Below are positions 1 to 64,000 of a stretch of 64,000 nt of DNA, in pieces. The position numbers were made by a program, and so were the translations under genes. Within the stretch, counting starts at the first letter, position 1, and the number at the start of each line of letters is the position of its first letter. Origin of the DNA: Thioclava electrotropha (lineage in GTDB: Bacteria > Pseudomonadota > Alphaproteobacteria > Rhodobacterales > Rhodobacteraceae); the NCBI RefSeq assembly GCF_002085925.2, contig NZ_CP053562.1:1964001-2028000 (forward strand), written 5' to 3'. A model generated the notes under the pieces. The model ran no database searches. It was not told where the DNA came from and saw nothing but the letters and a program-made list of their open reading frames with translations.

Positions 1-2
1 TG

Positions 3-104
3 CGCAATCAGCTCGCGGCGGTGATGCGCAAGACCGAAACGTCGCGCCAACAGGAGCTGGTGGCCCTTCTGAGCCGCCTTGCTACGATCAATGCGACGGC
101 GTGA
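3..104 (+). CDS. C-terminal fragment of an unidentified protein (5' end outside window)
   Basis: An open frame enters from the left edge and ends at TGA 102-104, giving a 33-residue tail that ends ATINATA. It is hydrophilic, with Lys/Arg/Gln-rich helix-like sequence and no membrane segment. The next gene's ATG at 91 overlaps this stop by 14 bases, which is typical of genes in one transcription unit. Too little is visible to name a family, and the fragment could be a chance open frame. Confidence 0.4.
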   Translation, partial: RNQLAAVMRKTETSRQQELVALLSRLATINATA

Positions 105-1437
105 GCGCATATTTCACCCCCTCGGCTGCGCCCTTGGCGGGCTGGTCGCGCTGGCCGCTCTGACGCCTCCGGTTCAGGCGCAGCCGCCCTCGATGTGGCA
201 GGGCTGGTCGCTCGCGCCGCCCCAACGCGGACCGTTCGTGCCGGGGCTGGGCTCTCAGATCACCGGAGAGGAGGGGCGCGGCGTGGAGTTCGGGCTGCAA
301 GGCCCCGTGCGCCCTCTGCAAATCCTTCCGCAGGCGGGCTGGACCCCGGATTTCTCGACCCGGCCTCAACTCGGTCTGAGCTTCGGGCGCGGCTCCGGTT
401 TCGCGCAGGCGCAAGCTGTGTCGGGTCTGCCGAGTTCCGGTACGCTCCTTCTGACGGGGCCGCGCACGGGACAGGGCAATATCGCGATCGATCTGAACCC
501 GATGCTTGGCGCGGGGGGCACGCTGTCGGGGGCGAATGCGACAGCCTCGCTGTCCCTTCCCGACGGGCATGGCGGCACCGTTCATATCGAGCAACAGTCC
601 TTCTCGCCCGCAGTCACTGGCAATCGCATCGAGACCTACGCGTTTTCGCCCGGCGCAGGCGGAGGAGGCTTCGCGGCGCTCAGTCTCGATGGCGCTTCCG
701 GAGAGGCCACAGCTCTGGCGGCGGTGTTCGATCCGGGCGGGTTCTCCGTCATCGGGCTTGGAGAACCGGACAGCGTGAAGGTCGCGCAACGGGTCAGCGC
801 GCATAGCCGGGTGCGCGAGCTGGGCGGCGTGATCGCGAGCCCGCTGGGTCACAGCCGCGACTGGAGCTGGGGCCCGCGTCTCGGCTTCGGGGATCTGTCG
901 CGCCACACGGGCGAGACCTACACGACGACGGCTTCCCTCACGGCGAGCCGGGCCATCCCGGCCATCGAGAGCGCCCGTCGCACGCGCCTGCACGAGCGCA
1001 GCCAGAGCCTCACCTTGGGGCTGGGCGGGCGGCGTCTGGTGACCAGCGACCTGTCCTTCGGCCTCTATCTCGACCTCGGCGCGAAGGCGGTGTCGGCAAG
1101 CGGGCGCAGTGAGGAAACCCTCTCGATCCCGGGGCTCGCCTCGGCCAGCAACGCGCCCGAGCGGTCCCGATATTCCCGTGTGGAACCGGTCCTGCGGGCG
1201 GGCATGGTGTTCGAACAGCAAATCGGCCGGAACAGCGCCTTCGCCGTCTCTCTGGGGGTGCAGGAGACGGGGCAGGCGTCGCTCATTTCGCGCTCTTCGG
1301 GGACGACGACGGTGGGCTCCGGTTCGGTCTCGGCGGCGGCGCTCTCGACCGCGGGCGAGACCATCCGGCATGACGAAATCCGGTGGCGGCACGGGTTTGA
1401 GGGAACGATCACGTTTAATTTCGTGTACCGTTTCTGA
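91..1437 (+). CDS. Putative outer-membrane beta-barrel protein with signal peptide
   Basis: About 448 residues from the ATG at 91; TTG at 79 is an alternative start. The N-terminus is Arg-rich, then hydrophobic, with a likely signal-peptidase site after an AQA motif. The rest is rich in Gly and Ser with alternating hydrophobic and polar residues. The protein ends in Tyr-Arg-Phe, and a terminal aromatic residue is the usual outer-membrane insertion signal. I do not recognise a named family. The barrel-like C-terminal half suggests an autotransporter-type or porin-like domain. The start overlaps the end of the upstream frame, and an FNR-type box follows directly after the stop. Confidence 0.6.
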   Translation: MRRRERIFHPLGCALGGLVALAALTPPVQAQPPSMWQGWSLAPPQRGPFVPGLGSQITGEEGRGVEFGLQGPVRPLQILPQAGWTPDFSTRPQLGLSFGRGSGFAQAQAVSGLPSSGTLLLTGPRTGQGNIAIDLNPMLGAGGTLSGANATASLSLPDGHGGTVHIEQQSFSPAVTGNRIETYAFSPGAGGGGFAALSLDGASGEATALAAVFDPGGFSVIGLGEPDSVKVAQRVSAHSRVRELGGVIASPLGHSRDWSWGPRLGFGDLSRHTGETYTTTASLTASRAIPAIESARRTRLHERSQSLTLGLGGRRLVTSDLSFGLYLDLGAKAVSASGRSEETLSIPGLASASNAPERSRYSRVEPVLRAGMVFEQQIGRNSAFAVSLGVQETGQASLISRSSGTTTVGSGSVSAAALSTAGETIRHDEIRWRHGFEGTITFNFVYRF

Positions 1438-1440
1438 AGC

Positions 1441-1454
1441 TTGATCACCATCAA
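1441..1454. promoter_or_regulatory. FNR-type box upstream of the response regulator
   Basis: TTGAT-CACC-ATCAA is a perfect match to the FNR/FixK half-sites TTGAT-N4-ATCAA. It lies between the outer-membrane gene and the response regulator. Its centre is 122 bases before the GTG start, so class II activation at -41.5 would leave a leader of about 80 nt. Confidence 0.6.
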
Positions 1455-1569
1455 AGACAGGGCGGACAGGGGGCGCCGATCATGACATAATTCGGGACAG
1501 GGGTTTGCGGTGCCATGGAAAGCGCCGGGACGCTCCCGATAGGTGCGGAGGGGATAGGAGGTCGCGCCT

Positions 1570-2283
1570 GTGGAACAGCAGACAATTCTCGTCGTCGAAG
1601 ATGATCCTTGCGTACGCGGAGCGCTGCGGGACTGCCTTGAGGCGGAAGGCTGGGCGGTACGCGAGGCATCGGACGCCACTGGCATGATGCAAGAGATCGA
1701 AGCGGGCGACGTCGATCTCGTGACACTCGATCTGGGGCTGGGCGCGGATGACGGGCTCGCACTCGCCCGTGTCCTGCGCGGGCGCAGCAATATTCCCGTC
1801 ATCTTCATCACGGGGCAAGGGCAACCGCTCGACCGGGTGCGCGGTCTGGAGGCGGGGGCGGATGACTACATCGTCAAACCCTTCGCCGCGCGCGAGGTCG
1901 CGATCCGCATCCGTCGGGTGCTCGATGGCTATCGGACCCGCAACCTGCCGCGCGAGCGGCTGCGCATCGATCACAGCAGTATCGACCTGCGTCACGGCGT
2001 GATCGAGCATAATGACGGTCGCCGCGAGGATCTGACCGGAACGGAGGCGAAACTGCTCGAACTGTTCCTCAGCCGCCCGGAGCAGGTGCTCTCGCGCGAC
2101 GACATCAACCGGGTGCTGCACGGGCGCGACTGGTCGCCCTATGACCGGACCATCGACACCCATATCGCCCGGCTTCGACGCAAGATCGAACCGGCGGATG
2201 ATGCCAATCGGATGATCCGATCCGTACGCGGCGTGGGCTATGTCTTCACCGGCCAGATCACGGGGGAGGTCCCTCCGGCTTGA
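1570..2283 (+). CDS. OmpR/PhoB-family response regulator
   Basis: 237 residues. The receiver domain covers about residues 5-118, with acidic pocket E10/D11/D12, phosphoacceptor D54, a Thr near 81 and Lys103 in the VKPF motif. A winged-helix Trans_reg_C domain covers about 135-230 and ends with the usual RGVGYVF strand. The start is GTG behind an AGGAGG ribosome-binding site. The gene converges on the hybrid kinase gene and overlaps it by 26 bp, so the two are neighbours but not co-transcribed. An FNR-type box at 1441-1454 suggests oxygen-dependent expression. The target genes are unknown. Confidence 0.92.
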   Translation: MEQQTILVVEDDPCVRGALRDCLEAEGWAVREASDATGMMQEIEAGDVDLVTLDLGLGADDGLALARVLRGRSNIPVIFITGQGQPLDRVRGLEAGADDYIVKPFAAREVAIRIRRVLDGYRTRNLPRERLRIDHSSIDLRHGVIEHNDGRREDLTGTEAKLLELFLSRPEQVLSRDDINRVLHGRDWSPYDRTIDTHIARLRRKIEPADDANRMIRSVRGVGYVFTGQITGEVPPA

Positions 2284-4258
2284 GCGCACGCGCGACCGCC
2301 GCACTCAACGTCGAGAGAGAATAGGGCTTCGTGAGCAATTCCACCTCGCGTTCGGCTTCGGGGCGCCCGGAGAAATGCTCGGACGTATGGCCAGAGGTCA
2401 GAAGGACGGGCAATGCGGGATCGCGGGCGCGGGCGCGATCGACAAGGTCGAAGCCCGAAAAGGTGCCGGGCAGCACGACGTCGGAAAACAGTAGCTCGAC
2501 CGGCTCGCCCGCCTCGATCTGCTCCAGCGCCTCGGACGCGTTCGCGGCCTCGATCACCGCGTAGCCCAGAGCCTCCAGCCGGTCGAGAACCGCCTCGCGT
2601 ACGAGCGGATCGTCCTCGACCACCAGCACCAGCTGACCATCGCCCATTCGCAGCGCGTCGTGATGGTCGGCAGGCGCGGGCGTGGGCTCCCCCTCGGTCT
2701 CGGGCAGATAGAGCGTGATCGTGGTGCCTTTGTCGGGGGCGGTGTCGATGTGTAGAAACCCGCCCGCCCGCGCGACCGAACTCGCCACGCTGGTCAGACC
2801 GAGCCCGTTCCCGACATGCGCATCCTTGGTGGTGAAAAACGGATCGAGAGCCTGCCTGCGCACGTCCGGGGGCATGCCTTGCCCGGTATCGGTCACGCTC
2901 ACCGTGAGGAAGCAGCCCGGCCGCGCGCCGTCGATCTCGGCGGCCTGATGCGCGTCAAACCGCGCGCAGCCGGTCTGAATGGTGATCGTACCGGTGGCCG
3001 TCATCGCGTCGCGCGCATTGATGACGAGATTGAGCAGCGCGCCGTCCAACTCCCCGCGATCCATGTAGATCTGGCCATGATCGGCGCCGGGCAGGAGACG
3101 CAGATGCACCTGTTCGCCCAGCACCCGCTCTAGCAGCGTCCATGTCTCGGCGAGTTGCGCATCGAGGTCGAAGCACACCGGTTTCGGCGTCCGCGCTCCG
3201 GCAAGCGCCAGAAGCCGCTGATTGAACCCAGCGCCGATCTGCGTCGCGTCGATCGCGCGTTCCAGATGGTCACGCGCGATCTCGGCCATCTCGGCGCGCG
3301 AGGCAAGCTCCAGATTGGACAGGATGACGGTCAGCAAATTGTTGAAGTCATGTGCAATCAGGCCTGCCATTCGGCCCACGGTTTCCAGCCGCTGCGCCTG
3401 TACCAGCGCCTCCGATATCCGCGCGCGTTCCGTGCGATCGAGGATCGCGCCGACGACGCCCAGCGGACGGGGCGGATCGCAGGCCTCGTCGAACCGGATA
3501 TTGCCGCGCAACTCGATCACTTTGGGCTCGGCGCTATCGGCGAGCTTGAACTCGATCGAGAACTTTCGGCTGCCCGTCGGGTCCAGCGCCGCGCGATAGA
3601 CCGCGTCGAACTGCGCACGATCTTCCGGCGCGGCGAGGGCGAGCCATTTCTCGTAGCTGTCGGGCACCTCCTGCGTCTCCAGAAGCTGCCGGGCGGATCC
3701 GGTCGCGAGGAACGCATCGCGGTCGAAATCCACCTCGAACAGGGCGATCCCGGCGGCATCCATCGCCTCGGCGATCCGTTCCGCGCGCAGGGCGGTCGGC
3801 GGCTGTAGCTCCTTCCCGGCGCTGATATTCTCGATGATGAGGATGATCCCCGCGACGCCGCCGTCGCGGTGGATCGGTGCGGCAATCCAGCGGTTCCGGA
3901 TCACACGCCCATCGGGGAGCGTCGTCCGGGTCTCGTCGCATTGCACGACCTCTCCGGCGAGCGCTTTATCGCGCGCGGCGGGGTAGCCCTCTGGCAGCCA
4001 GGGCAGCAGGTCGCCGTCACCCGGTCCGCTCGCGCCGGAGAGATCGACGCCGTAGCTCTCCTGAAACGCCGCCGAGGTCGCAACCAGACGCGTTGCGGTG
4101 TCGAACACCGCGACCGGGATCGGCATCAGAGAGATCATGTCTCCCATACCATCGGCAAGCGCCGTGCGCGAGGCATGCGTCTTCGATCCGGTCTCTTCGC
4201 GTTTGGAATTTACCACTGGCGCCACCTCATTTCGCGCTTGGCACCACTCCCTGATCAC
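2258..4258 (-). CDS. Cytosolic PAS-domain hybrid histidine kinase with C-terminal receiver
   Basis: 666 residues from a GTG at 4258. An in-frame GTG about 15 codons further in has a better Shine-Dalgarno (GAGG) and may be the true start. Two PAS-like regions lie at about 40-145 and 160-280. The HisKA H-box has phosphoacceptor His303 in AHDFNNLLT. HATPase motifs are the N-box around Asn414, DTGQGM at about 457-462 and NGLGL at about 484. A receiver domain at about 543-660 has E548/D549/D550 and phosphoacceptor D593. No membrane segment is seen, so the sensor is probably cytoplasmic. The D593 receiver may act as a shuttle or phosphate sink. Pairing with the convergent response regulator is inferred from position only. 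Confidence 0.9.
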   Translation of the reverse strand: MIREWCQARNEVAPVVNSKREETGSKTHASRTALADGMGDMISLMPIPVAVFDTATRLVATSAAFQESYGVDLSGASGPGDGDLLPWLPEGYPAARDKALAGEVVQCDETRTTLPDGRVIRNRWIAAPIHRDGGVAGIILIIENISAGKELQPPTALRAERIAEAMDAAGIALFEVDFDRDAFLATGSARQLLETQEVPDSYEKWLALAAPEDRAQFDAVYRAALDPTGSRKFSIEFKLADSAEPKVIELRGNIRFDEACDPPRPLGVVGAILDRTERARISEALVQAQRLETVGRMAGLIAHDFNNLLTVILSNLELASRAEMAEIARDHLERAIDATQIGAGFNQRLLALAGARTPKPVCFDLDAQLAETWTLLERVLGEQVHLRLLPGADHGQIYMDRGELDGALLNLVINARDAMTATGTITIQTGCARFDAHQAAEIDGARPGCFLTVSVTDTGQGMPPDVRRQALDPFFTTKDAHVGNGLGLTSVASSVARAGGFLHIDTAPDKGTTITLYLPETEGEPTPAPADHHDALRMGDGQLVLVVEDDPLVREAVLDRLEALGYAVIEAANASEALEQIEAGEPVELLFSDVVLPGTFSGFDLVDRARARDPALPVLLTSGHTSEHFSGRPEAEREVELLTKPYSLSTLSAAVARALKPEGPPP

Positions 4259-4375
4259 TCATGAAATCATACTCGGTTTCGTGTCCCGCCGTGGAGGAAA
4301 GACGAAAAATCGCACAAAACTATACCTGCCGGGCCCGCCGCTGAGAAGCAGATCCGGCCTTCCCATTGCGGTCGC

Positions 4376-4810
4376 TCAGACCGGGGTCGCGTGGCGGTGC
4401 TCGCCGAAACCCGCCCCTTGCAGGGAGGTCATTAACAGGTCCTGCACCTGCTTCTGGCTGTCGAACACCGCCTCCGTCATCTCCTCGGCATATTGCCCCC
4501 AGAGGCGGCGATAGAGCGCGGAATAATCGTCGATCGCGCCGGAGTAAAACTCCGACCAGGCGGAGGCGATTGCAGCGGGATCGCCGGGATTGGACAGGCT
4601 GGCGAGCAGGGCGCGGTCGCAGGTGATGCGATCGGTGGTGAAGCGCAGCCATTCCTGATTGAGCTGCAACAGTCGATCGGCCGCTTGAGTTTGCATCGCG
4701 ACGAACGGGCCAAGCAGTGCCGGGTCCGGCCCGTCGGGCGGAAGCAGGCGCTTCACGAGCTCAGCATAGCCCGCGTTGGTGCGGGCGGTCGCGTCGGATT
4801 TGCGTGGCAT
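4376..4810 (-). CDS. Phasin-family protein (polyhydroxyalkanoate granule-associated)
   Basis: 144 residues from the ATG at 4810, chosen because GGGAGG lies just upstream; a longer frame extends to 4873 without such a site. The protein is helical and amphipathic. It contains an AWSEFYSGAIDDY segment followed by Gln-rich helix, the pattern seen in phasins that coat PHA granules. There is no signal peptide. An FNR-type box at 4873-4886 sits about 70 bases before the start, well placed for class II activation. That would fit carbon storage under low oxygen. The family call is from overall pattern, not a strict motif. Confidence 0.7.
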   Translation of the reverse strand: MPRKSDATARTNAGYAELVKRLLPPDGPDPALLGPFVAMQTQAADRLLQLNQEWLRFTTDRITCDRALLASLSNPGDPAAIASAWSEFYSGAIDDYSALYRRLWGQYAEEMTEAVFDSQKQVQDLLMTSLQGAGFGEHRHATPV

Positions 4811-4872
4811 AGGGGCCTCCCGGGATGTGATCTGACACATCGCGAGCTTTGCCGCGCGTGAGGCCGCGCGCA

Positions 4873-4886
4873 TTGACCACGATCAA
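4873..4886. promoter_or_regulatory. FNR-type box upstream of the phasin gene
   Basis: TTGAC-CACG-ATCAA matches TTGAY-N4-RTCAA. It lies between the 3' end of the fnr-like gene and the phasin start, centred about 70 bases before the ATG. If the box is at -41.5 the leader would be about 28 nt. Confidence 0.6.
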
Positions 4887-4942
4887 TGCAGGTTGCGCGA
4901 TGTGTGATCCACCGAGACATTCCGGGCCGGCGCGTCCTCGTT

Positions 4943-5818
4943 CTATCGCTGCCCTCCGCGTGTGGCGAAGTCCGGTGTGCGCCCGGGCGCATGTCCCTCG
5001 GACCCGAGCTTTGAGACGGCGGCTTTTCCGCCCCTGGACCATGTCTCGCGTTGAGACAGGCGCGGTGCGGGATCGGGCTCGGCAAGGGCCGCGCCGATCC
5101 GCTCGTTCTGGTATTTGGCAAGCCGCCGCAGTCGTCCGAGATCCCTGACTTCGAGATGGTCGGGCGCAAGCAGGCGGATCGCGCCGCGCTCTTCGATCTG
5201 GTGCAGCGCGCGGCACAGGGTCTCCACCGTCATGTCCAACAGCGACGCCAGATCGCGCCGGGTCAGCACGATGCGAATTTGCGGTGTGCTGCCGTCGGGT
5301 GCACCGGGGAGCTGTTCGATCAGCCAAAGCGCGAGCCGCTGCACGGTGCTGCGCCCGCGCATTTTCACGACGCTCAACTGCAGCTCTTCGAACTGCCGGT
5401 TGAGCGCCGACAGACAGCCGCGGAAGATTTGCGGATGCGTTTGCAGGAAATTGTGCCATGTCTGGCGCGGCATCCAGCAGATCGCGGTATCGGTGGCGGC
5501 CTCGCTGGAAAACCCGTTCACCTCGCGGTCCGGATCCCCGATCAGGTGCCCCGCGCGTAGGATTTGCAGAACGTATTCGTCCCCGCCTTCGGTCAGAACG
5601 ACGACCTTCACCAGCCCGGAGGCGACGATGCCGACCCGTTCCGCCACTTCGCCCTGAGCCGCGATCTCGGCCCCCTGGTGATAGGTTTCACGATAGCTTC
5701 GATGCGCAAAATCGAGGAGCGCTTCGCTCTCGAAGGCGCTACAAAGTCCTGTCTGGCGCGCGATGCAGTCCTCGCATTTCGCGTCGACTTGCGGCCGTAT
5801 GGCCTGAGTATTGAACAT
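4943..5818 (-). CDS. fnrL: Crp/Fnr-family regulator, FnrL/FnrN-like oxygen sensor
   Basis: 291 residues from the ATG at 5818, behind a G-rich Shine-Dalgarno. The N-terminus has C15, C18 and C26 (C-x2-C-x7-C), and a fourth cysteine is at C114. This is the arrangement that binds the oxygen-labile [4Fe-4S] cluster in FNR proteins. A cyclic-nucleotide-binding fold covers about 30-140 and a Crp-type helix-turn-helix about 170-225. The recognition helix reads TVETLCRAL, so the Ser of the usual E-x-x-S-R is Cys here. The C-terminus is about 50 residues longer than E. coli FNR. Several FNR-type boxes lie close by. A specialised paralogue rather than the main FnrL remains possible. Confidence 0.85.
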   Translation of the reverse strand: MFNTQAIRPQVDAKCEDCIARQTGLCSAFESEALLDFAHRSYRETYHQGAEIAAQGEVAERVGIVASGLVKVVVLTEGGDEYVLQILRAGHLIGDPDREVNGFSSEAATDTAICWMPRQTWHNFLQTHPQIFRGCLSALNRQFEELQLSVVKMRGRSTVQRLALWLIEQLPGAPDGSTPQIRIVLTRRDLASLLDMTVETLCRALHQIEERGAIRLLAPDHLEVRDLGRLRRLAKYQNERIGAALAEPDPAPRLSQRETWSRGGKAAVSKLGSEGHAPGRTPDFATRGGQR

Positions 5819-5966
5819 ATTCCCCCCCTTTATGCCCCCCGATCGATGGCAGTGGTCGGGCAACACGCGTCTTTTGTGACTGCAGGAATCTTGCCGCCTC
5901 AGGGGCCATCTGTCAGGCGAGAAATTGTAGAGAAATGTAGATTCCCGAAATATGAGAGGCATTTCG

Positions 5967-5981
5967 CGCAATAATATTGCG
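5967..5981. promoter_or_regulatory. Perfect dyad upstream of fnrL, possible operator
   Basis: CGCAATA-A-TATTGCG is a perfect 7-bp inverted repeat in an AT-rich patch about 150 bases before the fnrL start. It does not fit the FNR consensus. It may be an operator for another regulator; no factor can be assigned. Confidence 0.35.
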
Positions 5982-6387
5982 TATCGTGGCGCGCTCACTG
6001 ATCTGCAGTGCGCCATCGGCGGAGTTTTGAAATGCGCATGAAAACGGCCCCGCCGGCCGAGCCTTGGGGACAGACGCGCGGTGGCCGGCGGGTTTCGCGA
6101 AAGGCTCTTCGAGCAGACTCGAACGGGTGAGGTAGCCCCAACCCTCCGCGAATATCCAAGTATACCCCCGCGCGGCGCGCGCGGCATTATTGGGCGTCAA
6201 TCGCAGCCATGACCGCGCAGGCTGCGGCCCTTCGTCAGGTTGCGCATCAGCGCTCGGGTTTCGGTCCGCGCTCCGACCCAGTTCAGTGCCTGAAGTGTGA
6301 AAAGACGTGTTGCCCCTCCGGGCGCCCTGCGTGGATTGGCAAAACCCCGCCCAGAGAGCGCACCGAACCGGGTCTGCGCGGTTTGCA

Positions 6388-6401
6388 TTGACGGCGGTCA
6401 A
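6388..6401. promoter_or_regulatory. FNR-type box upstream of small HTH-like gene
   Basis: TTGAC-GGCG-GTCAA is a symmetric match to TTGAY-N4-RTCAA. It is centred about 73 bases before the ATG at 6468, nearly the same geometry as the phasin box. Confidence 0.6.
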
Positions 6402-6467
6402 TGGCGCGGCGGGCCGGATGCGGTTTAGCTGAACGGGCCTCATAGCCAAGCTCGAAGGAGTGTGCGG

Positions 6468-6791
6468 ATGTTTCGTTGGATCACCCCAGAAAACAGCCCT
6501 GACCTTCTACCGCTGCCGCGTAAGCCACGGCAGGACAGCCGCGCGACGAAGACCATTCCCTGGCCTTTGTCGGGCGCGCGCGCTGAGAAAACGGGACCGG
6601 ATCGCGCGCTGGAAGTTTCGGCGCTGAGCGATCTCGGGCTCTCGACGCAGGAAATCGCGCGCTATCTCGGCCTCGCCCTGCAGGAGGTCGCCCGGCTGCA
6701 AGAGTCGGATCTCGACCTCGGCGCAAGCCTCGACAACAACATGACCCCGGTCTATCGCAGCCGTGCGGACGGGATGCGCCGCGTGGGCTGA
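6468..6791 (+). CDS. Small hypothetical protein with helix-turn-helix-like segment
   Basis: 107 residues. The ATG at 6468 is preferred over GTG at 6462 because AAGGAG ends only one base before the GTG but seven before the ATG. The N-terminal half is basic and Pro-rich. Residues about 50-80 (LSTQEIARYLGLALQEV) resemble a helix-turn-helix of the kind that reads 'the next level of a ladder' in small DNA-binding proteins. There is no membrane or signal sequence. The FNR-type box at 6388-6401 suggests anaerobic expression. The family is not recognised. Confidence 0.65.
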   Translation: MFRWITPENSPDLLPLPRKPRQDSRATKTIPWPLSGARAEKTGPDRALEVSALSDLGLSTQEIARYLGLALQEVARLQESDLDLGASLDNNMTPVYRSRADGMRRVG

Positions 6792-6807
6792 GCGGGCAGC
6801 TCTGCGA

Positions 6808-7776
6808 TCACCCGCGGGTCATTGTCACCGCCATCTGGCAGAGAATCTCGAACATCACCGAGACGCCGAGGAAAGCGGTCGCACCGGAGGCGTCGAAGGG
6901 CGGGGAGACCTCGACCAGATCGGCGCCGACGATGTTGACCCTGTCGAGCAGGCGGATCACCTGCAGCGCCTGATAGGAATTCGGGCCGCCCACTTCGGGT
7001 GTGCCGGTGCCGGGGGCGAAGGCCGGGTCGATGAAGTCGATATCGTAGGAGAGATAGGTGGGCTTGGTGCCGACGATCTCGCGCGCTTCCGCCATCACAT
7101 CCTCGACGCCGCGGGCATGGAACTCCTCGATCGGGATCACGCGCACGCCGACGCTATCGGCGAAATCGCGATCCTCGCTGTCATAGGTCGAGCCGCGAAT
7201 GCCGATCTGCACGACGCGTTTCGGGTCCAAGAGACTCTCTTCGATGGCGCGGCGGAAGGGCGTGCCGTGGGTGTACATATTGCCGCCGAAATAGCTGTGG
7301 AACAGGTCGGTATGGCTGTCGAAATGCACCATGCCGAGCGGCTCGGGCGTGCCCAGCGCGCGCAGGATCGGCAGCGAATTGAGGTGGTCGCCGCCTGCCG
7401 TGATCGGGCGGATGCCATGGGCGCGGACGGTCTCGAAGAACCGGGTGATCCGGTCCATCGCATCCTGAATGTCGGCGGGGTTCGGGGCCACGTCGCCGAG
7501 GTCGGCGCAGTTGACCATCTCGAAGGGGCGCACGCCGGTCGCACCGTTCTGCGCGCGGATCATCGTCGAGAGATCGCGCAGTTGGCGTGGCCCGTGGCGC
7601 GGGCCGGGACGGTTGGTGGTGCCGGAATCCCAGGGGCTGCCGATGAACCCGACCTGCACATCCTTCAGGCGCGGATTGTCGAGTTCGACATGCGGCAGGC
7701 GCATGAAGGTCGGCACGCCCGCGAAGCGCGGCAGATCGAAGCCGGAAACCGGGTGGAAAAAGGAATCGCTGGACAT
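6808..7776 (-). CDS. Ureohydrolase (agmatinase/arginase superfamily), specificity unknown
   Basis: 322 residues, full length for the family. Binuclear metal motifs are GGDH (128-131), DSHTD (153-157, usually DAHxD) and SYDIDFIDP (243-251), followed by the APGTGTP loop. These enzymes hydrolyse a guanidino group to urea and an amine. It is the last gene of the operon that starts with a TauA-like binding protein, 13 bases after an SDR gene. The catabolic context and divergence from the second ureohydrolase at 44229-45218 argue against assuming agmatine. Guanidinobutyrate, guanidinopropionate or a related compound is possible. Confidence 0.88.
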   Translation of the reverse strand: MSSDSFFHPVSGFDLPRFAGVPTFMRLPHVELDNPRLKDVQVGFIGSPWDSGTTNRPGPRHGPRQLRDLSTMIRAQNGATGVRPFEMVNCADLGDVAPNPADIQDAMDRITRFFETVRAHGIRPITAGGDHLNSLPILRALGTPEPLGMVHFDSHTDLFHSYFGGNMYTHGTPFRRAIEESLLDPKRVVQIGIRGSTYDSEDRDFADSVGVRVIPIEEFHARGVEDVMAEAREIVGTKPTYLSYDIDFIDPAFAPGTGTPEVGGPNSYQALQVIRLLDRVNIVGADLVEVSPPFDASGATAFLGVSVMFEILCQMAVTMTRG

Positions 7777-7789
7777 GGGGTCGCTCCTG

Positions 7790-8521
7790 TCAGGTCATGA
7801 CACTGCCACCGTTCACGCCGAAGCATTGACCGGTGATGAAATTGCTCTGCGGGCCTGCGAGATAGCAGGCCATCGCGGCGATATCCTCGGGCTGGCCGAA
7901 CCGGGCGAGCGGCGTCGCCATGTCGATTGCCAGCTGTTCGGGGCTCATCGAGGCGGGGCTCGTCATATCGGTCTCGATCGAGCCCGGCGCGATGGCGTTG
8001 ACGAGGGTGTTCGGCGCCAGCTCGCGCGCCAACGTCCGGGTCAGAGCGATGATCGCACCTTTCGAGGCGGTATAGGCGGACATTTCTTCGCGCCCGAGAA
8101 TGCCCAGATCGCTTGCGATATTGATGATCCGGCCTTCCTCGGTGCGGCGCACGAAGGCGCGTGCGGCGAGGAAGGTGCCGCGCAGGTTCACCGCGATCAC
8201 GCGGTCGAATTCGTCAATCTTCGTCTCGGCGAGCGGGCTTTCGCGCAGGATGCCCGCGTTGTTCACGAGGATGTCGATCCGCCCGAAGCGCGACATGACG
8301 GCGTCGAACATCCCCTCGACCTGCGCCTCGTCGGCGACATCGGCGGGCAGGGATTCCGCCTCGGTCAACTTTTGAAGCTCGGCCAGCGTGTCATGCGCCT
8401 GTGCATCGTCGGGATGGCAGAAGGCGACTTTCGCGCCCTGTTCGGCCAGCGCCAGCGCGATGGCGCGCCCGATCCCGCGCGAGCCGCCGGTGACCAGCGC
8501 GACTTTTCCCTGAAGGCTCAT
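7790..8521 (-). CDS. SDR-family oxidoreductase
   Basis: 243 residues from the ATG at 8521, which overlaps the stop of the upstream SDR by 4 bp (ATGA). It is a classical short-chain dehydrogenase: TGGSRGIG cofactor loop near residue 11, NNAG near 86, catalytic Tyr-x-x-x-Lys in YTASK near 150, and a C-terminal GGSVMT. FabG-like proteins use NAD(P)H to interconvert alcohols and ketones. The two adjacent SDRs probably oxidise successive intermediates or stereoisomers of the imported substrate. The substrate cannot be read from sequence. Confidence 0.88.
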   Translation of the reverse strand: MSLQGKVALVTGGSRGIGRAIALALAEQGAKVAFCHPDDAQAHDTLAELQKLTEAESLPADVADEAQVEGMFDAVMSRFGRIDILVNNAGILRESPLAETKIDEFDRVIAVNLRGTFLAARAFVRRTEEGRIINIASDLGILGREEMSAYTASKGAIIALTRTLARELAPNTLVNAIAPGSIETDMTSPASMSPEQLAIDMATPLARFGQPEDIAAMACYLAGPQSNFITGQCFGVNGGSVMT

Positions 8522-9285
8522 GACATTACCTCGCCGCGGTCGACGTTGAGCGCCTGACCGGTGATATTCGCGCCCGCCTCGGACGCGAGGAACATATACG
8601 GATCGGCCATATCGGCGGGCACCATCAGCCCGTCGATTGCTTGTGCGGCCATGATCTCGGCTTCGACCTCGGCCTCGCTGCGGCCGCTGGATTCCGCCAG
8701 CTCCCTCAGTGAATTGGCCGCCGGTCCGGTTTTTACCCAGCCCGGGCAGATCGCGTTGACGCGGATGCCGCGGGGGCCCAGTTCTTGCGCCCATGTCCGG
8801 GTCAGGCCGAGAAGCGCGTGTTTGCTCGCGACATAGGCCGAGAAGCCCGGCACGGCGGTGCGCGCCCAGATCGAGGCCGTGTTCAGGATGCGCCCGCCTT
8901 CGGGGATGCGCGAGATCAGCGCGTCGGTCACGTTCTGCGTGCCGGTGATGTTGATCGCCACGATCCGCTCGAAGGTCGCATTGCCCAACGGGTTCGCACC
9001 GTTGAGCGGGGTAGGGCGTTCGAGGCCTGCATTGTTCACCAGCACATCGACGCGTTCGATATCGGCCAGCGCCTCGGTCACCATCGCGGCGTCGGCGATA
9101 TCGCAGCGGATCGCGCGGACCTTGCCGGGCAGGCTTTCGGCAGCCTCATAGATAGTCTCGGTTTCGGAGAGGATGATCAGATCGGCGCCGGCGCGTGCGA
9201 AGCCTTCGGCAATGCCATAACCGATCCCGCTCGAAGCGCCGGTGACCAGAACGGTCTTGCCGGTGAAGTCGAATGTCACGCTCAT
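8518..9285 (-). CDS. SDR-family oxidoreductase
   Basis: 255 residues. The motifs are TGASSGIG near residue 16, NNAG near 87 and YVASK near 152, with a C-terminal NVDRGEVMS. It is translationally coupled on both sides by 4-bp overlaps, with the ABC ATPase upstream and the second SDR downstream. It is clearly a different sequence from its neighbour, so the pair is not a recent tandem duplication. Its role in the pathway is inferred only from the operon. Confidence 0.88.
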   Translation of the reverse strand: MSVTFDFTGKTVLVTGASSGIGYGIAEGFARAGADLIILSETETIYEAAESLPGKVRAIRCDIADAAMVTEALADIERVDVLVNNAGLERPTPLNGANPLGNATFERIVAINITGTQNVTDALISRIPEGGRILNTASIWARTAVPGFSAYVASKHALLGLTRTWAQELGPRGIRVNAICPGWVKTGPAANSLRELAESSGRSEAEVEAEIMAAQAIDGLMVPADMADPYMFLASEAGANITGQALNVDRGEVMS

Positions 9286-10082
9286 TCCTTGCCGCGTCCT
9301 TCCTCTCGCATCAGCCGCATCAGATGGGCTTCCAGATCGGAATAGCCGTCAAGTTTCACGGCTCTTTCCTTGTCGGCGATCCGTGCGCCTTTCTTGAACT
9401 CGGGCACGATCACCTCTTTCACGCGGCCCGGATGGCTCGACAGGAAAACGATCTTGTCGGCGAGGAAGATCGCCTCCTCCAGATCGTGGGTGACGATCAC
9501 CATCGTCGTGTTGGTCTTCTCGGCGACGTCGATCATCAGCTCCTGCATCAGCCAGCGGGTCTCGGCATCGAGCGCGCCGAAGGGCTCGTCCATCAGCAGC
9601 ACTTCCGGGTCGTTGGCCAGCGTGCGCGCGATCGCCACGCGCTGACGCATCCCGCCCGAGAGCTGCGACGGGTAGGCCTCGGCGAATTTCCCGAGCCCCA
9701 CGAGATTGATGAAACGTTCCGCGCGTTCGCGGCGCTCGGCGGCCGGGACGCCGTTGATCTGCATCCCGAACTCGACATTCTTGCGCACCGTCAGCCAGTC
9801 GAAGGAGGTATAGGCCTGAAAGACCATGCCCCGGTCGCGGCCCGGTCCCTCGACGCGGCGGCCGCCGATGACGATCTCGCCGCCGCTCGGGGTCTCGAGC
9901 CCTGCGATCATGCGTAGGATCGTCGATTTCCCGCAGCCCGACGGGCCGAGCAGGACGCAGATGGAGTTGCGTTCGACGGTGAAGCCCGCGCCCTCGACAG
10001 CGACCAGCTTGCGGCCGCCCGAGAGTTCGAATTCCTTCGAGATCTCGCGGATTTCCAATGCGGTTTCGGCACTCATGGTCAC
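9282..10082 (-). CDS. ABC transporter ATPase, TauB/SsuB/NrtD type
   Basis: 266 residues. Walker A is GPSGCGKST (about 48-56), the Q-loop is FQAYTSFDW, the signature is LSGGMRQRV, Walker B is VLLMDEPFGALD and the H-loop is VTHDLEEA. This subfamily energises import of nitrate, sulfonates, taurine, thiamine precursors and similar small solutes. It overlaps the permease and SDR genes by 4 bp each, so import and catabolism are co-expressed. Confidence 0.93.
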   Translation of the reverse strand: MTMSAETALEIREISKEFELSGGRKLVAVEGAGFTVERNSICVLLGPSGCGKSTILRMIAGLETPSGGEIVIGGRRVEGPGRDRGMVFQAYTSFDWLTVRKNVEFGMQINGVPAAERRERAERFINLVGLGKFAEAYPSQLSGGMRQRVAIARTLANDPEVLLMDEPFGALDAETRWLMQELMIDVAEKTNTTMVIVTHDLEEAIFLADKIVFLSSHPGRVKEVIVPEFKKGARIADKERAVKLDGYSDLEAHLMRLMREEGRGKE

Positions 10083-10879
10083 GCCTTTCTCAGATAGGGG
10101 AAGGCCCAGCGGTGCAGGGCGGAGAAAGTGAGGTCGAAGAGCAGCCCCAGCACCCCGATCACGACGATCCCCGACAGGATCTCATCGGTGTTCAGGAAGC
10201 GCCGCGCGCGCATCATCATCGCGCCGATACCGGTGGTGGAGGCGACGATCTCGGCGATCACCAGATAGGTCCAGGTCATCGCCAGCATCTGGCGCATCGC
10301 GGTCACGATATCGGGCAGCACGGCGGGGAAGATCACCCGGGCCACGACCTTGTGGCGCGGTGCGCCCAGCGTCAGGGCGGTCTCGACCAGCTCCTCGCGC
10401 ACATTTTTGGTGTGATCCATGATCAGGGTGATCAGGAAGAAGATCACGCCGAGGAACAGCAGCGCCAGTTTCGGCGCCTCGCCGGTCCCGAACCACATCA
10501 GCAGGATCGGGATGAAGGACGGCGCGGGGAGGTAGCGCCAGGCCGAGACGAAGGGGGCGAAGAAAGCCTCGATCGCGGGGAAGGAGCCCATCATCACGCC
10601 CAGCGGCACCGCGACCGCACTGGCAAGCGCGAAGGCGATCAGCACGCGGCTGATGGAGATCAGGACGTCGCTGCCGAACCCGCGGCTGAAGAACAGATCG
10701 AAAGTGGTCGCGAAGACCTGTTGCGGGGCGGGGACGAGAAGCGGGTTCACCAGACCGCTGGCCGAGGCGACGATCCAGATGCCGAAGAACAGCACCCAGA
10801 TGGCGAGCGCGGAAAGCAGCTTCTGACGGCGGCTCACGGGCTTGCGCAGCTGGAGAAAGGGAGTGGGTCGGGCGCTCAA
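10079..10879 (-). CDS. ABC transporter permease, TauC/SsuC type
   Basis: 266 residues from a TTG start at 10879, chosen because CCGGAG lies eight bases upstream and the length then matches SsuC/TauC. The longer frame runs back through the binding-protein gene and is not needed. About six membrane segments are visible. The cytoplasmic EAA loop reads ELVETALTLGAPRHKVVARVI. It forms the membrane channel with the ATPase and binding protein on either side. Confidence 0.9.
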   Translation of the reverse strand: MSARPTPFLQLRKPVSRRQKLLSALAIWVLFFGIWIVASASGLVNPLLVPAPQQVFATTFDLFFSRGFGSDVLISISRVLIAFALASAVAVPLGVMMGSFPAIEAFFAPFVSAWRYLPAPSFIPILLMWFGTGEAPKLALLFLGVIFFLITLIMDHTKNVREELVETALTLGAPRHKVVARVIFPAVLPDIVTAMRQMLAMTWTYLVIAEIVASTTGIGAMMMRARRFLNTDEILSGIVVIGVLGLLFDLTFSALHRWAFPYLRKA

Positions 10880-10938
10880 GGTAGATGCTCCGGCTTGGGG
10901 GGAAGGGAAGCGCCGGGCATCGGCGCTTCCCGAGGGGG

Positions 10939-12000
10939 TCAGTGTGCGGTCAGGCTCTGGCGGTATCCGGCTTTGACCAGATCGCCCATCAGCGAGCAGT
11001 CGATGCCTTTCGACGCGTCGATCTTGTTTTCCATCAGACCGAGCTTGATCCACCAGTCATTGGTCATCGCGATCGAGTCGACCATCGAACCGTTGGCCAT
11101 GCCGAGCGGGCCTTCGCCGTCGAGCACGCCGCACAGGCGGGCGGATTCGTCGAAGTCCATCATGTAGATGCCGCCCTCGAAGGACTTGCCGTTGGTCCCG
11201 ATGACGTAGCCAATATCTTCCTCGGGCCACTGCAGGAACGACGCGAGCATCTTGTTGGTCTCTTCGGTGTGCTGGTTCCAGTAGGCCAGCCCTTCCCAAC
11301 GCGCTTTCAGCACGGCCAGCGCCGCCTCGCGGTCATTGGCGATGAAGTTCTTGTTCATATACAGAGCGTCCATGAAGATCCCGGTCTTCAGCATCTCCGG
11401 ATCGGCGGTGTTCACGATGGACCGCGCGCCGGGTTTGGCTTCGAGGACCTTGGAGATCCACGGCTCGTACATGTAGGCAGCCGACAGATCGCCCGACATC
11501 ATCGGACCGACGGCTTCATCGGCATTCAGGTTCACCCACTCGACCTGATCGGGGGTGATGCCCTCGGAATCGAGCCAGATCCCCATCAGCAGCTGACCGA
11601 TATAGGCCTGCGGGGCCGAGACCTTCTTGCCGGGCAGGTCGGCGGGCTCGGTGTCGGGCGCGAGAATGACGTGATCGACCCCGTAGGAGGGGTTGAGCTG
11701 GGCCACGTTCACCACATCGGTGCCGCGATCCACGACCAGCGGCGTGTAATCGGCGGTGCAGCCATAGACGTCGAGCTGACCTGCGGCGAGGGCGGCATGA
11801 CCGCCCAGCGGATCTTCGAAGATCGTGATGTTCAGGTCGTAATCGGGGATCAGGTTCTTTTCCTTGGCGACTTCGAGCATGGCATAGCCCGGCCAGGAGA
11901 CGCAGACCCCGACATTGACGGTTTCAGCGGCGGCAGCGGAGAGGCTGCCCGCGGAGAGGGCGACCGCGGAGGCGGCGGCGAGTTTGAGTACGGAGCGCAT
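10939..12000 (-). CDS. Periplasmic substrate-binding protein, TauA/SsuA/NMT1-like
   Basis: 353 residues from the ATG at 12000, behind GAGG. There is a clear signal peptide with cleavage after SAAAA. The mature protein follows the type-2 periplasmic binding fold of the taurine/sulfonate/thiamine-precursor group, with DLPGKKVSAPQAYIGQ and AAYMYEPW segments. It is the first gene of the operon. Two inverted repeats at 12047-12076 precede it and probably bind the divergent TetR regulator. The ligand cannot be told from sequence. Confidence 0.88.
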   Translation of the reverse strand: MRSVLKLAAASAVALSAGSLSAAAAETVNVGVCVSWPGYAMLEVAKEKNLIPDYDLNITIFEDPLGGHAALAAGQLDVYGCTADYTPLVVDRGTDVVNVAQLNPSYGVDHVILAPDTEPADLPGKKVSAPQAYIGQLLMGIWLDSEGITPDQVEWVNLNADEAVGPMMSGDLSAAYMYEPWISKVLEAKPGARSIVNTADPEMLKTGIFMDALYMNKNFIANDREAALAVLKARWEGLAYWNQHTEETNKMLASFLQWPEEDIGYVIGTNGKSFEGGIYMMDFDESARLCGVLDGEGPLGMANGSMVDSIAMTNDWWIKLGLMENKIDASKGIDCSLMGDLVKAGYRQSLTAH

Positions 12001-12046
12001 AAGCGGACCTCGCTGTTGGTATGGATTCTTGATCTTGTGCAAAAAC

Positions 12047-12076
12047 TTTATTCGATAAAAACTTTTATGCAATAAA
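12047..12076. promoter_or_regulatory. Two tandem inverted repeats, candidate TetR operator
   Basis: TTTAT-TCG-ATAAA (12047-12059) and TTTAT-GCA-ATAAA (12064-12076) are two copies of the same 5-3-5 dyad, 17 bp centre to centre. They are embedded in a longer ACTTT...ATAAAA direct repeat in an AT-rich patch. They lie in the 138-bp gap between the divergent transporter operon and the TetR gene, so they are a likely site for repression of both. Confidence 0.6.
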
Positions 12077-12138
12077 AAATTTGTCTTGACCAAAGATGGG
12101 CAATTGCCGAAAACTGTTCGCAACCCTAGGAGGACTTA

Positions 12139-12771
12139 GTGAGCAACCTGCGCGCCCAACAAAAACAAGACCGTCGCAACCGCATCGTCACATCGGCCAA
12201 AGAGCTTTTTCGCGAGAAGGGCTATGACAAGACGACGATCGAGGCGATCGCGGTGGCGGCCGGCGTCTCGGGCGTGACGGTCCATAACTACTACGGAACC
12301 AAGGCCGGGGTGCTGCTCGCGCTGGTGATCGAAAGCGACAAACAGCTGCTGGAACGGCTCGATTCGACGCTGCCCGGACCGGAGGCAGAGCTCGTCGAGC
12401 TGACGGTGGCCTTCGCGCACGAGATCATGGTTCACGCGATGCAGACGCTGGAGAAAGACATCTGGCGTCAGGTCATCGCGGCAGTGACGATCGAGGCGGG
12501 GACGCAGCTTTCCAAGGCCTATTTCAAGCTCGACGAACAGCTTGCCTCGGTGCTGGTGCGCCGGATCGAGGCGATGCAGCGGGACGGGAGGCTCAGCGCC
12601 GATCTGAACCCGCTTCATCTGGGCCGGGCGCTGTTCCAGCTGCAAAACGCCCGTTTCATCCAGTTCATTTCCACCGACGCCGCGCGCCGGGACGAGATCG
12701 AGACCTGGCTGCGCAACGATCTCGTGGCGCTGTTCTCGGTGACGCTCCCGGTGCCTGCCGATCCTTCCTGA
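12139..12771 (+). CDS. TetR/AcrR-family transcriptional regulator
   Basis: 210 residues from a GTG behind AGGAGG. The N-terminal helix-turn-helix (about 15-60) reads FREKGYDKTTIEAIAVAAGVS, then HNYYGTKAGV, the standard TetR pattern. The C-terminal ligand domain is unassigned. It is divergent from the ABC/SDR/ureohydrolase operon and is followed 12 bases later by the polysaccharide-deacetylase-like gene. It is probably the local substrate-responsive regulator acting at 12047-12076. Confidence 0.9.
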   Translation: MSNLRAQQKQDRRNRIVTSAKELFREKGYDKTTIEAIAVAAGVSGVTVHNYYGTKAGVLLALVIESDKQLLERLDSTLPGPEAELVELTVAFAHEIMVHAMQTLEKDIWRQVIAAVTIEAGTQLSKAYFKLDEQLASVLVRRIEAMQRDGRLSADLNPLHLGRALFQLQNARFIQFISTDAARRDEIETWLRNDLVALFSVTLPVPADPS

Positions 12772-12783
12772 GCGGAGAGTGAC

Positions 12784-13644
12784 ATGTTTCTCAACCCGAT
12801 CACCTGGCCCGAGGGCAAGCGCAGCGCCGCCTGCGTGACCTTCGATATCGACGCGGATTCGCTGATCCGTACGGCGCGGCCCGAGGACGCCGAACTGCGT
12901 CTGCAGCCGATCTCGATGGGCCGTTACGGGCCGACGGTCGCCGTGCCGCGCATCCTCGAGACCTATCGTCGTCTGGGCCTGACCCAGACCTTCTTCATGC
13001 CCGCCTGGGTGATGCAGACCTACCCGGAAACGGTCGAGGCGATCCTGAAAGCAGGGCACGAGATCGGGCATCATTCGTGGATGCACGAAGATCCGATGGA
13101 GCATTCCGACGAACGCGAAGCGGAACTGTTCGAACGCGCGCTGGAGGTCCATGTCACGATGACGGGCCGCAAGCCGCGCGGCTATCGCGCCCCGGTCTAT
13201 TCCTTCACGCCCGCGATGCTTAACCGGCTGATTGAGCACGGGTTTCTCTATGACAGCTCGATGATGGCCGACGAGTTGCCCTATCTGGTCGAGACGCCGA
13301 AAGGCAGCCTGATCGAGGTCCCGCCGCATTGGGGCACCGATGACTGGCCGCCCTTCGCGCATTTCGGCGAGATCGACTACCTGATGCCGATCCGCGCGCC
13401 CTCCGATGGCATCCGTGCCTTCGCAGAGGAATTCGACGCGATGCACGAGGCGGGCGGGTTCTGGATGCCGGTGCTGCACCCGTTCCTGACGGGCCGTCTG
13501 GCGCGCTGGCGCGAGATGGAGCGTCTGCTGGAGCGTGCCGTGGAGGCGGGCGACGTCTGGTTCGCGCCGATGGAAGAGATCGCCAGCCATGCGAAATCCG
13601 GGGCGTCGACGCTGCGCCGGGAACGGATCGGGATGCAGGGGTAA
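12784..13644 (+). CDS. Polysaccharide deacetylase-fold hydrolase (PuuE/imidase-like group)
   Basis: 286 residues, no signal peptide, so cytoplasmic. NodB-fold signs are TFDIDAD near residue 22 (metal Asp), EIGHHSWMHEDP near 97-108 (metal His pair) and RGYRAPVY near 137. Cytoplasmic members of this group include allantoinase PuuE and cyclic imide hydrolases, which open cyclic amide rings rather than deacetylate glycans. Its pairing with a ureohydrolase pathway makes a cyclic ureide, imide or lactam substrate plausible; this is inference. It follows the TetR gene by 12 bases. Confidence 0.82.
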   Translation: MFLNPITWPEGKRSAACVTFDIDADSLIRTARPEDAELRLQPISMGRYGPTVAVPRILETYRRLGLTQTFFMPAWVMQTYPETVEAILKAGHEIGHHSWMHEDPMEHSDEREAELFERALEVHVTMTGRKPRGYRAPVYSFTPAMLNRLIEHGFLYDSSMMADELPYLVETPKGSLIEVPPHWGTDDWPPFAHFGEIDYLMPIRAPSDGIRAFAEEFDAMHEAGGFWMPVLHPFLTGRLARWREMERLLERAVEAGDVWFAPMEEIASHAKSGASTLRRERIGMQG

Positions 13645-13691
13645 CGCCCGCTCGGCGCGGAATAGCCGTTATCGACCTGTGAATATAAATG

Positions 13692-13719
13692 CACCGCGGC
13701 GCCGAAAAGCGCCGCGGTG
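13692..13719. terminator. Bidirectional terminator-like hairpin
   Basis: A perfect 11-bp stem CACCGCGGCGC / GCGCCGCGGTG with a 6-base loop lies between the convergent deacetylase-like gene and the autotransporter gene. Short T-rich sequence follows on the plus strand. Confidence 0.75.
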
Positions 13720-13742
13720 TCTTCGTTTAGGCCTGTGAGCGC

Positions 13743-15962
13743 TCAGAACTTCGCGTTGAAGGAAAGCTGCAGCGCGTGGCTCTCATAGTCGCTCGAGAAG
13801 GTCCCCGAGATCCCGGCATGCAGGCTGGAGGAGAACGTCCCGGTCTGGCTGAGCGGCACGTCGATCCCGACATCCGCCGTCACCCAGTTCATGTCGAAGC
13901 CATCGACGGGCGTTGCACTGGAGGGCAGCCCGACGAAAGCGGTCTGAACGAGCTGATCGTCGCCGCTGACCTTGTTGTACTTGATCGCACCGGACAGGGT
14001 CGGGGCCTGTGCGCTGGAGGACAGCGCATATTGGCCACGCATCCCGGCGGAGGCGACGGTCACGGTGCCGGATTGATCCCCGACGGACAGGTTCCACGCG
14101 CCCGCGCCGGTCTCGTCGAAGCCGTCCACCGAGAGGTGATACATTTCGAGCGAACCCGTCGGGCCGAAGCGAAGACGATCTTGCCCGAACATGTACTCGG
14201 CATCGATCGCGCCGAAGACCTGATGGCCATCCGTGCTCGCCCGTGCGGTCGATCCCATGACATTGCGGCTCATGTCGTAGGAAAGATCCTGATAGCCGAT
14301 CATGAACTGCGCCGCGCCGCCATTGCCGAAGGCTGTTCGCACGAAGCCACCGACGAAGCCGCCGGAGCCATCGATGCTGCCACGGCTCTGATCGGCATCG
14401 GACGTGCCGTCCGAGTAGCCGCCGAAGAGGCCGACCGAGACTTGATTGCCGACGAATTTCTCGCCGCCCAGCATCATGTAATGCGATTTGACGTCGTAGC
14501 CGATCGCATTGGTGGTGCGGTCGTAATTGGCTTTCTGCGCCCCCGCCGAGACGAAGGCATAGGTGTCGTCGCCGATCTTCCACGAGGTCGGCCCGCCCAT
14601 CGTCGAAAGCGTGACCGATCCGTTCTGCGTCTGCGCAACCGGACGACCGATCCCTTTCGTGATGTTCTGCCCGAACTCGAAGCCGACAGCGCCAAAGGCG
14701 GGCAGGAAGCTGTAGCCCGTCGTCTCGAGCATGTCGTTGCGCGCGACCGGATCCGTGATCGCCATGATGTCGCTGATCGCGGTCTGATAGGTCTCCGCAT
14801 TCCCGATATCGAGATAGGGGATGTTGGCGGCCGCATCGAGGCGACCGGCGGTTGCGAACTGGTAGCGGGTCGCGGTCTGCTCGACGATCGGCGCGAAGAT
14901 CGGCGCGATGCGCATCGTGACGTTGCTGCCTGCGACATCGCCGAGATCGATGATGTAGTTCAGGTTCAGGTTGCGAAGATCCTCGACCACGTCCTGCGTG
15001 TAGAGGCCATTGGCCTGCATCGCCGCGACGATATCGGCGGGCACCGCGCCGCCGCCGGTATAGCCGAGATCCGCGACCGTCACGCCCAGCGAGTCGGCCA
15101 TCGCCTGCAGCTTGCTGTCCAGATAGGTCGAGCTGTCGACGCCCAGATTGCCGTATTGCCACTGGCCGGCGCTCAGGTTGTACCACGCGATGAGCTGGGC
15201 CTCGTCCGAGGCGACGGCCGTACCGGTCGCGTCCCAGAAGATCGCTTTCGGCAGCATGCTGTTGTCGATCAGCGAGTTGCCGAAATAGGTGGCCAGAACG
15301 CTATTCGACAGGTTCGTCGCGTCGAGCGTGTTGGCGGTGTTCGCGATGGTCATCTCGGCGGAGGTGCTGTCGAAGAAGCCGATGCCTGCCTCTTCCTGAC
15401 CGCCATCGCCGAAGAGCCCGTCGGGCAGGTTGAACTTCGAGATGTAATCGGGATCGAAGAGTGCCGCGGTCTGGGGGTCGCTCGGGTCGAAGGGGGTGAA
15501 GCTGTCACCCGAGCCGGTGCCGAGCTGCACCTTGAAGGCGATAATGCGGGCGCCGGTGAGGTTCGAGGTCTTGCCGTAGGTATAGTATTCCGTGATGCCG
15601 CCGCTCGATTGGGTCGAGAGCATGATATCCATCGGCGTCGGGCCAGTCAGCTGCGTCTTAACCCGTTTGCCCGAGCCGGGAGGGGCCGTGCAGGTGAAAT
15701 CCGGCGTGTTCGCCATCAGGCAGTTGGTGATATCCTTCGGATTGTTCGTGTTGGGAAAGTCGGCGTTGACCTCCCCCGTCACGGCCTTGAGGCCGGGCGG
15801 CTGCACGCCTTCCGCCGGATCGGAGAAGATAAGACCATCGCCGGTCACGCTGATGACGGGTGCGTCATCAAAGGTGCCCGACCAGGCCGGATTCCCGAGG
15901 CACAGCAGCAAAGCGGCGGGCGCTACGGTGCGTTTCAAATTGGTGAGTAGTGTATTCGACAT
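13743..15962 (-). CDS. Autotransporter-like surface protein with C-terminal beta-barrel
   Basis: 739 residues. There is a signal peptide (cleavage near AWSG). A passenger region of about 430 residues is rich in Asp, Thr and Gly and low in Cys. The C-terminal 270 or so residues, from KIGDDTYAFVSAG, look like an autotransporter barrel with alternating strands and a terminal Phe (SFNAKF). The passenger resembles 'choice-of-anchor' surface proteins, but I cannot confirm that. The gene stands alone, with a terminator on its 3' side. A perfect FNR-type box is about 180 bases upstream of the start. Confidence 0.75.
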   Translation of the reverse strand: MSNTLLTNLKRTVAPAALLLCLGNPAWSGTFDDAPVISVTGDGLIFSDPAEGVQPPGLKAVTGEVNADFPNTNNPKDITNCLMANTPDFTCTAPPGSGKRVKTQLTGPTPMDIMLSTQSSGGITEYYTYGKTSNLTGARIIAFKVQLGTGSGDSFTPFDPSDPQTAALFDPDYISKFNLPDGLFGDGGQEEAGIGFFDSTSAEMTIANTANTLDATNLSNSVLATYFGNSLIDNSMLPKAIFWDATGTAVASDEAQLIAWYNLSAGQWQYGNLGVDSSTYLDSKLQAMADSLGVTVADLGYTGGGAVPADIVAAMQANGLYTQDVVEDLRNLNLNYIIDLGDVAGSNVTMRIAPIFAPIVEQTATRYQFATAGRLDAAANIPYLDIGNAETYQTAISDIMAITDPVARNDMLETTGYSFLPAFGAVGFEFGQNITKGIGRPVAQTQNGSVTLSTMGGPTSWKIGDDTYAFVSAGAQKANYDRTTNAIGYDVKSHYMMLGGEKFVGNQVSVGLFGGYSDGTSDADQSRGSIDGSGGFVGGFVRTAFGNGGAAQFMIGYQDLSYDMSRNVMGSTARASTDGHQVFGAIDAEYMFGQDRLRFGPTGSLEMYHLSVDGFDETGAGAWNLSVGDQSGTVTVASAGMRGQYALSSSAQAPTLSGAIKYNKVSGDDQLVQTAFVGLPSSATPVDGFDMNWVTADVGIDVPLSQTGTFSSSLHAGISGTFSSDYESHALQLSFNAKF

Positions 15963-16134
15963 TCTTTGTCCCCATTCCCCAAGGCAAACGCTACGACAAG
16001 AAATCGTACGTCAATCGAGCCACTCTTTACGTAATTGAACTGACAACCTGTCCGTGCGTTTGCCTCGGCGCGTTTCTGAAGTTCCCTCGCACGGACTTCA
16101 GCTCCCGCGCTAAACGTCTGCCCGGTCGCTTTCT

Positions 16135-16148
16135 TTGATTTGCATCAA
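16135..16148. promoter_or_regulatory. Perfect FNR-type box upstream of the autotransporter
   Basis: TTGAT-TTGC-ATCAA exactly matches the FNR/FixK consensus. Its centre is about 180 bases from the autotransporter ATG, so an activated transcript would have a leader of roughly 135 nt. The gene on the other side ends here, so the autotransporter is the only plausible target. Confidence 0.6.
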
Positions 16149-16270
16149 TGATTTGGTGGGGTGTTCGGGGTGTTGCGGAAAAGAAACGGGGTCGATGTCG
16201 CTTTTGCTTTGCCGCCTATGAATGGTCTTGAGAAGGGGTTGCGATTTGCAACCCGAAAACGGCCTTGAAA

Positions 16271-16307
16271 GCACAGGGCGGCGCGGAGAGTTCCGCCCGC
16301 CCTGTGC
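16271..16307 (-). terminator. Terminator hairpin of the amide-utilisation operon
   Basis: A perfect 11-bp stem GCACAGGGCGG / CCGCCCTGTGC with a 15-base loop lies 12 bases after the dppDF-like stop. The T tail on the minus strand is short (TTTC). Confidence 0.65.
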
Positions 16308-16318
16308 GCGGTTTCGTG

Positions 16319-18142
16319 TTATTCAGCCGCCGTCTCGGTCGGCATCGCGGGCAGGTCGCTATCCGCCACGAGATGCCCGTCTCCGAGATTGCGCAGCATC
16401 AGGCGCTGCGGGCCCGTGCCCAGCTTGTAGACCGGGCTCGGCACCTCGCCGGACAGGCGCGGGGTGGGTTCGCGGACCTTGTCGGGATCGGGGATCGGCA
16501 CGGCGGCCATCAGGCGCTTGGTGTAGGGATGTTGCGGCGCGCCGAAAATCTGCGCGCGCGTGCCCATCTCGACGATTTGGCCCATATACATCACCGCGAT
16601 CCGGTCCGAGATATTCTCGACCACCGCCATGTCGTGGCTGATGAACAGATAGGCGATGCCGAATTCGCGTTTGAGCGCTTCGAGCAGGTCCAGCACCCGC
16701 GCCTGCACCGACACATCCAGCGCCGAGACGCTTTCATCCGCGATGATCAGTTTCGGCTTCAGCGCCAGCGCGCGGGCGATGCAGATCCGCTGACGCTGAC
16801 CGCCCGAAAACTCATGCGGATAGCGGTCGAGCTGATCGCGCGTGAGACCGACGCGCTCGAACAGGCCCGCGACTTTCTCGCGTTGCTCCTCGGGGGTGCC
16901 GATGCCGTGGATCACCAGCGGCTCGGCTACCAGTTCGCCCACGCGCATCCGCGGATCGAGCGCCGCCATCGGGTCCTGAAACACGATCTGCACGTCGCGG
17001 CGCATCTCTTTCATCTTCGCGCCGCTCAGCCCGCCCATCGTATGACCTGCGACCTCGATGCGGCCCTGATGCGGCACGAGGCCGGTTAGCGCCTTCGCAA
17101 TGGTGGATTTACCGCAGCCGCTTTCACCCACAAGCGAGAAGGTCTCGCCCTCCATGATGTCGAAGCTGACGCCCTCGACCGCGTGGACGCGATGCGTCAC
17201 CTGCGACAGGATCCCGCCGCGAATGTCGAAATGCACCTTCACGTCGCGCAGCCGCGCCACGGGTTTCGCATCCGGGGACGCGCCCGCAGCACCGCTGCCA
17301 TCGCCCATGCGCGGCACCGCGGCCAGAAGGTCCTGCGTATAGGCCTCGCGCGGGGCGGTGAAAATCTGCGAGACAGCGCCGGTCTCGACCGCCTGACCCT
17401 GTTTCATGACGATGACCCGCTCGGCCATCTCGGCCACCACGCCCATGTCGTGGGTGATCAGGATGATCGCCGTGCCCATCTCGCTTTGCAGATCGCGCAG
17501 CAGGTCGAGCACCTCGCGCTGCACCGTCACATCGAGCGCGGTGGTCGGCTCGTCGGCGATCAGCACGTCGGGGCGCAGCGCCAGCGCCATCGCGATCATC
17601 ACGCGCTGCCGCATACCGCCGGACAGCTCGTGCGGATATTGGGTCATCCGACGCTCGGGTTCGGAGATGCGCACGCGGCGCAGCGCCTCGAGCGCGCGGG
17701 CGCGGGCCTCGCGTTTCGAGACCGGCTCATGCGCGCGGATCGCCTCGGAAAGTTGCAGGCCGATGCTCAGCACCGGGTTGAGCGACGTCATCGGCTCCTG
17801 AAAGATCATCGCGATGCGGTTGCCGCGCATCGCGCGCATCCGGCTTTCGGGCAGGCGGGTGAGGTCTTCGCCCTGGAAGCGGATCGCGCCGGAGCTGACC
17901 CGCAGGGCAGGGGGCGGCAACAGCCCCATGATCGCCAGAGAGGTGAGCGATTTGCCCGAGCCGCTCTCGCCCGCGATGGCGATGGTCTCGCCGCGCGCCA
18001 GCGTGAATCTCAGATCGCTGACCAGCGCCCGCTCGCGCCCCTCGGAACGCACCGAGATCGTGAGACCCTCGACGGACAGCACCGGCTGGGCGGGCTCCGG
18101 GGCCGTGACAGCCCCGGCTTGCGTTTGTTTCATTTCGATCAT
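16319..18142 (-). CDS. Fused dipeptide/oligopeptide-type ABC ATPase (DppD-DppF in one chain)
   Basis: 607 residues from the ATG at 18142, which overlaps the amidase stop by 4 bp; the frame reading further upstream is a shadow of the amidase. There are two complete ATPase domains. The first has GESGSGKS, LSGGMRQRV and LIADEPTTALD. The second has GESGCGKST, FSGGQRQRI and LIIADESVSALD. A single-chain DppD-DppF works like the usual heterodimer. It is the last gene of the operon and powers the importer formed by the proteins at 19105-22625. Confidence 0.93.
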   Translation of the reverse strand: MIEMKQTQAGAVTAPEPAQPVLSVEGLTISVRSEGRERALVSDLRFTLARGETIAIAGESGSGKSLTSLAIMGLLPPPALRVSSGAIRFQGEDLTRLPESRMRAMRGNRIAMIFQEPMTSLNPVLSIGLQLSEAIRAHEPVSKREARARALEALRRVRISEPERRMTQYPHELSGGMRQRVMIAMALALRPDVLIADEPTTALDVTVQREVLDLLRDLQSEMGTAIILITHDMGVVAEMAERVIVMKQGQAVETGAVSQIFTAPREAYTQDLLAAVPRMGDGSGAAGASPDAKPVARLRDVKVHFDIRGGILSQVTHRVHAVEGVSFDIMEGETFSLVGESGCGKSTIAKALTGLVPHQGRIEVAGHTMGGLSGAKMKEMRRDVQIVFQDPMAALDPRMRVGELVAEPLVIHGIGTPEEQREKVAGLFERVGLTRDQLDRYPHEFSGGQRQRICIARALALKPKLIIADESVSALDVSVQARVLDLLEALKREFGIAYLFISHDMAVVENISDRIAVMYMGQIVEMGTRAQIFGAPQHPYTKRLMAAVPIPDPDKVREPTPRLSGEVPSPVYKLGTGPQRLMLRNLGDGHLVADSDLPAMPTETAAE

Positions 18143-19098
18143 TCGAACACGTTTCTCGGGAAATAGAAGCTGACGACCCAGTTGGGCATATCGACGATCT
18201 CGGAAATGCGCAGATCGCCACAGGTCGAGACCAGCATATAGGCGTCGACCGCCGACATGCCGCGCTGTGCACACAGAAGGTCGATCATGCCCGAGACCGC
18301 ATCGCGCGCGCCCGACATCAGGTCGGGGCCGATGCCCGTCGTGACCTCGTAGCCCGCCGTGTCGAGGTGGCGCGTGACCGGCCCCGGCGTGGTGAAGCGC
18401 GGGAATTTCAGCGTCTCGTTCTTGATCAGATCGAAGCTGAGCACGCAGTTCATCGGGCTCTCGATCGCGGTGCCGCAGACCTCGCCATCGCCTTGGGCGG
18501 CATGGGTGTCGCCTACGGAGAACAGCGCGCCGTCGACCTCGACCGGCAGATAGAGCGTGGTGCCCGCCGCCAGATCGCGAATGTCGAGATTGCCGCCCAC
18601 GCGGCGCGGGGGCACGATGGAATGCAGGCCCTTTTCGGCCGGGGCGACGCCGATGGTGCCGCAAAACGGCTTGAGGCCGACCTTGCCTTCGCTGCCCCAG
18701 AGCGCCTTGTCGGGCGAGGCCGCGTCGTATTTCCAGATCGTCAGTGCCGGATCTTCGAACTGATCCGCCAGCAGGCCGAAACCCGGGATATTCGCGGTCC
18801 AGCCCCATGCGGAGCCTTCCTGCTCGCGCGGGGTGAAGCTGTCGATGGTGACTTTGAGCACGTCGCCGGGCTTCGCCCCTTCGACATAGATCGGCCCGGA
18901 GACCGGGTTGATCTTGCCGAAATCGAGCGTCTTGACGTCTTCCACCGTCGAGGACGGCCCGAGCTGACCGGCCGAGCTGTCGTGGCAGTGGAATTCGATG
19001 GTCGATCCCGGGGCCACCGTCTCGGCCGGGACAAACGAGTTGTCCCAGCCGAAATGGTGCTGTGCGCCATGGATCGTATAGTCACAGGCTTTGCACAT
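18139..19098 (-). CDS. Acetamidase/formamidase family protein (FmdA/AmdA)
   Basis: 319 residues. The family pattern is strong: HHFGWDNSFVPA near the start, FHCHDSSAGQL, the conserved PCG-like loop PFCGTIGVAP and GDTHAAQGDGEVCGTAIE. These enzymes hydrolyse short amides such as formamide or acetamide to ammonia and the acid. It sits six bases after the binding-protein gene and overlaps the ATPase gene. Together with AmiC/AmiR it points to regulated amide use as a nitrogen source. The exact substrate is not known. Confidence 0.92.
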   Translation of the reverse strand: MCKACDYTIHGAQHHFGWDNSFVPAETVAPGSTIEFHCHDSSAGQLGPSSTVEDVKTLDFGKINPVSGPIYVEGAKPGDVLKVTIDSFTPREQEGSAWGWTANIPGFGLLADQFEDPALTIWKYDAASPDKALWGSEGKVGLKPFCGTIGVAPAEKGLHSIVPPRRVGGNLDIRDLAAGTTLYLPVEVDGALFSVGDTHAAQGDGEVCGTAIESPMNCVLSFDLIKNETLKFPRFTTPGPVTRHLDTAGYEVTTGIGPDLMSGARDAVSGMIDLLCAQRGMSAVDAYMLVSTCGDLRISEIVDMPNWVVSFYFPRNVFE

Positions 19099-19104
19099 GC
19101 GCGC

Positions 19105-20745
19105 TTACTCCGTCACGTACACGTAGTCGTAGTTCACCGGGATCGAGACCGGGTCGACATAGAGCGCATCCGCGCCACCCATACGGCCCGACTTCATGGT
19201 GTAGCGGTTCTCGTTGAACACCGGGACCCACGGGGCGTCTTCCATGACCTTCATGTAGACGTCGGACCATTTCTGCAGGCGCTCGTCCTGCTTGGCCGGA
19301 TCGGTGATCGAGTCCGCCTCGGTGGCCATCGCGTCGAGTTCCTCGTTGCAATACCACGACCAGTTCCAGCCGCCCTCGACCGCGCCCGCGCAGCCCAGGA
19401 TCGGCCCGTAGAAGTTGGACGGATCGGGGAAGTCGGCGATCCACGCCATGCCGCCCGACCAGATCATCGGCGCGGTCTTCGGCGTGCCGCCCGCCTCGAT
19501 GACGTTGGCTTGCGCCAGCGCCTTGATGTCGACCTTCACACCGATCTGCGACAGGTCCTGCTGGATCGCCTGCGCGATGCGCGGGTTCGGGTCGGTGTTC
19601 ATCACGTAGAGCTCGGTCTCGAACCCGTCGGGATAGCCCGCATCGGCGAGCATCTGCTTGGCCTTCTCCTGATCGAAGGGATAGCCCTCGTAATCCTTGG
19701 TATAGCCCGGCATCGACGGCGGCAGCGGCTGGTTGGCGGGCGTGGCGCGACCGTTGATCATCTGGACGATGCGGTCCTTGTTGATCGCCATGTTCATCGC
19801 CTGACGCACCTCGACTTTGTCGAAGGGCTCCATCTGGACGTTGAGCGTGATGTAGCCGGTATGCAGCTGGCCACCCACGACGACCCGCTTGGCCTCATCG
19901 GGATTGTCCATCACCTCGTTGAACTTCGCCGGAGGGATGCCGTCGCCGGGCACGTCCACCTCACCCTGCTGCAGCCGCAGCAGCGCCACGATGGGCTCCT
20001 GACCGACCTCAAAAGTGATGCTATCGAGATAGGGCACGCCCTCGCGCCAGTAGTCGGCGTTCTTCTCGAACACGAGTTGCTGACCGATGGTCCAGTCAGA
20101 CAGCTTGAACGCGCCGGTGCCCACGGGGTGCTTGCCGAAATCGGTGCCGTATTCGTCGACCGCTTCCTTCGGCACGACCGAGGCGAAGTTCAGCGCCATC
20201 ACGTGCAGGAAGGTCGCGTCGGGGCGCGAAAGCTCGATCTTGACCGTGTAGGGATCGACGACGGTCACGCCTTCGAGGCTGGTGGCCGAGCCATCCGCCA
20301 TCGCGTCATAGCCCTTGATCGAGCCGAAGAAGCCAGCACCCGGCGACTGGGTTGCGGGGGTGGTGACGCGGTCGAGCGAGTATTTCACGTCCTCGGCCGT
20401 CATCTCGCGGCCGTTGTGGAATTTCACGCCCTTGCGCAGCTTGAAGGTGAAGGTCGTGCCGTCGTCGGAAATCTCGTAGCTCTCGGCAAGACCCGGGCGC
20501 AGCTCGGTGGTGCCGGGGACGTAATCCATCAGACCGTCGAAGACGGATTTGATCATCGACCAGTTCTGCCAGTCATAGCCGATTGCCGGGTCGAGCGTGG
20601 CCACGTCGTCCTTGTAGGTCACGATGATATTGCCGCCGGGCTTGGCGTTCGGATCGGGCTGGTAGTCCTGCGCCGAGGCGAAGCTGGCAAGACCCAGCGA
20701 GAGCGACAGCGCGCTTGTGGCAAGGATGTTTTTCATCAGGCTCAT
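19105..20745 (-). CDS. Family 5 extracellular solute-binding protein (Dpp/Opp-like)
   Basis: 546 residues, normal for the family. The signal peptide is cleaved after FASA. Typical segments are TLDPAIGYDWQNW near the mature N-terminus, a FHNGREMTAEDVKYSLDR motif near 115, and a C-terminal DAPWVPVFNENRYT. It captures peptides or other amide-like solutes in the periplasm for the permease pair upstream. Its place between AmiC/AmiR control genes and an amidase suggests an amide-containing ligand rather than general peptides. Confidence 0.93.
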   Translation of the reverse strand: MSLMKNILATSALSLSLGLASFASAQDYQPDPNAKPGGNIIVTYKDDVATLDPAIGYDWQNWSMIKSVFDGLMDYVPGTTELRPGLAESYEISDDGTTFTFKLRKGVKFHNGREMTAEDVKYSLDRVTTPATQSPGAGFFGSIKGYDAMADGSATSLEGVTVVDPYTVKIELSRPDATFLHVMALNFASVVPKEAVDEYGTDFGKHPVGTGAFKLSDWTIGQQLVFEKNADYWREGVPYLDSITFEVGQEPIVALLRLQQGEVDVPGDGIPPAKFNEVMDNPDEAKRVVVGGQLHTGYITLNVQMEPFDKVEVRQAMNMAINKDRIVQMINGRATPANQPLPPSMPGYTKDYEGYPFDQEKAKQMLADAGYPDGFETELYVMNTDPNPRIAQAIQQDLSQIGVKVDIKALAQANVIEAGGTPKTAPMIWSGGMAWIADFPDPSNFYGPILGCAGAVEGGWNWSWYCNEELDAMATEADSITDPAKQDERLQKWSDVYMKVMEDAPWVPVFNENRYTMKSGRMGGADALYVDPVSIPVNYDYVYVTE

Positions 20746-20817
20746 TTGAGGTGTTCTCCGTCAGTTGGACTTTTCTTTTGGTTCGCTCCCCGGTTGGCCC
20801 GGGGTATCTGATTGCGA

Positions 20818-21741
20818 TCAGCGCAGCTTGATGCGCGGATCGATGAAAGGTGTGATCAGGTCGGCCAGCAGGTTGCCCAGCACGATGGCGCAGGCGGACA
20901 CGAGCGTGACGCCCATGATGATCGGAATGTCGACGCGCTGGATCGCCTGCCAGGCGAGCTGCCCGATACCGGGCCAGCCGAAGACGCTTTCCACGACGAC
21001 GATGCCGGACATGAAGATGCCGATATCGATCCCGATCATTGCGATGATCGGTAGGATGGCGTTGGGCATCGCGTGCAGTGCCAGCACCCGGAAGCGCCGC
21101 AGCCCCTTGGCGCGCGCGGTGCGGATATAATCCGAGCGCAGCACGTCGATCATCGAGGAGCGCATCATCCGGCTGTACCAGCCCGAGCCCATGATCCCGA
21201 GCGTGAGCGCAGGCAGCACGAGGTTCGAGAAGCTGCCGTAGCCGCCGATCGGGAACCAGCTCAGCTTGACCGCGAAGACATAGAGCAGCAGCAGCCCGAC
21301 CACGAATTGCGGCGCCGAAACCGCAACGAAAGAGGTGATCATAAGCGACTGATCGAGCGCGCCGCCGCGCCGGATCGCGGCCACGATCCCCAGCGTGAGC
21401 CCCATGATCAGTTCGGCCACGATCGCGCCCAGCATCAGAAGAAGCGTCGCAGGCAGACGCGCGGCAATCAGGGTCGCGACTTCGGTTTTCTGCAGGTAGC
21501 TGCGCCCCATATCGCCTTGGACCAGCCCGGTCAGATAGTGCCAGTATTGCACGATGAAGGGCTGATCGAGGCCAAGCTGGTGGCGGATATTGGCCACCGT
21601 CTCGGGCGTGGCCGAGCGGCCCGCGATCTGGCGCACCGGGTCGGCGGGCAGCACGAAAAGCAGGAAGAAGGTGATGAAGGACACGCCCAGCAGGATCAGG
21701 GCGGCCTGGATCAGGCGGCGGATCAGATAGGCCAGCATCAC
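20818..21741 (-). CDS. ABC transporter permease, DppB type
   Basis: 307 residues. It begins with the usual YLIRRLIQA and a first membrane segment. The DPVRQIAGRSAT loop and DGRE-like periplasmic region follow, and the EAA loop reads RTARAKGLRRFRVLALHAMPN. About six membrane spans are visible. It overlaps the DppC-type gene by 4 bp and is separated from the binding-protein gene by 72 bases. Confidence 0.93.
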   Translation of the reverse strand: MMLAYLIRRLIQAALILLGVSFITFFLLFVLPADPVRQIAGRSATPETVANIRHQLGLDQPFIVQYWHYLTGLVQGDMGRSYLQKTEVATLIAARLPATLLLMLGAIVAELIMGLTLGIVAAIRRGGALDQSLMITSFVAVSAPQFVVGLLLLYVFAVKLSWFPIGGYGSFSNLVLPALTLGIMGSGWYSRMMRSSMIDVLRSDYIRTARAKGLRRFRVLALHAMPNAILPIIAMIGIDIGIFMSGIVVVESVFGWPGIGQLAWQAIQRVDIPIIMGVTLVSACAIVLGNLLADLITPFIDPRIKLR

Positions 21742-22625
21742 TCACGCCCTCTCTGCGTCGGGTCGAGCACGTCGCGCAGCGCGTCGCCCACGAGGTTGAA
21801 GGACAGCGCCAGCAGCAAGATCGCAGCGCCCGGGATGAAGACGAGCCACGGGGCCGCCTGGAAATAGGTCTGGTTCTCGAAGATGATGTTGCCCCAGCTT
21901 GGCGTCGGGGGCTGAACGCCCACGCCGAGATAGGACAGCGTCGCCTCCAGCAGCACGGTGGTCGAAATCCCCAGCGTGCCCCAGACGATGATCATCGGCA
22001 CCAGATGCGGCAGGATATGGCGGAACAGGATGCGCACCGTACCTGCGCCCAGCGTGCGCTCGGCGGCGACGAATTCGCGCTCGGCCAGCGCGGAGGTCTC
22101 GGTGAAGACCACGCGGGCCGTCTGCACCCAGTTCACCAGCGCGATCACCATCGCGACGATCCACAGCGACGGCGTGAAGATCGCGGCAAGACAGATCGCC
22201 AGCAGCAGCGCCGGGAAGGCCATCATAAGGTCGGTGAAGCGCATCAGCACCGCGCCGATCCAGCCGCGGAAATAGCCCGCGGTGACGCCGATCAGCGTGC
22301 CGATGATCAGCGCGAGGCCATTCGCGACCACGCCGATGATCAGCGAGGTCCGCGCGCCATAGAGGATGCGCGAGAACAGGTCGCGGCCCAGCAGGTCGGT
22401 GCCGAGCCAGAACTTCTCGCCCGGCGGCATGGGCGAGCCTTCCAGCGTCAGCCCGTCGAACATCTGCTCCTGCGGCTCGAATGGCGCGATCCACGGCGCG
22501 AAGATCGCACCGAGCGTCACGATCGCGATGATCGCGAAGCCCAGAAGCGCGAGCTTGCGGCGCATCAGGCGGCGCAAGGCGCTTTGCGGTCGGGCCGGTC
22601 CCTCAGCCAAGGTCGCGTCGGTCAT
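21738..22625 (-). CDS. ABC transporter permease, DppC type
   Basis: 295 residues from the ATG at 22625. ATG codons at 22646 and further up are possible, but this start has AGGA at good spacing. The DppC pattern is clear: FAPWIAPFEPQEQ, LGTDLLGRDLFSRILYGARTSL, and the EAA loop EREFVAAERTLGAGTVRILFRHILP. About six membrane spans. The 5' end overlaps the amiR-like gene by 23 bp in another frame, so translation is probably coupled. Confidence 0.92.
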   Translation of the reverse strand: MTDATLAEGPARPQSALRRLMRRKLALLGFAIIAIVTLGAIFAPWIAPFEPQEQMFDGLTLEGSPMPPGEKFWLGTDLLGRDLFSRILYGARTSLIIGVVANGLALIIGTLIGVTAGYFRGWIGAVLMRFTDLMMAFPALLLAICLAAIFTPSLWIVAMVIALVNWVQTARVVFTETSALAEREFVAAERTLGAGTVRILFRHILPHLVPMIIVWGTLGISTTVLLEATLSYLGVGVQPPTPSWGNIIFENQTYFQAAPWLVFIPGAAILLLALSFNLVGDALRDVLDPTQRGRE

Positions 22626-23211
22626 CACTCTTCCTTTGTTCGTCATGGTTGGCGACGATGCGGCGCGCGGCATCCTCGAACGTCACGCGCCAGGCCATCG
22701 CCATCTGGCGCAGCTGGTCGTAGGCCTCGGCCTCGCTCTTGCCGCGCGCGGCGAGCAGCGTGACCGCCCGCACCACCGTCTGGCGCTCATCGAGCCTGCG
22801 ACGCAGATCCGCGATCTCGCCCGAGAGCTGCGCCCGCGCCTCGAAGGCGAGCTGCGCGATCAGCAGCGCCGAATAGACCCCGCCATCGCCCACGGGTTTG
22901 AGGATCTGCGCATGTGCGCCGGCCTCCAGCGACCATTCGATCCGGCCGGGCGCTTCGGTGCCGATCAAGGCGATCATCGGCATCGGGCTTTCGCCGGGCT
23001 TCCACGGGAATTGCTCGTCATAGCCCTGATCGGCGTCGAAGAAGACGAAATCCCCCGACAGGGCCTCGGCGGGCAGTTCGGGCCAGCAATGGACGACCGT
23101 CAGGCCGATCGCGCGCAATTGCCGCTCGAGCGCCTGCACGGTCGCGTGGGGGCGATGCAGGATGTAGGCGCGCGCGCCGCCGAGATCGGGGATGCGGATC
23201 TTGCGCTTCAT
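22603..23211 (-). CDS. amiR: AmiR-like ANTAR-domain antiterminator
   Basis: 202 residues. A degenerate receiver-like fold occupies about 10-120, lacking a clear phosphoacceptor aspartate. It is followed by a long coiled-coil helix (ALLIAQLAFEARAQLSGEIADLRRRLDER) and a C-terminal ANTAR domain at about 140-195 (AVTLLAARGKSEAEAYDQLRQMAM). In Pseudomonas, AmiR binds leader RNA to prevent termination and is held inactive by AmiC. The 4-bp overlap with the amiC-like gene supports the same pairing. The gene symbol is by analogy. Confidence 0.88.
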   Translation of the reverse strand: MKRKIRIPDLGGARAYILHRPHATVQALERQLRAIGLTVVHCWPELPAEALSGDFVFFDADQGYDEQFPWKPGESPMPMIALIGTEAPGRIEWSLEAGAHAQILKPVGDGGVYSALLIAQLAFEARAQLSGEIADLRRRLDERQTVVRAVTLLAARGKSEAEAYDQLRQMAMAWRVTFEDAARRIVANHDEQRKSDDRRDLG

Positions 23212-24311
23212 GAGACCACCTTCAGCCGGGGCGCTCCGGGCGCGACCGGATTGCGGCCGCGTGCGAGATAGGGATCGCCCGCGACGGCCTCGAACCGCTC
23301 ACGAACCGCGAAGGCGCCGTTCTCGACCTGCGCGATCAGGACGGGCAGGGCGGTATGATGGGTCGACAGGTCGATCCCTTCCGAGCCCTGCGGCGCATCG
23401 TGCAACAGCTGCGCGAGGCTCTGCTCGGTGGCGTCCTCATGCCCCGAGAGCAAAATCGCGAGGCGATAGACCGACGACCATGCGGCCGCTTCGTGCGAGG
23501 AGCCGAAATTGCGCTGCGCCTGCGGCCAGCCGGTCGCGCCCCGGAAATAGGGCCCTGCGGCGACCAGCCCCTCGATCGCGGCGGGGTGGATCGCGGGCAG
23601 TTCGCATTCGGTCAGATTGCACGACAGGATCGGGCAGGTCTCGGGGCGGAAATGCGCGTCTTCCTGCCCGAGCTTGTGATAGGCTTCGAGGAAGGCGTAT
23701 TGCGACGGGCCGATCAGGTTGTTGAGGATGAAGTCGGGCCGGGTCGCGCGGATCTCATTGATCATCCGCTCGACATCCAGCGAACCGAGCGGCAGGTAAC
23801 GCTCGCCCAAAACTTCGCCGCTGGCGCTGAGGATCACGTCCCGCGCAAGACGGTTCATCTCCCAGCCCCAGATGTAATTCGAGCCGGTCAGGAAGCCCCG
23901 CCGCCCGAGCCGCGCAAAGGCCCAGCCAAGCAGCGGCAGCAGATGCTGGTTCGGGCAGGCATGGGTGTAGACGACATGATCGGAGGCCTCGAACCCCTCA
24001 TAGGGCACCGCATACCAAAGCGTCCCGCCCGCCTTCTCGAGCGTCGGGATCACCTCCTTGCGGCTCCACGAGGTGACGCAGCCGACGACATGTCGCGCAT
24101 CGCTGTCGCGCAGGATCTCCTCGCAGAGCGGGCCGTAGGCGTCGATATTGCCCTGTGGGTCGCGCTCGATCGGGGCGAAGGTGATCGGGAGATCGGGCAT
24201 CGAATTGATCTCGGCAATCGCGCTGAGCGCCCCGGTCCGGCAGGCTTCGGAGATCAGCGAGTAGCTTCCCGAGCGGGAATACAGCAGGCCAAGTTCAATC
24301 CGTTTCTTCAT
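23208..24311 (-). CDS. amiC: AmiC-like amide sensor (Leu/Ile/Val-binding protein fold, no signal peptide)
   Basis: 367 residues from the ATG at 24311. The fold is that of type-1 periplasmic binding proteins (GLLYSRSGSYSLIS at the start, SNYIWGWEMNR near 160). There is no signal peptide, as for AmiC and the FmdD/UrtA-like sensors that stay in the cytoplasm. AmiC binds small amides and releases AmiR. It is the first gene of the seven-gene operon that ends with the ATPase. The leader at 24338-24377 carries alternative hairpins that may be the AmiR target. Confidence 0.88.
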   Translation of the reverse strand: MKKRIELGLLYSRSGSYSLISEACRTGALSAIAEINSMPDLPITFAPIERDPQGNIDAYGPLCEEILRDSDARHVVGCVTSWSRKEVIPTLEKAGGTLWYAVPYEGFEASDHVVYTHACPNQHLLPLLGWAFARLGRRGFLTGSNYIWGWEMNRLARDVILSASGEVLGERYLPLGSLDVERMINEIRATRPDFILNNLIGPSQYAFLEAYHKLGQEDAHFRPETCPILSCNLTECELPAIHPAAIEGLVAAGPYFRGATGWPQAQRNFGSSHEAAAWSSVYRLAILLSGHEDATEQSLAQLLHDAPQGSEGIDLSTHHTALPVLIAQVENGAFAVRERFEAVAGDPYLARGRNPVAPGAPRLKVVS

Positions 24312-24337
24312 TTCCACTCTTGCAGACCCTCTGAGCC

Positions 24338-24377
24338 AAAACGCAAAACGCCCCGCTGACTTGCCGCGGATGTGCGG
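24338..24377 (-). promoter_or_regulatory. Alternative hairpins in the amiC leader, candidate antitermination site
   Basis: On the minus strand CCGC-ACATCC-GCGG (24364-24377) forms a hexaloop hairpin. It shares bases 24366-24369 with a second, terminator-like hairpin (CCGC at 24366-24369 with GCGG at 24353-24356) that is followed by CGTTTTGCGTTTT. The two exclude each other. This fits the ANTAR antitermination design, but the loop lacks the G expected at position 4 and no second hexaloop hairpin is clear. Confidence 0.3.
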
Positions 24378-24514
24378 TGTCAAAGCGAGGCGCGAATGCC
24401 GTTCGGGTTATTCCGATGTGTCTTAAGGTTTGCAGCGCGCCCGTCAGCCGACAAGCGCAAATTGCGAAACCGCGCCGGGATCGGGAGGCAGAGCGGGATT
24501 TTCGGGGTGAGTTG

Positions 24515-24578
24515 CATAAAATTTGTGCACAAAAGCGTCATGTGAGAGCGGATTGGTCTCACGCCGCAGTGAGAATCG
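24515..24578 (+). repeat. Direct repeat copy A flanking the low-GC island
   Basis: 64 bases, nearly identical to 25774-25836: a shared 22-base core starting at GTGCAC, then two substituted patches and one indel. It contains the palindrome TTTGTGCACAAA and overlapping dyads GTGAG-N11-CTCAC and CTCAC-N6-GTGAG. It lies about 200 bases upstream of amiC. Confidence 0.85.
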
Positions 24579-24824
24579 TCCATGATGAACCGGGCGGTGT
24601 CTTCGGACATGGCGGCGCGAACAGGAGCGCGGGTGATCTCATTTGGGGGCGATCAGGCATCGTCTGACGGAGGGGCGGGTTGCCTGGTCTGAGCGTGTCA
24701 CGGTCTCGACGGTGACGTTCGGCGATTTGGGTGAGAGCCATGCGGGGTAGCGCGATGGAGAGCGCTCTGAAGTGGAGCAAATCCCAGTTTCTGACGGTCT
24801 ATTCCAATCGGCTTCGGTTTGGAG

Positions 24825-24849
24825 CATTCGGCGGCTAATACGCCGAATG
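24825..24849. repeat. 9-bp inverted repeat inside the low-GC island
   Basis: CATTCGGCG / CGCCGAATG with a 7-base loop. No T tail follows on either strand, so it is not a convincing terminator. It may be a remnant end of an element. Confidence 0.4.
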
Positions 24850-24996
24850 AGGCCGATGCCGATCTACCAGTAACCCAATACCAGCAGGCCGGTGGCGAGG
24901 CGCCTATCTATCCCTACCTACTCACAGATCAGCGCGTGGGTCGCCCGAACAAGGCCTGGCGCATCTCGCAAACTCGCTTAGTGAATGTTGAGAGCA

Positions 24997-25647
24997 TTAT
25001 ACTTTCCCCTCTATCCACACATATAGACTCATCAAAGAGTAAGACACACCAAAGATAAATAAGAACGCCCCCAAGCCTAGCACAAGAGTTTGAACAACAA
25101 TAAGCAGCAAAGGCGCAACACACAAAAACTTCCCATCAAAAAGGTCAAAATCTGTAAAACTCGAAAAACCAAAGTTATACAAAATTAAAGTACCAAACCC
25201 AGTAATAACGATCGACACTCCAGCGGGGTTGTTTAGGAAACTAAATTTAGAAAAATCCCTCGCCGCGACAGCGACGGCCGCCGCCCCCTTCGTTCGGAGA
25301 ACAGGAGACAGAAAAAAAATAATTGATAGAAATGCACTTATGGCAGAATAAAACAATAGACCAAAATTCATAAGCCATAGAGAGAACATTGGAACCTGCG
25401 CACCGCAGGCGTTCCCACGCAACCAAGTCGCATCCAAATATGACGCTGGAAGGAACGACGAACTTGATACATCAAAGTTCGAGAACAACGAGCCAAAAAT
25501 ACCACCGGAAATGAGAACCAAAAAAGCGGGAAGGAGCCAGCCGTAGATAAAGAATACTGCCGCTACCCGAAGAGATAGCTCCAAAAAAGACCTCAAACAC
25601 GGCCGTTCTCGAAAGCAGATTACTGCGAGTCTCAGCTCTCTTAACAA
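24997..25647 (-). CDS. Hypothetical multi-pass membrane protein in low-GC island
   Basis: 216 residues from a TTG start at 25647 with AGGA upstream. Four or five hydrophobic segments of 18-22 residues are visible (around 30-52, 90-115, 145-165 and 180-210), so it is an inner-membrane protein. Codon use is strikingly AT-rich compared with every neighbour, with many TTT, AAA and ATA codons. This points to horizontal acquisition. I recognise no family. It lies between the two copies of the 64-bp direct repeat and has no functional link to the genes on either side. Confidence 0.65.
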   Translation of the reverse strand: MLRELRLAVICFRERPCLRSFLELSLRVAAVFFIYGWLLPAFLVLISGGIFGSLFSNFDVSSSSFLPASYLDATWLRGNACGAQVPMFSLWLMNFGLLFYSAISAFLSIIFFLSPVLRTKGAAAVAVAARDFSKFSFLNNPAGVSIVITGFGTLILYNFGFSSFTDFDLFDGKFLCVAPLLLIVVQTLVLGLGAFLFIFGVSYSLMSLYVWIEGKV

Positions 25648-26213
25648 AGACTTTCCTCTCTAAATATTTTGGCATTTATTTACACTGCCACACTTCGGGA
25701 GAGCCCACGAAACACTTCAAGTCTCACTCCATAAAAAGACTGAGAGCCAATGCCGGGTTTTCGAAGTAATCCACATAAAAATGTGCACAAAAGCGTCATG
25801 TGAGCGCGGATTGGTCTCACACTGCAGTGAGAATCGCGCGTGGCGATTTCTCAAAAATCGTCTGCAATGACGGTCCAGATCGAAGGGCGCCCGGGTCCTG
25901 ATGGCGACCGGAGTTTCGGATTGCGACCTGCTCCGTCGCAGCAGTTCCGGGGGTGAGACAGGACGTTCGCCTTTCCCGGGATCACGGACGCACGCAAAAT
26001 CGTGAATACTTGCGAAATGACATAACCCGTGCAAACCTCGCACACACAGGGGGAGGAAAGAGAGTTTCCGCTTTTGAGGAGAAGCCGGAAGCTTGGCGTT
26101 CACGCCGACTCACGAAACCGCGATTCGCTTGGAGGAGTGCTGTCGCGTGTTTTCGACCTCTCTCTCACTTCGGTCCCGCATCTGTCGGGGTCGCAACCAA
26201 ACGGGGAGGAACC
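25648..26213. other. Intergenic region upstream of the TRAP operon
   Basis: 566 bases. The first 125 are AT-rich and belong to the island, followed by direct repeat copy B (25774-25836). GC-rich DNA then leads to the TRAP binding-protein gene. A reading frame runs in from 25953, but the ATG at 26214 with GGGGAGGA is clearly the start. I see no recognised operator besides the repeat. Confidence 0.55.
25774..25836 (+). repeat. Direct repeat copy B flanking the low-GC island
   Basis: 63 bases matching copy A at 24515-24578, in the same orientation. It lies about 380 bases upstream of the TRAP binding-protein gene. The two copies bracket 1,195 bases. Confidence 0.85.
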
Positions 26214-27311
26214 ATGAAAAATCTGACCACTCGCAGACATGCGTTACGCACTCTTGCCGCGGCGGGGGCTGCCAGCCTTGCTGCTCCGCATATCGCCTCG
26301 GCCCAAGCCAATGGCACGACCTGGAAAATCCAGACCTCGTGGCCGGGCGGCGTCGGTCTCCAGACCTTCAAGGACTGGTGCGCCACGATTCAGGAAAAGA
26401 CCGGCGGCGAGCTGGCCTTCCAGCCTTTCGGCGCGAATGACGTCGTGGGCGACTTCCAGCTTTACGACGCGGTGAAGAACGGCGTGCTCGACGCGGTCAA
26501 CCCGTTCACCATCTACGTGCAGGGCATCATTCCGGCGGGTGTGTTCCTGACGTCCTATCCGCTCGGTCTGCGCAACCCGCATGAATTCGACGTGTTCTAT
26601 TACGGCCTCGGCGGGCTGGAGATGGCGCGCGAGCTTTATGCGGCGCAGGGCATGTATTTCGTGGGCCCCGTCCATCACGGCCCGAACATCATCCACTCGA
26701 AAGTGCCAATCCGTTCGATCGATGACTTCCGCGGCCGCAAGATGCGCCTTCCGGGCGGCATGGTCGCCGATGTCTTCGGCGAGATCGGCGCGGAGACCAC
26801 CGTGCTTCCGGGCTCGGAGATCTTCCCGGCGCTCGAGAAGGGCACGATCGATGTGGCCGACTATGTGGGCCCGGCGGTGAACTACGCGCTCGGCTTCAGC
26901 CAGGTGACCAGCTACATCTCGATGGGCCCGCCCGGCATGATGTCGCTCTACCAGCCGGTGGATATCATGGACATCACCGTGGGCATGGATGCGTGGAACA
27001 AGCTCAGCCCCGAGATGAAGCAATTCGTCGAAATGGAGACCCACGTCTATTCCGACATGCATCACGCGGCGATCCAGAAGGCCGACCAGGAGGCCTGGGC
27101 CAAGTTCGAGGCCGACGGCACCGAGGTCACCCGCCTCAGCCAGGACGATGTGGAGCTGATGACCGAAGTCGCCGTTCCGATCTGGTTCAAATACGCCAAT
27201 CGCGACAAAGACAGCGCGCGGATCTTCAAGACCCAGCTCGATTACATGATGTCCGGCTCGCTGGGCTATGTGACGCCCGATCTGGTCGACGGGCTGGAAC
27301 TGAAGCTCTGA
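26214..27311 (+). CDS. TRAP transporter substrate-binding protein (DctP/TakP-like)
   Basis: 365 residues from the ATG at 26214 behind GGGGAGGA. The N-terminus TTRRHALRTLAAAGAAS is Tat-like (twin Arg before a hydrophobic stretch), with cleavage near ASAQ. The mature protein carries DctP-family segments. SEIFPALEKGTIDVADYVGP resembles the part of TakP that binds 2-oxo monocarboxylates, so an organic acid is a likely ligand. It works with the membrane subunits encoded just downstream. A strong hairpin separates it from them, a usual way to make more binding protein than permease. Confidence 0.9.
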   Translation: MKNLTTRRHALRTLAAAGAASLAAPHIASAQANGTTWKIQTSWPGGVGLQTFKDWCATIQEKTGGELAFQPFGANDVVGDFQLYDAVKNGVLDAVNPFTIYVQGIIPAGVFLTSYPLGLRNPHEFDVFYYGLGGLEMARELYAAQGMYFVGPVHHGPNIIHSKVPIRSIDDFRGRKMRLPGGMVADVFGEIGAETTVLPGSEIFPALEKGTIDVADYVGPAVNYALGFSQVTSYISMGPPGMMSLYQPVDIMDITVGMDAWNKLSPEMKQFVEMETHVYSDMHHAAIQKADQEAWAKFEADGTEVTRLSQDDVELMTEVAVPIWFKYANRDKDSARIFKTQLDYMMSGSLGYVTPDLVDGLELKL

Positions 27312-27333
27312 TTTGATCCGACAGACAGTGTGA

Positions 27334-27359
27334 CGGGCCCGCCCTTTGGCGCGGGCCCG
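27334..27359 (+). terminator. Intra-operon hairpin after the TRAP binding-protein gene
   Basis: CGGGCCCGC / GCGGGCCCG, a 9-bp perfect stem with an 8-base loop and no T tail. It is probably an attenuator or RNA-stabilising hairpin rather than a full terminator, because the permease genes follow in the same direction. Confidence 0.6.
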
Positions 27360-27403
27360 GTTCAACTGATGGCCGGGCATGACCCGGCAACAGGGGGTGG
27401 GCA

Positions 27404-28726
27404 ATGCCCAGTATCGACTTTACTCTACCGCATTGGGCCTATTGGGCGGGGCTGATCCTCTTCCCGATCATTGCGGCGACGCTGGCCAACCGGCCACGTA
27501 AGACGGAGCGGCGTTATTCGCTCTCCTTGGGCTATTTCATTCTCGTGACCGGGGGGATGCTGGGACTGCATCGCTTCTACGTGAAAAGCCTGCTGGGCTT
27601 TCTCTTCATCCCGGTCTTCATCGCCATTCTCTATGCGAATGCGCAAGGTCACGACGCGCGCGGCACGGTCTCCGACATGTCGAACGTGGTGCGCATGGCC
27701 GAGCGCTCGCTGGAGCGCGAACAGGAACGCGTCGACACGGCGCAGGCCGATCTGCCCAAGCTGCGCGAGGAGCTGGCCGCCGCCGAGGAAGGCAGCTTCG
27801 CTCAGAAGCGCGCGCAGCGAAATGTCGATCGCGCCGAGAAGCGGGTCACGGATGGCGAGGCGGTGATCGAACAGGCGCAGGCCGATCTCGTCGAGGCGCG
27901 CCCGAAGCGGGACGCGGCGGCAGCCGTGCTCGCGAAATGGCGCAGCATCTCGAAATATGCCTTCTGGGTACTGCTCGCGGGGATCGTCATCGACGCGCTC
28001 CTGCTTCCGATGCTGGTGCGGCGGGCGAATGCCGCGCTGCCCGAGCATGAGGAGGAAAGCGAGGTCGAGCGGCGTCTTGAGGCGCTCGAAGACGAGGAGA
28101 TGAAAGACGACTCCCGCCACGTCTCGCCGGGCTGGACGGGCTGGATCGACCGACTGTCGCTCAAGGCGGGCGAATTCGTCAGCTACTGGGCGATCATCGC
28201 GGTCTTCGTCTATTATTTCGAGGTGATCAGCCGCTACGTCTTCAACAGCCCGACCAACTGGGCGCATGAGGCGATGTATCTGATGTTCGGGATGCAATAC
28301 CTGATCTCGGGCGCCTATGCGATGCTGACCGAGAGCCATGTGCGCGTCGATATCTTCTACGCGCCGCTGTCGAAACCGCGCAAAGCGTGGGTCGATCTGC
28401 TGACCTCGGTCTTCTTCTTCATCTTCGCGGGCACGCTTCTGGTGACGTCGTGGATCTTCGCGATGGACGCGATCGCCGTGCCCACGGGCAACGGGCTCAT
28501 CTCGCAATGGGCGCGCGGCGAAATTCCGACAGGCGAGATGCTGGCGAACTGGAACCTCGGGCAATGGACCGATGCGAACGTCCGCTGGGGCGAGATCAGC
28601 TTCAACGAATGGGAGGTGCCTCTGTGGCCGATGAAATGGGTCATGGTGATCGGCGCTCTGCTGCTTGTTCTGCAGGGCATTTCGAAATTCGCACAAGATC
28701 TGCGGATCGTAATGGGCAGGGGCTGA
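27404..28726 (+). CDS. TRAP small permease (DctQ) with TM2-like and coiled-coil N-terminal extension
   Basis: 440 residues, over twice the usual 160-200 for DctQ. The N-terminal 80 residues hold two or three membrane segments with GGMLGLHRFYVKSLLG, resembling the TM2 domain (G-x-H-RFY). About residues 85-175 form a charged coiled coil rich in Glu, Ala, Arg and Gln. A further membrane segment at about 184-206 and an acidic linker follow. The DctQ domain at about 245-435 has ISRYVFNSPTNWAHE. The DctQ part pairs with the large permease encoded four bases later. The role of the extension is unknown. Confidence 0.87.
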   Translation: MPSIDFTLPHWAYWAGLILFPIIAATLANRPRKTERRYSLSLGYFILVTGGMLGLHRFYVKSLLGFLFIPVFIAILYANAQGHDARGTVSDMSNVVRMAERSLEREQERVDTAQADLPKLREELAAAEEGSFAQKRAQRNVDRAEKRVTDGEAVIEQAQADLVEARPKRDAAAAVLAKWRSISKYAFWVLLAGIVIDALLLPMLVRRANAALPEHEEESEVERRLEALEDEEMKDDSRHVSPGWTGWIDRLSLKAGEFVSYWAIIAVFVYYFEVISRYVFNSPTNWAHEAMYLMFGMQYLISGAYAMLTESHVRVDIFYAPLSKPRKAWVDLLTSVFFFIFAGTLLVTSWIFAMDAIAVPTGNGLISQWARGEIPTGEMLANWNLGQWTDANVRWGEISFNEWEVPLWPMKWVMVIGALLLVLQGISKFAQDLRIVMGRG

Positions 28727-28729
28727 TAC

Positions 28730-30085
28730 ATGGGACTTGAAATTGGAATTGAGTGGCTGACACTCATCATGTTCGGCTCGCTGGTCGTCCTGCTGATGGC
28801 AGGGCTTCCACTGGCCTTCGTCACGGGCGGTCTGGCCTGTGTCTTCCTGTTCGTGCTGGGCGACGAACGCGCGCTCAACATCGTGCCGAGCCGCATCTTC
28901 CCGCTGATGACGAACTATCAGCTCTCGGCGATCCCCTTGTTCATCTTCATGGCGTCAATGCTGGAGAGGGCAGGGATCATCAACGAGATGTTCGACGTCA
29001 TCTACAAGGTGCTGGGCGGGGTGCGTGGCGGTCTGGCTGCGGCCACGATCATCGCCTCGACCGTGCTCGCCGCGATGGTGGGCGTGATCGGGGCGGCGGT
29101 GGTGACGATGGGGATCATCGCGCTGCCGGCGATGCTCGATCGCGGATATAACGCGAAGATCGCGATGGGCTCGATCATGGCGGGCGGCACGCTCGGCATC
29201 CTGATCCCGCCGTCGATCCTCGCGATCATCTATGCGGTCGTGGCCGAGCAATCGGTGGGCGAGCTGTTCATCGGCGCGGTCATTCCCGGCCTTCTCCTGT
29301 CGGGCATGTATGTGGCCTATGTGCTGATCCGCTGCGCGATCAACCCCGAGATGGGTCCGCCGATCCCGCCGGAAGAGCGCATCTCGGGACGCGAGAAGAT
29401 CCGCCTGATGAGCAATATGTCAGCACCGATCTCGCTGATCGTGATCGTGCTGGGCGTGATCTTCACCGGTGTTGCGACCCCGGTGGAAGCGGCTGGCATC
29501 GGCACGTTCGGCGCGATCATCGTGGCGGCGATCCACCGCAAGCTCGACTGGCAGACGATCCGTGAGGCCGCAGTCACGACGCTCAAGGCCTCGGCGATGG
29601 TCATCTGGATCATGTTCGGCGCGACGATCTTTGTCGGGCTCTACGTGCTCGAAGGCGGTCAGCAATTCGTGCAGAACGCGTTGCAGGCGACTGGGCTCGG
29701 GCCGTGGGGCATCCTGATCATCATGCAGCTCGTGCTGATCATTCTCGGGATGTTTCTCGACTGGGTCGGCATTCTGCTGCTCTGCGTGCCGATCTTCGTG
29801 CCGATCGTGAAGGCGCTCGGCGCCGAGGCCTTCGGGCTGAGCGATCCCGACGATCTCGTGCTGTGGTTCGGGGTGCTCTACCTCGTGAACATGCAGATGA
29901 GCTTCCTGTCGCCGCCCTTCGGTTACGCGCTGTTCTATCTGCGCGGGGTGGCGCCGCCGGAAATCCCGATGGGCGACATCTTCCGCTCGGCGCTGCCGTT
30001 CCTGGCGCTTCAGGTGGTGGGCTTGCTGCTGTGCATGTTCTTCCCGGAGATCATCATCTGGCTGCCGAAGCTGGTCTACGGTTGA
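28730..30085 (+). CDS. TRAP transporter large permease (DctM)
   Basis: 451 residues, mostly membrane segments, about 12 in number. Family signs are the two glycine-rich hairpin regions GGVRGGLAAATIIASTVLAAMVG and AGGTLGILIPPSI, and the C-terminal counterpart FLDWVGILLLCVPIFVPIV and MSFLSPPFGYALFYL. It is the sodium-driven transport subunit. It starts four bases after the DctQ stop and ends before a strong terminator. Confidence 0.94.
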   Translation: MGLEIGIEWLTLIMFGSLVVLLMAGLPLAFVTGGLACVFLFVLGDERALNIVPSRIFPLMTNYQLSAIPLFIFMASMLERAGIINEMFDVIYKVLGGVRGGLAAATIIASTVLAAMVGVIGAAVVTMGIIALPAMLDRGYNAKIAMGSIMAGGTLGILIPPSILAIIYAVVAEQSVGELFIGAVIPGLLLSGMYVAYVLIRCAINPEMGPPIPPEERISGREKIRLMSNMSAPISLIVIVLGVIFTGVATPVEAAGIGTFGAIIVAAIHRKLDWQTIREAAVTTLKASAMVIWIMFGATIFVGLYVLEGGQQFVQNALQATGLGPWGILIIMQLVLIILGMFLDWVGILLLCVPIFVPIVKALGAEAFGLSDPDDLVLWFGVLYLVNMQMSFLSPPFGYALFYLRGVAPPEIPMGDIFRSALPFLALQVVGLLLCMFFPEIIIWLPKLVYG

Positions 30086-30114
30086 TCGCTCGCACCCGGA
30101 CCGAAAGAAATGAC

Positions 30115-30142
30115 AAGCCCCGCGCAGTGCGCGGGGCTTTTT
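30115..30142 (+). terminator. Rho-independent terminator of the TRAP operon
   Basis: AGCCCCGCGC-AGT-GCGCGGGGCT, a 10-bp stem with a 3-base loop, followed by TTTTTT. Confidence 0.93.
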
Positions 30143-30363
30143 TGTCTGTCGGTTCAGGTTCCTGCCGTAAGCCTTGGCAGGGTGCCACGGGGCATCCTCA
30201 CGCAGAAAATCGCCGTCTGCGAAAGTCTGCCGGCGACTTTCGGACCTTGAGCGATACTTCTCCGGATCAATCTCCGTTGCGGCAACCGACCCGTCCAAGC
30301 CGTTGACTTTACCGCGGCTAATTGGCTTACCTGCTGTATTGAAAAGAACTGGAGTGCCCGCAC

Positions 30364-31239
30364 ATGCCGCAAACAGCGACGGCAAATATCCTGAACATCC
30401 TCGAATCCGATTTCTCCGGCGTCGTGGAGGAGTGGCTTGGCACTCAGGTGAAAGAGGGCGTGAAACGCTCTGACCTGTTCTCCGACTCCGAGAGCCGTGC
30501 GCAGAACCAGGAACTTCTGAAAGCCTTCACCAAGGGTGTCCGCGCGGGCGTCGTGAATGAAGAGTTCAGCCTGGACGACGACGAATGGGAAGACCTGCGC
30601 GCCGTCCTCGCCGATGTCAGCAAGGAACGCGTCGGCCGTGGCGTGACGCCGACCGAGATGGCGACCTTCGTGCTGGCCCTCAAAGCCCCGCTGTTCACAC
30701 GGCTCGAGGCGATGACGGATATCGAAAGCGGCAAGCTCATCAGTGACGTGCTGATGGTGACCCGTCTCGTCGACGCCTTCGCGATCTACACCAACGAGAT
30801 TTTCATCGGCGAGCGCGACCAGATCATAGAGCGCCAGCGTCAGGAAATGCTCGAACTGTCGACTCCGGTGGTCGAGCTCTGGGATCGCGTCCTCACGCTG
30901 CCGCTGATCGGCACGCTGGATTCCGCCCGCGCGCAGGAGGTCATGGAGAACCTGCTGGAGACCATCCTCGAGCGTCAGGCCGAGGTGGTGATCATGGACA
31001 TCACCGGTGTCGGCACGGTCGACACGCAGGTGGCGCAGCACCTTTTGCGGGCTGCGGCCGCCGTGCGCCTGATGGGTGCGGAATGCATCATCAGCGGCAT
31101 CAGCCCGATGATCGCGCAGACCATGGTGCAGCTCGGCATCGACGTGGGCACGGTCTCCACCCGGTCCAGCATCCGCACGGCTCTGGCCGATGCATTGCAG
31201 AAGGTCGGCTACGTCATCAAAACCAGCGAGGTTTCCTGA
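30364..31239 (+). CDS. rsbR: Stressosome scaffold/sensor protein, RsbR-type (RsbRD-like N-domain + STAS)
   Basis: 291 residues from the ATG at 30364. The N-terminal 160 residues are helical, as in RsbRD-type sensors, with no haem- or flavin-domain motif. The C-terminal STAS domain (about 165-285) has PLIGTLDSARAQ and MDITGVGTVDTQVA. By alignment from memory, B. subtilis RsbRA phosphosites T171 and T205 correspond to Ser187 and Thr221 here. RsbR and RsbS build the stressosome that sequesters RsbT until stress. First gene of a five-gene overlapping operon. The signal it senses is unknown. Confidence 0.9.
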   Translation: MPQTATANILNILESDFSGVVEEWLGTQVKEGVKRSDLFSDSESRAQNQELLKAFTKGVRAGVVNEEFSLDDDEWEDLRAVLADVSKERVGRGVTPTEMATFVLALKAPLFTRLEAMTDIESGKLISDVLMVTRLVDAFAIYTNEIFIGERDQIIERQRQEMLELSTPVVELWDRVLTLPLIGTLDSARAQEVMENLLETILERQAEVVIMDITGVGTVDTQVAQHLLRAAAAVRLMGAECIISGISPMIAQTMVQLGIDVGTVSTRSSIRTALADALQKVGYVIKTSEVS

Positions 31240-31240
31240 C

Positions 31241-31594
31241 GTGTCGGGTGTGACGTCCATAAACCTGGTCGAGAACGCGCTTCTCGTCTCCATTCAGGAC
31301 GACGTCACCGATACGGAAATCGTTGAGCTGCAGGACACGCTGTCGAACCGGATCGCGAAGGAAAACGTCAAAGGCGTGATCCTCGACATCAGTTCGCTGG
31401 AGATCGTCGACACCTTCGTCGGCCGCGTCATTGCCCAGCTCGCTGGCATTTCCAAGCTGCTGGCCGCTGAAACCTACGTTGTGGGGATGCGGCCCGCGGT
31501 TGCGGTGACCTTGGTGGAACTGGGAATGTATCTGCCCGAGACCCGTACGGCGCTCAGCCTGACCCATGCACTCACTCAGTTGCGGCGTGCCTGA
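31241..31594 (+). CDS. rsbS: Stressosome core protein, RsbS-type single STAS domain
   Basis: 117 residues from a GTG one base after the rsbR stop. It is a lone STAS domain with GVILDISSLEIVDTF and RPAVAVTLVELGM, close to the corresponding RsbS segments. The RsbS phosphoserine S59 lies in IDSF; here the position is Thr58 in VDTF. Threonine can also be phosphorylated, so the switch is probably kept. It overlaps rsbT by 29 bp. Confidence 0.92.
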   Translation: MSGVTSINLVENALLVSIQDDVTDTEIVELQDTLSNRIAKENVKGVILDISSLEIVDTFVGRVIAQLAGISKLLAAETYVVGMRPAVAVTLVELGMYLPETRTALSLTHALTQLRRA

Positions 31595-32006
31595 TCCAAA
31601 CGAAACATCCAGCAGACCCGCGGTTGCGGAGATAACGCTCGCGACCAGTCGCGATGTCGTCGCCGCGCGCCAGGCGGTCGCCCGAATTCTCAAGGAACGC
31701 GGGTTGTCGGCGGTGCGGATCACCCGGTTCGCGACGGCTGTGAGCGAAATCACCCGCAACGCCATCGTCCACGGTGGCGGCGGCAAGATTTCAATTTATC
31801 TCGACGGTCGTAACGAGTATCTGCGCGTCGAATGCCGGGACCAGGGACCGGGGATCGAAAATGTGACGCTGGCCATGTCCGAGGGCTATACGACCGCGGG
31901 CGGGCTCGGCAAAGGTCTTGGCGGGGCCAAACGCCTCTCACATGGGTTCGAGGTCCACTCAGCGCCCGGGAAAGGAACAACCGTTTCCATGAGCGTGAAG
32001 CTATGA
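31566..32006 (+). CDS. rsbT: Stressosome switch kinase, RsbT-type
   Basis: 146 residues from the ATG at 31566, inside the end of rsbS. It has a GHKL ATPase fold: N-box SEITRNAIVHG near 66-76, G1 DQGPGI near 98, and a glycine lid GGLGKGLGG. RsbT phosphorylates RsbS and RsbR, leaves the complex and activates a downstream partner. In Bacillus the partner is the phosphatase RsbU; no RsbU is visible here. It overlaps the next gene as ATGA. Confidence 0.92.
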   Translation: MHSLSCGVPDPNETSSRPAVAEITLATSRDVVAARQAVARILKERGLSAVRITRFATAVSEITRNAIVHGGGGKISIYLDGRNEYLRVECRDQGPGIENVTLAMSEGYTTAGGLGKGLGGAKRLSHGFEVHSAPGKGTTVSMSVKL

Positions 32007-33013
32007 ACCAATGGGTCGAAATTGATGATCGCAGCGCCGTGGCCGTCGTGCGGCGGCTTGCGCGACGTCATGGCGTCGAGATCGGTCTTCCCGAGACACG
32101 CGTCGGCGAACTCGCGATCGTGGCCACGGAGGCCGCGACGAACATCCTGCGTTACGCGGAGCGCGGTCGCGCCCTGATCGAACTCGTGCGGCAGCCCGGC
32201 GCCGATGTCATCAACATGATCTTCACCGATCGCGGGCCGGGGATCGCGGATATCGACCGGATGTTCCAGGACGGCGAAAGCTCCACCGACTCCGCAGGGC
32301 TCGGGCTCGGGGCGATCGTGCGCCTGTCGGATACGTTCGACATCTTCAGCTCGCCCGACACCGGAACGACCATCGTGTGCACCTTCGGCGGGCGACGCGA
32401 CGGGGCTGATTGCGGCGTCGACGCGGTGGGGCTGCGCGTGTGCCACCCGAACGAAGACACCTGCGGCGATGATTTTCAGATCCGGCAGACCCCGCGGGCA
32501 ACCGATGTGTTGCTCTGCGACGGGCTCGGGCATGGTCCTGCCGCCGCCGAAGCCGCCAGCGAGGTCATCGAGGCCGCGGGCGCTGCGGGCGGTCTGTCGT
32601 CCGAGCCGGGCAAGCTGATGCGCCAGATTACCGAGCGGCTGGTCGGTCGGCGCGGCGCGGTGGCCGCGCTGATGCATATCGCCCAGCCGCAGATGGAGCT
32701 GCGCTACGCGGCGCTTGGCAATATCTCCTCCTTGCTGGTCGGCGCGAATGGCATTCGCCGAATGGCGGTACGGGACGGCCGCATCGGTGGCGCGGCGACC
32801 CATGGCTATGAGGAAGTCGTGCAACTGGAGGCGGGGGACATGGTGATCCTGCATAGCGACGGTTTGAAAACCCTGCGGGAGGCGCATTTCCCGCCCGGAC
32901 TGCTGAAGAAAAGCCCGCTCTTGATTGCCGGATTTCTTCTGGATCGGGCCTTCCGCGGACGCGATGACGCCAGCATCGTCGTCTTGCGCATCAACCGGGA
33001 GCGCGAGCAGTGA
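32003..33013 (+). CDS. Fused RsbT-like ATPase and PP2C-type phosphatase (RsbX/SpoIIE-like)
   Basis: 336 residues from the ATG at 32003. The N-terminal GHKL ATPase (about 1-130) has ATEAATNILRYAERG, DRGPGIADI and GLGLGAI. The C-terminal PP2C domain (about 150-335) has CDGLGHGPAA, LEAGDMVILHSDGL and RDDASIVVL with the metal-binding aspartates. In Bacillus, RsbX dephosphorylates RsbR and RsbS to reset the stressosome. A kinase-like and a phosphatase domain on one chain suggests both set and reset functions, or antagonist binding by the ATPase part. Coupled to both neighbours by overlaps. Confidence 0.9.
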   Translation: MNQWVEIDDRSAVAVVRRLARRHGVEIGLPETRVGELAIVATEAATNILRYAERGRALIELVRQPGADVINMIFTDRGPGIADIDRMFQDGESSTDSAGLGLGAIVRLSDTFDIFSSPDTGTTIVCTFGGRRDGADCGVDAVGLRVCHPNEDTCGDDFQIRQTPRATDVLLCDGLGHGPAAAEAASEVIEAAGAAGGLSSEPGKLMRQITERLVGRRGAVAALMHIAQPQMELRYAALGNISSLLVGANGIRRMAVRDGRIGGAATHGYEEVVQLEAGDMVILHSDGLKTLREAHFPPGLLKKSPLLIAGFLLDRAFRGRDDASIVVLRINREREQ

Positions 33014-34146
33014 AAACGACGAAGCTCACCACCGTGACCCTTGAAAAAAGCACCGACGTCGCCCGGTTGCGCGATGTCGCGATGACATTGACCAGCGTGC
33101 TGCAGTTCAGCTCCTTCGAGCGCACAAGGACCGTCACAGCCGTCGTCGAACTCGGGCGCAACGCGATCGAGCATGGCCAGAAAGGCCGCGCGACCTTCTC
33201 GCTCACCGAGGCGGGGGGCAAACCGGCGCTCGGTCTTCTCGTGACCGATCAGGGTCGGGGCATCCCGAAGGAGAACCTTCAGCCCGATGGCGCGCCCTCC
33301 TCGGCGACGGGGATGGGCCTCGGCCTTCGCGGCGTACAGCGGATCGCCACGCGTTTCGATGTCCAGACCGGCCATGAGGGCACGCGCATCGATGCGGTTT
33401 TCCTGTCTTCGACCGTTCTGCCGGCGGGTGCCCAACTCGTCGACCAGGCGACCGAGGCGCTCGACGCCCTCAGCGCCAAGGATCCGACGGCGGCCCTTAA
33501 CGAGCAGAACCGCGAGCTGAGCGAGGAAATCACGGAACGCGACCTGCTGATGCAGGAGCTTCATCACCGCACGGGCAACAATCTGGCGCTCATTGCCGCG
33601 CTCATTCGCATGAGCAAGTCGCGGGCCAAACAGGATGAAACCCAACAGGTTCTGACCGAGCTCGAAGTCCGCGTCGGGGCGCTCTCCAAGGCCCACGAGC
33701 TGATGCAACGCGGAACCGACACCGGTAAGGTCGATCTGGCGGAGATGGCGGCGGAAGTCGCAAGGACGTCGGAGCGCGCCTTCAGCGGCGGAAGCCTCGA
33801 CGCCAATATCGAGGTGAGCTGCGCAGAGCTGCAACTCGACAGCAAGCTTGCGATCGACATCGGGCTCATCATCGGCGAACTCATTACCAATGCGTTCAAA
33901 TATGCTTTTGTCGGCAGGGATAGCGGGACCATCCGCGTCGATGTCTCCGGCGATGTGCACAGCGGTATCGCCTTGGTGGTGTCCGATAACGGCATCGGCT
34001 TGCCCTCGGATGCCGAGCGGCCGGAGCGGTCGAATTCTCTGGGTTGGCGATTGATCCGAACGCTGACCTTCCAGCACGACGCCACCCTGACCGTGGACGG
34101 TACGGATGGGCTGCGCGTGTGCATCGAGTTCCCCGCGCAGGCCTGA
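33010..34146 (+). CDS. Fusion of RsbT-like ATPase with HisKA_2-type histidine kinase
   Basis: 378 residues from a GTG that overlaps the previous stop. The first GHKL domain (about 1-135) has VELGRNAIEHGQ, DQGRGIP and MGLGLRGV, like RsbT. A short coiled coil (about 145-180) follows. The HisKA_2 phosphoacceptor is in QELHHRTGNNLALI (about 181-194). A second ATPase domain has GELITNAFKYAF and DNGIGLP. There is no sensor domain and no membrane segment. In alphaproteobacteria HisKA_2/HWE kinases often feed the PhyR general stress response. It is likely the stressosome output; no response regulator is encoded nearby. Confidence 0.9.
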   Translation: MKTTKLTTVTLEKSTDVARLRDVAMTLTSVLQFSSFERTRTVTAVVELGRNAIEHGQKGRATFSLTEAGGKPALGLLVTDQGRGIPKENLQPDGAPSSATGMGLGLRGVQRIATRFDVQTGHEGTRIDAVFLSSTVLPAGAQLVDQATEALDALSAKDPTAALNEQNRELSEEITERDLLMQELHHRTGNNLALIAALIRMSKSRAKQDETQQVLTELEVRVGALSKAHELMQRGTDTGKVDLAEMAAEVARTSERAFSGGSLDANIEVSCAELQLDSKLAIDIGLIIGELITNAFKYAFVGRDSGTIRVDVSGDVHSGIALVVSDNGIGLPSDAERPERSNSLGWRLIRTLTFQHDATLTVDGTDGLRVCIEFPAQA

Positions 34147-34308
34147 CAGTCGCGGCATGGCACAGGGATGCGCGCGGTGCAGAAGGGTGCACGGCGAAGG
34201 ACGCAGGAGCATGAGCCGCGCATGTGGGGCCCCGAGGGTCCGATTGCAGTCGCATTTTCAGGGATTGCGCACTTTCAGAGTGTTGATGTGTCGATCAACA
34301 AAGGAAAG

Positions 34309-34398
34309 TGGCGGAGAGACAGGGATTCGAACCCTGGGTCGGCTCTCACCGACAACGGTTTTCGAGACCGCCGCATTCGACCACTCTGCCACCTCTCC
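34309..34398 (-). tRNA. tRNA-Ser(CGA)
   Basis: A 90-nt class II tRNA. The acceptor stem GGAGAGG pairs with TCTCTCC, followed by discriminator G and an encoded CCA. The anticodon stem-loop is GCGGT-CTCGAAA-ACCGT, giving anticodon CGA for UCG codons. A long variable arm and a GGGTTCGAATCCC T-arm are present. Confidence 0.97.
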
Positions 34399-34507
34399 GC
34401 ATCAGGGGTCGTCTTGTAGGGCGGGATTTAGCCGCCCTCGCGCGCCCTTGCAACCCGTTTTTCGACGAAATTTTCAGATCTTTCGCAAAGCCGTCATAAT
34501 CGCTGCG

Positions 34508-35254
34508 TCAACGCATCCGCAGCGCCCCGTCGAGGCGGATGACTTCGCCGTTCAGATAGCTGCTCTGGACGATGAAACCGGCGAGTTTCGCGTATTCCGA
34601 CGGATCGCCGAGCCGTTTCGGGAAGGTCACTTCCGCGGCGAGACTGTCTTGCACCTCCTGCGGCAGACCCTTCATCATCGGCGTCGCGAAAATGCCCGGC
34701 GCGATGGCGCAGCAGCGCACGCCCTGACTCGCGAGATCGCGGGCCAGCGGCAGAGTCATCGCGACGATACCGCCCTTCGAGGCCGCATAGGCTGCCTGAC
34801 CCTTTTGCCCGTCGAAGGCGGCGATGGAGGCCGTGTTGACGATCACGCCGCGCTCGGGGCCGGGATTGCGGGCCATTTCGGCGGCGGCGAGGCGGGCGAC
34901 GTTGAAGCTGCCCACGAGGTTGATGTCGATCGTGCGCGCGAAGCTCTCGAGCCGGTGCGGACCCTCGCGGCCCACGACGCGCTCGCCGGTGGCGATGCCT
35001 GCGCAATTGACGGCGACGTCGATGCCACCCATCGCGCTCACAGCGGCGGCGATCCCGGCGGCGACGCTGTCCTCGGAGGTCACGTCGACCTCGGCGAAGG
35101 TCGCGCCGATCTCGGCGGCAAAGGCCTCGCCGCCGGCGCGGTCGCGGTCGAAGAGCGTCACCTGCGCCCCCGACTCAGCGAAGTGCCGGGCGGTCGCAGC
35201 CCCGAGACCCGAGGCGCCGCCGGTGATGACGGCACGAATTTCACTCAACTCCAT
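34508..35254 (-). CDS. HSD10-type SDR, probable 3-hydroxyacyl-CoA dehydrogenase
   Basis: 248 residues from the ATG at 35254. It is an SDR with TGGASGLG near residue 11 and catalytic YAASK. The segments GVRCCAIAPGIFATPMM and NGEVIRLDGALRM resemble the HSD17B10/type-2 3-hydroxyacyl-CoA dehydrogenase group, acting in fatty acid or branched-chain acyl-CoA oxidation. It stands alone, and a TetR-type palindrome lies 15 bases before the start. This suggests repression by an acyl-CoA-responsive regulator encoded elsewhere. Substrate inferred by family only. Confidence 0.82.
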   Translation of the reverse strand: MELSEIRAVITGGASGLGAATARHFAESGAQVTLFDRDRAGGEAFAAEIGATFAEVDVTSEDSVAAGIAAAVSAMGGIDVAVNCAGIATGERVVGREGPHRLESFARTIDINLVGSFNVARLAAAEMARNPGPERGVIVNTASIAAFDGQKGQAAYAASKGGIVAMTLPLARDLASQGVRCCAIAPGIFATPMMKGLPQEVQDSLAAEVTFPKRLGDPSEYAKLAGFIVQSSYLNGEVIRLDGALRMR

Positions 35255-35269
35255 GTGATCCTCCCTGGA

Positions 35270-35287
35270 AATGAACGTGTGTTCATT
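35270..35287. promoter_or_regulatory. TetR-type operator upstream of the HSD10-like gene
   Basis: AATGAAC-GTGT-GTTCATT is a perfect 7-4-7 palindrome between 15 and 33 bases before the start codon, so a bound repressor would block transcription or initiation. The form is typical of TetR-family sites. Confidence 0.6.
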
Positions 35288-35470
35288 AACCAAAGGAACC
35301 CCCGCTTTGTCCAGTCTTGCCAATGCATTTTGCGCCTGCAGCATTCGTCACTTCGATCACGTCTTGTGACACGTTCGGCAAAGCGCCGCTCATGCTTGGA
35401 ACCAACCGGATTGATTTCGCATTCAGGGGGCATAGGTCCGGGCAACGGATCTGATCCAAAACGTCTCAAC

Positions 35471-35485
35471 GGGGGATGAACCCCC
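35471..35485 (+). other. Small hairpin in the leader of the outer-membrane protein gene
   Basis: GGGGG-ATGAA-CCCCC, 5-bp stem, ends five bases before the AGGAGAGA ribosome-binding site. It may stabilise the abundant mRNA or modulate ribosome access. Confidence 0.4.
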
Positions 35486-35505
35486 AAGACAGGAGAGAGA
35501 GAAAC

Positions 35506-36099
35506 ATGAAACGTATCATCGTTACGTCGAGCATTCTGGCACTCGCTGGCTCCGCCGCAATGGCGGGCGGTTACACCACCCCGGCACCGGCCCCCGAGGT
35601 CACCCCGGCTCCGGTCGCAGTGGCGCCCGCACAGTTCAGCTGGGACGGCTTCTACGCCGGTGTTCAACTTGGCTACGGCAAAGCCAACGAGTCGATCGAC
35701 GGCGACGGCGTCGTCGGCGGTGCCCACGCTGGCTACCTATATGACTTCGGCAACTATGTCCTCGGTGGCGAACTGGCCTATAACGCTGCGAACATCGACG
35801 ACAGCAACTCCGGCGCGAAGGTCAAATCGATGACCGACCTCAAGATGATCGCCGGTGCGCCCTACAACAACATGCTGTTCTACGGCACGCTCGGTGCGTC
35901 CTATGTCGACGCCGAAGACGGTGCGGGCAACGGCTATTCCGACACCGTTCCGCTGGTTGGTATCGGCATGAAATATGCCATCAACCCGAAGTGGACCGTC
36001 GGGACCGAGCTCGACTATCGTGACGGCAACAACTTCGACGGCACCACCAACGATCTGAACACCACGACGCTGAACCTCACCGCGTCCTACAAGTTCTGA
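35506..36099 (+). CDS. Small outer-membrane beta-barrel protein (OmpA/porin-opacity-like)
   Basis: 197 residues from the ATG at 35506; the upstream ATG at 35476 lacks a ribosome-binding site, whereas AGGAGAGA precedes 35506. The signal peptide is cleaved after AAMAG. A Pro/Ala/Val-rich linker (about 23-42) follows. An eight-strand-like barrel beginning WDGFYAGVQLGYG and ending ASYKF with a terminal Phe completes it. Codon use is strongly biased, which suggests high expression. A strong terminator follows, so it is monocistronic. Function beyond structural or porin role is unknown. Confidence 0.85.
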   Translation: MKRIIVTSSILALAGSAAMAGGYTTPAPAPEVTPAPVAVAPAQFSWDGFYAGVQLGYGKANESIDGDGVVGGAHAGYLYDFGNYVLGGELAYNAANIDDSNSGAKVKSMTDLKMIAGAPYNNMLFYGTLGASYVDAEDGAGNGYSDTVPLVGIGMKYAINPKWTVGTELDYRDGNNFDGTTNDLNTTTLNLTASYKF

Positions 36100-36124
36100 T
36101 CTCGGGCGGTTCGTCTGATCTACG

Positions 36125-36152
36125 CGGGCGGGGGAAACCTCCGCCCGTTTTT
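36125..36152 (+). terminator. Rho-independent terminator after the outer-membrane protein gene
   Basis: Stem CGGGCGG / CCGCCCG around a GGGAAACCT loop, followed by TTTTT. Confidence 0.88.
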
Positions 36153-36199
36153 CTATGTGCGGGTGATGCCGCGGCGCGGCAAAATCGGGGCAGGGCGGC

Positions 36200-36808
36200 T
36201 CAATCCGGGGCGATCAGGCCGAGGCCCCGCAGATAGACGCCGATGCCGCTTTCCAACAGATCCTCGGGGGCGTAGGGCGAGCGATTTCCCTCACGCGCGT
36301 AGAGTTCCACCACGCCGTGGCTCATCGCCCAGACATGCGCTGCGACCATCGCGACGGGAGGGCGTTTTGTCGGCGGCACATGTTCCATCAGGGCCCGCGT
36401 CGCGCGTTCCATCGCGGTGCTCGATTTACTCGCCACCGCTGCAAGGTCGGGCGAGCGGTTGGGCGAGATGCCGCTTTCGAACATCGCCATGTAGTGACCC
36501 GGATATTTCCGGGCGAAAGCCAGATAGGCCCGGCCCACCGCAGAGAACGCCGCGAGTGCCGAAGGCTTCCCACCGTTCCATGCATGATCCAGAAGATCGC
36601 CGAAAATCAGATAGCCCTGACGCGCGCATTCCGCGATCAGGTCCTCGCGCCCCTCGAAATGGCGATAGACCGCAGCCGGGGTCACGCCTGCGCGTTTCGC
36701 CGCCTCCGAGAGCGTGAACCCGGTTGGGCCCTTCTCCTCGATCAGCTCCAGCGCGGAGGCTACGAGCGCCTGACGCAGATTGCCGTGATGATAGCCTTGC
36801 TTAGACAT
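36200..36808 (-). CDS. TetR/AcrR-family regulator
   Basis: 202 residues. The helix-turn-helix begins [22 protein letters not shown] and continues [21 protein letters not shown], the pattern of the TetR subgroup with a WHG-type C-terminal domain. It overlaps the upstream ppk2 gene by 8 bp and is therefore co-transcribed with it. Its target may be the HSD10-like gene palindrome or its own promoter, but nothing in the sequence decides this. Confidence 0.88.
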
Positions 36809-37697
36809 TCAGAACGTCGATGCCGCCGCAGATTTTTTCGTCGATCTCGCCAATCGCCTCGGGGTCCTTATGCGCGTAATCGACGGCGTTCAGCACCGTC
36901 TGGATCGCGGCGATCCGGGCGCGTTTCTTGTCGTCCGAACGGATCACGGTCCAGGGTGCATGGTCGGTGTCGGAACGCTCTAGCGTCTCTTGGATCGCCT
37001 CGGAATAGGCGTCCCAGCGCTTGAGCCCCTCGACGTCGATCCAGCTCAGTTTCCACTGCTTGAGCGGGTCCTTCTCGCGCTTGAGGAAGCGGCGCAGCTG
37101 TTCGGCGCGGTCCACGTTCAGCCAGAGCTTCACGAGGATGACCCCGTCATCCACCAGCATCTTCTCGAAATCGGGGAGCTGGTAAAAGAAATGCTCGCGC
37201 TGCTCGGGCGTGCAGAAATCGAAGACATGCTCGACCACGCCGCGGTTATACCAGCTCCGGTCGAACATCGCGATCTGGCCCGCCGCGGGTAGCCAGTCGA
37301 TATAGCGCTGGAAATACCATTGCGTGGCTTCGGTCTCGGTGGGTTTGGGCAGCGCCACGACATAGGCCGAGCGCGGGTTCAGGTTCTGCCGCATCCGCCC
37401 GATCGTGCCGCCTTTGCCCGCCGCGTCGCGCCCCTCGAAGATCACCGCGATCCGCTTGCCGGTTTCCTTGGCGTCCCAGAACATCTTGACCAGCTCGACC
37501 TGAAGCGCATCCATCTGGCGGTCGTATTTCTTGCGCTTCATCTCCTCGTCATAGGGGTAGGAGGGCGAGAGCATGTCATCCTTGCCCGCCTCCTCGATCG
37601 CCTCGCGCACGGCATCGGGCGCTTCGTCTTCAAGGTAGCGGGTGATTTCGCCCACGAAGGGGATGTCGAACGGCGGGTCGCTCTTGTCCTTGGCCAT
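36801..37697 (-). CDS. ppk2: Polyphosphate kinase 2
   Basis: 298 residues, the length of a single-domain class I PPK2. Walker A is GRDAAGKGG (89-97), the lid module [20 protein letters not shown] follows, and Walker B is FDRSWYNR near 145. PPK2 enzymes transfer phosphate between polyphosphate and ADP or GDP. It is the first gene of a two-gene unit with the TetR regulator. Polyphosphate metabolism fits the storage theme of the phasin gene but is not linked to it in position. Confidence 0.95.
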
Positions 37698-37832
37698 GAT
37701 CTGCCTTTTGTCGTTTCACGGCAGTATGCTGTGCGGGCAGGGGCGGTGCAAGCGGCGCCGCATCCGCAAGGGGCGGCGACCGCGCGTCTGTGATCTGCGT
37801 GCAAAGCCGGAGGCCGGGCGCTCAGGCGTCCC

Positions 37833-38816
37833 TCATTCCGCCGCCGGGCGCATCGGGATCGAATAGCCCGCGCGCTCGGCCACACGATCTACCGCAGCGA
37901 CCGTCTGCTGCAGCGCGACATGCGGAACCATATGGCCGATCCCGTCGAGCGAGATCAGCTCCGCTCCCGGCACCTCGTTTGTGAACGGCACCGCGTGGAT
38001 CTGCTCGCCTACGATGGTGTCGGCCGTGCCATGAACCGAGACCACCGGCAGGTCGAGATCGGGGTAATGCGGGATCATCGCCTGAATTTCCGACTTCAGG
38101 CTGGCGCGCTGACGGGCATTCACCCGCATCGTCTGCACCCGCAGCGTCATGCCGGGGCCGAACCAGTGCAGATAGCCGATGGGCATCTCCTGCGGCGTGA
38201 AAACGCTCTCGACCTCGGAGCGGATGATCGCAGGCGGGGTCCAAGCCGAGATCAGCGGCACGACAACCGCCTGACCCAGCGGCGGCGAGGTTATCTCATA
38301 GAGAAGCGGCAGCCCGCTATCCCAGCTATGCGAGGGCGCAGAGACCGGCACCAGCCCCGAGAGCGTGTCGGGCTGATACACCGCCCATGCAATCGCCACC
38401 GCGCCACCATAGGAATGGCCGAGCACGATAGGATCGTCCGCGCCCGCCACCTTGGTCGCTTTCTGCAGCAGCTTGGCCTGATTTTCGATCGTGTCCTGAT
38501 CGACGGGCAGCGGGTCGGAATAGCCAAACCCCGGACGGTCGGGCACGAAAACGCGATAGCGTTTCGCCAGTTCCGGGGCGAGATCGAAGGTCAGATCGCG
38601 GGCCGAGCCCGACGCGCCGTGGATCAACACCACCGCCGGGCCGTGATCGCCCTTGATGACCATATGAACGCGCTGGTCGCCGACATCGACGAAGATGCCG
38701 TTGGGGGGATAGCGCTGCTCCGCCATGCGGGCCCGCCAGATCTCCAACCCCCAAGTCGCGCCGCTCAGGATGAGCAGCAACACGACAAGGCTAGTTACCA
38801 ATCTCGGCCAGATCAT
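37833..38816 (-). CDS. Membrane-anchored alpha/beta hydrolase
   Basis: 327 residues. One N-terminal hydrophobic segment (about 5-24) probably anchors it or acts as a signal. The alpha/beta hydrolase core has oxyanion HGASGSARD near 82, nucleophile Ser in GHSYGG near 156, acid Asp in HGTADTIVG and catalytic His in GIGHMVPH. The substrate is unknown; esters or epoxides are possible. The first 26 bases lie within the 3' end of metA in another frame, so it is likely translated from the metA transcript. Confidence 0.85.
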
Positions 38817-39711
38817 ACGGCGTTTCCTGATAAATCTCGTTTATCCAGTTGCCGTAAAGCAGGTGGGCATGGCTTTTCCACCTGTTGGTTGGCACCCGGC
38901 TCGGGTCGTTCTCAGGATAGTAATTCGCGGGGACGTTGATTGGTTTCCCCGACGCGACGTCACGATCGTATTCTTCTTTCAGCGTGCCGCTGTCATATTC
39001 GAGATGGTTGAAGATATAGAGCGCGCGATGGGCACGATCTTCGACCAGGCAGGGCCCGGTTTCGTCGGAATGGATCAGCGTCACCAGCCCCGCCGCTTCC
39101 AGCTCGTCGCGCCGCATCTCGGTCCAGCGGCTGACCGGGATCAGCAGATCGTCCGAGAAGCCCCGCAGATAGGGCGAGGCGGGCGCGCAATTGCGATGCC
39201 GGAAGCAGCCGAACGCCTTGTGATCGAGCATATGCTTGTTCACGCCATGGAAGTAATAGGCCATCGCCATGCCGCCCCAGCACACGCCGAAGGTGGAGAA
39301 GACATGGGTCTGGGTCCAGTCGAAGATCCGCTTGAGCTCTTCCCAGTAAGTCACTTCCTCGAAAGGCAAATGTTCGATCGGAGCGCCGGTGATGATCAGC
39401 CCGTCGAACTTCTCGCCGGTGGCTTCGACCTCCTCGAACGGACGGTAGAATTCTTCCATATGCGCGGCGGCGGTGTTCTTCGTCTGGTGCTCGCTCATGC
39501 GGATCAGTTGGAAGTCGATCTGCAGAGGCGTCGCACCGATCAGCCGGGCGAACTGGTTCTCGGTCTGGATTTTCTTCGGCATGAGGTTGAGAAGGCCGAT
39601 CCGGATGGGGCGGATTTCCTGCCGGGATGCCCGTTCGGGCGACATCACCATCACGCCTTCCCGCGACAGGATGTCGAAGGCGGGGAGGTTTTCAGGCAAC
39701 TTGATCGGCAT
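38791..39711 (-). CDS. metAA: Homoserine O-acetyltransferase (MetA family, acetyl-CoA type)
   Basis: 306 residues. The catalytic triad of the family is visible: Cys144 in FGVCWGG, His236 and Glu238 in FNHLEYD. The acyl-donor position, Gly111 in succinyl-CoA-using E. coli MetA and Glu in acetyl-CoA-using enzymes, is Glu113 in GAPIE, so acetyl-CoA is the predicted donor. It acylates homoserine in methionine synthesis. The start at 39711 follows a short leader with a hairpin at 39749-39771. I see no SAM-II riboswitch consensus. Confidence 0.95.
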
Positions 39712-39748
39712 GTTTTCTCAGTCTCTTACAGGGTGAAGTTAAAGCGAT

Positions 39749-39771
39749 GCGTGAAGTGTCCAGACTCACGC
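39749..39771 (-). other. Hairpin in the metA leader
   Basis: GCGTGA / TCACGC, 6-bp stem with an 11-base loop, overlapping the stop codon of the upstream ATPase gene. It could attenuate read-through or influence metA translation. It does not match the SAM-II or SAM/SAH riboswitch patterns I know. Confidence 0.35.
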
Positions 39772-40620
39772 GGGCAAAGCATCAGCGATCAGCGATGTAA
39801 AATCTTTTGCATCGCGGACAAGGTAGAGATCTTCGGCGCGGATCGTCACACCCCAGCTTTTCGCCATCGCCGCATAGCGCGGCTGACGATGCGCCAGCGC
39901 CTGCGCATAGGTCCAGCGCACGAAATCGTCGGGGTCGACCTGCGCCTCCGCCACGCCTTTCAGCGCGCGATATTCGGCCCATTTCGCGGCCAGAAACTCG
40001 GGCTGATAATACATCGGCTTCGGCGCACGCGAGAAGCGGTTGATCAGCTCCTCGGTATGGGCCTCAGAGCCCTCAATCCAGACCATCAGCAGGTTTTGCG
40101 ACAGCGCGGTCAGGATTGGATCCTCGGGATCGTCGGGGTCCACGACCTCGCAGATCGAGCCGCCGGAATCGCACAGGAAATTCTCGATCCCGTAGATCTG
40201 CTTCGCGCGGTCGATGAAATGCGCCGTATCCAGCAGCGCCGCCATCTCCGCCGTGCGGTGCTGGCTCTGCCGTTCCAGATATTCCTCGAAGGGCAGCCCG
40301 CCCTTGGCCGGATCGCCCGGCTTGCCAAGATAGGTCGAGAGCGGCGCGAGGTTCTCAAACGTGATGTTCGACGCGATATAGACCGAATCCGATAGCAGAA
40401 GTTCCGCCAAAAACGGGTTCTTCATTGCCTCGCGCTTGAAGTTGTCGGCGATATATTCGCCCATGTAGCGCGTGCCGATCCGGTAATCGACGGAGTAGTG
40501 GAACCAGCCCTCGTCGCGCAGCAGGTTCGCAGCCCAGGTCTTGCCGAGGCCGGACATGCCGAACAGCGCAACCTTCCTCGATTTGGCGGCCAGCCACTCG
40601 GCGCGATTGGAATAGATCAT
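39766..40620 (-). CDS. P-loop ATPase of unknown function
   Basis: 284 residues from the ATG at 40620. A Walker A motif GMSGLGKT lies near residues 21-28, with a following WAANLLRDEGWFHYSVDYRIG. The middle part has a DSGGSICEVVDPDD segment like a Walker B-type acidic site. The remainder is helical. It resembles nucleotide-binding proteins conserved next to metA in this order, but no biochemical role can be given. No signal peptide, so cytoplasmic. Confidence 0.8.
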   Translation of the reverse strand: MIYSNRAEWLAAKSRKVALFGMSGLGKTWAANLLRDEGWFHYSVDYRIGTRYMGEYIADNFKREAMKNPFLAELLLSDSVYIASNITFENLAPLSTYLGKPGDPAKGGLPFEEYLERQSQHRTAEMAALLDTAHFIDRAKQIYGIENFLCDSGGSICEVVDPDDPEDPILTALSQNLLMVWIEGSEAHTEELINRFSRAPKPMYYQPEFLAAKWAEYRALKGVAEAQVDPDDFVRWTYAQALAHRQPRYAAMAKSWGVTIRAEDLYLVRDAKDFTSLIADALPA

Positions 40621-40670
40621 GTGGTCCCCATTGGTCTTTCGCCCCGGTGTAGCCCGGCAAGGCGCGCGCG

Positions 40671-41576
40671 TCACGGGGTTTTGGGACGGCGGTTCAGGAT
40701 CATCAGGCCAAGGGCGAGGATCGCGAAGCCCAAGGCCTCCGCCCAGCCGAGACGCTCGCCATAGACCGCCCAGCCCGCGAGGATCGCGACGGGCGGGATC
40801 AGGAGGGTGACGAGGGCGAGGTTGGCCGCCCCCGCCAGCGCGAGAATGCGGTAATAGAGCAGGTAGGCCAGCGCCGAACAGCCAAAGCCGAGCCAGAGCA
40901 TCGCGATCCAGACCGAGGGCGCGTAGTCGAAGCTCGGCATCCCTTCGGTGAAAAGCAGGATCGGCAGGGTCCAGATCGCGCCGCCGGTGAGCATCCCGGC
41001 CGCTGCAACTTCGGGTCGTAACCCCTTGATCGCAAATCGTGCATAGGCCCCGGCGAAGCCGTAGCTCAGCGCCGCGCCGAGCACGGCAACTTGGCCGGCA
41101 GAGGTCAGATCGAACCCTTTCAGCGCATCCGGCCCGATCGCCACCACGACGCCCGCGAAGCCGACCGCGATGCCGGTGGCCTTGCGCGCGCTCAGCCGCT
41201 CGTCGGTAAAGACAACGGCCGCGACGAGCGCCCCGAAGATCGCGGTCGAGGCGTTCAGGATCGAGGCCAGCCCGCTATCGATATGCTTCTGCCCCCAAAC
41301 GATGAGCGAGAAGGGAATGGCGTTGTTCAGCAGCCCCATGATCAGGAAATGCCCGAGATAGATCGGGCGCCGTGGCACCGGCAGGCGGCGCAGCGCGACA
41401 TAGGCCCAGATCAGCGCCGCTCCTGAAGCCACGCGCAGGAAGACCACGGTAAAGACGCCCGCACCCTCTAGGGCCGCGCGGTTCGACAGGAAGGACGAAC
41501 CCCAGATCAGCGCCAGCGTCGTGAGCAGCGCCCAGGCAAGCGGGGTGAGGGATAAAGGGGCGGGTGCGTGTTTCAT
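40671..41576 (-). CDS. DMT-superfamily transporter (EamA type)
   Basis: 301 residues with about ten hydrophobic segments arranged as two EamA repeats (about 10-140 and 155-290). WGSSFLSNRAALEG near the start and the repeated LLIPPVAILAGWAVYGERLG are typical. Members export amino acids or other metabolites. It ends 50 bases before the ATPase gene upstream of metA and could be co-transcribed with it. Confidence 0.9.
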   Translation of the reverse strand: MKHAPAPLSLTPLAWALLTTLALIWGSSFLSNRAALEGAGVFTVVFLRVASGAALIWAYVALRRLPVPRRPIYLGHFLIMGLLNNAIPFSLIVWGQKHIDSGLASILNASTAIFGALVAAVVFTDERLSARKATGIAVGFAGVVVAIGPDALKGFDLTSAGQVAVLGAALSYGFAGAYARFAIKGLRPEVAAAGMLTGGAIWTLPILLFTEGMPSFDYAPSVWIAMLWLGFGCSALAYLLYYRILALAGAANLALVTLLIPPVAILAGWAVYGERLGWAEALGFAILALGLMILNRRPKTP

Positions 41577-41644
41577 CGCTTCGATCTAGCGGGCGACGGC
41601 GACACGCACCACCCGGAACTTGCGGCATTGCCGAGGTCCAAAGA

Positions 41645-41671
41645 AAAAGCCCCGCACGAAGCGGGGCTTTT
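41645..41671 (-). terminator. Terminator of the FadL-like gene
   Basis: AAAAGCCCCGC-ACGAA-GCGGGGCTTTT, an 11-bp stem with A/T flanks on both sides. It works on the minus strand after the FadL-like gene and could also act on the plus strand. Confidence 0.9.
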
Positions 41672-41694
41672 GTAATAAGATCAGAGGCTTGCGA

Positions 41695-42816
41695 TCAGAA
41701 GTTGATCCCGACGCGCAGGCCCGCGCCCCAACCGTCATTGCCGGTGAAGTCGCCGACTGAGGTGGTTGCGTCGCCGATATCGACGTAGCGCACGCCGCCC
41801 GTAATCTTGATGTTGCTGGTCGCTTGGTAGCTGGCTGCGAGCGAAACCGATTTGAAGCCGTCGGTTGGGCCCAAGTTGCCGACGATGCCGCCTTGATGCT
41901 TCTCGTAGCCAAACATGACCGCACCAGACCATTGATCGTTAAACCGACGACCAACACCAAGATTGTAGGTGATGGTGTTGTTGTCGTAGCTTACGAGCGG
42001 ACCAAGTGGCCCTGCCGGACCGGGACCGTCAGGGTCAACACCAGCATAGACCGGCGGTGTAATGTCGAATTGCGTCCAATGGACCCAGCGTACGGACCCC
42101 ATCAGAAGTGTGTCCTTCATAATCCCAGTCTGGAACTCGAGATTCACCGATTCCGGAGTCGTGGTCGAGAAGCTCGTATCGAAGCTATTCGGGCCGATCG
42201 TCTCCGTCGCATCGAAATCGTGAGTAATCTTCGAGTTGTAGGTAAGTGCAACGCGTGCAGCAATCTCGGGCTTTTCCCACGCGACGCCAACCACATAACC
42301 GAAGTCAGTCTCGCTCGATGTTTTCATCGAGTATCCCGGGATGGGGAAGTTTAGGCTAACATTGCCTTTCGCTTCTTGGCTCCGAATGCCGCCGATAAAA
42401 GAAACATTGTTCGGCATCTTGTAGCGCACCAAAGCGGTGATTGCAGTGGAGTCGATCGACGCGTTTGCGCCGCCAAGGGGATAGCCCGTGGACGTAGCTG
42501 CTGGATAGTTAACTTTGGCTCCAATGGGCTGATCGACGGTGATCGCCAGATCCCATTGATCGCTGAGGGATTGCTTGTAACCGAAGGTGAAGGTGCCATA
42601 CCCCGGTGCCATGTCACCGGATTTTGCGCCCGGAATGCCAAAGGGGCTGGTGTTCGTCCCCGACACGTCCGGATTGAACGCACCGAAGCCGATTTCGGCG
42701 TAATTGCCCTGTTCGAACAGGATGCCGACCGATTGCGTCGAGCGCTCCACCCCGCCCGCATGGGCCGCGCCTGCGCCAATCGCGAGTGCGGCCATCGAAG
42801 TCATCACACGTTTCAT
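41695..42816 (-). CDS. FadL/OMPP1-family outer-membrane protein
   Basis: 373 residues. The signal peptide is cleaved near GAAHAGG. The mature start GGVERSTQSVGILFEQGNYAEIGFG is the FadL pattern (N-terminal plug with the GNAY-like region). A long barrel ends GLRVGINF with terminal Phe. FadL-type channels admit long-chain fatty acids or other hydrophobic compounds. The middle third has slightly more AT-rich codon use than the ends. Monocistronic, with a terminator at 41645-41671. An AAGGAATTCCTT palindrome lies at 42864-42875 upstream. Confidence 0.88.
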   Translation of the reverse strand: MKRVMTSMAALAIGAGAAHAGGVERSTQSVGILFEQGNYAEIGFGAFNPDVSGTNTSPFGIPGAKSGDMAPGYGTFTFGYKQSLSDQWDLAITVDQPIGAKVNYPAATSTGYPLGGANASIDSTAITALVRYKMPNNVSFIGGIRSQEAKGNVSLNFPIPGYSMKTSSETDFGYVVGVAWEKPEIAARVALTYNSKITHDFDATETIGPNSFDTSFSTTTPESVNLEFQTGIMKDTLLMGSVRWVHWTQFDITPPVYAGVDPDGPGPAGPLGPLVSYDNNTITYNLGVGRRFNDQWSGAVMFGYEKHQGGIVGNLGPTDGFKSVSLAASYQATSNIKITGGVRYVDIGDATTSVGDFTGNDGWGAGLRVGINF

Positions 42817-43015
42817 AATGTTCCTCTTCCCTAACGTGTCCCGAAGGAGATCCTAACGTCTCGAAGGAATTCCTTTCGGTGACGCTACCAGCCGGAAGAT
42901 CTAAATCAATCTGCGCTTCACGATGACGTCACGTTCTGTTGCCGGCATGCACGGAAAAATGTGGCTTTGCGGCCACTCGAAGGTGACGTTCGCGTCAAGT
43001 TCTGAACTGAAGCGT

Positions 43016-43222
43016 TTAGAAGCCGTTGGAAAACTTGAGAATCGCAAGAAGGCCGAGCCAGAGAGCCGCGCCGAAAAGCGCGACCAGAAGCGCACTCCAT
43101 AGCGTGGCGCGCGGAGCTGGCAGATGTGGCGGCCCGTCAATCTTGCGCGCCTGCAACGATGTCCCGGCAGGCGGAGGCTGTCTGCGCTTTGCGCGCGGGG
43201 GATTTTCAGGAGCGCGGGCCAT
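43016..43222 (-). CDS. Small single-span membrane protein, hypothetical
   Basis: 68 residues from the ATG at 43222, with GAGG five bases upstream. The N-terminal 40 residues are basic and Pro-rich and probably cytoplasmic. One membrane segment (about 43-62, LWSALLVALFGAALWLGLL) lies near the C-terminus. It diverges from the acyltransferase-like gene across 64 bases. Family not recognised. Confidence 0.6.
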   Translation of the reverse strand: MARAPENPPRAKRRQPPPAGTSLQARKIDGPPHLPAPRATLWSALLVALFGAALWLGLLAILKFSNGF

Positions 43223-43286
43223 TTTCGCCTCAAGGTTGTCATGTTTTGCAGCGCCATTAACCCCGGCTTAGGTAAAGCAAGCCTTA

Positions 43287-44189
43287 ATGGCGACGATGAA
43301 ACCTGTCCGTCTCACGCTATTTTCAGGCCCCGATACGGGCTGGGATCGGGCGTTGCGCGCGATCGCGCCGGGGCACCCGCCGGCCTTTCAGCAGGCGGCG
43401 CTCTATGGGACGCTTGCTGCCGCGCGGGGGCGGCGCGTTCTGCGGCTCGAGATCGCGGAGGCGGGCAGGCGGATCGCACTGGCCCAGATGATCGGGCGCG
43501 GCGGGCTGTGGCTTTTGTCGCGCGGACCGGTCTTCGCCCCTGGCCTTGATCGCGACAGTCAGATCGCGGTGCTGCGCCGGATCGCGCGCCGATGGGGGAT
43601 CGTCCTCGCGACGCCGGACGCGCCGCTGGCGGGGGTCGGGCTGGTGCCGCTGATCACGCCCCGCCACCATGCGCTTTGGTCCTTGCAGCCCGAGACGGAA
43701 GCGCTGCGCGCCGGGCTCGTCGGGAAATGGCGCAATCGCTTGGTGGCGGCGGAGCGCGCGGGGCTGCGGGTGAGGTTAGAGCCCGAGATCGACTGGCTCC
43801 TCGCCGCCGATGCCGCCCAGCAACGGGCGCGTGGCTACCGCGCCTTGCCTCCCGGCTTCTCCCGCGCTTGGGCGGACCGCAGTCCGGCGGATCTTCTCGC
43901 GCTGCACATCGAGGATGCCAAGGGACAGCGCCTCGCGGGCGGCATCTTCCTGCTCCATGGCGACGGGGCGAGCTATCATATCGGCTGGACCGGGCCGCAG
44001 GGGCGCGCGTCCGGCGCGCATAACGTGATGCTCTGGCACGCGGCGCTGCGGCTGACGGCGCGTGGGATCCGGCAGCTCGATCTCGGCGCGGTGGATGGCG
44101 AGGATGGGGCAGGGCGGATGCGCTTCAAACTGGGCACCGGCGCGCAGCCTCACAGCCTCGGGGCGACTCTGTGGGTGCTGCCCCGTTAA
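43287..44189 (+). CDS. GNAT/FemAB-like acyltransferase
   Basis: 300 residues. The C-terminal half resembles FemAB/GNAT-type fold proteins that acylate or aminoacylate cell-envelope targets: KWRNRLVAAERAGL, then AGGIFLLHGDGASYHIGWTG and LGAVDGEDGAGRMRFKLGTG. The ATG at 43287 is used; a second ATG at 43296 is possible. The first nine bases have no strong ribosome-binding site. Substrate unknown. Confidence 0.75.
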   Translation: MATMKPVRLTLFSGPDTGWDRALRAIAPGHPPAFQQAALYGTLAAARGRRVLRLEIAEAGRRIALAQMIGRGGLWLLSRGPVFAPGLDRDSQIAVLRRIARRWGIVLATPDAPLAGVGLVPLITPRHHALWSLQPETEALRAGLVGKWRNRLVAAERAGLRVRLEPEIDWLLAADAAQQRARGYRALPPGFSRAWADRSPADLLALHIEDAKGQRLAGGIFLLHGDGASYHIGWTGPQGRASGAHNVMLWHAALRLTARGIRQLDLGAVDGEDGAGRMRFKLGTGAQPHSLGATLWVLPR

Positions 44190-44228
44190 CCCTTCTCCTT
44201 GAGGAAAATATCCCCGCCGGAGGCTCCC

Positions 44229-45218
44229 TCAACCTGCCGCAGGCGCACCGCCGGACTGTCGCGCGTGGAAGATGAAGCCGAGGAAATTCAGCAGCACTTG
44301 CGCGGCAAGGATCGGGGTGGAGCCGGTGGGGTCGTAATCGGGGGCGACCTCGACCAGATCGATGCCCACCACCTCGTGCCGCTTCGCCACGCCCTGCAGG
44401 ATCTCCAGCACCTCGTAATAGAGAAACCCGCCATGGCTCGGCGTGCCGGTGCCGGGCGCGATCGAGGGGTCGAACCCGTCGATATCGATCGTGACATAGA
44501 TCCGCGCGCCCTCCGGGATACGGGCCAGCACGCCCTCGGCCCCCAGCTTGCGCACCTGCCGCACGCTCAGGAAATCGTCGCCCATCGCGCGGGCGGCGTC
44601 ATAGCCTTCTTTCGAGGTCGAGGACACGTTGCGAATGCCGAGCGCGGTGATCCCCGAGACATACCCCTTCTCGGCGGCGCGGCGCATCGGGTTGCCGTGC
44701 CCTTCGGTCACGCCGTGACGCTCGTCCACGAAATCGAGATGAGCGTCGATCTGCAGGATATGGATCGGGCCCTTCTCGGCGCAATCGGCCTCGAAGGCGC
44801 GGATGCAGGGGATATTGATCGAGTGATCGCCGCCGATCACCACCGGCAGCACGCCCGCCTTCAGCATCGCACGCACGCCGGTCTCGATATTGGCATGGCT
44901 CTTCACCGTGTCGGTATGGACGATATCCGCATCGCCGATATCGACGATCGTGACCTCCGGCCCGAGATAGGTCGCGTCATCCTCGTGATCGTAAGCCCCG
45001 GCATGACCGAAGGAGAACAGCGTCGAGGCCTCGCGCACCGCCCGCGGCCCGAACCGCGCGCCGGGGCGGAACTGCGTGCCGAAATCGAAGGGCGCGCCCA
45101 TCACCGCCACATCCGCCTCGATCGCATCCCAATCGGCCACGTAAGCGCGCTTGCCGAAAGTGGAAATCCCCACGAAGGGCAGGTTCAGCCGCCCCGATTC
45201 ATATCCATGTCCCGCCAT
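44229..45218 (-). CDS. speB: Agmatinase/guanidino-acid ureohydrolase
   Basis: 329 residues from the ATG at 45218 behind GGAGG. Metal motifs are GGDHS (129-133), DAHLD (158-162) and TIDIDGFDP (243-251), then APGTGTP. This is the canonical form, unlike the DSHTD variant at 6808-7776. Agmatine is the default substrate, giving putrescine and urea, but guanidinobutyrase and related enzymes share these motifs. It is monocistronic by spacing. The symbol is tentative. Confidence 0.85.
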   Translation of the reverse strand: MAGHGYESGRLNLPFVGISTFGKRAYVADWDAIEADVAVMGAPFDFGTQFRPGARFGPRAVREASTLFSFGHAGAYDHEDDATYLGPEVTIVDIGDADIVHTDTVKSHANIETGVRAMLKAGVLPVVIGGDHSINIPCIRAFEADCAEKGPIHILQIDAHLDFVDERHGVTEGHGNPMRRAAEKGYVSGITALGIRNVSSTSKEGYDAARAMGDDFLSVRQVRKLGAEGVLARIPEGARIYVTIDIDGFDPSIAPGTGTPSHGGFLYYEVLEILQGVAKRHEVVGIDLVEVAPDYDPTGSTPILAAQVLLNFLGFIFHARQSGGAPAAG

Positions 45219-45325
45219 CTTGCCTCCAGACACCCTGTCGCACCTCGGACAGCTTTTCGCCGCGCGCGAAATATTGCAAGCTTCTGCGCGACCGAAATGA
45301 TTTGCCGATTGCCCGAGGTAAGCAC

Positions 45326-46288
45326 ATGTCCTTCGCCCCGCCCAAGATGACGCCCAAGGGACTGTTTCGCCGCACCCCGCCCGCGATGTTCCCGCCCGTG
45401 CTGGGGCTGATGGGCCTCGGGATCGCGTGGCGGCGCGGTGTCGGGCAATTCGCACTGCCGCCCGATCTGGCGGAGTTGTTTCTGGGCGCGGTGACGCTGC
45501 TCGCGCTGTTCACGCTGATCGCCTATGGCGCGAAGGTCGTGCGGCGTCCGGGCGTGGTGTTCGAGGATCTGCGCGTGCTGCCGGGGCGTGCGGGGCTCGC
45601 CGCGGGGACGCTGACGATCTATCTGATCGCGGCTTCGCTTGCGCCCTATGGCGGGCTCGCCACCGTCATTTTCTGGCTGGGCGTCATCGTGCATCTGGGG
45701 CTGATCGCGGCGGTGATCTACACGCTCGCAACCGGCCCGGCCGAGCAGCGCCGCGTCAATCCCACATGGCAGCTGACCTTCTCGGGCTGGATCGTCGGCG
45801 CAGTGGCGGGGGTGATCCTCGGGCTCGATACGGTGGCGCTGGTGATGTTCTGGGTCGCGATGCTGTCGGCGGTCGTGATCTGGATGATCTCGCTGCAGCA
45901 ATTCTCCCGCGAGCGCGTGCCTGCGCCGCTGCGCCCACTGCTGGCCATTCACCTCGCGCCGGCCGCGCTGATCGGCACGGTGGCGAGCGCGTTCGGCGCG
46001 ATGGGGATCGCGCAGGCGATGGCGATCCTCGCGGCAGCCTTTCTTCTGGCGCTGGTCGTGTCGATACGCTGGCTGCTTGCAGGAGGCTTCTCGCCGCTCT
46101 GGGGGGCATTCACTTTCCCGGCGGCTGCGACGGCAGGGTGCTGGCTCGCGCTTGGCGGGGTCTGGGCGTTGCCCGGCGCGCTGATGCTGACGGCAGCGAC
46201 GCTGATCGTGGTGCCGATTGCGCTGAAAGTGCTGCAGCTTTGGGCGAAGGGTCAGCTCGCGATGAAGACCAACGCCGCGATTGCGTAA
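45326..46288 (+). CDS. TehA/SLAC1-type anion transporter
   Basis: 320 residues from the ATG at 45326 behind GAGGT. About ten hydrophobic segments are visible. The opening LFRRTPPAMFPPVLGLMGLGIAWRRG and the repeated Pro/Phe-rich turn FTFPAAATAG are typical of the tellurite-resistance/dicarboxylate (TDT) family. These are anion channels or exporters. Proximity to the trgAB-cysK locus makes a tellurite-linked role possible but unproven. Confidence 0.85.
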   Translation: MSFAPPKMTPKGLFRRTPPAMFPPVLGLMGLGIAWRRGVGQFALPPDLAELFLGAVTLLALFTLIAYGAKVVRRPGVVFEDLRVLPGRAGLAAGTLTIYLIAASLAPYGGLATVIFWLGVIVHLGLIAAVIYTLATGPAEQRRVNPTWQLTFSGWIVGAVAGVILGLDTVALVMFWVAMLSAVVIWMISLQQFSRERVPAPLRPLLAIHLAPAALIGTVASAFGAMGIAQAMAILAAAFLLALVVSIRWLLAGGFSPLWGAFTFPAAATAGCWLALGGVWALPGALMLTAATLIVVPIALKVLQLWAKGQLAMKTNAAIA

Positions 46289-48037
<1,749 letters not shown>

Positions 48038-48069
48038 GGGGCGCGCAGCGCCACCTTGCCATAGACGCG

Positions 48070-48100
48070 AAAGGCCCGGCCAGCGATGGTCCGGGCCTTT
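48070..48100 (+). terminator. Rho-independent terminator after guaB
   Basis: AAAGGCCCGG / CCGGGCCTTT with an 11-base loop and a further T. Confidence 0.88.
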
Positions 48101-48209
48101 TCCATAACAAATTACGCAGCGTAAACTTTTCATAGTTTCGCCGTAATCGCCCGTTAACCAGAGGGGATCACCCTCAAACCGTTCCTTGGTTTCGAGATGG
48201 AGGCCCGAC

Positions 48210-48695
48210 ATGATGCACCGAATTGCCGTGCGCAACTCTCAGGCGCAAATCCCTACGATCGCGAAACTTTTCGCGGCGCTGGCGCTTGGGGCGACCGGGT
48301 TCTTTGCCGCGCAGCAGATCATGCCCGCGATTCCCGCCGGGACCGACGGGGCGAAGGAATTGTGGCTGATCATGGGCTCGTTCGGGCTGCTGTTCGGCTG
48401 GCGCGTGGTCGGGGTTTCCGCCGGGCGCCGCTGGGTCGATGCGATCAATGACGGTCTTCGCGGCGGTCTTTATGTCCTGCTGTGGACATTCGCCTTCCTC
48501 GGCGTGATGCAGATGCTGAAACTTGCGCTGCGCATGCGCTATGACGATGTGCTCTCCGCCGTGACCGATGTCATCGGGCAGGGCACCGCGATCGGGTTGG
48601 CCTCGCTTGGGGTGGCGCCGGTGATCACGCTGGGCTTGGGCGCGATGGGCGCCGGCGTCCTGTCGGAACTCGCGCATCGCCGCTACGGGCGCTGA
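48210..48695 (+). CDS. trgA: TrgA-family membrane protein
   Basis: 161 residues from the ATG at 48210 (or the ATG at 48213), with GGAGG upstream. Four membrane segments are visible. The opening PTIAKLFAALALGATGF, the motif MPAIPAGTD and GWRVVGVSAGRRW resemble the TrgA family first described in Rhodobacter tellurite resistance. The neighbours trgB and cysK are in the same order as at that locus, which supports the call. Biochemical function is unknown. Confidence 0.85.
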   Translation: MMHRIAVRNSQAQIPTIAKLFAALALGATGFFAAQQIMPAIPAGTDGAKELWLIMGSFGLLFGWRVVGVSAGRRWVDAINDGLRGGLYVLLWTFAFLGVMQMLKLALRMRYDDVLSAVTDVIGQGTAIGLASLGVAPVITLGLGAMGAGVLSELAHRRYGR

Positions 48696-48782
48696 GCACG
48701 AAACCCACCACACCCTCCGCTTGACATCGCGCGCCTGCCTTGCAGGTTGTGGCGCATGATGTGCCAAGCTGCGGGGACGGTC

Positions 48783-49916
48783 ATGCAACCACATTTCTTT
48801 TACGGCACGCTGTGTCATCCGCCTCTGCTGGAGGCCGTCATCGGACGTGTGCCGCAACTCGTACCGGCGCGGCTGGAAGGTTTCGCCCCGCATGAGGCCT
48901 GTCGCGAGGGGCAGGGCCTGGGCTTTCCGATCCTGATTGCGACACCGGACGCGGTGACGCGCGGCGTCATCGCCGATCTGACCGAGGCCGAGGCGGAGCG
49001 CATCGCGTGGTACGAGGATGGATACGACGCCGATTTCCGGGAACTCGAGACCGGATCGGGGCCGCGCGAGGCGAAGCTTTGGCTGCCGAAAGCGGGGCGC
49101 TGGGATGTGGGCGACGCGTGGACCCTCGGAGATTGGGCGCCGAAATGGGCCGCGCTGAAGACCGAGGCCGCGCGGCTTTTCATCGCCGAGGCACAGGCCG
49201 TGGGGCCCGACGCCGCCAATGCGCGCTATCACGCGATCCTCGTGCGCGCGGCCTCTACCTTGCGCGCCCGCGCGACCCCGATGGCGCAGCATTTGCGCCG
49301 GGACCTGCATGAAGGCGACATCAAGATCGACGCGCAACAGACTGCTTACGCGAAGTTTTTCGCCGTCGAGGATTACAAACTCGAACATCGGCTGTTCGCC
49401 GGCGGGATGAGCGCCAAGCTCGACCGGGCCGCCTTCGTCTCGGGCGATGCGAGCGTCGTTCTGCCATACGATCCGGTGCGCGACCGGGTGATGCTGATCG
49501 AACAGATCCGCACCGGGCCACTGGCGCGGGGCGAGCCGAACCCGTGGATGATCGAGGCGATCGCGGGCCGGGTCGATCCCGGTGAGACCCCCGAAGAAGC
49601 GGCGCTGCGCGAGGCGGGCGAGGAGGCCGGGATCACGATTGCGCGCCTGATCGAGGCCCCGCGCTATTACCCGTCGCCCGGCGCGAAAAGCGAATTCGTC
49701 TATTCCTATATCGGGATCACCGATCTGCCCGATGAGGCCGCACAGCTTGGCGGCAAGGCCGATGAGCACGAAGATATCCGCGCGCATCTGGTGCCGTTCG
49801 AGCGCTTGATGACGCTGGTTGCGACCGGCGAGGCGGGCAATGCGCCGCTGGTCGTGCTCGCGCTCTGGCTCGCCGGGCAGCGCGCCGCACTGCAGCGGAT
49901 GGCTGGCGTCGCGTAA
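48783..49916 (+). CDS. trgB: TrgB-like fusion of GGCT-fold and NUDIX domains
   Basis: 377 residues from the ATG at 48783. The N-terminal 1-115 is a gamma-glutamylcyclotransferase-like (AIG2) fold starting FFYGTLCHPPLLE. The C-terminal NUDIX domain (about 205-360) carries the box GRVDPGETPEEAALREAGEEAG (262-283), a full G-x5-E-x7-REUxEExGU match close to ADP-ribose pyrophosphatases. In Rhodobacter trgB lies next to trgA and contributes to tellurite resistance. The two-domain layout probably hydrolyses ADP-ribose-like nucleotides. Confidence 0.9.
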   Translation: MQPHFFYGTLCHPPLLEAVIGRVPQLVPARLEGFAPHEACREGQGLGFPILIATPDAVTRGVIADLTEAEAERIAWYEDGYDADFRELETGSGPREAKLWLPKAGRWDVGDAWTLGDWAPKWAALKTEAARLFIAEAQAVGPDAANARYHAILVRAASTLRARATPMAQHLRRDLHEGDIKIDAQQTAYAKFFAVEDYKLEHRLFAGGMSAKLDRAAFVSGDASVVLPYDPVRDRVMLIEQIRTGPLARGEPNPWMIEAIAGRVDPGETPEEAALREAGEEAGITIARLIEAPRYYPSPGAKSEFVYSYIGITDLPDEAAQLGGKADEHEDIRAHLVPFERLMTLVATGEAGNAPLVVLALWLAGQRAALQRMAGVA

Positions 49917-50002
49917 TCGCGGGGTTGAGGTGGCGCGCGCCGCGTCCTAAGTCTGATTTCAACGGCCCCGTTGGGGGTTACTCGATACGGGAGGAATGCG
50001 CG

Positions 50003-51034
50003 ATGCGTATCTGCAGCGATCTGGCGTCGGCGGTGGGAAATACCCCGCTCATCAAGCTCAGGAAGGCATCGGAAGAGACCGGCTGCACGATCCTCGGCAA
50101 GGCGGAATTCCTCAATCCCGGCCAATCGGTGAAAGACCGCGCAGCGCTGTTCATCATCCGTGACGCGATCCAGCGCGGCGAGCTTGCGCCCGGCGGCACG
50201 ATCGTCGAAGGCACGGCGGGTAATACCGGCATCGGTCTCGCGCTCGTGGGTGCCTCGATGGGCTTCCGGGCGGTGATCGTGATCCCCGAGACGCAGAGCC
50301 AGGAAAAGAAGGACATGCTGCGGCTGGCGGGGGCCGAACTGGTGCAGGTTCCGGCCGCGCCCTATCGCAATCCGAACAACTACGTGCGCTATTCCGAGCG
50401 GCTCGCGAAGGAACTCGCCAAGACCGATCCGCATGGCGCGATCTGGGCGAACCAGTTCGACAATACCGCGAACCGGCAGGCCCATATCGAGACGACCGGC
50501 CCCGAAATCTGGGATCAGACCGGCGGGAAGGTCGACGGCTTCATCTGCGCGGTGGGCTCAGGCGGCACGCTCGCGGGGACCGGCATGGCGCTGCAGCCCA
50601 AGGGCGTGAAGATCGGCCTCGCCGATCCTGACGGCGCGGCGCTGCACAGCTATTACACGACCGGCGAGTTCAAATCCGAGGGCTCCTCGATCACCGAAGG
50701 CATCGGGCAGGGGCGGATCACCGCCAATCTCGAGGGCTTCACCCCGGATATGAGCTTCAACATCCCCGATAGCGAGGCGCTGCCGGTGGTCTTCGACCTG
50801 CTGCAGGAAGAAGGCCTTTGCTTGGGTGGCTCCTCGGGGATCAATATCGCGGGCGCGATGCACATGGCGCGCGAGCTGGGCCCGGGCCACACCATCGTGA
50901 CGGTGCTGTGCGACTACGGCAACCGCTACCAGTCGAAACTGTTCAACCCCGACTTCCTCAAGGGCAAGGGGCTGCCTGTGCCGGAATGGCTCGACCGGGC
51001 TCCGCGTGAGATGCCGGAGGTTTTTGAGGGATGA
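50003..51034 (+). CDS. cysK: Cysteine synthase A
   Basis: 343 residues from the ATG at 50003 behind GGGAGGA. The PLP-binding Lys44 is in NPGQSVKDR. The substrate loop EGTAGNTGIG and the PLP phosphate site AVGSGGTLAGTG are present. It makes cysteine from O-acetylserine and sulfide. Its position after trgAB matches the Rhodobacter tellurite locus, where cysK contributes to resistance. It overlaps the mechanosensitive channel gene by 4 bp. A perfect CAACGG-CC-CCGTTG dyad at 49960-49973 precedes it. Confidence 0.94.
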   Translation: MRICSDLASAVGNTPLIKLRKASEETGCTILGKAEFLNPGQSVKDRAALFIIRDAIQRGELAPGGTIVEGTAGNTGIGLALVGASMGFRAVIVIPETQSQEKKDMLRLAGAELVQVPAAPYRNPNNYVRYSERLAKELAKTDPHGAIWANQFDNTANRQAHIETTGPEIWDQTGGKVDGFICAVGSGGTLAGTGMALQPKGVKIGLADPDGAALHSYYTTGEFKSEGSSITEGIGQGRITANLEGFTPDMSFNIPDSEALPVVFDLLQEEGLCLGGSSGINIAGAMHMARELGPGHTIVTVLCDYGNRYQSKLFNPDFLKGKGLPVPEWLDRAPREMPEVFEG

Positions 51035-53580
51035 TCCTGCGTCTGGCGCGTCTGCTCTTGCTGGCCGTCGCGCTGGCGCTCCCCGGGATTGGTTTCGCGC
51101 AAAGCCCCGACACGCCCGATTACAAGGCGTGGGAACAGACCGCGACCGAAGCCGAACAGATGGTGCAGGCCGACAAGGCTCAGCGTCCTGCCTTCGACAA
51201 GATCCGGCAGGAGGTCGTCAACTGGCGAGAGAAGTTCAAGGCGGCCGAGGATATCAACGCCAGCCAGATCTCTACCGTCAAGGCGCAGATCGAAGCGCTC
51301 GGGCCCCCGCCGAAGGAGGGCGAGAGCGAGGATCAGGCGATTGCCGACCGGCGCAAGAAGCTGAACGACGAGCTCGCTAAGCTACAGGCGCCAGCGCTGC
51401 GCGCGACCGAGGCCGCCAGCCGCGCGGATTCCATCGTCGCCAATATCGATCAGGTTCTGCGCGCGCGCCAGACAGACAAGCTGTTGCGGCTGACACCTTC
51501 GCCGCTCAATCCGATCAACTGGCCCGAGGGGGTGAAAGTTCTCACCGGGCTGACCTCCGAGCTTGCCTCCGAGATGGGGCAGCAACTCGATCAGCCGGAC
51601 CCCTACGCCAATGCGCGCAACAACGCCCCTGCGATCGTGGGCCTTTTGTTGGTGGCGCTTATGCTGGTGCTGCGCGGGCGGACATGGATCGACAAATTGG
51701 CCGATGTGCTGGAGGCGCGTCTGGCGCGCAACGCGCAGCGGGTGATCGATTTCATCGTCTCGCTGGGTCAGCTCCTGCTGCCGATCGCCGGGATCGCGCT
51801 GCTTGAAGCGGCGCTGGTGCAGACGGAGCTGTTCGGCGCGCGCTGGTTGGAGTTGTTGCTCGCGATCGGCGTGGTTCTGAGCGCGGCCTTCGTCGCCTTC
51901 TGGCTTTCGGGCCGCATCTTCCCGCGCAATGACCGGCAGGCCGCGCCCTTCACGCTGCAAAGCGAACGGCGCCGAGAAGGCCGGGTGCTGACGATCTCGC
52001 TGGCCGTGTTCGCCGCAATTCAGGGCCCGTTCGGCGACTGGCTGGTGGCCCGCGGGCAGGATGTGTTCGAGGGCAGCGCGAAAACCGCCAAGGAGATCGA
52101 TGCGGCGGGGCACACGCTCGACGCCGGTTTCGGCGTTCTGGTCTTCCCGCTGCAGGTCCTTGCCGCGATCGCGCTGTTCCGCTTCGGCCAGCTGCTGCGC
52201 CGTCACCTGCGCAACGAGACCAACGGGAGCGAGGAAGGCGCGTTTCGCGACCGTCTTGTCGGCGCGCTCGGCAATGCGCTGATTGGCGTCGCGGTGGTCG
52301 CGCCGGTTCTTGGCGGGATCGGCTATATCAACGCCGCCAATGCGCTGATCTTCCCGACCATCCTGACACTGGGGCTGATCGCGCTGGTTCTCGTGCTCAA
52401 CCAGTTCTTCACCGATGTCTACGTGCTGGTCACCCGGCGCGAGGATGACGGCCGCGACTCCCTGATCCCGGCGCTGATCGGCTTCTTGCTGGGCCTGCTC
52501 GCCATGCCGCCTGCGGCGCTGATCTGGGGCGCGCGCCCGGCCGATCTGGCAGAGATGTGGACCCGGTTCCAGAACGGCATCTCGGTCAGCGGCGTCACGA
52601 TCTCGCCCGGCATCTTCCTGACCTTCGCGATCGTCTTCGTGATCGGCCTGATGGTCACGCGGCTCCTGCAAGGGGCGCTGAAGACCTCGCTGCTGCCAAA
52701 GACCAAGATCGACAAGGGCGGCCAGAATGCCATCGTCTCGGGGCTTGGCTATTTGGGGATATTCCTCGCTGCGGTGATCGCGATCTCCTCGGCCGGGATC
52801 GATCTGAGCTCGCTCGCCATCGTCGCCGGTGCGCTCTCCGTCGGTGTCGGTTTCGGTCTGCAGACCATCGTGCAGAACTTCGTCTCGGGCATCATCCTGC
52901 TGATCGAGCGTCCGATCTCCGAGGGCGACTGGATCGAGGTCAATGGCCAGATGGGGATCGTGAAGGCGATCTCCGTGCGCTCCACCCGGATCGAGACCTT
53001 CGACCGCACCGAAGTCATCGTGCCCAATGCGGACCTGATCTCGGGGCAGGTGACGAACTGGACGCGCGGCAATGTCACGGGCCGCCTGATCGTGCCGGTC
53101 GGCGTGGCCTATGGCACCGACACGCGCAAGGTCGAGAAGATCCTTCACGAAGTGGCCGAGAACCAGTCGCTGGTGATGATGAACCCCGAGCCGGTCGTGA
53201 TGTTCAAAGGCTTCGGCGCGGACAGCCTCGATTTCGAGGTCCGCGTGATCCTCTCGGACGTGAACTTCATCCTCCGCGTCCAGAGCGAGATGAACCACGA
53301 AATCAATCAACGCTTCGCCGAGGCCGGGATCGAGATTCCCTTCGCACAGCGCGACGTGTGGCTGCGCAACCCCGAGGTTCTGCGTCCCAAGGACGAGCAG
53401 ACCGAAGAGGACGCGGAGGAGGCGGAGACCTCCGGGGACGCGGGCGAAGACGACAGCGACACCAAGCACCCCGTGACCCGCGCCGATTACGGCAAGCCCC
53501 AGCCCGGTGAAGGGCCCGAGGGGATGGAGGAGCAGCGCCACGACACTTCAGACGGAGAGGCCGATGCCGGAGACCGCTAA
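51031..53580 (+). CDS. Large MscS-family mechanosensitive channel (DUF3772-MscS)
   Basis: 849 residues. The signal peptide is cleaved near GFAQ. A periplasmic coiled-coil region (about 30-150, the DUF3772-type part) is followed by about ten membrane segments (about 195-560). The MscS pore and beta domain (about 580-780) has SVGVGFGLQTIVQNFVSGIILL and DWIEVNGQMGIVKAI. An acidic tail ends the protein. It relieves turgor on osmotic downshock. It is coupled to cysK by overlap and to the alaX-like gene by a 17-bp overlap. Confidence 0.9.
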   Translation: MILRLARLLLLAVALALPGIGFAQSPDTPDYKAWEQTATEAEQMVQADKAQRPAFDKIRQEVVNWREKFKAAEDINASQISTVKAQIEALGPPPKEGESEDQAIADRRKKLNDELAKLQAPALRATEAASRADSIVANIDQVLRARQTDKLLRLTPSPLNPINWPEGVKVLTGLTSELASEMGQQLDQPDPYANARNNAPAIVGLLLVALMLVLRGRTWIDKLADVLEARLARNAQRVIDFIVSLGQLLLPIAGIALLEAALVQTELFGARWLELLLAIGVVLSAAFVAFWLSGRIFPRNDRQAAPFTLQSERRREGRVLTISLAVFAAIQGPFGDWLVARGQDVFEGSAKTAKEIDAAGHTLDAGFGVLVFPLQVLAAIALFRFGQLLRRHLRNETNGSEEGAFRDRLVGALGNALIGVAVVAPVLGGIGYINAANALIFPTILTLGLIALVLVLNQFFTDVYVLVTRREDDGRDSLIPALIGFLLGLLAMPPAALIWGARPADLAEMWTRFQNGISVSGVTISPGIFLTFAIVFVIGLMVTRLLQGALKTSLLPKTKIDKGGQNAIVSGLGYLGIFLAAVIAISSAGIDLSSLAIVAGALSVGVGFGLQTIVQNFVSGIILLIERPISEGDWIEVNGQMGIVKAISVRSTRIETFDRTEVIVPNADLISGQVTNWTRGNVTGRLIVPVGVAYGTDTRKVEKILHEVAENQSLVMMNPEPVVMFKGFGADSLDFEVRVILSDVNFILRVQSEMNHEINQRFAEAGIEIPFAQRDVWLRNPEVLRPKDEQTEEDAEEAETSGDAGEDDSDTKHPVTRADYGKPQPGEGPEGMEEQRHDTSDGEADAGDR

Positions 53581-54310
53581 ACAGCCGCAGCAGCAGAGCT
53601 ACCGCATTCACCCCTATGCCCGCGATCTCGAGGTCCGGGTGACCGGGCTGACCGATGAGGGCGGCATCTATTGCGCGGATTCGATCTTCTACCCGACCGG
53701 CGGCGGCCAGCCCGGCGATAGCGGCAAACTGGTCTGGGACGGCGGTGAGATCGAGATCGCAACGGCGGTGAAGGCCGAGTCCGGTGCGCTCGGTGCGGTG
53801 ATCCTGGTGCCCGCCGAGCCGCAGCCACTGCCGCCTGTTGGCGCGCAGGTGCAGCAGCATCTCGACTGGGAGCGGCGTCACCGTCACATGCGCGTCCATA
53901 CCGCGCTGCACCTGCTATCGGTCGCGATCCCGCTGCCGGTGACGGGCGGGCAGATCGGTACGGAAAAGGGACGGCTCGATTTCGATATGCCCGAGCGACC
54001 CGAAGATCTGGAAGCGATCGAACGGCAGCTCAACGACTGGATCGCGCAGGACCTGAAAGTGGTCGAGCATTGGATTACCGATGCCGAACTCGAGGCGCAG
54101 CCCGATCTGGTCAAGACGCTCTCGGTCGCGCCGCCCAAGGGTCAGGGCTGGGTGCGTCTCGTGGCAATCGGCGAAGAGGCGGACCGGATCGACCTGCAGC
54201 CCTGCGGCGGCACGCATGTCGCCTCGACCGGCGAGATCGGCGCCCTCAGGATCGGCAAGATCGAGAAGAAGGGCAAGATGAACCGCCGCGTTCATCTTCA
54301 CCTGGCCTGA
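53564..54310 (+). CDS. alaX: Alanyl-tRNA editing protein AlaX
   Basis: 248 residues from the ATG at 53564, overlapping the mscS end. Zinc ligands are visible as H112-x3-H116 (VHTALH) and C214-x3-H218 (CGGTH), with YPTGGGQPGDSG near 43-54 as in the AlaRS editing fold. It hydrolyses mischarged Ser- or Gly-tRNA(Ala) in trans. It stands in the cysK-mscS operon without obvious metabolic reason. Confidence 0.93.
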   Translation: MPETAKQPQQQSYRIHPYARDLEVRVTGLTDEGGIYCADSIFYPTGGGQPGDSGKLVWDGGEIEIATAVKAESGALGAVILVPAEPQPLPPVGAQVQQHLDWERRHRHMRVHTALHLLSVAIPLPVTGGQIGTEKGRLDFDMPERPEDLEAIERQLNDWIAQDLKVVEHWITDAELEAQPDLVKTLSVAPPKGQGWVRLVAIGEEADRIDLQPCGGTHVASTGEIGALRIGKIEKKGKMNRRVHLHLA

Positions 54311-54405
54311 GAGCTACCGGCCGGGCAGGGGCGCTGCCCCGCTGCCTGCGGCATTCACCCCGGGATATTTGAACAAGACGAAGGGGGCGAGCACCCCGAA
54401 CGCAA

Positions 54406-54430
54406 AAGGGCGGCCACCGGGGCCGCCCTT
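54406..54430 (-). terminator. Terminator between the alaX and fumC genes
   Basis: AAGGGCGGCC / GGCCGCCCTT with a 5-base loop; A/T-rich flanks on both sides let it serve both convergent genes. Confidence 0.82.
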
Positions 54431-54450
54431 CGTCATTCATGGAAGCTGGA

Positions 54451-55845
54451 TCAGGCTTTCGGGCCGATCATCTGCTCGGGACGCACAACCTTGTCGAAGA
54501 TTTCCTCGTCGACGAAGCCAAGCTTGATCGCTTCTTCCTTCAGCGTGGTGCCGTTCTTATGCGCGGTCTTCGCGACCTTGGTGGCGTTGTCGTAGCCGAT
54601 GGTCGGCGCGAGCGCGGTGACCAGCATCAGCGACTCGTGCAGCAGCTTCTCGATGCGCGGCTCGTTGGCCTCGATGCCCGCGACCATGTTGTCGGTGAAG
54701 GCCGAGGCGCTGTCGCCCAGAAGCTGCATCGATTGCAGCACGTTGTAGCTCATCATCGGGTTGTAGACGTTGAGCTCGAAATGCCCTTGCGAGCCGGCGA
54801 TGCCGACGGCTGCGTCGTTGCCCATGACATGCGCGCAGACCATGGTCAGGGCTTCGGCCTGCGTCGGGTTCACCTTGCCCGGCATGATCGAGGAGCCCGG
54901 CTCGTTTTCCGGCAGGATCAGCTCGCCCAGACCGCAGCGCGGGCCCGAGCCCAGCAGGCGGATGTCGTTCGCGATCTTGAAGAGCGAGGCGGCCACGGTC
55001 TTCAGCGCGCCCGAGAACATCACCATCGCATCATGCGCGGCGAGCGCTTCGAACTTGTTGGGCGCGGTGACGAAGGGCAGGTCGGTGATCTTGGCCATGT
55101 TCGCCGCGACCGTCTCGGCCCAGCCCACTTGCGTGTTCAGACCGGTGCCGACGGCGGTGCCGCCTTGGGCCAGTTCGTAGATGTCGCCGAGCGAGGCCTC
55201 GACGCGCTCGATCCCCTTTTTCACCTGATGGGCGTAGCCGGAGAATTCCTGACCAAGCGTCAGCGGCGTCGCGTCCTGCGTATGCGTACGGCCGATCTTG
55301 ATGATGTCCTTGAAGTCTTCGGACTTGGCTTCCAGCGCCGCGTGCAGCTTGCGCAGACCGGGCAGCAGCACGTCGCGCGCCTGCATTGCGATCCCGACAT
55401 GCATCGCGGTCGGGAAGGTGTCGTTCGAGGACTGCCCCATGTTGCAGTGATCGTTCGGGTGGACCGGATCTTTCGAGCCCATCTCGCCGCCCAGAATTTC
55501 GATCGCGCGGTTCGAGATCACCTCGTTCGCGTTCATGTTCGACTGCGTGCCCGAGCCGGTCTGCCAGACCACCAGAGGGAAGTTGTCGTCGAACTTGCCT
55601 TCGATCACTTCGCCCGCGGCCTCGATGATCGCATCGGCGATCTTCGCGTCCATCTTGCCCTGCGCCTTGTTGGCCATCGCGCAGGCTTTCTTGATCACGC
55701 CAAGCGCGCGGATGATCGGGACGGGCTGGCGCTCCCAGCCGATCGGGAAGTTCATGATCGAGCGCTGCGTCTGCGCGCCCCAATATTTGTCGGCGGGAAC
55801 TTCAAGCGGGCCGAAGCTGTCGGTCTCGGTGCGGGTCGCGGTCAT
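54451..55845 (-). CDS. fumC: Class II fumarate hydratase
   Basis: 464 residues from the ATG at 55845, chosen because GGAGG lies five bases upstream and the length fits. Signature [14 protein letters not shown] and the substrate segment [13 protein letters not shown] are present, with [14 protein letters not shown]. It interconverts fumarate and malate in the TCA cycle without an iron-sulfur cluster. Monocistronic. Confidence 0.97.
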
Positions 55846-55941
55846 CTGGGCCTCCATGATTGCGCGCAATCTTTCGCTCGCACTGATAGGGCGCGCGGAG
55901 GGATTTTGCAACGGTATACGGAGGTATACTTGGGGTGGCTC

Positions 55942-56343
55942 TCAGATCTGTGCGGCGATCGCGTCGCGGTCGATCAGGGAATGCACCTCGCGGATGCGGC
56001 CATCGGTGACGCGATAGAAGACATGTTCGTCGAACGTCACGCGGCGGCCGTCCACTGGCAGGTCGAACAGCATCCCCAGGGGCGTGCAGTCGAAGCGCAG
56101 CCGTGCGGCAATGACTGGCGGATCGGCCACTAGCGTTTCTGCGCGGAAGTGCAAGTCGGGGATCGCGCGATGGTCGTCCTCGAGCATCGCTTGATACCCC
56201 GCGAGGCCGAGCGGGCGCGCGTTATGCGTGACCTCCGGATGCACGAAATCGCCGAGCTGCGCCCAGTTCTGTTCATTCAGGCAAGTGAGATAGCCGCGAT
56301 AAAGCGACAGGAGAGTGTCGCGGTCCAGAGGCTCCGAAGCCAC
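55942..56343 (-). CDS. NTF2-like/SnoaL-type protein (ester cyclase-like)
   Basis: 133 residues from a GTG at 56343, four bases after the sspB stop. The cone-shaped NTF2 pattern is visible: LSLYRGYLTCLNEQNWAQLGDFVHPEVTHN, then a DLHFRAETLVADPPVIAARLRFD strand pair and REVHSLID. Many such small proteins are isomerases, cyclases or have no known activity. The upstream ribosome-binding site is weak, so translation is likely coupled to sspB. Confidence 0.7.
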   Translation of the reverse strand: MASEPLDRDTLLSLYRGYLTCLNEQNWAQLGDFVHPEVTHNARPLGLAGYQAMLEDDHRAIPDLHFRAETLVADPPVIAARLRFDCTPLGMLFDLPVDGRRVTFDEHVFYRVTDGRIREVHSLIDRDAIAAQI

Positions 56344-56347
56344 CGGG

Positions 56348-56812
56348 TTACTTGCGGAATTGATCGAGGCTGACGACCTCGGCCTCGCCACGTTCGGCGG
56401 GGGCGGCCTCTTCCTCCTCGGCCACCTCATCCTCTTCGATCTCGTCGTCTTCGTCATATTCCTGCGTCTCGAAACGCAGGCCGAATTCGACGGAGGGGTC
56501 GACAAAGGTGGTGATCGCGTCGAGCGGCACATAGAGCGGCTCGGGCGAATTGCCGAAATTCAGCGTGATCGAGAACCCGTCCTCGCCCACTTCGAAATTG
56601 TCATACCAGTTCTGGATGACGATGGTCATTTCTTCGGGGTAGCGTTCGCGCAGCCAATCGGCCAGCTCGGCATCGGGGTGACGGGTGTCGAAGGTGATGA
56701 AGAAGTGGTGCTCCCCCGGCAAGCCATTGGCTGCGATGTCGCTCAGCACTGTCTGGATCAGCCCGCGCATCGCGTGATGCATCAGGTTGCCGTAATCAAT
56801 GGATTGCGTCAT
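56348..56812 (-). CDS. sspB: ClpXP adaptor SspB (alpha type)
   Basis: 154 residues. The N-terminal fold (about 5-100) matches the SspB substrate-binding domain (IDYGNLMHHAMRGLIQTVL, HHFFITFDTRHPDAEL). A long acidic flexible linker follows. The C-terminal VVSLDQFRK is the ClpX-binding motif. It tethers ssrA-tagged proteins to ClpXP, and the tmRNA gene lies 0.7 kb away. Confidence 0.94.
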   Translation of the reverse strand: MTQSIDYGNLMHHAMRGLIQTVLSDIAANGLPGEHHFFITFDTRHPDAELADWLRERYPEEMTIVIQNWYDNFEVGEDGFSITLNFGNSPEPLYVPLDAITTFVDPSVEFGLRFETQEYDEDDEIEEDEVAEEEEAAPAERGEAEVVSLDQFRK

Positions 56813-56966
56813 GGCCGGGTCCCTTTCTTCTCGGGCTCAGCATAGGGGATTCGTGGCGGGCCGCAAGGCGGGCAGAGTGGCGCGAAGGCTGACGTCGAGG
56901 GCATGTGCCGGGTGAGCCGGAATCGGATCTCGCGCAACCTTGGGGAGAACCTCGCGGGGGCGGCGC

Positions 56967-57392
56967 CTATCCCAGCACTTCGCCCGACAGGCAGAGCGCG
57001 ACGGTGTCGCGCGGCATCATCTCCAACGCCTCGAAGAGTGCGATCACATCGTAATTATTATACGCCTCCACGATCCTGTCGCCGCGAAACCGCATCGTCA
57101 GTTGCCCGGTGAATTCCACCGCGCGCGCCGAGTGTGCGGATTTTCCGGCGATTTTCAGAAGCGTCCAAAGCCAATCCTCCGTCTCGACATGGCGCAGCAC
57201 GGTGATCTTGATGTCCTGCAGATGGGCGCGCAGGGCCGGAACCAGCTCGCGAAACTCCTGCGGTCGCAATTCGAGCCCCGGCATCAGCCCGTTGGTCTGC
57301 GCCTCGGCATCGAACAACCCGTCGACCTCGTCCAGCCGCCCTTCGCCCCATACGGCATGGAGCCACGTTTCGATCCTCGCAAGCCGGGACAT
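56967..57392 (-). CDS. NTF2-like protein
   Basis: 141 residues. SRLARIETWLHAVWGEGRLDEVDGLF and the two-strand region DIKITVLRHVETEDWLWTLLKI are typical of SnoaL-type NTF2 folds. The C-terminus EAYNNYDVIALFEALEMMP completes the cone. No catalytic residues can be assigned. It ends 154 bases before sspB and starts downstream of ssrA. Confidence 0.72.
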   Translation of the reverse strand: MSRLARIETWLHAVWGEGRLDEVDGLFDAEAQTNGLMPGLELRPQEFRELVPALRAHLQDIKITVLRHVETEDWLWTLLKIAGKSAHSARAVEFTGQLTMRFRGDRIVEAYNNYDVIALFEALEMMPRDTVALCLSGEVLG

Positions 57393-57479
57393 CGCGCCTC
57401 TCCGTTTCCCGTCGGTCCTGGGGGCACCATGGCAGGTACGGATTTCAAACCGGTTAACGCCGGTCGCATCGAAAGAAGA

Positions 57480-57804
57480 GGGGGGAAAGTGCAGGATTCT
57501 GTTGCAAGGCTCCTGCGGGCCCCGCCTTACGCGGCTAAGCGCAAGGAGTTAAGTTTCGGTTACCCGAGCTGCTTACGCAGCCAGAGCGACCGGAGCACGG
57601 TTGTCGTTGGCAACTGTACAAATCGCACCGATAACGGTGGTAGCTCACCGGGACAAAGCAAACATCTTTACACGTTCGTCGATCCTATTTCGGCCCCATT
57701 CTCCCCCAACGAGGGTTGATTGGTGGAGCCGCCGGGTACCGCCCCCGGGTCCGATCCGCTTATTTCATGCGCGTTTATGCCCATAGTCCCCGTTGCCGGG
57801 AACG
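57480..57804 (-). ncRNA. ssrA: tmRNA, circularly permuted two-piece form
   Basis: The acceptor piece comes first and ends GGCTCCACCA at 57721. A 23-nt spacer (57698-57720) is processed out. The coding piece begins GGGGCCGAAATAGGATCGACG at 57697. Acceptor GGGGCCG pairs with CGGCTCC. The tag reading frame (57611 down to 57573) encodes ANDNRAPVALAA followed by TAA, a form typical of Rhodobacterales. The start is placed 7 bases from a good promoter. The 3' end is set at a GCAGGA/TCCTGC hairpin and is approximate. It rescues stalled ribosomes and tags products for ClpXP. Confidence 0.95.
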
Positions 57805-57810
57805 TCTTGG

Positions 57811-57839
57811 AATATAGGGGGAAGATCGGGGGCCTTCAA
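57811..57839 (-). promoter_or_regulatory. Sigma-70-type promoter of ssrA
   Basis: On the minus strand TTGAAG (57834-57839), 17 bases, then TATATT (57811-57816). Both boxes and spacing are close to consensus, fitting a constitutive stable-RNA gene. Confidence 0.8.
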
Positions 57840-57932
57840 GGCGTCGCGCGCGCCTGATGCGCATTAACCGGACGTGAACTTGCCGCGCGCTATAGCTCGA
57901 GTCGGGCCAAGAACTGGCCACGGAGGGACGCG

Positions 57933-59501
57933 ATGAGCGACAAGTCGATCCTGATCGATCTCAGCACCAGCTATCAGTTCCGCCATTGGCGGCCGATGGG
58001 CATCTTGCGGGTGGAGCATGAGGTCTGGCGGGCGTTTGCCGCCCGGTTCGGGGCGCGCGCGGTACCGGCGGTCTATGATGAGGCGCGCGGCGGGTTCTAT
58101 CGCATCCCGCAGGCAATCTTCGAGGAGGTGATCTTCCGCAATGGCTGTCAGCCGGAGGCGCCATCGCGCGCGCTAACCGCGCCGAAGCGCTGGCGCTCCT
58201 GGGCGCGGATTGGCCGGTTTCTCTGGCGCGCCCGGCGCAGGACGCGGGCTCTCGGGCAGGGCGGGCGATGCGATGAGACCGATACGCGCCTGCGCCGCGA
58301 GAGCGCGGTGGCGGAGGAATTGCTTCGGCTGAGCGGGGAGGAATATGCCCTGATGCGCCAAGGGCTCGTGGCTCTGGAACGGGTCGCGCCGGGGATCGCA
58401 CCGCGCATCCGGGCGCTCGATGCTCTCAATCACCGGGCGCATTACGGGCTGGTGCATACGGTCCACGACCAGATCTGCGCGGATCGAAATCGGATCGCGC
58501 CGGAAGAGGTGGGCGAGTATGTCTCTGCCGGTGGGTTCTGGGGCGATGCGCGCTACCGGGCCGCCTATGAGATGCGGGCCGCTCATGGGTGGCGGCTGAG
58601 CTATTACATCCATGACCTGATCCCGATCCTTTGGGGGCATGTCGCCGAACCCACGACGCGCAAGACCTTTCCGCCCGCGCTGCATTGGATGCTCTGGGGC
58701 GTGGATCGGGTCTGGACGAATTCAGAGGTGACGCGGCGCGATCTGCTCGTCCATGCCGCCAGCTGCGGCTATCCCGAGTTGCAACCGGAGAAAGTGCGCG
58801 TCGTGACGCTTGGCGCGGACGCGCTGCGCGAGACCGCGCCCGCCACCGATCTCGCGGGCCTCTTCGCACATCGCGATCTGGAGCCTGGGGGCTACGTTTT
58901 GATGGTCGGCACGCAGGAGCCGCGCAAGAACCATGATTTCACCTATCGGCTCTGGCGCGAACTGGCTGCGCGCCGCGACCATATCATGCCGCTGGTCTGG
59001 GTCGGGCAGCCCGGCTGGTCGATCGGCCCGCTTCTGGAAATGGTGCGCGCGGACCCCGGCTTGCCGCATGGCGCGATCCGCATCCTCGATGATGTCGACG
59101 ACGCCGAGTTGCAGGCGCTCTATGCGCATTGCCGCTACACGATCTACCCGTCCCATTACGAGGGTTGGGGGCTACCAGTTGTCGAGTCGCTTTTGCATGG
59201 CAAACCCTGTCTGACATCGGATGCGCCCGCCTTGATCGAGGCGGCGGAGGGCTGCGCGGAGGCGATCGGGCTTCTCGAGGGCGAGCGGTGGCTTGCCCGG
59301 GCCGAGGCGCTGATGGAGGACGAGGCAGCCTATCGCGCGGCCTGTGCGCAAGCGGAGCGGATCACGCCGCATCGATGGGCCGATTTTCGAGAGGCGCTCA
59401 CCGCCGGGTTCGACGCGGCCGGCGATGACACCTCCACCCGCGACCCTGCATGGACCCACCAGTCGCGCCAGCCGATTCCCTATCGCGAGGATGCCGCATG
59501 A
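57933..59501 (+). CDS. Glycosyltransferase, GT4/group 1 type
   Basis: 522 residues, longer than most GT4 enzymes because of an N-terminal region of about 120 residues. The Rossmann-like nucleotide-binding half has the motif YPSHYEGWGLPVVESL near 405, the E-x7-E element of the retaining GT-B fold, preceded by GTQEPRKNHDF. It transfers a sugar to an acceptor, probably in a surface glycan. It overlaps the next gene by ATGA. Confidence 0.87.
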   Translation: MSDKSILIDLSTSYQFRHWRPMGILRVEHEVWRAFAARFGARAVPAVYDEARGGFYRIPQAIFEEVIFRNGCQPEAPSRALTAPKRWRSWARIGRFLWRARRRTRALGQGGRCDETDTRLRRESAVAEELLRLSGEEYALMRQGLVALERVAPGIAPRIRALDALNHRAHYGLVHTVHDQICADRNRIAPEEVGEYVSAGGFWGDARYRAAYEMRAAHGWRLSYYIHDLIPILWGHVAEPTTRKTFPPALHWMLWGVDRVWTNSEVTRRDLLVHAASCGYPELQPEKVRVVTLGADALRETAPATDLAGLFAHRDLEPGGYVLMVGTQEPRKNHDFTYRLWRELAARRDHIMPLVWVGQPGWSIGPLLEMVRADPGLPHGAIRILDDVDDAELQALYAHCRYTIYPSHYEGWGLPVVESLLHGKPCLTSDAPALIEAAEGCAEAIGLLEGERWLARAEALMEDEAAYRAACAQAERITPHRWADFREALTAGFDAAGDDTSTRDPAWTHQSRQPIPYREDAA

Positions 59502-60643
59502 AGATCGCAGCTTTCGGTCATTACCCGATCCACCGCCCGCTGCATGGCGGCCAGCGCCGGGTCGCGGCCATCGCCCGGCAGGCGCGCGCGGCGGGCCACA
59601 TCTTTCGCTACGTCCCGATCTACTCGACGCGCGGCTATCCCGACGGCTCGCCCGATGAGCGCCGCACGGCGGTGCCGGAGGCGTTGCTTTCGCGTCTCCA
59701 CGATCCGCAGCGCCGCGAGGATCTTCATATCTCCGACACGCTCAAAGATCGTCCGCTGATCGAAGGGTTGATCAGGGAACTGCGCGATTTCGCCCCCGAT
59801 GCGGTGCAGTTCGAACATCCGTGGCTCTATCCGCTATTCGCCGAGGCGTTGGACCGCGATCCGGTCTTGCGCCGCGCCCGGCTGAGCTATTCCGCGCATA
59901 ATGTCGAGGCCGCGCTGATCGATCCGCATTGGCGCGCGGAGGCTGAGGCGCTCGAGGCCGCGCTCGTAGCGAGGGCCGATCTCACCATCGCCGTCTGTGA
60001 GGCTGACGCGCGCCATTTTGCCGGTCTGCCGGGTGCGACAGAGGTCGTTGTCGCGCCAAACGGCTGCTGGGCGCCAGATCCCGAAACGGTCCCGTCCGCG
60101 CCGCTCGACGGACTCTACGCGCTTGTCGCGGGCTCAGCCCATCCGCCGAACGCGCGCGGCTATTGGGCGTCCTTCGGCGACATTCCCGGCTTCCTGCCAC
60201 CGCGTAGCCGCCTCGCCGTGGCAGGCGGAATGACCCATCTGATCACCGCCGACGACCGCTTCCGCCGCTATGCGCAGATGAATGCGGAATTCGTCGTGCC
60301 CCTTGGTGTGGTGGAGGAAGAAGCCTTGAGCGGTCTTCTGCATCGCGCCAGCGTCATCTGCCTGCCGATCACCGAGGGCGGCGGCACCAATCTCAAGACC
60401 GCCGAGGCGCTTATGTCCTGCAAACCTGTCGTCGCGATGCGCCCCGCAATGCGCGGGTTCGAAGAGGCGGAACGCCTCAGCGGCGTGCATGTCGCAGACG
60501 ACCCGGAGCAGTTCCGCCGTCTGCTGCGCGATGCCATGACCGGCGCGATAGGCTCGCAGCGCCGCCCGGACGAGGTCGCGCAATATGGCTGGCCCGCGCA
60601 GCTTGCGCCGTTGATCTCCCGCTATGAAAGTCTTGCCGCATGA
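59498..60643 (+). CDS. Glycosyltransferase, GT4-like
   Basis: 381 residues from the ATG at 59498, overlapping the previous stop. The GT-B fold is seen in HPIHRPLHGGQRRVAAIARQ-like N-terminal sequence (FGHYPIHRPLHGGQRR), HPWLYPLF, and ITEGGGTNLKTAEALM near 295. The last motif is the sugar-nucleotide site. It works with the preceding enzyme and the sulfotransferase in one operon. Confidence 0.87.
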   Translation: MKIAAFGHYPIHRPLHGGQRRVAAIARQARAAGHIFRYVPIYSTRGYPDGSPDERRTAVPEALLSRLHDPQRREDLHISDTLKDRPLIEGLIRELRDFAPDAVQFEHPWLYPLFAEALDRDPVLRRARLSYSAHNVEAALIDPHWRAEAEALEAALVARADLTIAVCEADARHFAGLPGATEVVVAPNGCWAPDPETVPSAPLDGLYALVAGSAHPPNARGYWASFGDIPGFLPPRSRLAVAGGMTHLITADDRFRRYAQMNAEFVVPLGVVEEEALSGLLHRASVICLPITEGGGTNLKTAEALMSCKPVVAMRPAMRGFEEAERLSGVHVADDPEQFRRLLRDAMTGAIGSQRRPDEVAQYGWPAQLAPLISRYESLAA

Positions 60644-61650
60644 AAGATTTACCTCCGCACCCCTTCATCTTTGCTGATCCCGATCTCGCCGCGCAGATGC
60701 AGGCCACGCCCGCCTCGATCGACACCTTGTTCCAAGCCTATCTCGGACGCCCTGCGAAAGAGGGGGCGCAGAGCGCATTGAAGGAGCGGCGCGCGAGCGT
60801 GGCCGATGTCGAGCGGGAACTGCGCGGATCGGAGGAATATCGCCGCAAGGCGCGGCTGCTGCGCGATCACGATCGCAGCCAATACGACGGCGCGATGCTG
60901 TATATCGCACCTGCGCGCGCCGTTTTCTGCCCCATTGCGAAGGTCGCCAATACCTCGGTCAAGGATTGGGCGCTCCGGCTTGTGGGCGACGGGCGGCCCG
61001 AACCCGGCATGTCGCATTACTGGCTCGATTCCGGACAGAGCCGGATGCAGGCGCGCCATTGGGCTTTCGCCGCACGCGACCGCGTCGATCACGCGCCGGA
61101 CTGGGTCTCGGTCGCGCTGTTGCGCGATCCTGTCGACCGGTTGGTGAGCTGTTATTGCGACAAGTTCGGACGCAACCGAATGCAGGACTCGGTGCTGCAT
61201 CATACGCGGCCGGTCTATGCGTTTTTCGCGCGCGGGGGCGATCCGGACCGGGAGATGATCGAACGCGGATTGAGCTTTCGGCAGCTCTGTTTCTACATCA
61301 ACGCCACTGCGCGCGAGGTGCAGGACAGCCATTGGGCCGCGCAGTGGAGCTACCTGCAAAATCGGCGCTGGGATCGGCTGTTCGCGCTGGAGAAGATCGA
61401 GAGTTTCGAGTATTTCATGCGCGATCGCTTGCCGGAGGAGCTTCGCAACATCCGGTTGGGGCTGACCAATGCCGCGCAAAAGGCGCGCGGGCGGTCGTCC
61501 CATAATCTCTCCGATGCGCTTCCGGGAGAGTGGATGGGCGCGCGCACGCCGCCTTACGACGCCTTTCTGAGCGACGATATTCGCGGCTTCATCGGCGATT
61601 ATTACGCGCTCGATGCACGGCTGCATGCGCAGGCGCTTTCCGAGAGTTGA
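60640..61650 (+). CDS. Sulfotransferase family protein
   Basis: 336 residues from the ATG at 60640. The PAPS-binding 5'-phosphosulfate loop is CPIAKVANTSVKDW near 97-110, and the 3'-phosphate motif LLRDPVDRLVSCY follows near 160. This is the Sulfotransfer_2 pattern for glycan or Golgi-type acceptors. It is co-translated with two glycosyltransferases, so a sulfated surface sugar is the natural guess. The acceptor is unknown. Confidence 0.87.
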   Translation: MKDLPPHPFIFADPDLAAQMQATPASIDTLFQAYLGRPAKEGAQSALKERRASVADVERELRGSEEYRRKARLLRDHDRSQYDGAMLYIAPARAVFCPIAKVANTSVKDWALRLVGDGRPEPGMSHYWLDSGQSRMQARHWAFAARDRVDHAPDWVSVALLRDPVDRLVSCYCDKFGRNRMQDSVLHHTRPVYAFFARGGDPDREMIERGLSFRQLCFYINATAREVQDSHWAAQWSYLQNRRWDRLFALEKIESFEYFMRDRLPEELRNIRLGLTNAAQKARGRSSHNLSDALPGEWMGARTPPYDAFLSDDIRGFIGDYYALDARLHAQALSES

Positions 61651-61669
61651 GCCGCGATGGCCCCGCCGA

Positions 61670-62851
61670 TCAGTCGCCTTCGGCCGGAATGCCAAGAAGC
61701 GTGATCGCCACCCCCAATGCAGCGAGCGCCCAGAACGCGTAGCGCTTCGTGCCCTCGGTTTGCAGTGCGGCGAGCACCGCCTGCAGCGTGTAATAGCCCG
61801 CGAAGGCGCGCGACGCGTAGGAGATGATTTGGAACAGATCGGTCGTCCAGGTCAGCGCGATCCCGGCGCCGATCAACACCGGATAGGCCGCTTTTTGCGG
61901 GATTTTCCCGCGCGAGAACTCCGCGATCAGGCCGCCCGCGCCCCCGGTATCGGCCACGGCGGCGGAGAATTGCGCCGCCAGCGCCGCGGCCACCAGCATC
62001 GCGGGCAGGATCGGAGCGACGACGCGCATCATATCGATGATCGCGGTCTCGGTCAGGTTATGGGCGTTGGGCGTGAAGATGTAAGCCAGCAGCGCGATAT
62101 AGACCATGTAGATCGCGGTCGCGAGCATCTGCGCCCATTTCATCGCGGCGACCCGGGTGTCGGCATCGTAGCTCTTGCCCAGATAGCGCGCGGTCTCGAA
62201 CCCCTGCACGGTCACGATCAGGCCGAAGAGCAGCCGCAGCGAGTCCCACGGCCCCAGCGTCGGTGCATCGACCACAAGATCGCCGGCGACGGCCACCTTG
62301 CCGAAATAGGCCGCCAGCCCGAGGATCAGCCCGGCGATGATCGCGAGCTTGAGCGCGACCGAGGCATATTCCATCTGCTCGAGCCGTTTGAACCCGCCGG
62401 AGAACCCGGCGATGGCGACGATGGCGAGCATTGCCGTGGTTACCGCGCGGGCCGCGAAATCCGTGTTCCACGGCGTAAGCGAAACGGCGAAGGCCCCGAA
62501 TAAATTGAGGTAATAGGCGACCGAGATGACATAGGCGAAGGCGAGCGCGAGCTGCGCAACCTCTTCGATGCGTTTGATGACGGGCGTGTCAGGCACCTCC
62601 TCGGCGCGGATATTGGCGCGCACTGCCGCGCCGAAAAACCATCCCAGACCGCACAAAGCCGCCATTGCGAGCGGGGCGAAACTGCCGTAGCGGACCTCCA
62701 AAATCGGGCCCAGTACCAGAAAGCCGGAGCCAATGATCGAGGCCAGCGGGGTCACCATCGCGCGCCATTTCGGGCGGTCGCGCAGTTGGGGCAGGAACAT
62801 TGCGGCAAGGACGATCAGGGCGAGAAGGATAATGGCTGCGTCGAGTATCAT
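61670..62851 (-). CDS. Multi-pass membrane transporter, probably APC/Nramp-like (LeuT fold)
   Basis: 393 residues from the ATG at 62851. About 11 hydrophobic segments are visible. Segments IIGSGFLVLGPI and GFSGGFKRLEQ resemble the unwound first helix and loops of LeuT-fold transporters. A GFETARY element lies near 240. I cannot pin down a family. The gene is monocistronic, convergent with the sulfotransferase. Confidence 0.7.
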   Translation of the reverse strand: MILDAAIILLALIVLAAMFLPQLRDRPKWRAMVTPLASIIGSGFLVLGPILEVRYGSFAPLAMAALCGLGWFFGAAVRANIRAEEVPDTPVIKRIEEVAQLALAFAYVISVAYYLNLFGAFAVSLTPWNTDFAARAVTTAMLAIVAIAGFSGGFKRLEQMEYASVALKLAIIAGLILGLAAYFGKVAVAGDLVVDAPTLGPWDSLRLLFGLIVTVQGFETARYLGKSYDADTRVAAMKWAQMLATAIYMVYIALLAYIFTPNAHNLTETAIIDMMRVVAPILPAMLVAAALAAQFSAAVADTGGAGGLIAEFSRGKIPQKAAYPVLIGAGIALTWTTDLFQIISYASRAFAGYYTLQAVLAALQTEGTKRYAFWALAALGVAITLLGIPAEGD

Positions 62852-62904
62852 GGGCTGTCTCAAATGGTCGATTGGACGCAGCTAGCGCAGCAGGGGGAAT
62901 TAAA

Positions 62905-62929
62905 AAGGGCCGCGTCAGACGCGGCCCTT
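62905..62929 (-). terminator. Terminator of the PotD-like gene
   Basis: AAGGGCCGCG-TCAGA-CGCGGCCCTT, a 10-bp stem followed by TTTTT on the minus strand. Confidence 0.88.
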
Positions 62930-62954
62930 CGCTGTGATTTATTCGGCGCAGTGA

Positions 62955-64000
62955 TCAGAAGCCAGCCTTGATTTTCTCGAACTCGGCCAGCTGCTTTTCG
63001 CGCAGTTCCGGCGAGTTCGGCGTCTGGGCGAGGATTGGCGCGTTGATCTCGGTCAGGCCCGCCGTTTCCAGCTGCTCCGGCGGGATCAGCTTCATCGCTT
63101 CGGTGTTCGTGTGACCGTAGCCGATCTCGTCGACGAGAACCGGGCCCGCCTCGGGGCGCAGCCATGCGTTCATGAAATCGTAGAGCTTCTCTTCGGAGCC
63201 GGGGCCATCCTTGAGGTTCACGAAGCCGCAGAACCAGGTCGACGAGCCCTCTTTCGCCTCGCGCTGGAAGGCGACTGGGTAGTTGTCGTCCTGCAGATAG
63301 GCGACGCCGTCATTCCACGACCACGCGACCAGCACCTCGCCCGAGGCCATCAGCTGCGCCTGCTGCGAGGGGTCGGTCCAGTAGCTTTGGACGTTCTTGT
63401 TGGCCTCGCGCAGCCAGTCGGCGGCGGCCTGGAACTGCTCGTCGGTGACATTGGTCCAGTCGGTCACGCCGGTCGCGAGATAGGCCAGCGCCCAGACATC
63501 GTCCGAGCTGTCGGGCAGCGAAGTGCGGCCTGCATATTTCGGGTTCACGAAGACATTGAGGCTCGCCACATCTTCGGCCGGGACCTTGTCGGGGTTGTAG
63601 GCGATCGCGGTCGCCCCCCAGTCGGTCGGCAGATACCAGACGTTCTTGTCGTCATCGACGAAGATCTTCGAATTCAGATACTTGGGGTCGATATTCTTGA
63701 ATTCCGGGATCTTCGAGACGTCCCACGGTTCGATCAGCCCGGCATCCTTGTATTTCGAGATCATCTGCGAACAGGGATGCGCCGCGTCTGCTTTGAAGCC
63801 CGAAGCGAGCTTCTGATAGGCCTCGTCGTCATCGCCGAAGAAAGCGTAGGTCGGGCTGTCGCCGTATTTATCGATGTAAGGCTGGAAGAGCCCCGGAATC
63901 TCGAAGCCGGCCCAATCGAAGATGGTCAGGTCCGGATCGGCGGCACGGGCCGGGGCGCTCAGCGCGGCCACGGCAATCCCCGCCAGAAGGAGAGCAGAAG
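62955..64000 (-). CDS. PotD/spermidine-putrescine-type binding protein (5' end outside window)
   Basis: At least 348 residues; the frame continues off the right edge through a signal peptide, SALLLAGIAVAALSAPARAAD. The mature protein begins DPDLTIFDWAGFEIPGLF, as in PotD/PotF-type proteins. FGDDDEAYQKLASGFKADAAHPCSQM and the C-terminal half match the fold. It captures a polyamine or related cation for an ABC importer whose other genes lie beyond the window. A strong terminator follows. Confidence 0.9.
   Translation of the reverse strand, partial: SALLLAGIAVAALSAPARAADPDLTIFDWAGFEIPGLFQPYIDKYGDSPTYAFFGDDDEAYQKLASGFKADAAHPCSQMISKYKDAGLIEPWDVSKIPEFKNIDPKYLNSKIFVDDDKNVWYLPTDWGATAIAYNPDKVPAEDVASLNVFVNPKYAGRTSLPDSSDDVWALAYLATGVTDWTNVTDEQFQAAADWLREANKNVQSYWTDPSQQAQLMASGEVLVAWSWNDGVAYLQDDNYPVAFQREAKEGSSTWFCGFVNLKDGPGSEEKLYDFMNAWLRPEAGPVLVDEIGYGHTNTEAMKLIPPEQLETAGLTEINAPILAQTPNSPELREKQLAEFEKIKAGF

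Follow-up and report, generated by a model that had tools for sequence, protein, structure and literature searches.

Stressosome operons of the Bacillus SigB type combine an RsbR, RsbS and RsbT core with an RsbU/V/W/SigB cascade. The control targets of Gram-negative stressosomes are an open question, and for Vibrio brasiliensis PMC4976288 gives the next partner after RsbT as unknown. RsbRSTX-D1-D2 of Vibrio vulnificus has the gene order rsbR-S-T-X, no RsbU, RsbV, RsbW or sigma factor, and a proposed kinase or phosphorelay output; in section 10 of PMC9237108, on such RSTX modules, RsbR is globin-coupled, RsbX is a single-domain protein, and 'Dogia' and Ruegeria are listed as HisKA/REC phosphorelay cases; that section mentions neither HisKA_2 nor PhyR. 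Other histidine kinases encoded in stressosome operons carry RsbU_N, an RsbT-binding helical domain (PMC12143880). HWE/HisKA2 kinases, defined by an H-box, an Arg box and a Glu where the N-box would have its first Asn, are described as general-stress kinases of Alphaproteobacteria, where they belong to the PhyR-NepR-EcfG response (PMC12148442, passages on these kinases).

The stretch of DNA analysed here, 64,000 nucleotides of Thioclava electrotropha and referred to as the window, contains at 30364-34146 five closely packed plus-strand ORFs, rsbR, rsbS, rsbT, ATPase-PP2C and ATPase-HisKA_2 (Table 1), with junctions of +1, -8, -4 and -4 nt. Pfam identified RsbRD_N (3.5e-18) and STAS (6.9e-16) in RsbR, STAS (1.7e-9) in RsbS, HATPase_c_2 (5.5e-14) in RsbT, HATPase_c_2 (1.9e-13) and SpoIIE (1.5e-10) in the fourth protein, and HATPase_c_2 (5.4e-21, in two stretches), HisKA_2 (6.8e-15) and HWE_HK (1.2e-9) in the fifth, all beyond the Pfam cut-offs. 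In PDB sequence searches, RsbR matches the solved stressosome chain 7o0i_B (7.9e-37) and further RsbR chains, RsbS matches chain 6jhk_A (1.4e-21), and the matches of RsbT are anti-sigma F factors. RsbR retains Thr in LIGT and VDT as read from its sequence, and in RsbS the Ser of IDSF found in two solved RsbS chains (6jhk and 6qcm) is replaced by Thr (VDTF); we take these residues to be the stressosome phospho-sites. The locus thus has two STAS proteins with predicted phosphorylatable positions and an adjacent gene for a GHKL kinase, as a stressosome should. The layout proposed in the earlier note, in which RsbR, RsbS and RsbT are followed by an ATPase-PP2C fusion and an RsbT-like/HisKA_2 fusion, is borne out by the ORFs and by Pfam, as is the lack of RsbU, RsbV, RsbW and sigma genes within the operon, which is therefore not a partner switch of the SigB type. 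Queries for stressosome, EcfG, NepR, PhyR, receiver and HisKA domains in the rest of the window returned only two receiver-bearing ORFs, at 1570-4258.

Table 1. Features of the operon and of its upstream interval (positions in the window)
Feature	Coordinates	Strand	Evidence
Terminator-like hairpin between TRAP transporter genes and the operon	30115..30139	+	3 sites against 2.7 expected in shuffles; weak when taken alone
RsbR-type scaffold/sensor, RsbRD_N + STAS, 291 aa	30364..31239	+	Pfam; PDB sequence matches
RsbS-type STAS scaffold, 117 aa, start GTG	31241..31594	+	Pfam; aligned with chains of 6jhk and 6qcm
RsbT switch kinase, 139 aa, start GTG, GHKL motifs intact	31587..32006	+	Pfam; conservation table
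RsbX-position protein, RsbT-like ATPase fused to SpoIIE-type PP2C phosphatase, 336 aa	32003..33013	+	Pfam; T-domain tree
RsbT-like ATPase + long helix + HisKA_2/HWE histidine kinase, 378 aa, start GTG	33010..34146	+	Pfam; 34-row alignment; AlphaFold model; EL346 matches

As in the RSTX modules, a PP2C of RsbX type is encoded directly 3' of rsbT and is followed by a signalling protein. In contrast to those modules (as presented in PMC9237108), RsbR carries RsbRD_N instead of a globin, RsbX has an RsbT-like ATPase attached according to Pfam and is therefore not single-domain, and a single HisKA_2 kinase, joined to an RsbT-like domain and lacking a receiver, makes up the output. A phosphorelay output of the stressosome has already been proposed for other layouts, and the operon is a variant of them. 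As in the operons with RsbU_N kinases, the output is a kinase whose N-terminus holds an Rsb-related domain, here itself RsbT-like. The HisKA_2/HWE half is shared with the kinases of the PhyR response, from which this protein differs in its RsbT-like input domain and in the place of its gene within a stressosome operon. The earlier note had pictured a bridge between two stress systems normally found in different phyla; this does not hold, as PMC9237108 (section 10) describes RSTX modules from across the Proteobacteria and the window's genome has both systems.

The nearest solved relative of the kinase half of the fifth protein is EL346. Its phosphoacceptor domain is recognised by Pfam, and H186, R187, N190, N191, E290, N294, D326, G328 and G330 are invariant in 34/34 aligned kinases, as is R221. 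H186 is probably the phospho-acceptor, and by our own assignment R221 is the predicted Arg box and E290 the predicted Glu replacing the first N-box Asn. Catalytic motifs are conserved in all three RsbT-like domains and in the kinase; the N-terminal domain of the latter retains E47 (100%), N51 (97%), D80 (100%), G82 (97%) and G84 (100%) over 36 rows. The G2 box, by our reading SLGW, appears atypical.

The search for relatives yielded 80 loci among the matches listed, with patterns biased to close relatives. All 28 full-length named relatives among them have a contiguous RsbR-S-T-X-kinase order, and because 28/28 retain it, the five-gene order is no chance arrangement; in the other 52 loci, some of them short, stressosome domains were not found. 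Operons in Deinococcus and several Proteobacteria bear a HisKA kinase on the RsbT-like domain of the fifth gene, and Pfam places this domain ahead of HisKA in three proteins (L238, L240, L326) and in 10/10 further ones, most of which also have receivers. In a phylum survey, from which loci were fetched for every genome but G801, the fifth gene encodes a HisKA kinase in 13 of 17 fetched loci outside Alphaproteobacteria and a HisKA_2 kinase in none (Pfam). HisKA_2 as the fifth gene is confined to Alphaproteobacteria in the loci examined, and no HisKA_2 stressosome kinase was found beyond this class in the matches listed or the survey loci. One candidate, Deinococcus radiodurans MP1, matched both halves, but its operon encodes HisKA plus a receiver.

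PhyR is a known target of this kinase family, and in one genus it is encoded beside the operon. In all five genomes bearing the genus code Skermanella, phyR lies directly 5' of the rsbR of a HisKA_2-type operon, on the same strand and 15-16 nt away; two of these loci are among the 33 of the first set, and three come from further genomes. Outside Skermanella, none of the loci examined showed a phyR next to the operon. Two of the Skermanella PhyRs were scored against NCBIfam NF006623.1 and gave 310 and 309 bits (cut-off 240). The five operon-linked PhyRs cluster with PhyRs of other carriers, and two divergent Skermanella paralogues are separate (100/100); the 14 kb surrounding the NepR match in one Skermanella genome yielded no PhyR. 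In the window's genome, the kinase gene adjoins none of phyR, nepR and ecfG, which are located about 2.1 Mb from the operon with a HisKA_2 kinase of their own. A tree of HisKA_2 kinase halves (130 of 135 rows, after removal of two rows that duplicated stressosome rows and of three on long branches) is compatible with one clade for the stressosome kinases (p-AU 0.894), so that independent recruitment of HisKA_2 in several lineages is unsupported and the Skermanella and window kinases are probably orthologous.

A profile search of the carriers, made with three PhyRs (two from genomes within the set and one from L085), found PhyR encoded in 36/36 genomes. NepR is present in 27/28 named carriers among the matches listed versus 65/149 genomes of the window's family; the 5 carriers within that family sample all have it (chance 0.014, kinship ignored). 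An obligate link to NepR was rejected, as Pacificimonas flava (L066) lacks it by Pfam yet has PhyR, and the same is true of G271. In a survey of the class, NepR occurs in 10/16 RsbT-bearing genomes versus 66/385 overall, the former comprising 3/4 genomes shown to be of HisKA_2 type and 7/12 other RsbT-bearing genomes. The co-occurrence extends beyond the HisKA_2 form: RsbT-bearing genomes whose outputs differ often have NepR too, so it may mark no more than large free-living genomes.

With a confidence close to even, we read the operon as an alphaproteobacterial stressosome with a histidine kinase output to PhyR, instead of a sigma partner switch. By homology, RsbR and RsbS would make the STAS scaffold and RsbT would phosphorylate it. 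The RsbT-like domain of the kinase may dock on the scaffold to which RsbT binds, the kinase being retained there or set free along with it, and the HisKA_2 half would autophosphorylate and pass the phosphate to PhyR, as the phyR-rsbR linkage in Skermanella suggests. Phosphorylated PhyR would then pull NepR from EcfG and the general stress response would begin, while the ATPase-PP2C protein, with its RsbT-like domain directing the phosphatase, may reset the scaffold. Several observations count against this reading: phyR adjoins the operon in a single genus, the PhyR-NepR-EcfG locus of the window's genome is distant and has its own kinase, the residues flanking the phospho-histidine differ, the genome offers many receivers, the NepR co-occurrence is unspecific, no EcfG consensus precedes the operon in the regions searched, and the kinase N-terminal domains group with weak support. 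Slightly more tentative is the wider proposal that places the stressosome, as a sensor, directly upstream of the general stress response of Alphaproteobacteria: the fusion would let RsbR and RsbS gate phosphate to PhyR, the canonical phyR would have joined the operon in Skermanella, and the RsbT-like domain would, as part of the same joint proposal, carry exchangeable kinases of different kinds in other bacteria. If so, the stressosome and the PhyR cascade, usually studied apart, are one pathway in these bacteria. As the output protein of this operon type has its own RsbT-like domain and one genus encodes PhyR immediately ahead of rsbR, the question of targets becomes testable with purified proteins and in the laboratory strain Phaeobacter inhibens DSM 17395. 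The earlier interpretation is partly supported overall: its phosphorelay output gains from the comparison with operons in which HisKA kinases and receivers follow the same N-terminal domain, and PhyR is a plausible target, since phyR adjoins rsbR in Skermanella.

It is unlikely, though deserving attention, that the stressosome controls the HisKA_2 kinase but that in Rhodobacterales this kinase phosphorylates another receiver, either a single-domain or a non-stress regulator, with only the Skermanella branch using PhyR. Receiver genes show no recurrent place next to the operon: in the flanks of 36 loci they occur only at L072, L069, L096 and L331, besides the Skermanella phyR. Partner choice may have shifted, because the residues flanking the phospho-histidine differ, being HHRTGNNLA in the window kinase, YHRVKNNLQ in Skermanella and HHRVKNNLQ in PhyK of the window's genome, which offers 44 receiver matches (42 above the Pfam cut-off). 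HWE kinases feed MrrA. In Caulobacter, this single-domain regulator takes part in the stress response (PMC5964349). The retention of PhyR in every carrier searched speaks against another receiver, as does the compatibility of the kinase halves with one clade, a branch of which adjoins phyR.

Rather improbable is a second alternative, in which released RsbT binds the kinase as it binds RsbU, and the RsbT-like domain, instead of docking on the scaffold, receives RsbT or some other regulator. It would fit the separate rsbT retained in 28/28 full-length relatives among the matches listed, the activation of RsbU by RsbT through the RsbU N-domain and linker (PMC12143880), and the long helix 159-205 that continues into the kinase half in the AlphaFold model. 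By Pfam, however, the window's kinase lacks an RsbU_N docking domain, whereas L242, with its single-domain RsbX, has an RsbU_N-HisKA output; the kinase's own RsbT-like domain would therefore be a likelier input than released RsbT, and the catalytic and nucleotide residues it keeps would be needless in a mere receptor. That the histidine kinase half is vestigial, leaving only a second serine/threonine kinase acting on the STAS scaffold, is very improbable: the unusual G2 box would suit it, but the nine invariant residues of the catalytic half and the other kinases with receivers in related operons argue against it.

Expression of the operon under EcfG itself was rejected as a candidate: the consensus GGAAC-N15-18-[CG]GTT occurs in 0/37 upstream regions (32 of rsbR and 5 of phyR, L085 belonging to each group; a few rsbR starts, above all that of L077, are placed too far upstream), with an average of 0.66 in shuffles. 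The test is only moderately sensitive, because control NepR regions scored 4/29 on the given strand and 10/29 on the opposite strand.

The tree of RsbT-like domains comprises 124 domains from 45 loci chosen among those fetched, a short 125th having been dropped. A branch separates each of the groups RsbT (44 rows), X (44) and kinase N-terminal domain (36) from the rest, with supports of 90, 100 and only 50, respectively. That HisKA_2 arose once on the N-domain tree is not rejected (p-AU 0.304), though the free kinase N-domain tree needs 3 changes. The RsbT-like domain at the X position forms a lineage of its own.

The HisKA_2-type operon of the window comprises five genes on the plus strand (30364-34146), with junctions of +1, -8, -4 and -4 nt. 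The earlier note had described them as RsbR, RsbS, RsbT, an ATPase-PP2C fusion (X) and a kinase joining RsbT-like and HisKA_2 domains, and these descriptions are borne out by Pfam domains and by matches of RsbR and RsbS to solved stressosome chains. No sigma-70-type promoter upstream of the operon passed the scan.

Features of the window and of other fetched loci (L-numbers), with coordinates in the respective sequence
Feature	Sequence	Coordinates	Strand	Domains or setting
RsbR, first gene	window		+	RsbRD_N+STAS (Pfam)
RsbS, second gene	window		+	STAS (Pfam)
RsbT, third gene	window		+	HATPase_c_2 (Pfam)
X, fourth gene	window		+	HATPase_c_2+SpoIIE (Pfam)
Kinase, fifth gene	window		+	HATPase_c_2+HisKA_2/HWE+HATPase_c (Pfam)
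Terminator-like hairpin	window	30115-30139		upstream of operon
Receiver-domain ORF	window	1570-2283	+	distant from operon, no link seen
Receiver-domain ORF	window	2258-4258	-	distant from operon, no link seen
Single-domain receiver ORF	L069, Tranquillimonas	691-1068	+	~4.3 kb upstream of operon
Two receiver-GGDEF proteins, another receiver ORF	L096, Notoacmeibacter	140-3222		upstream of stressosome operon
RSTX operon, DR_RS15570-15595	L326, Deinococcus radiodurans MP1	3275-9079		RsbT-like+HisKA+receiver kinase plus receiver-kinase partner
Receiver-HisKA_2 protein	L240	6083-7132	-	after RsbT-like+HisKA hybrid kinase, stressosome operon

Matches to RsbT at 1e-12 are uncommon in Alphaproteobacteria (16 of 385 genomes). 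Among 149 Rhodobacteraceae genomes, 18 match the kinase (1e-20), and both halves are covered in five, the window's own included; in the other four, RsbS, RsbT and the phosphatase gene adjoin it. A scan of named genomes gave at least 80 kinase loci. The 28 full-length loci among the matches listed, from Rhodobacterales, Sphingomonadales, the Aurantimonas/Flavimaribacter/Notoacmeibacter group and Skermanella, all keep the order RsbR, RsbS, RsbT, ATPase-PP2C, kinase. The kinase is also matched by 58 Phaeobacter plasmid records, and both of the two inspected carry the five genes; one of them, pPGA1_262 of the laboratory strain P. inhibens DSM 17395 (locus L335), has the same five-gene operon (PGA1_RS18475-18495).

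Across 34 aligned kinases, H186, R187, N190, N191, E290, N294, D326, G328 and G330 are invariant in the kinase half, as are E47, N51, D80, G82 and G84 in the RsbT-like half. Among solved kinases, EL346 from Erythrobacter litoralis is the closest both by sequence (7.5e-36) and by fold (8.2e-14). An AlphaFold model (pLDDT 80.9) places helices 140-156 and 159-205 between the two halves, domain placement being unsure because pTM is 0.48.

Among comparison loci, which were collected from other genomes with RsbT or the fused phosphatase as anchor, the fifth gene varies. RsbT-like+HisKA kinases are found in L238, L240 and L326 and, by Pfam, in all ten of L277, L279, L282, L284, L286, L287, L288, L332, L333 and L334; each has one or two receivers except L334. 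HisKA kinases lacking the RsbT-like domain by Pfam occur in L237 and in all nine of L275, L276, L278, L280, L281, L283, L285, L289 and L292. L242 has RsbU_N+HisKA+receiver beside a single-domain RsbX, and L245 a PAS hybrid; the remaining loci reach a contig end or have no kinase seen downstream. In L240 the HisKA hybrid is followed by a receiver-HisKA_2 protein, so that a single operon contains members of both kinase families. In the phylum survey the fused phosphatase was matched in 23 of 398 genomes, and 20 loci were fetched besides two already known; the downstream kinase is of the HisKA type in 13 of the 17 outside the class, and of the HisKA_2 type in none.

RsbT-like domains form three groups in the tree: RsbT itself, the domains fused to the phosphatase and those fused to the kinase (supports 90, 100 and 50), with HisKA and HisKA_2 members intermixed in the last. 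This mixture, together with the varying fifth gene, indicates that a related N-terminal domain carries different kinases, and mainly for this reason the domain is read as input and phosphotransfer as output. A stressosome-to-phosphorelay step is well supported by comparison with other operons and is probable. The order of events among RsbT, the phosphatase and the N-terminal domain of the kinase is inferred.

In the window's genome, PhyR, NepR, EcfG and a HisKA_2 kinase cluster about 2.1 Mb from the operon. For 33 HisKA_2-type loci, counting the window's own, the scan of the flanks covered about 5 kb upstream (0.6 kb in the shortest) and mostly 8 kb downstream; rsbR is immediately preceded by a PhyR gene, confirmed by Pfam and NCBIfam, in L085 (Skermanella stibiiresistens) and in L234. 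Among 81 genomes of Skermanella's family, the full-length kinase is present in all five of the Skermanella genus code, each with phyR-rsbR-rsbS-rsbT-X-kinase; in two further members of this family, which have HisKA hybrids (loci L332 and L333), no PhyR was seen beside the operon. In the PhyR tree the Skermanella operon's PhyR falls with those of other carriers, nearest to the sole PhyR of carrier G271 (93/87), and is separated from two divergent Skermanella paralogues (100/100). PhyR is likely the target of the kinase in Skermanella; for the window's lineage, where residues flanking the phospho-histidine differ, the chances are about evenly balanced.

PhyR is present in 36 of 36 carriers searched, a count from carriers only, and NepR in 27 of 28 named carriers among the matches listed, against 65 of 149 genomes of the family and 66 of 385 of the class. 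NepR co-occurrence is not specific, since 7 of the 10 NepR-positive genomes among the 16 RsbT-bearing ones of the class fall outside those identified as the HisKA_2 form.

Two-component outputs under stressosome control have already been proposed (PMC9237108; PMC12143880). Literature naming both stressosome and PhyR handles the two systems separately in the portions available, no literature was found on a Skermanella stressosome, and titles and abstract beginnings among the matches listed tell of no stressosome-PhyR link; an earlier description is possible, as most subscription papers lie outside this coverage.

In G522, a genome of the Skermanella genus code, an ECF sigma gene lies near the NepR match, and PhyR was not found within the 14 kb around it. 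The divergent Skermanella paralogues score 266.7 and 234.9 bits against the PhyR model NF006623.1 (cut-off 240). In each of two genomes examined of the Skermanella genus code, two very divergent PhyR paralogues lie away from the stressosome operon (loci L366, L367, L369 and L370).
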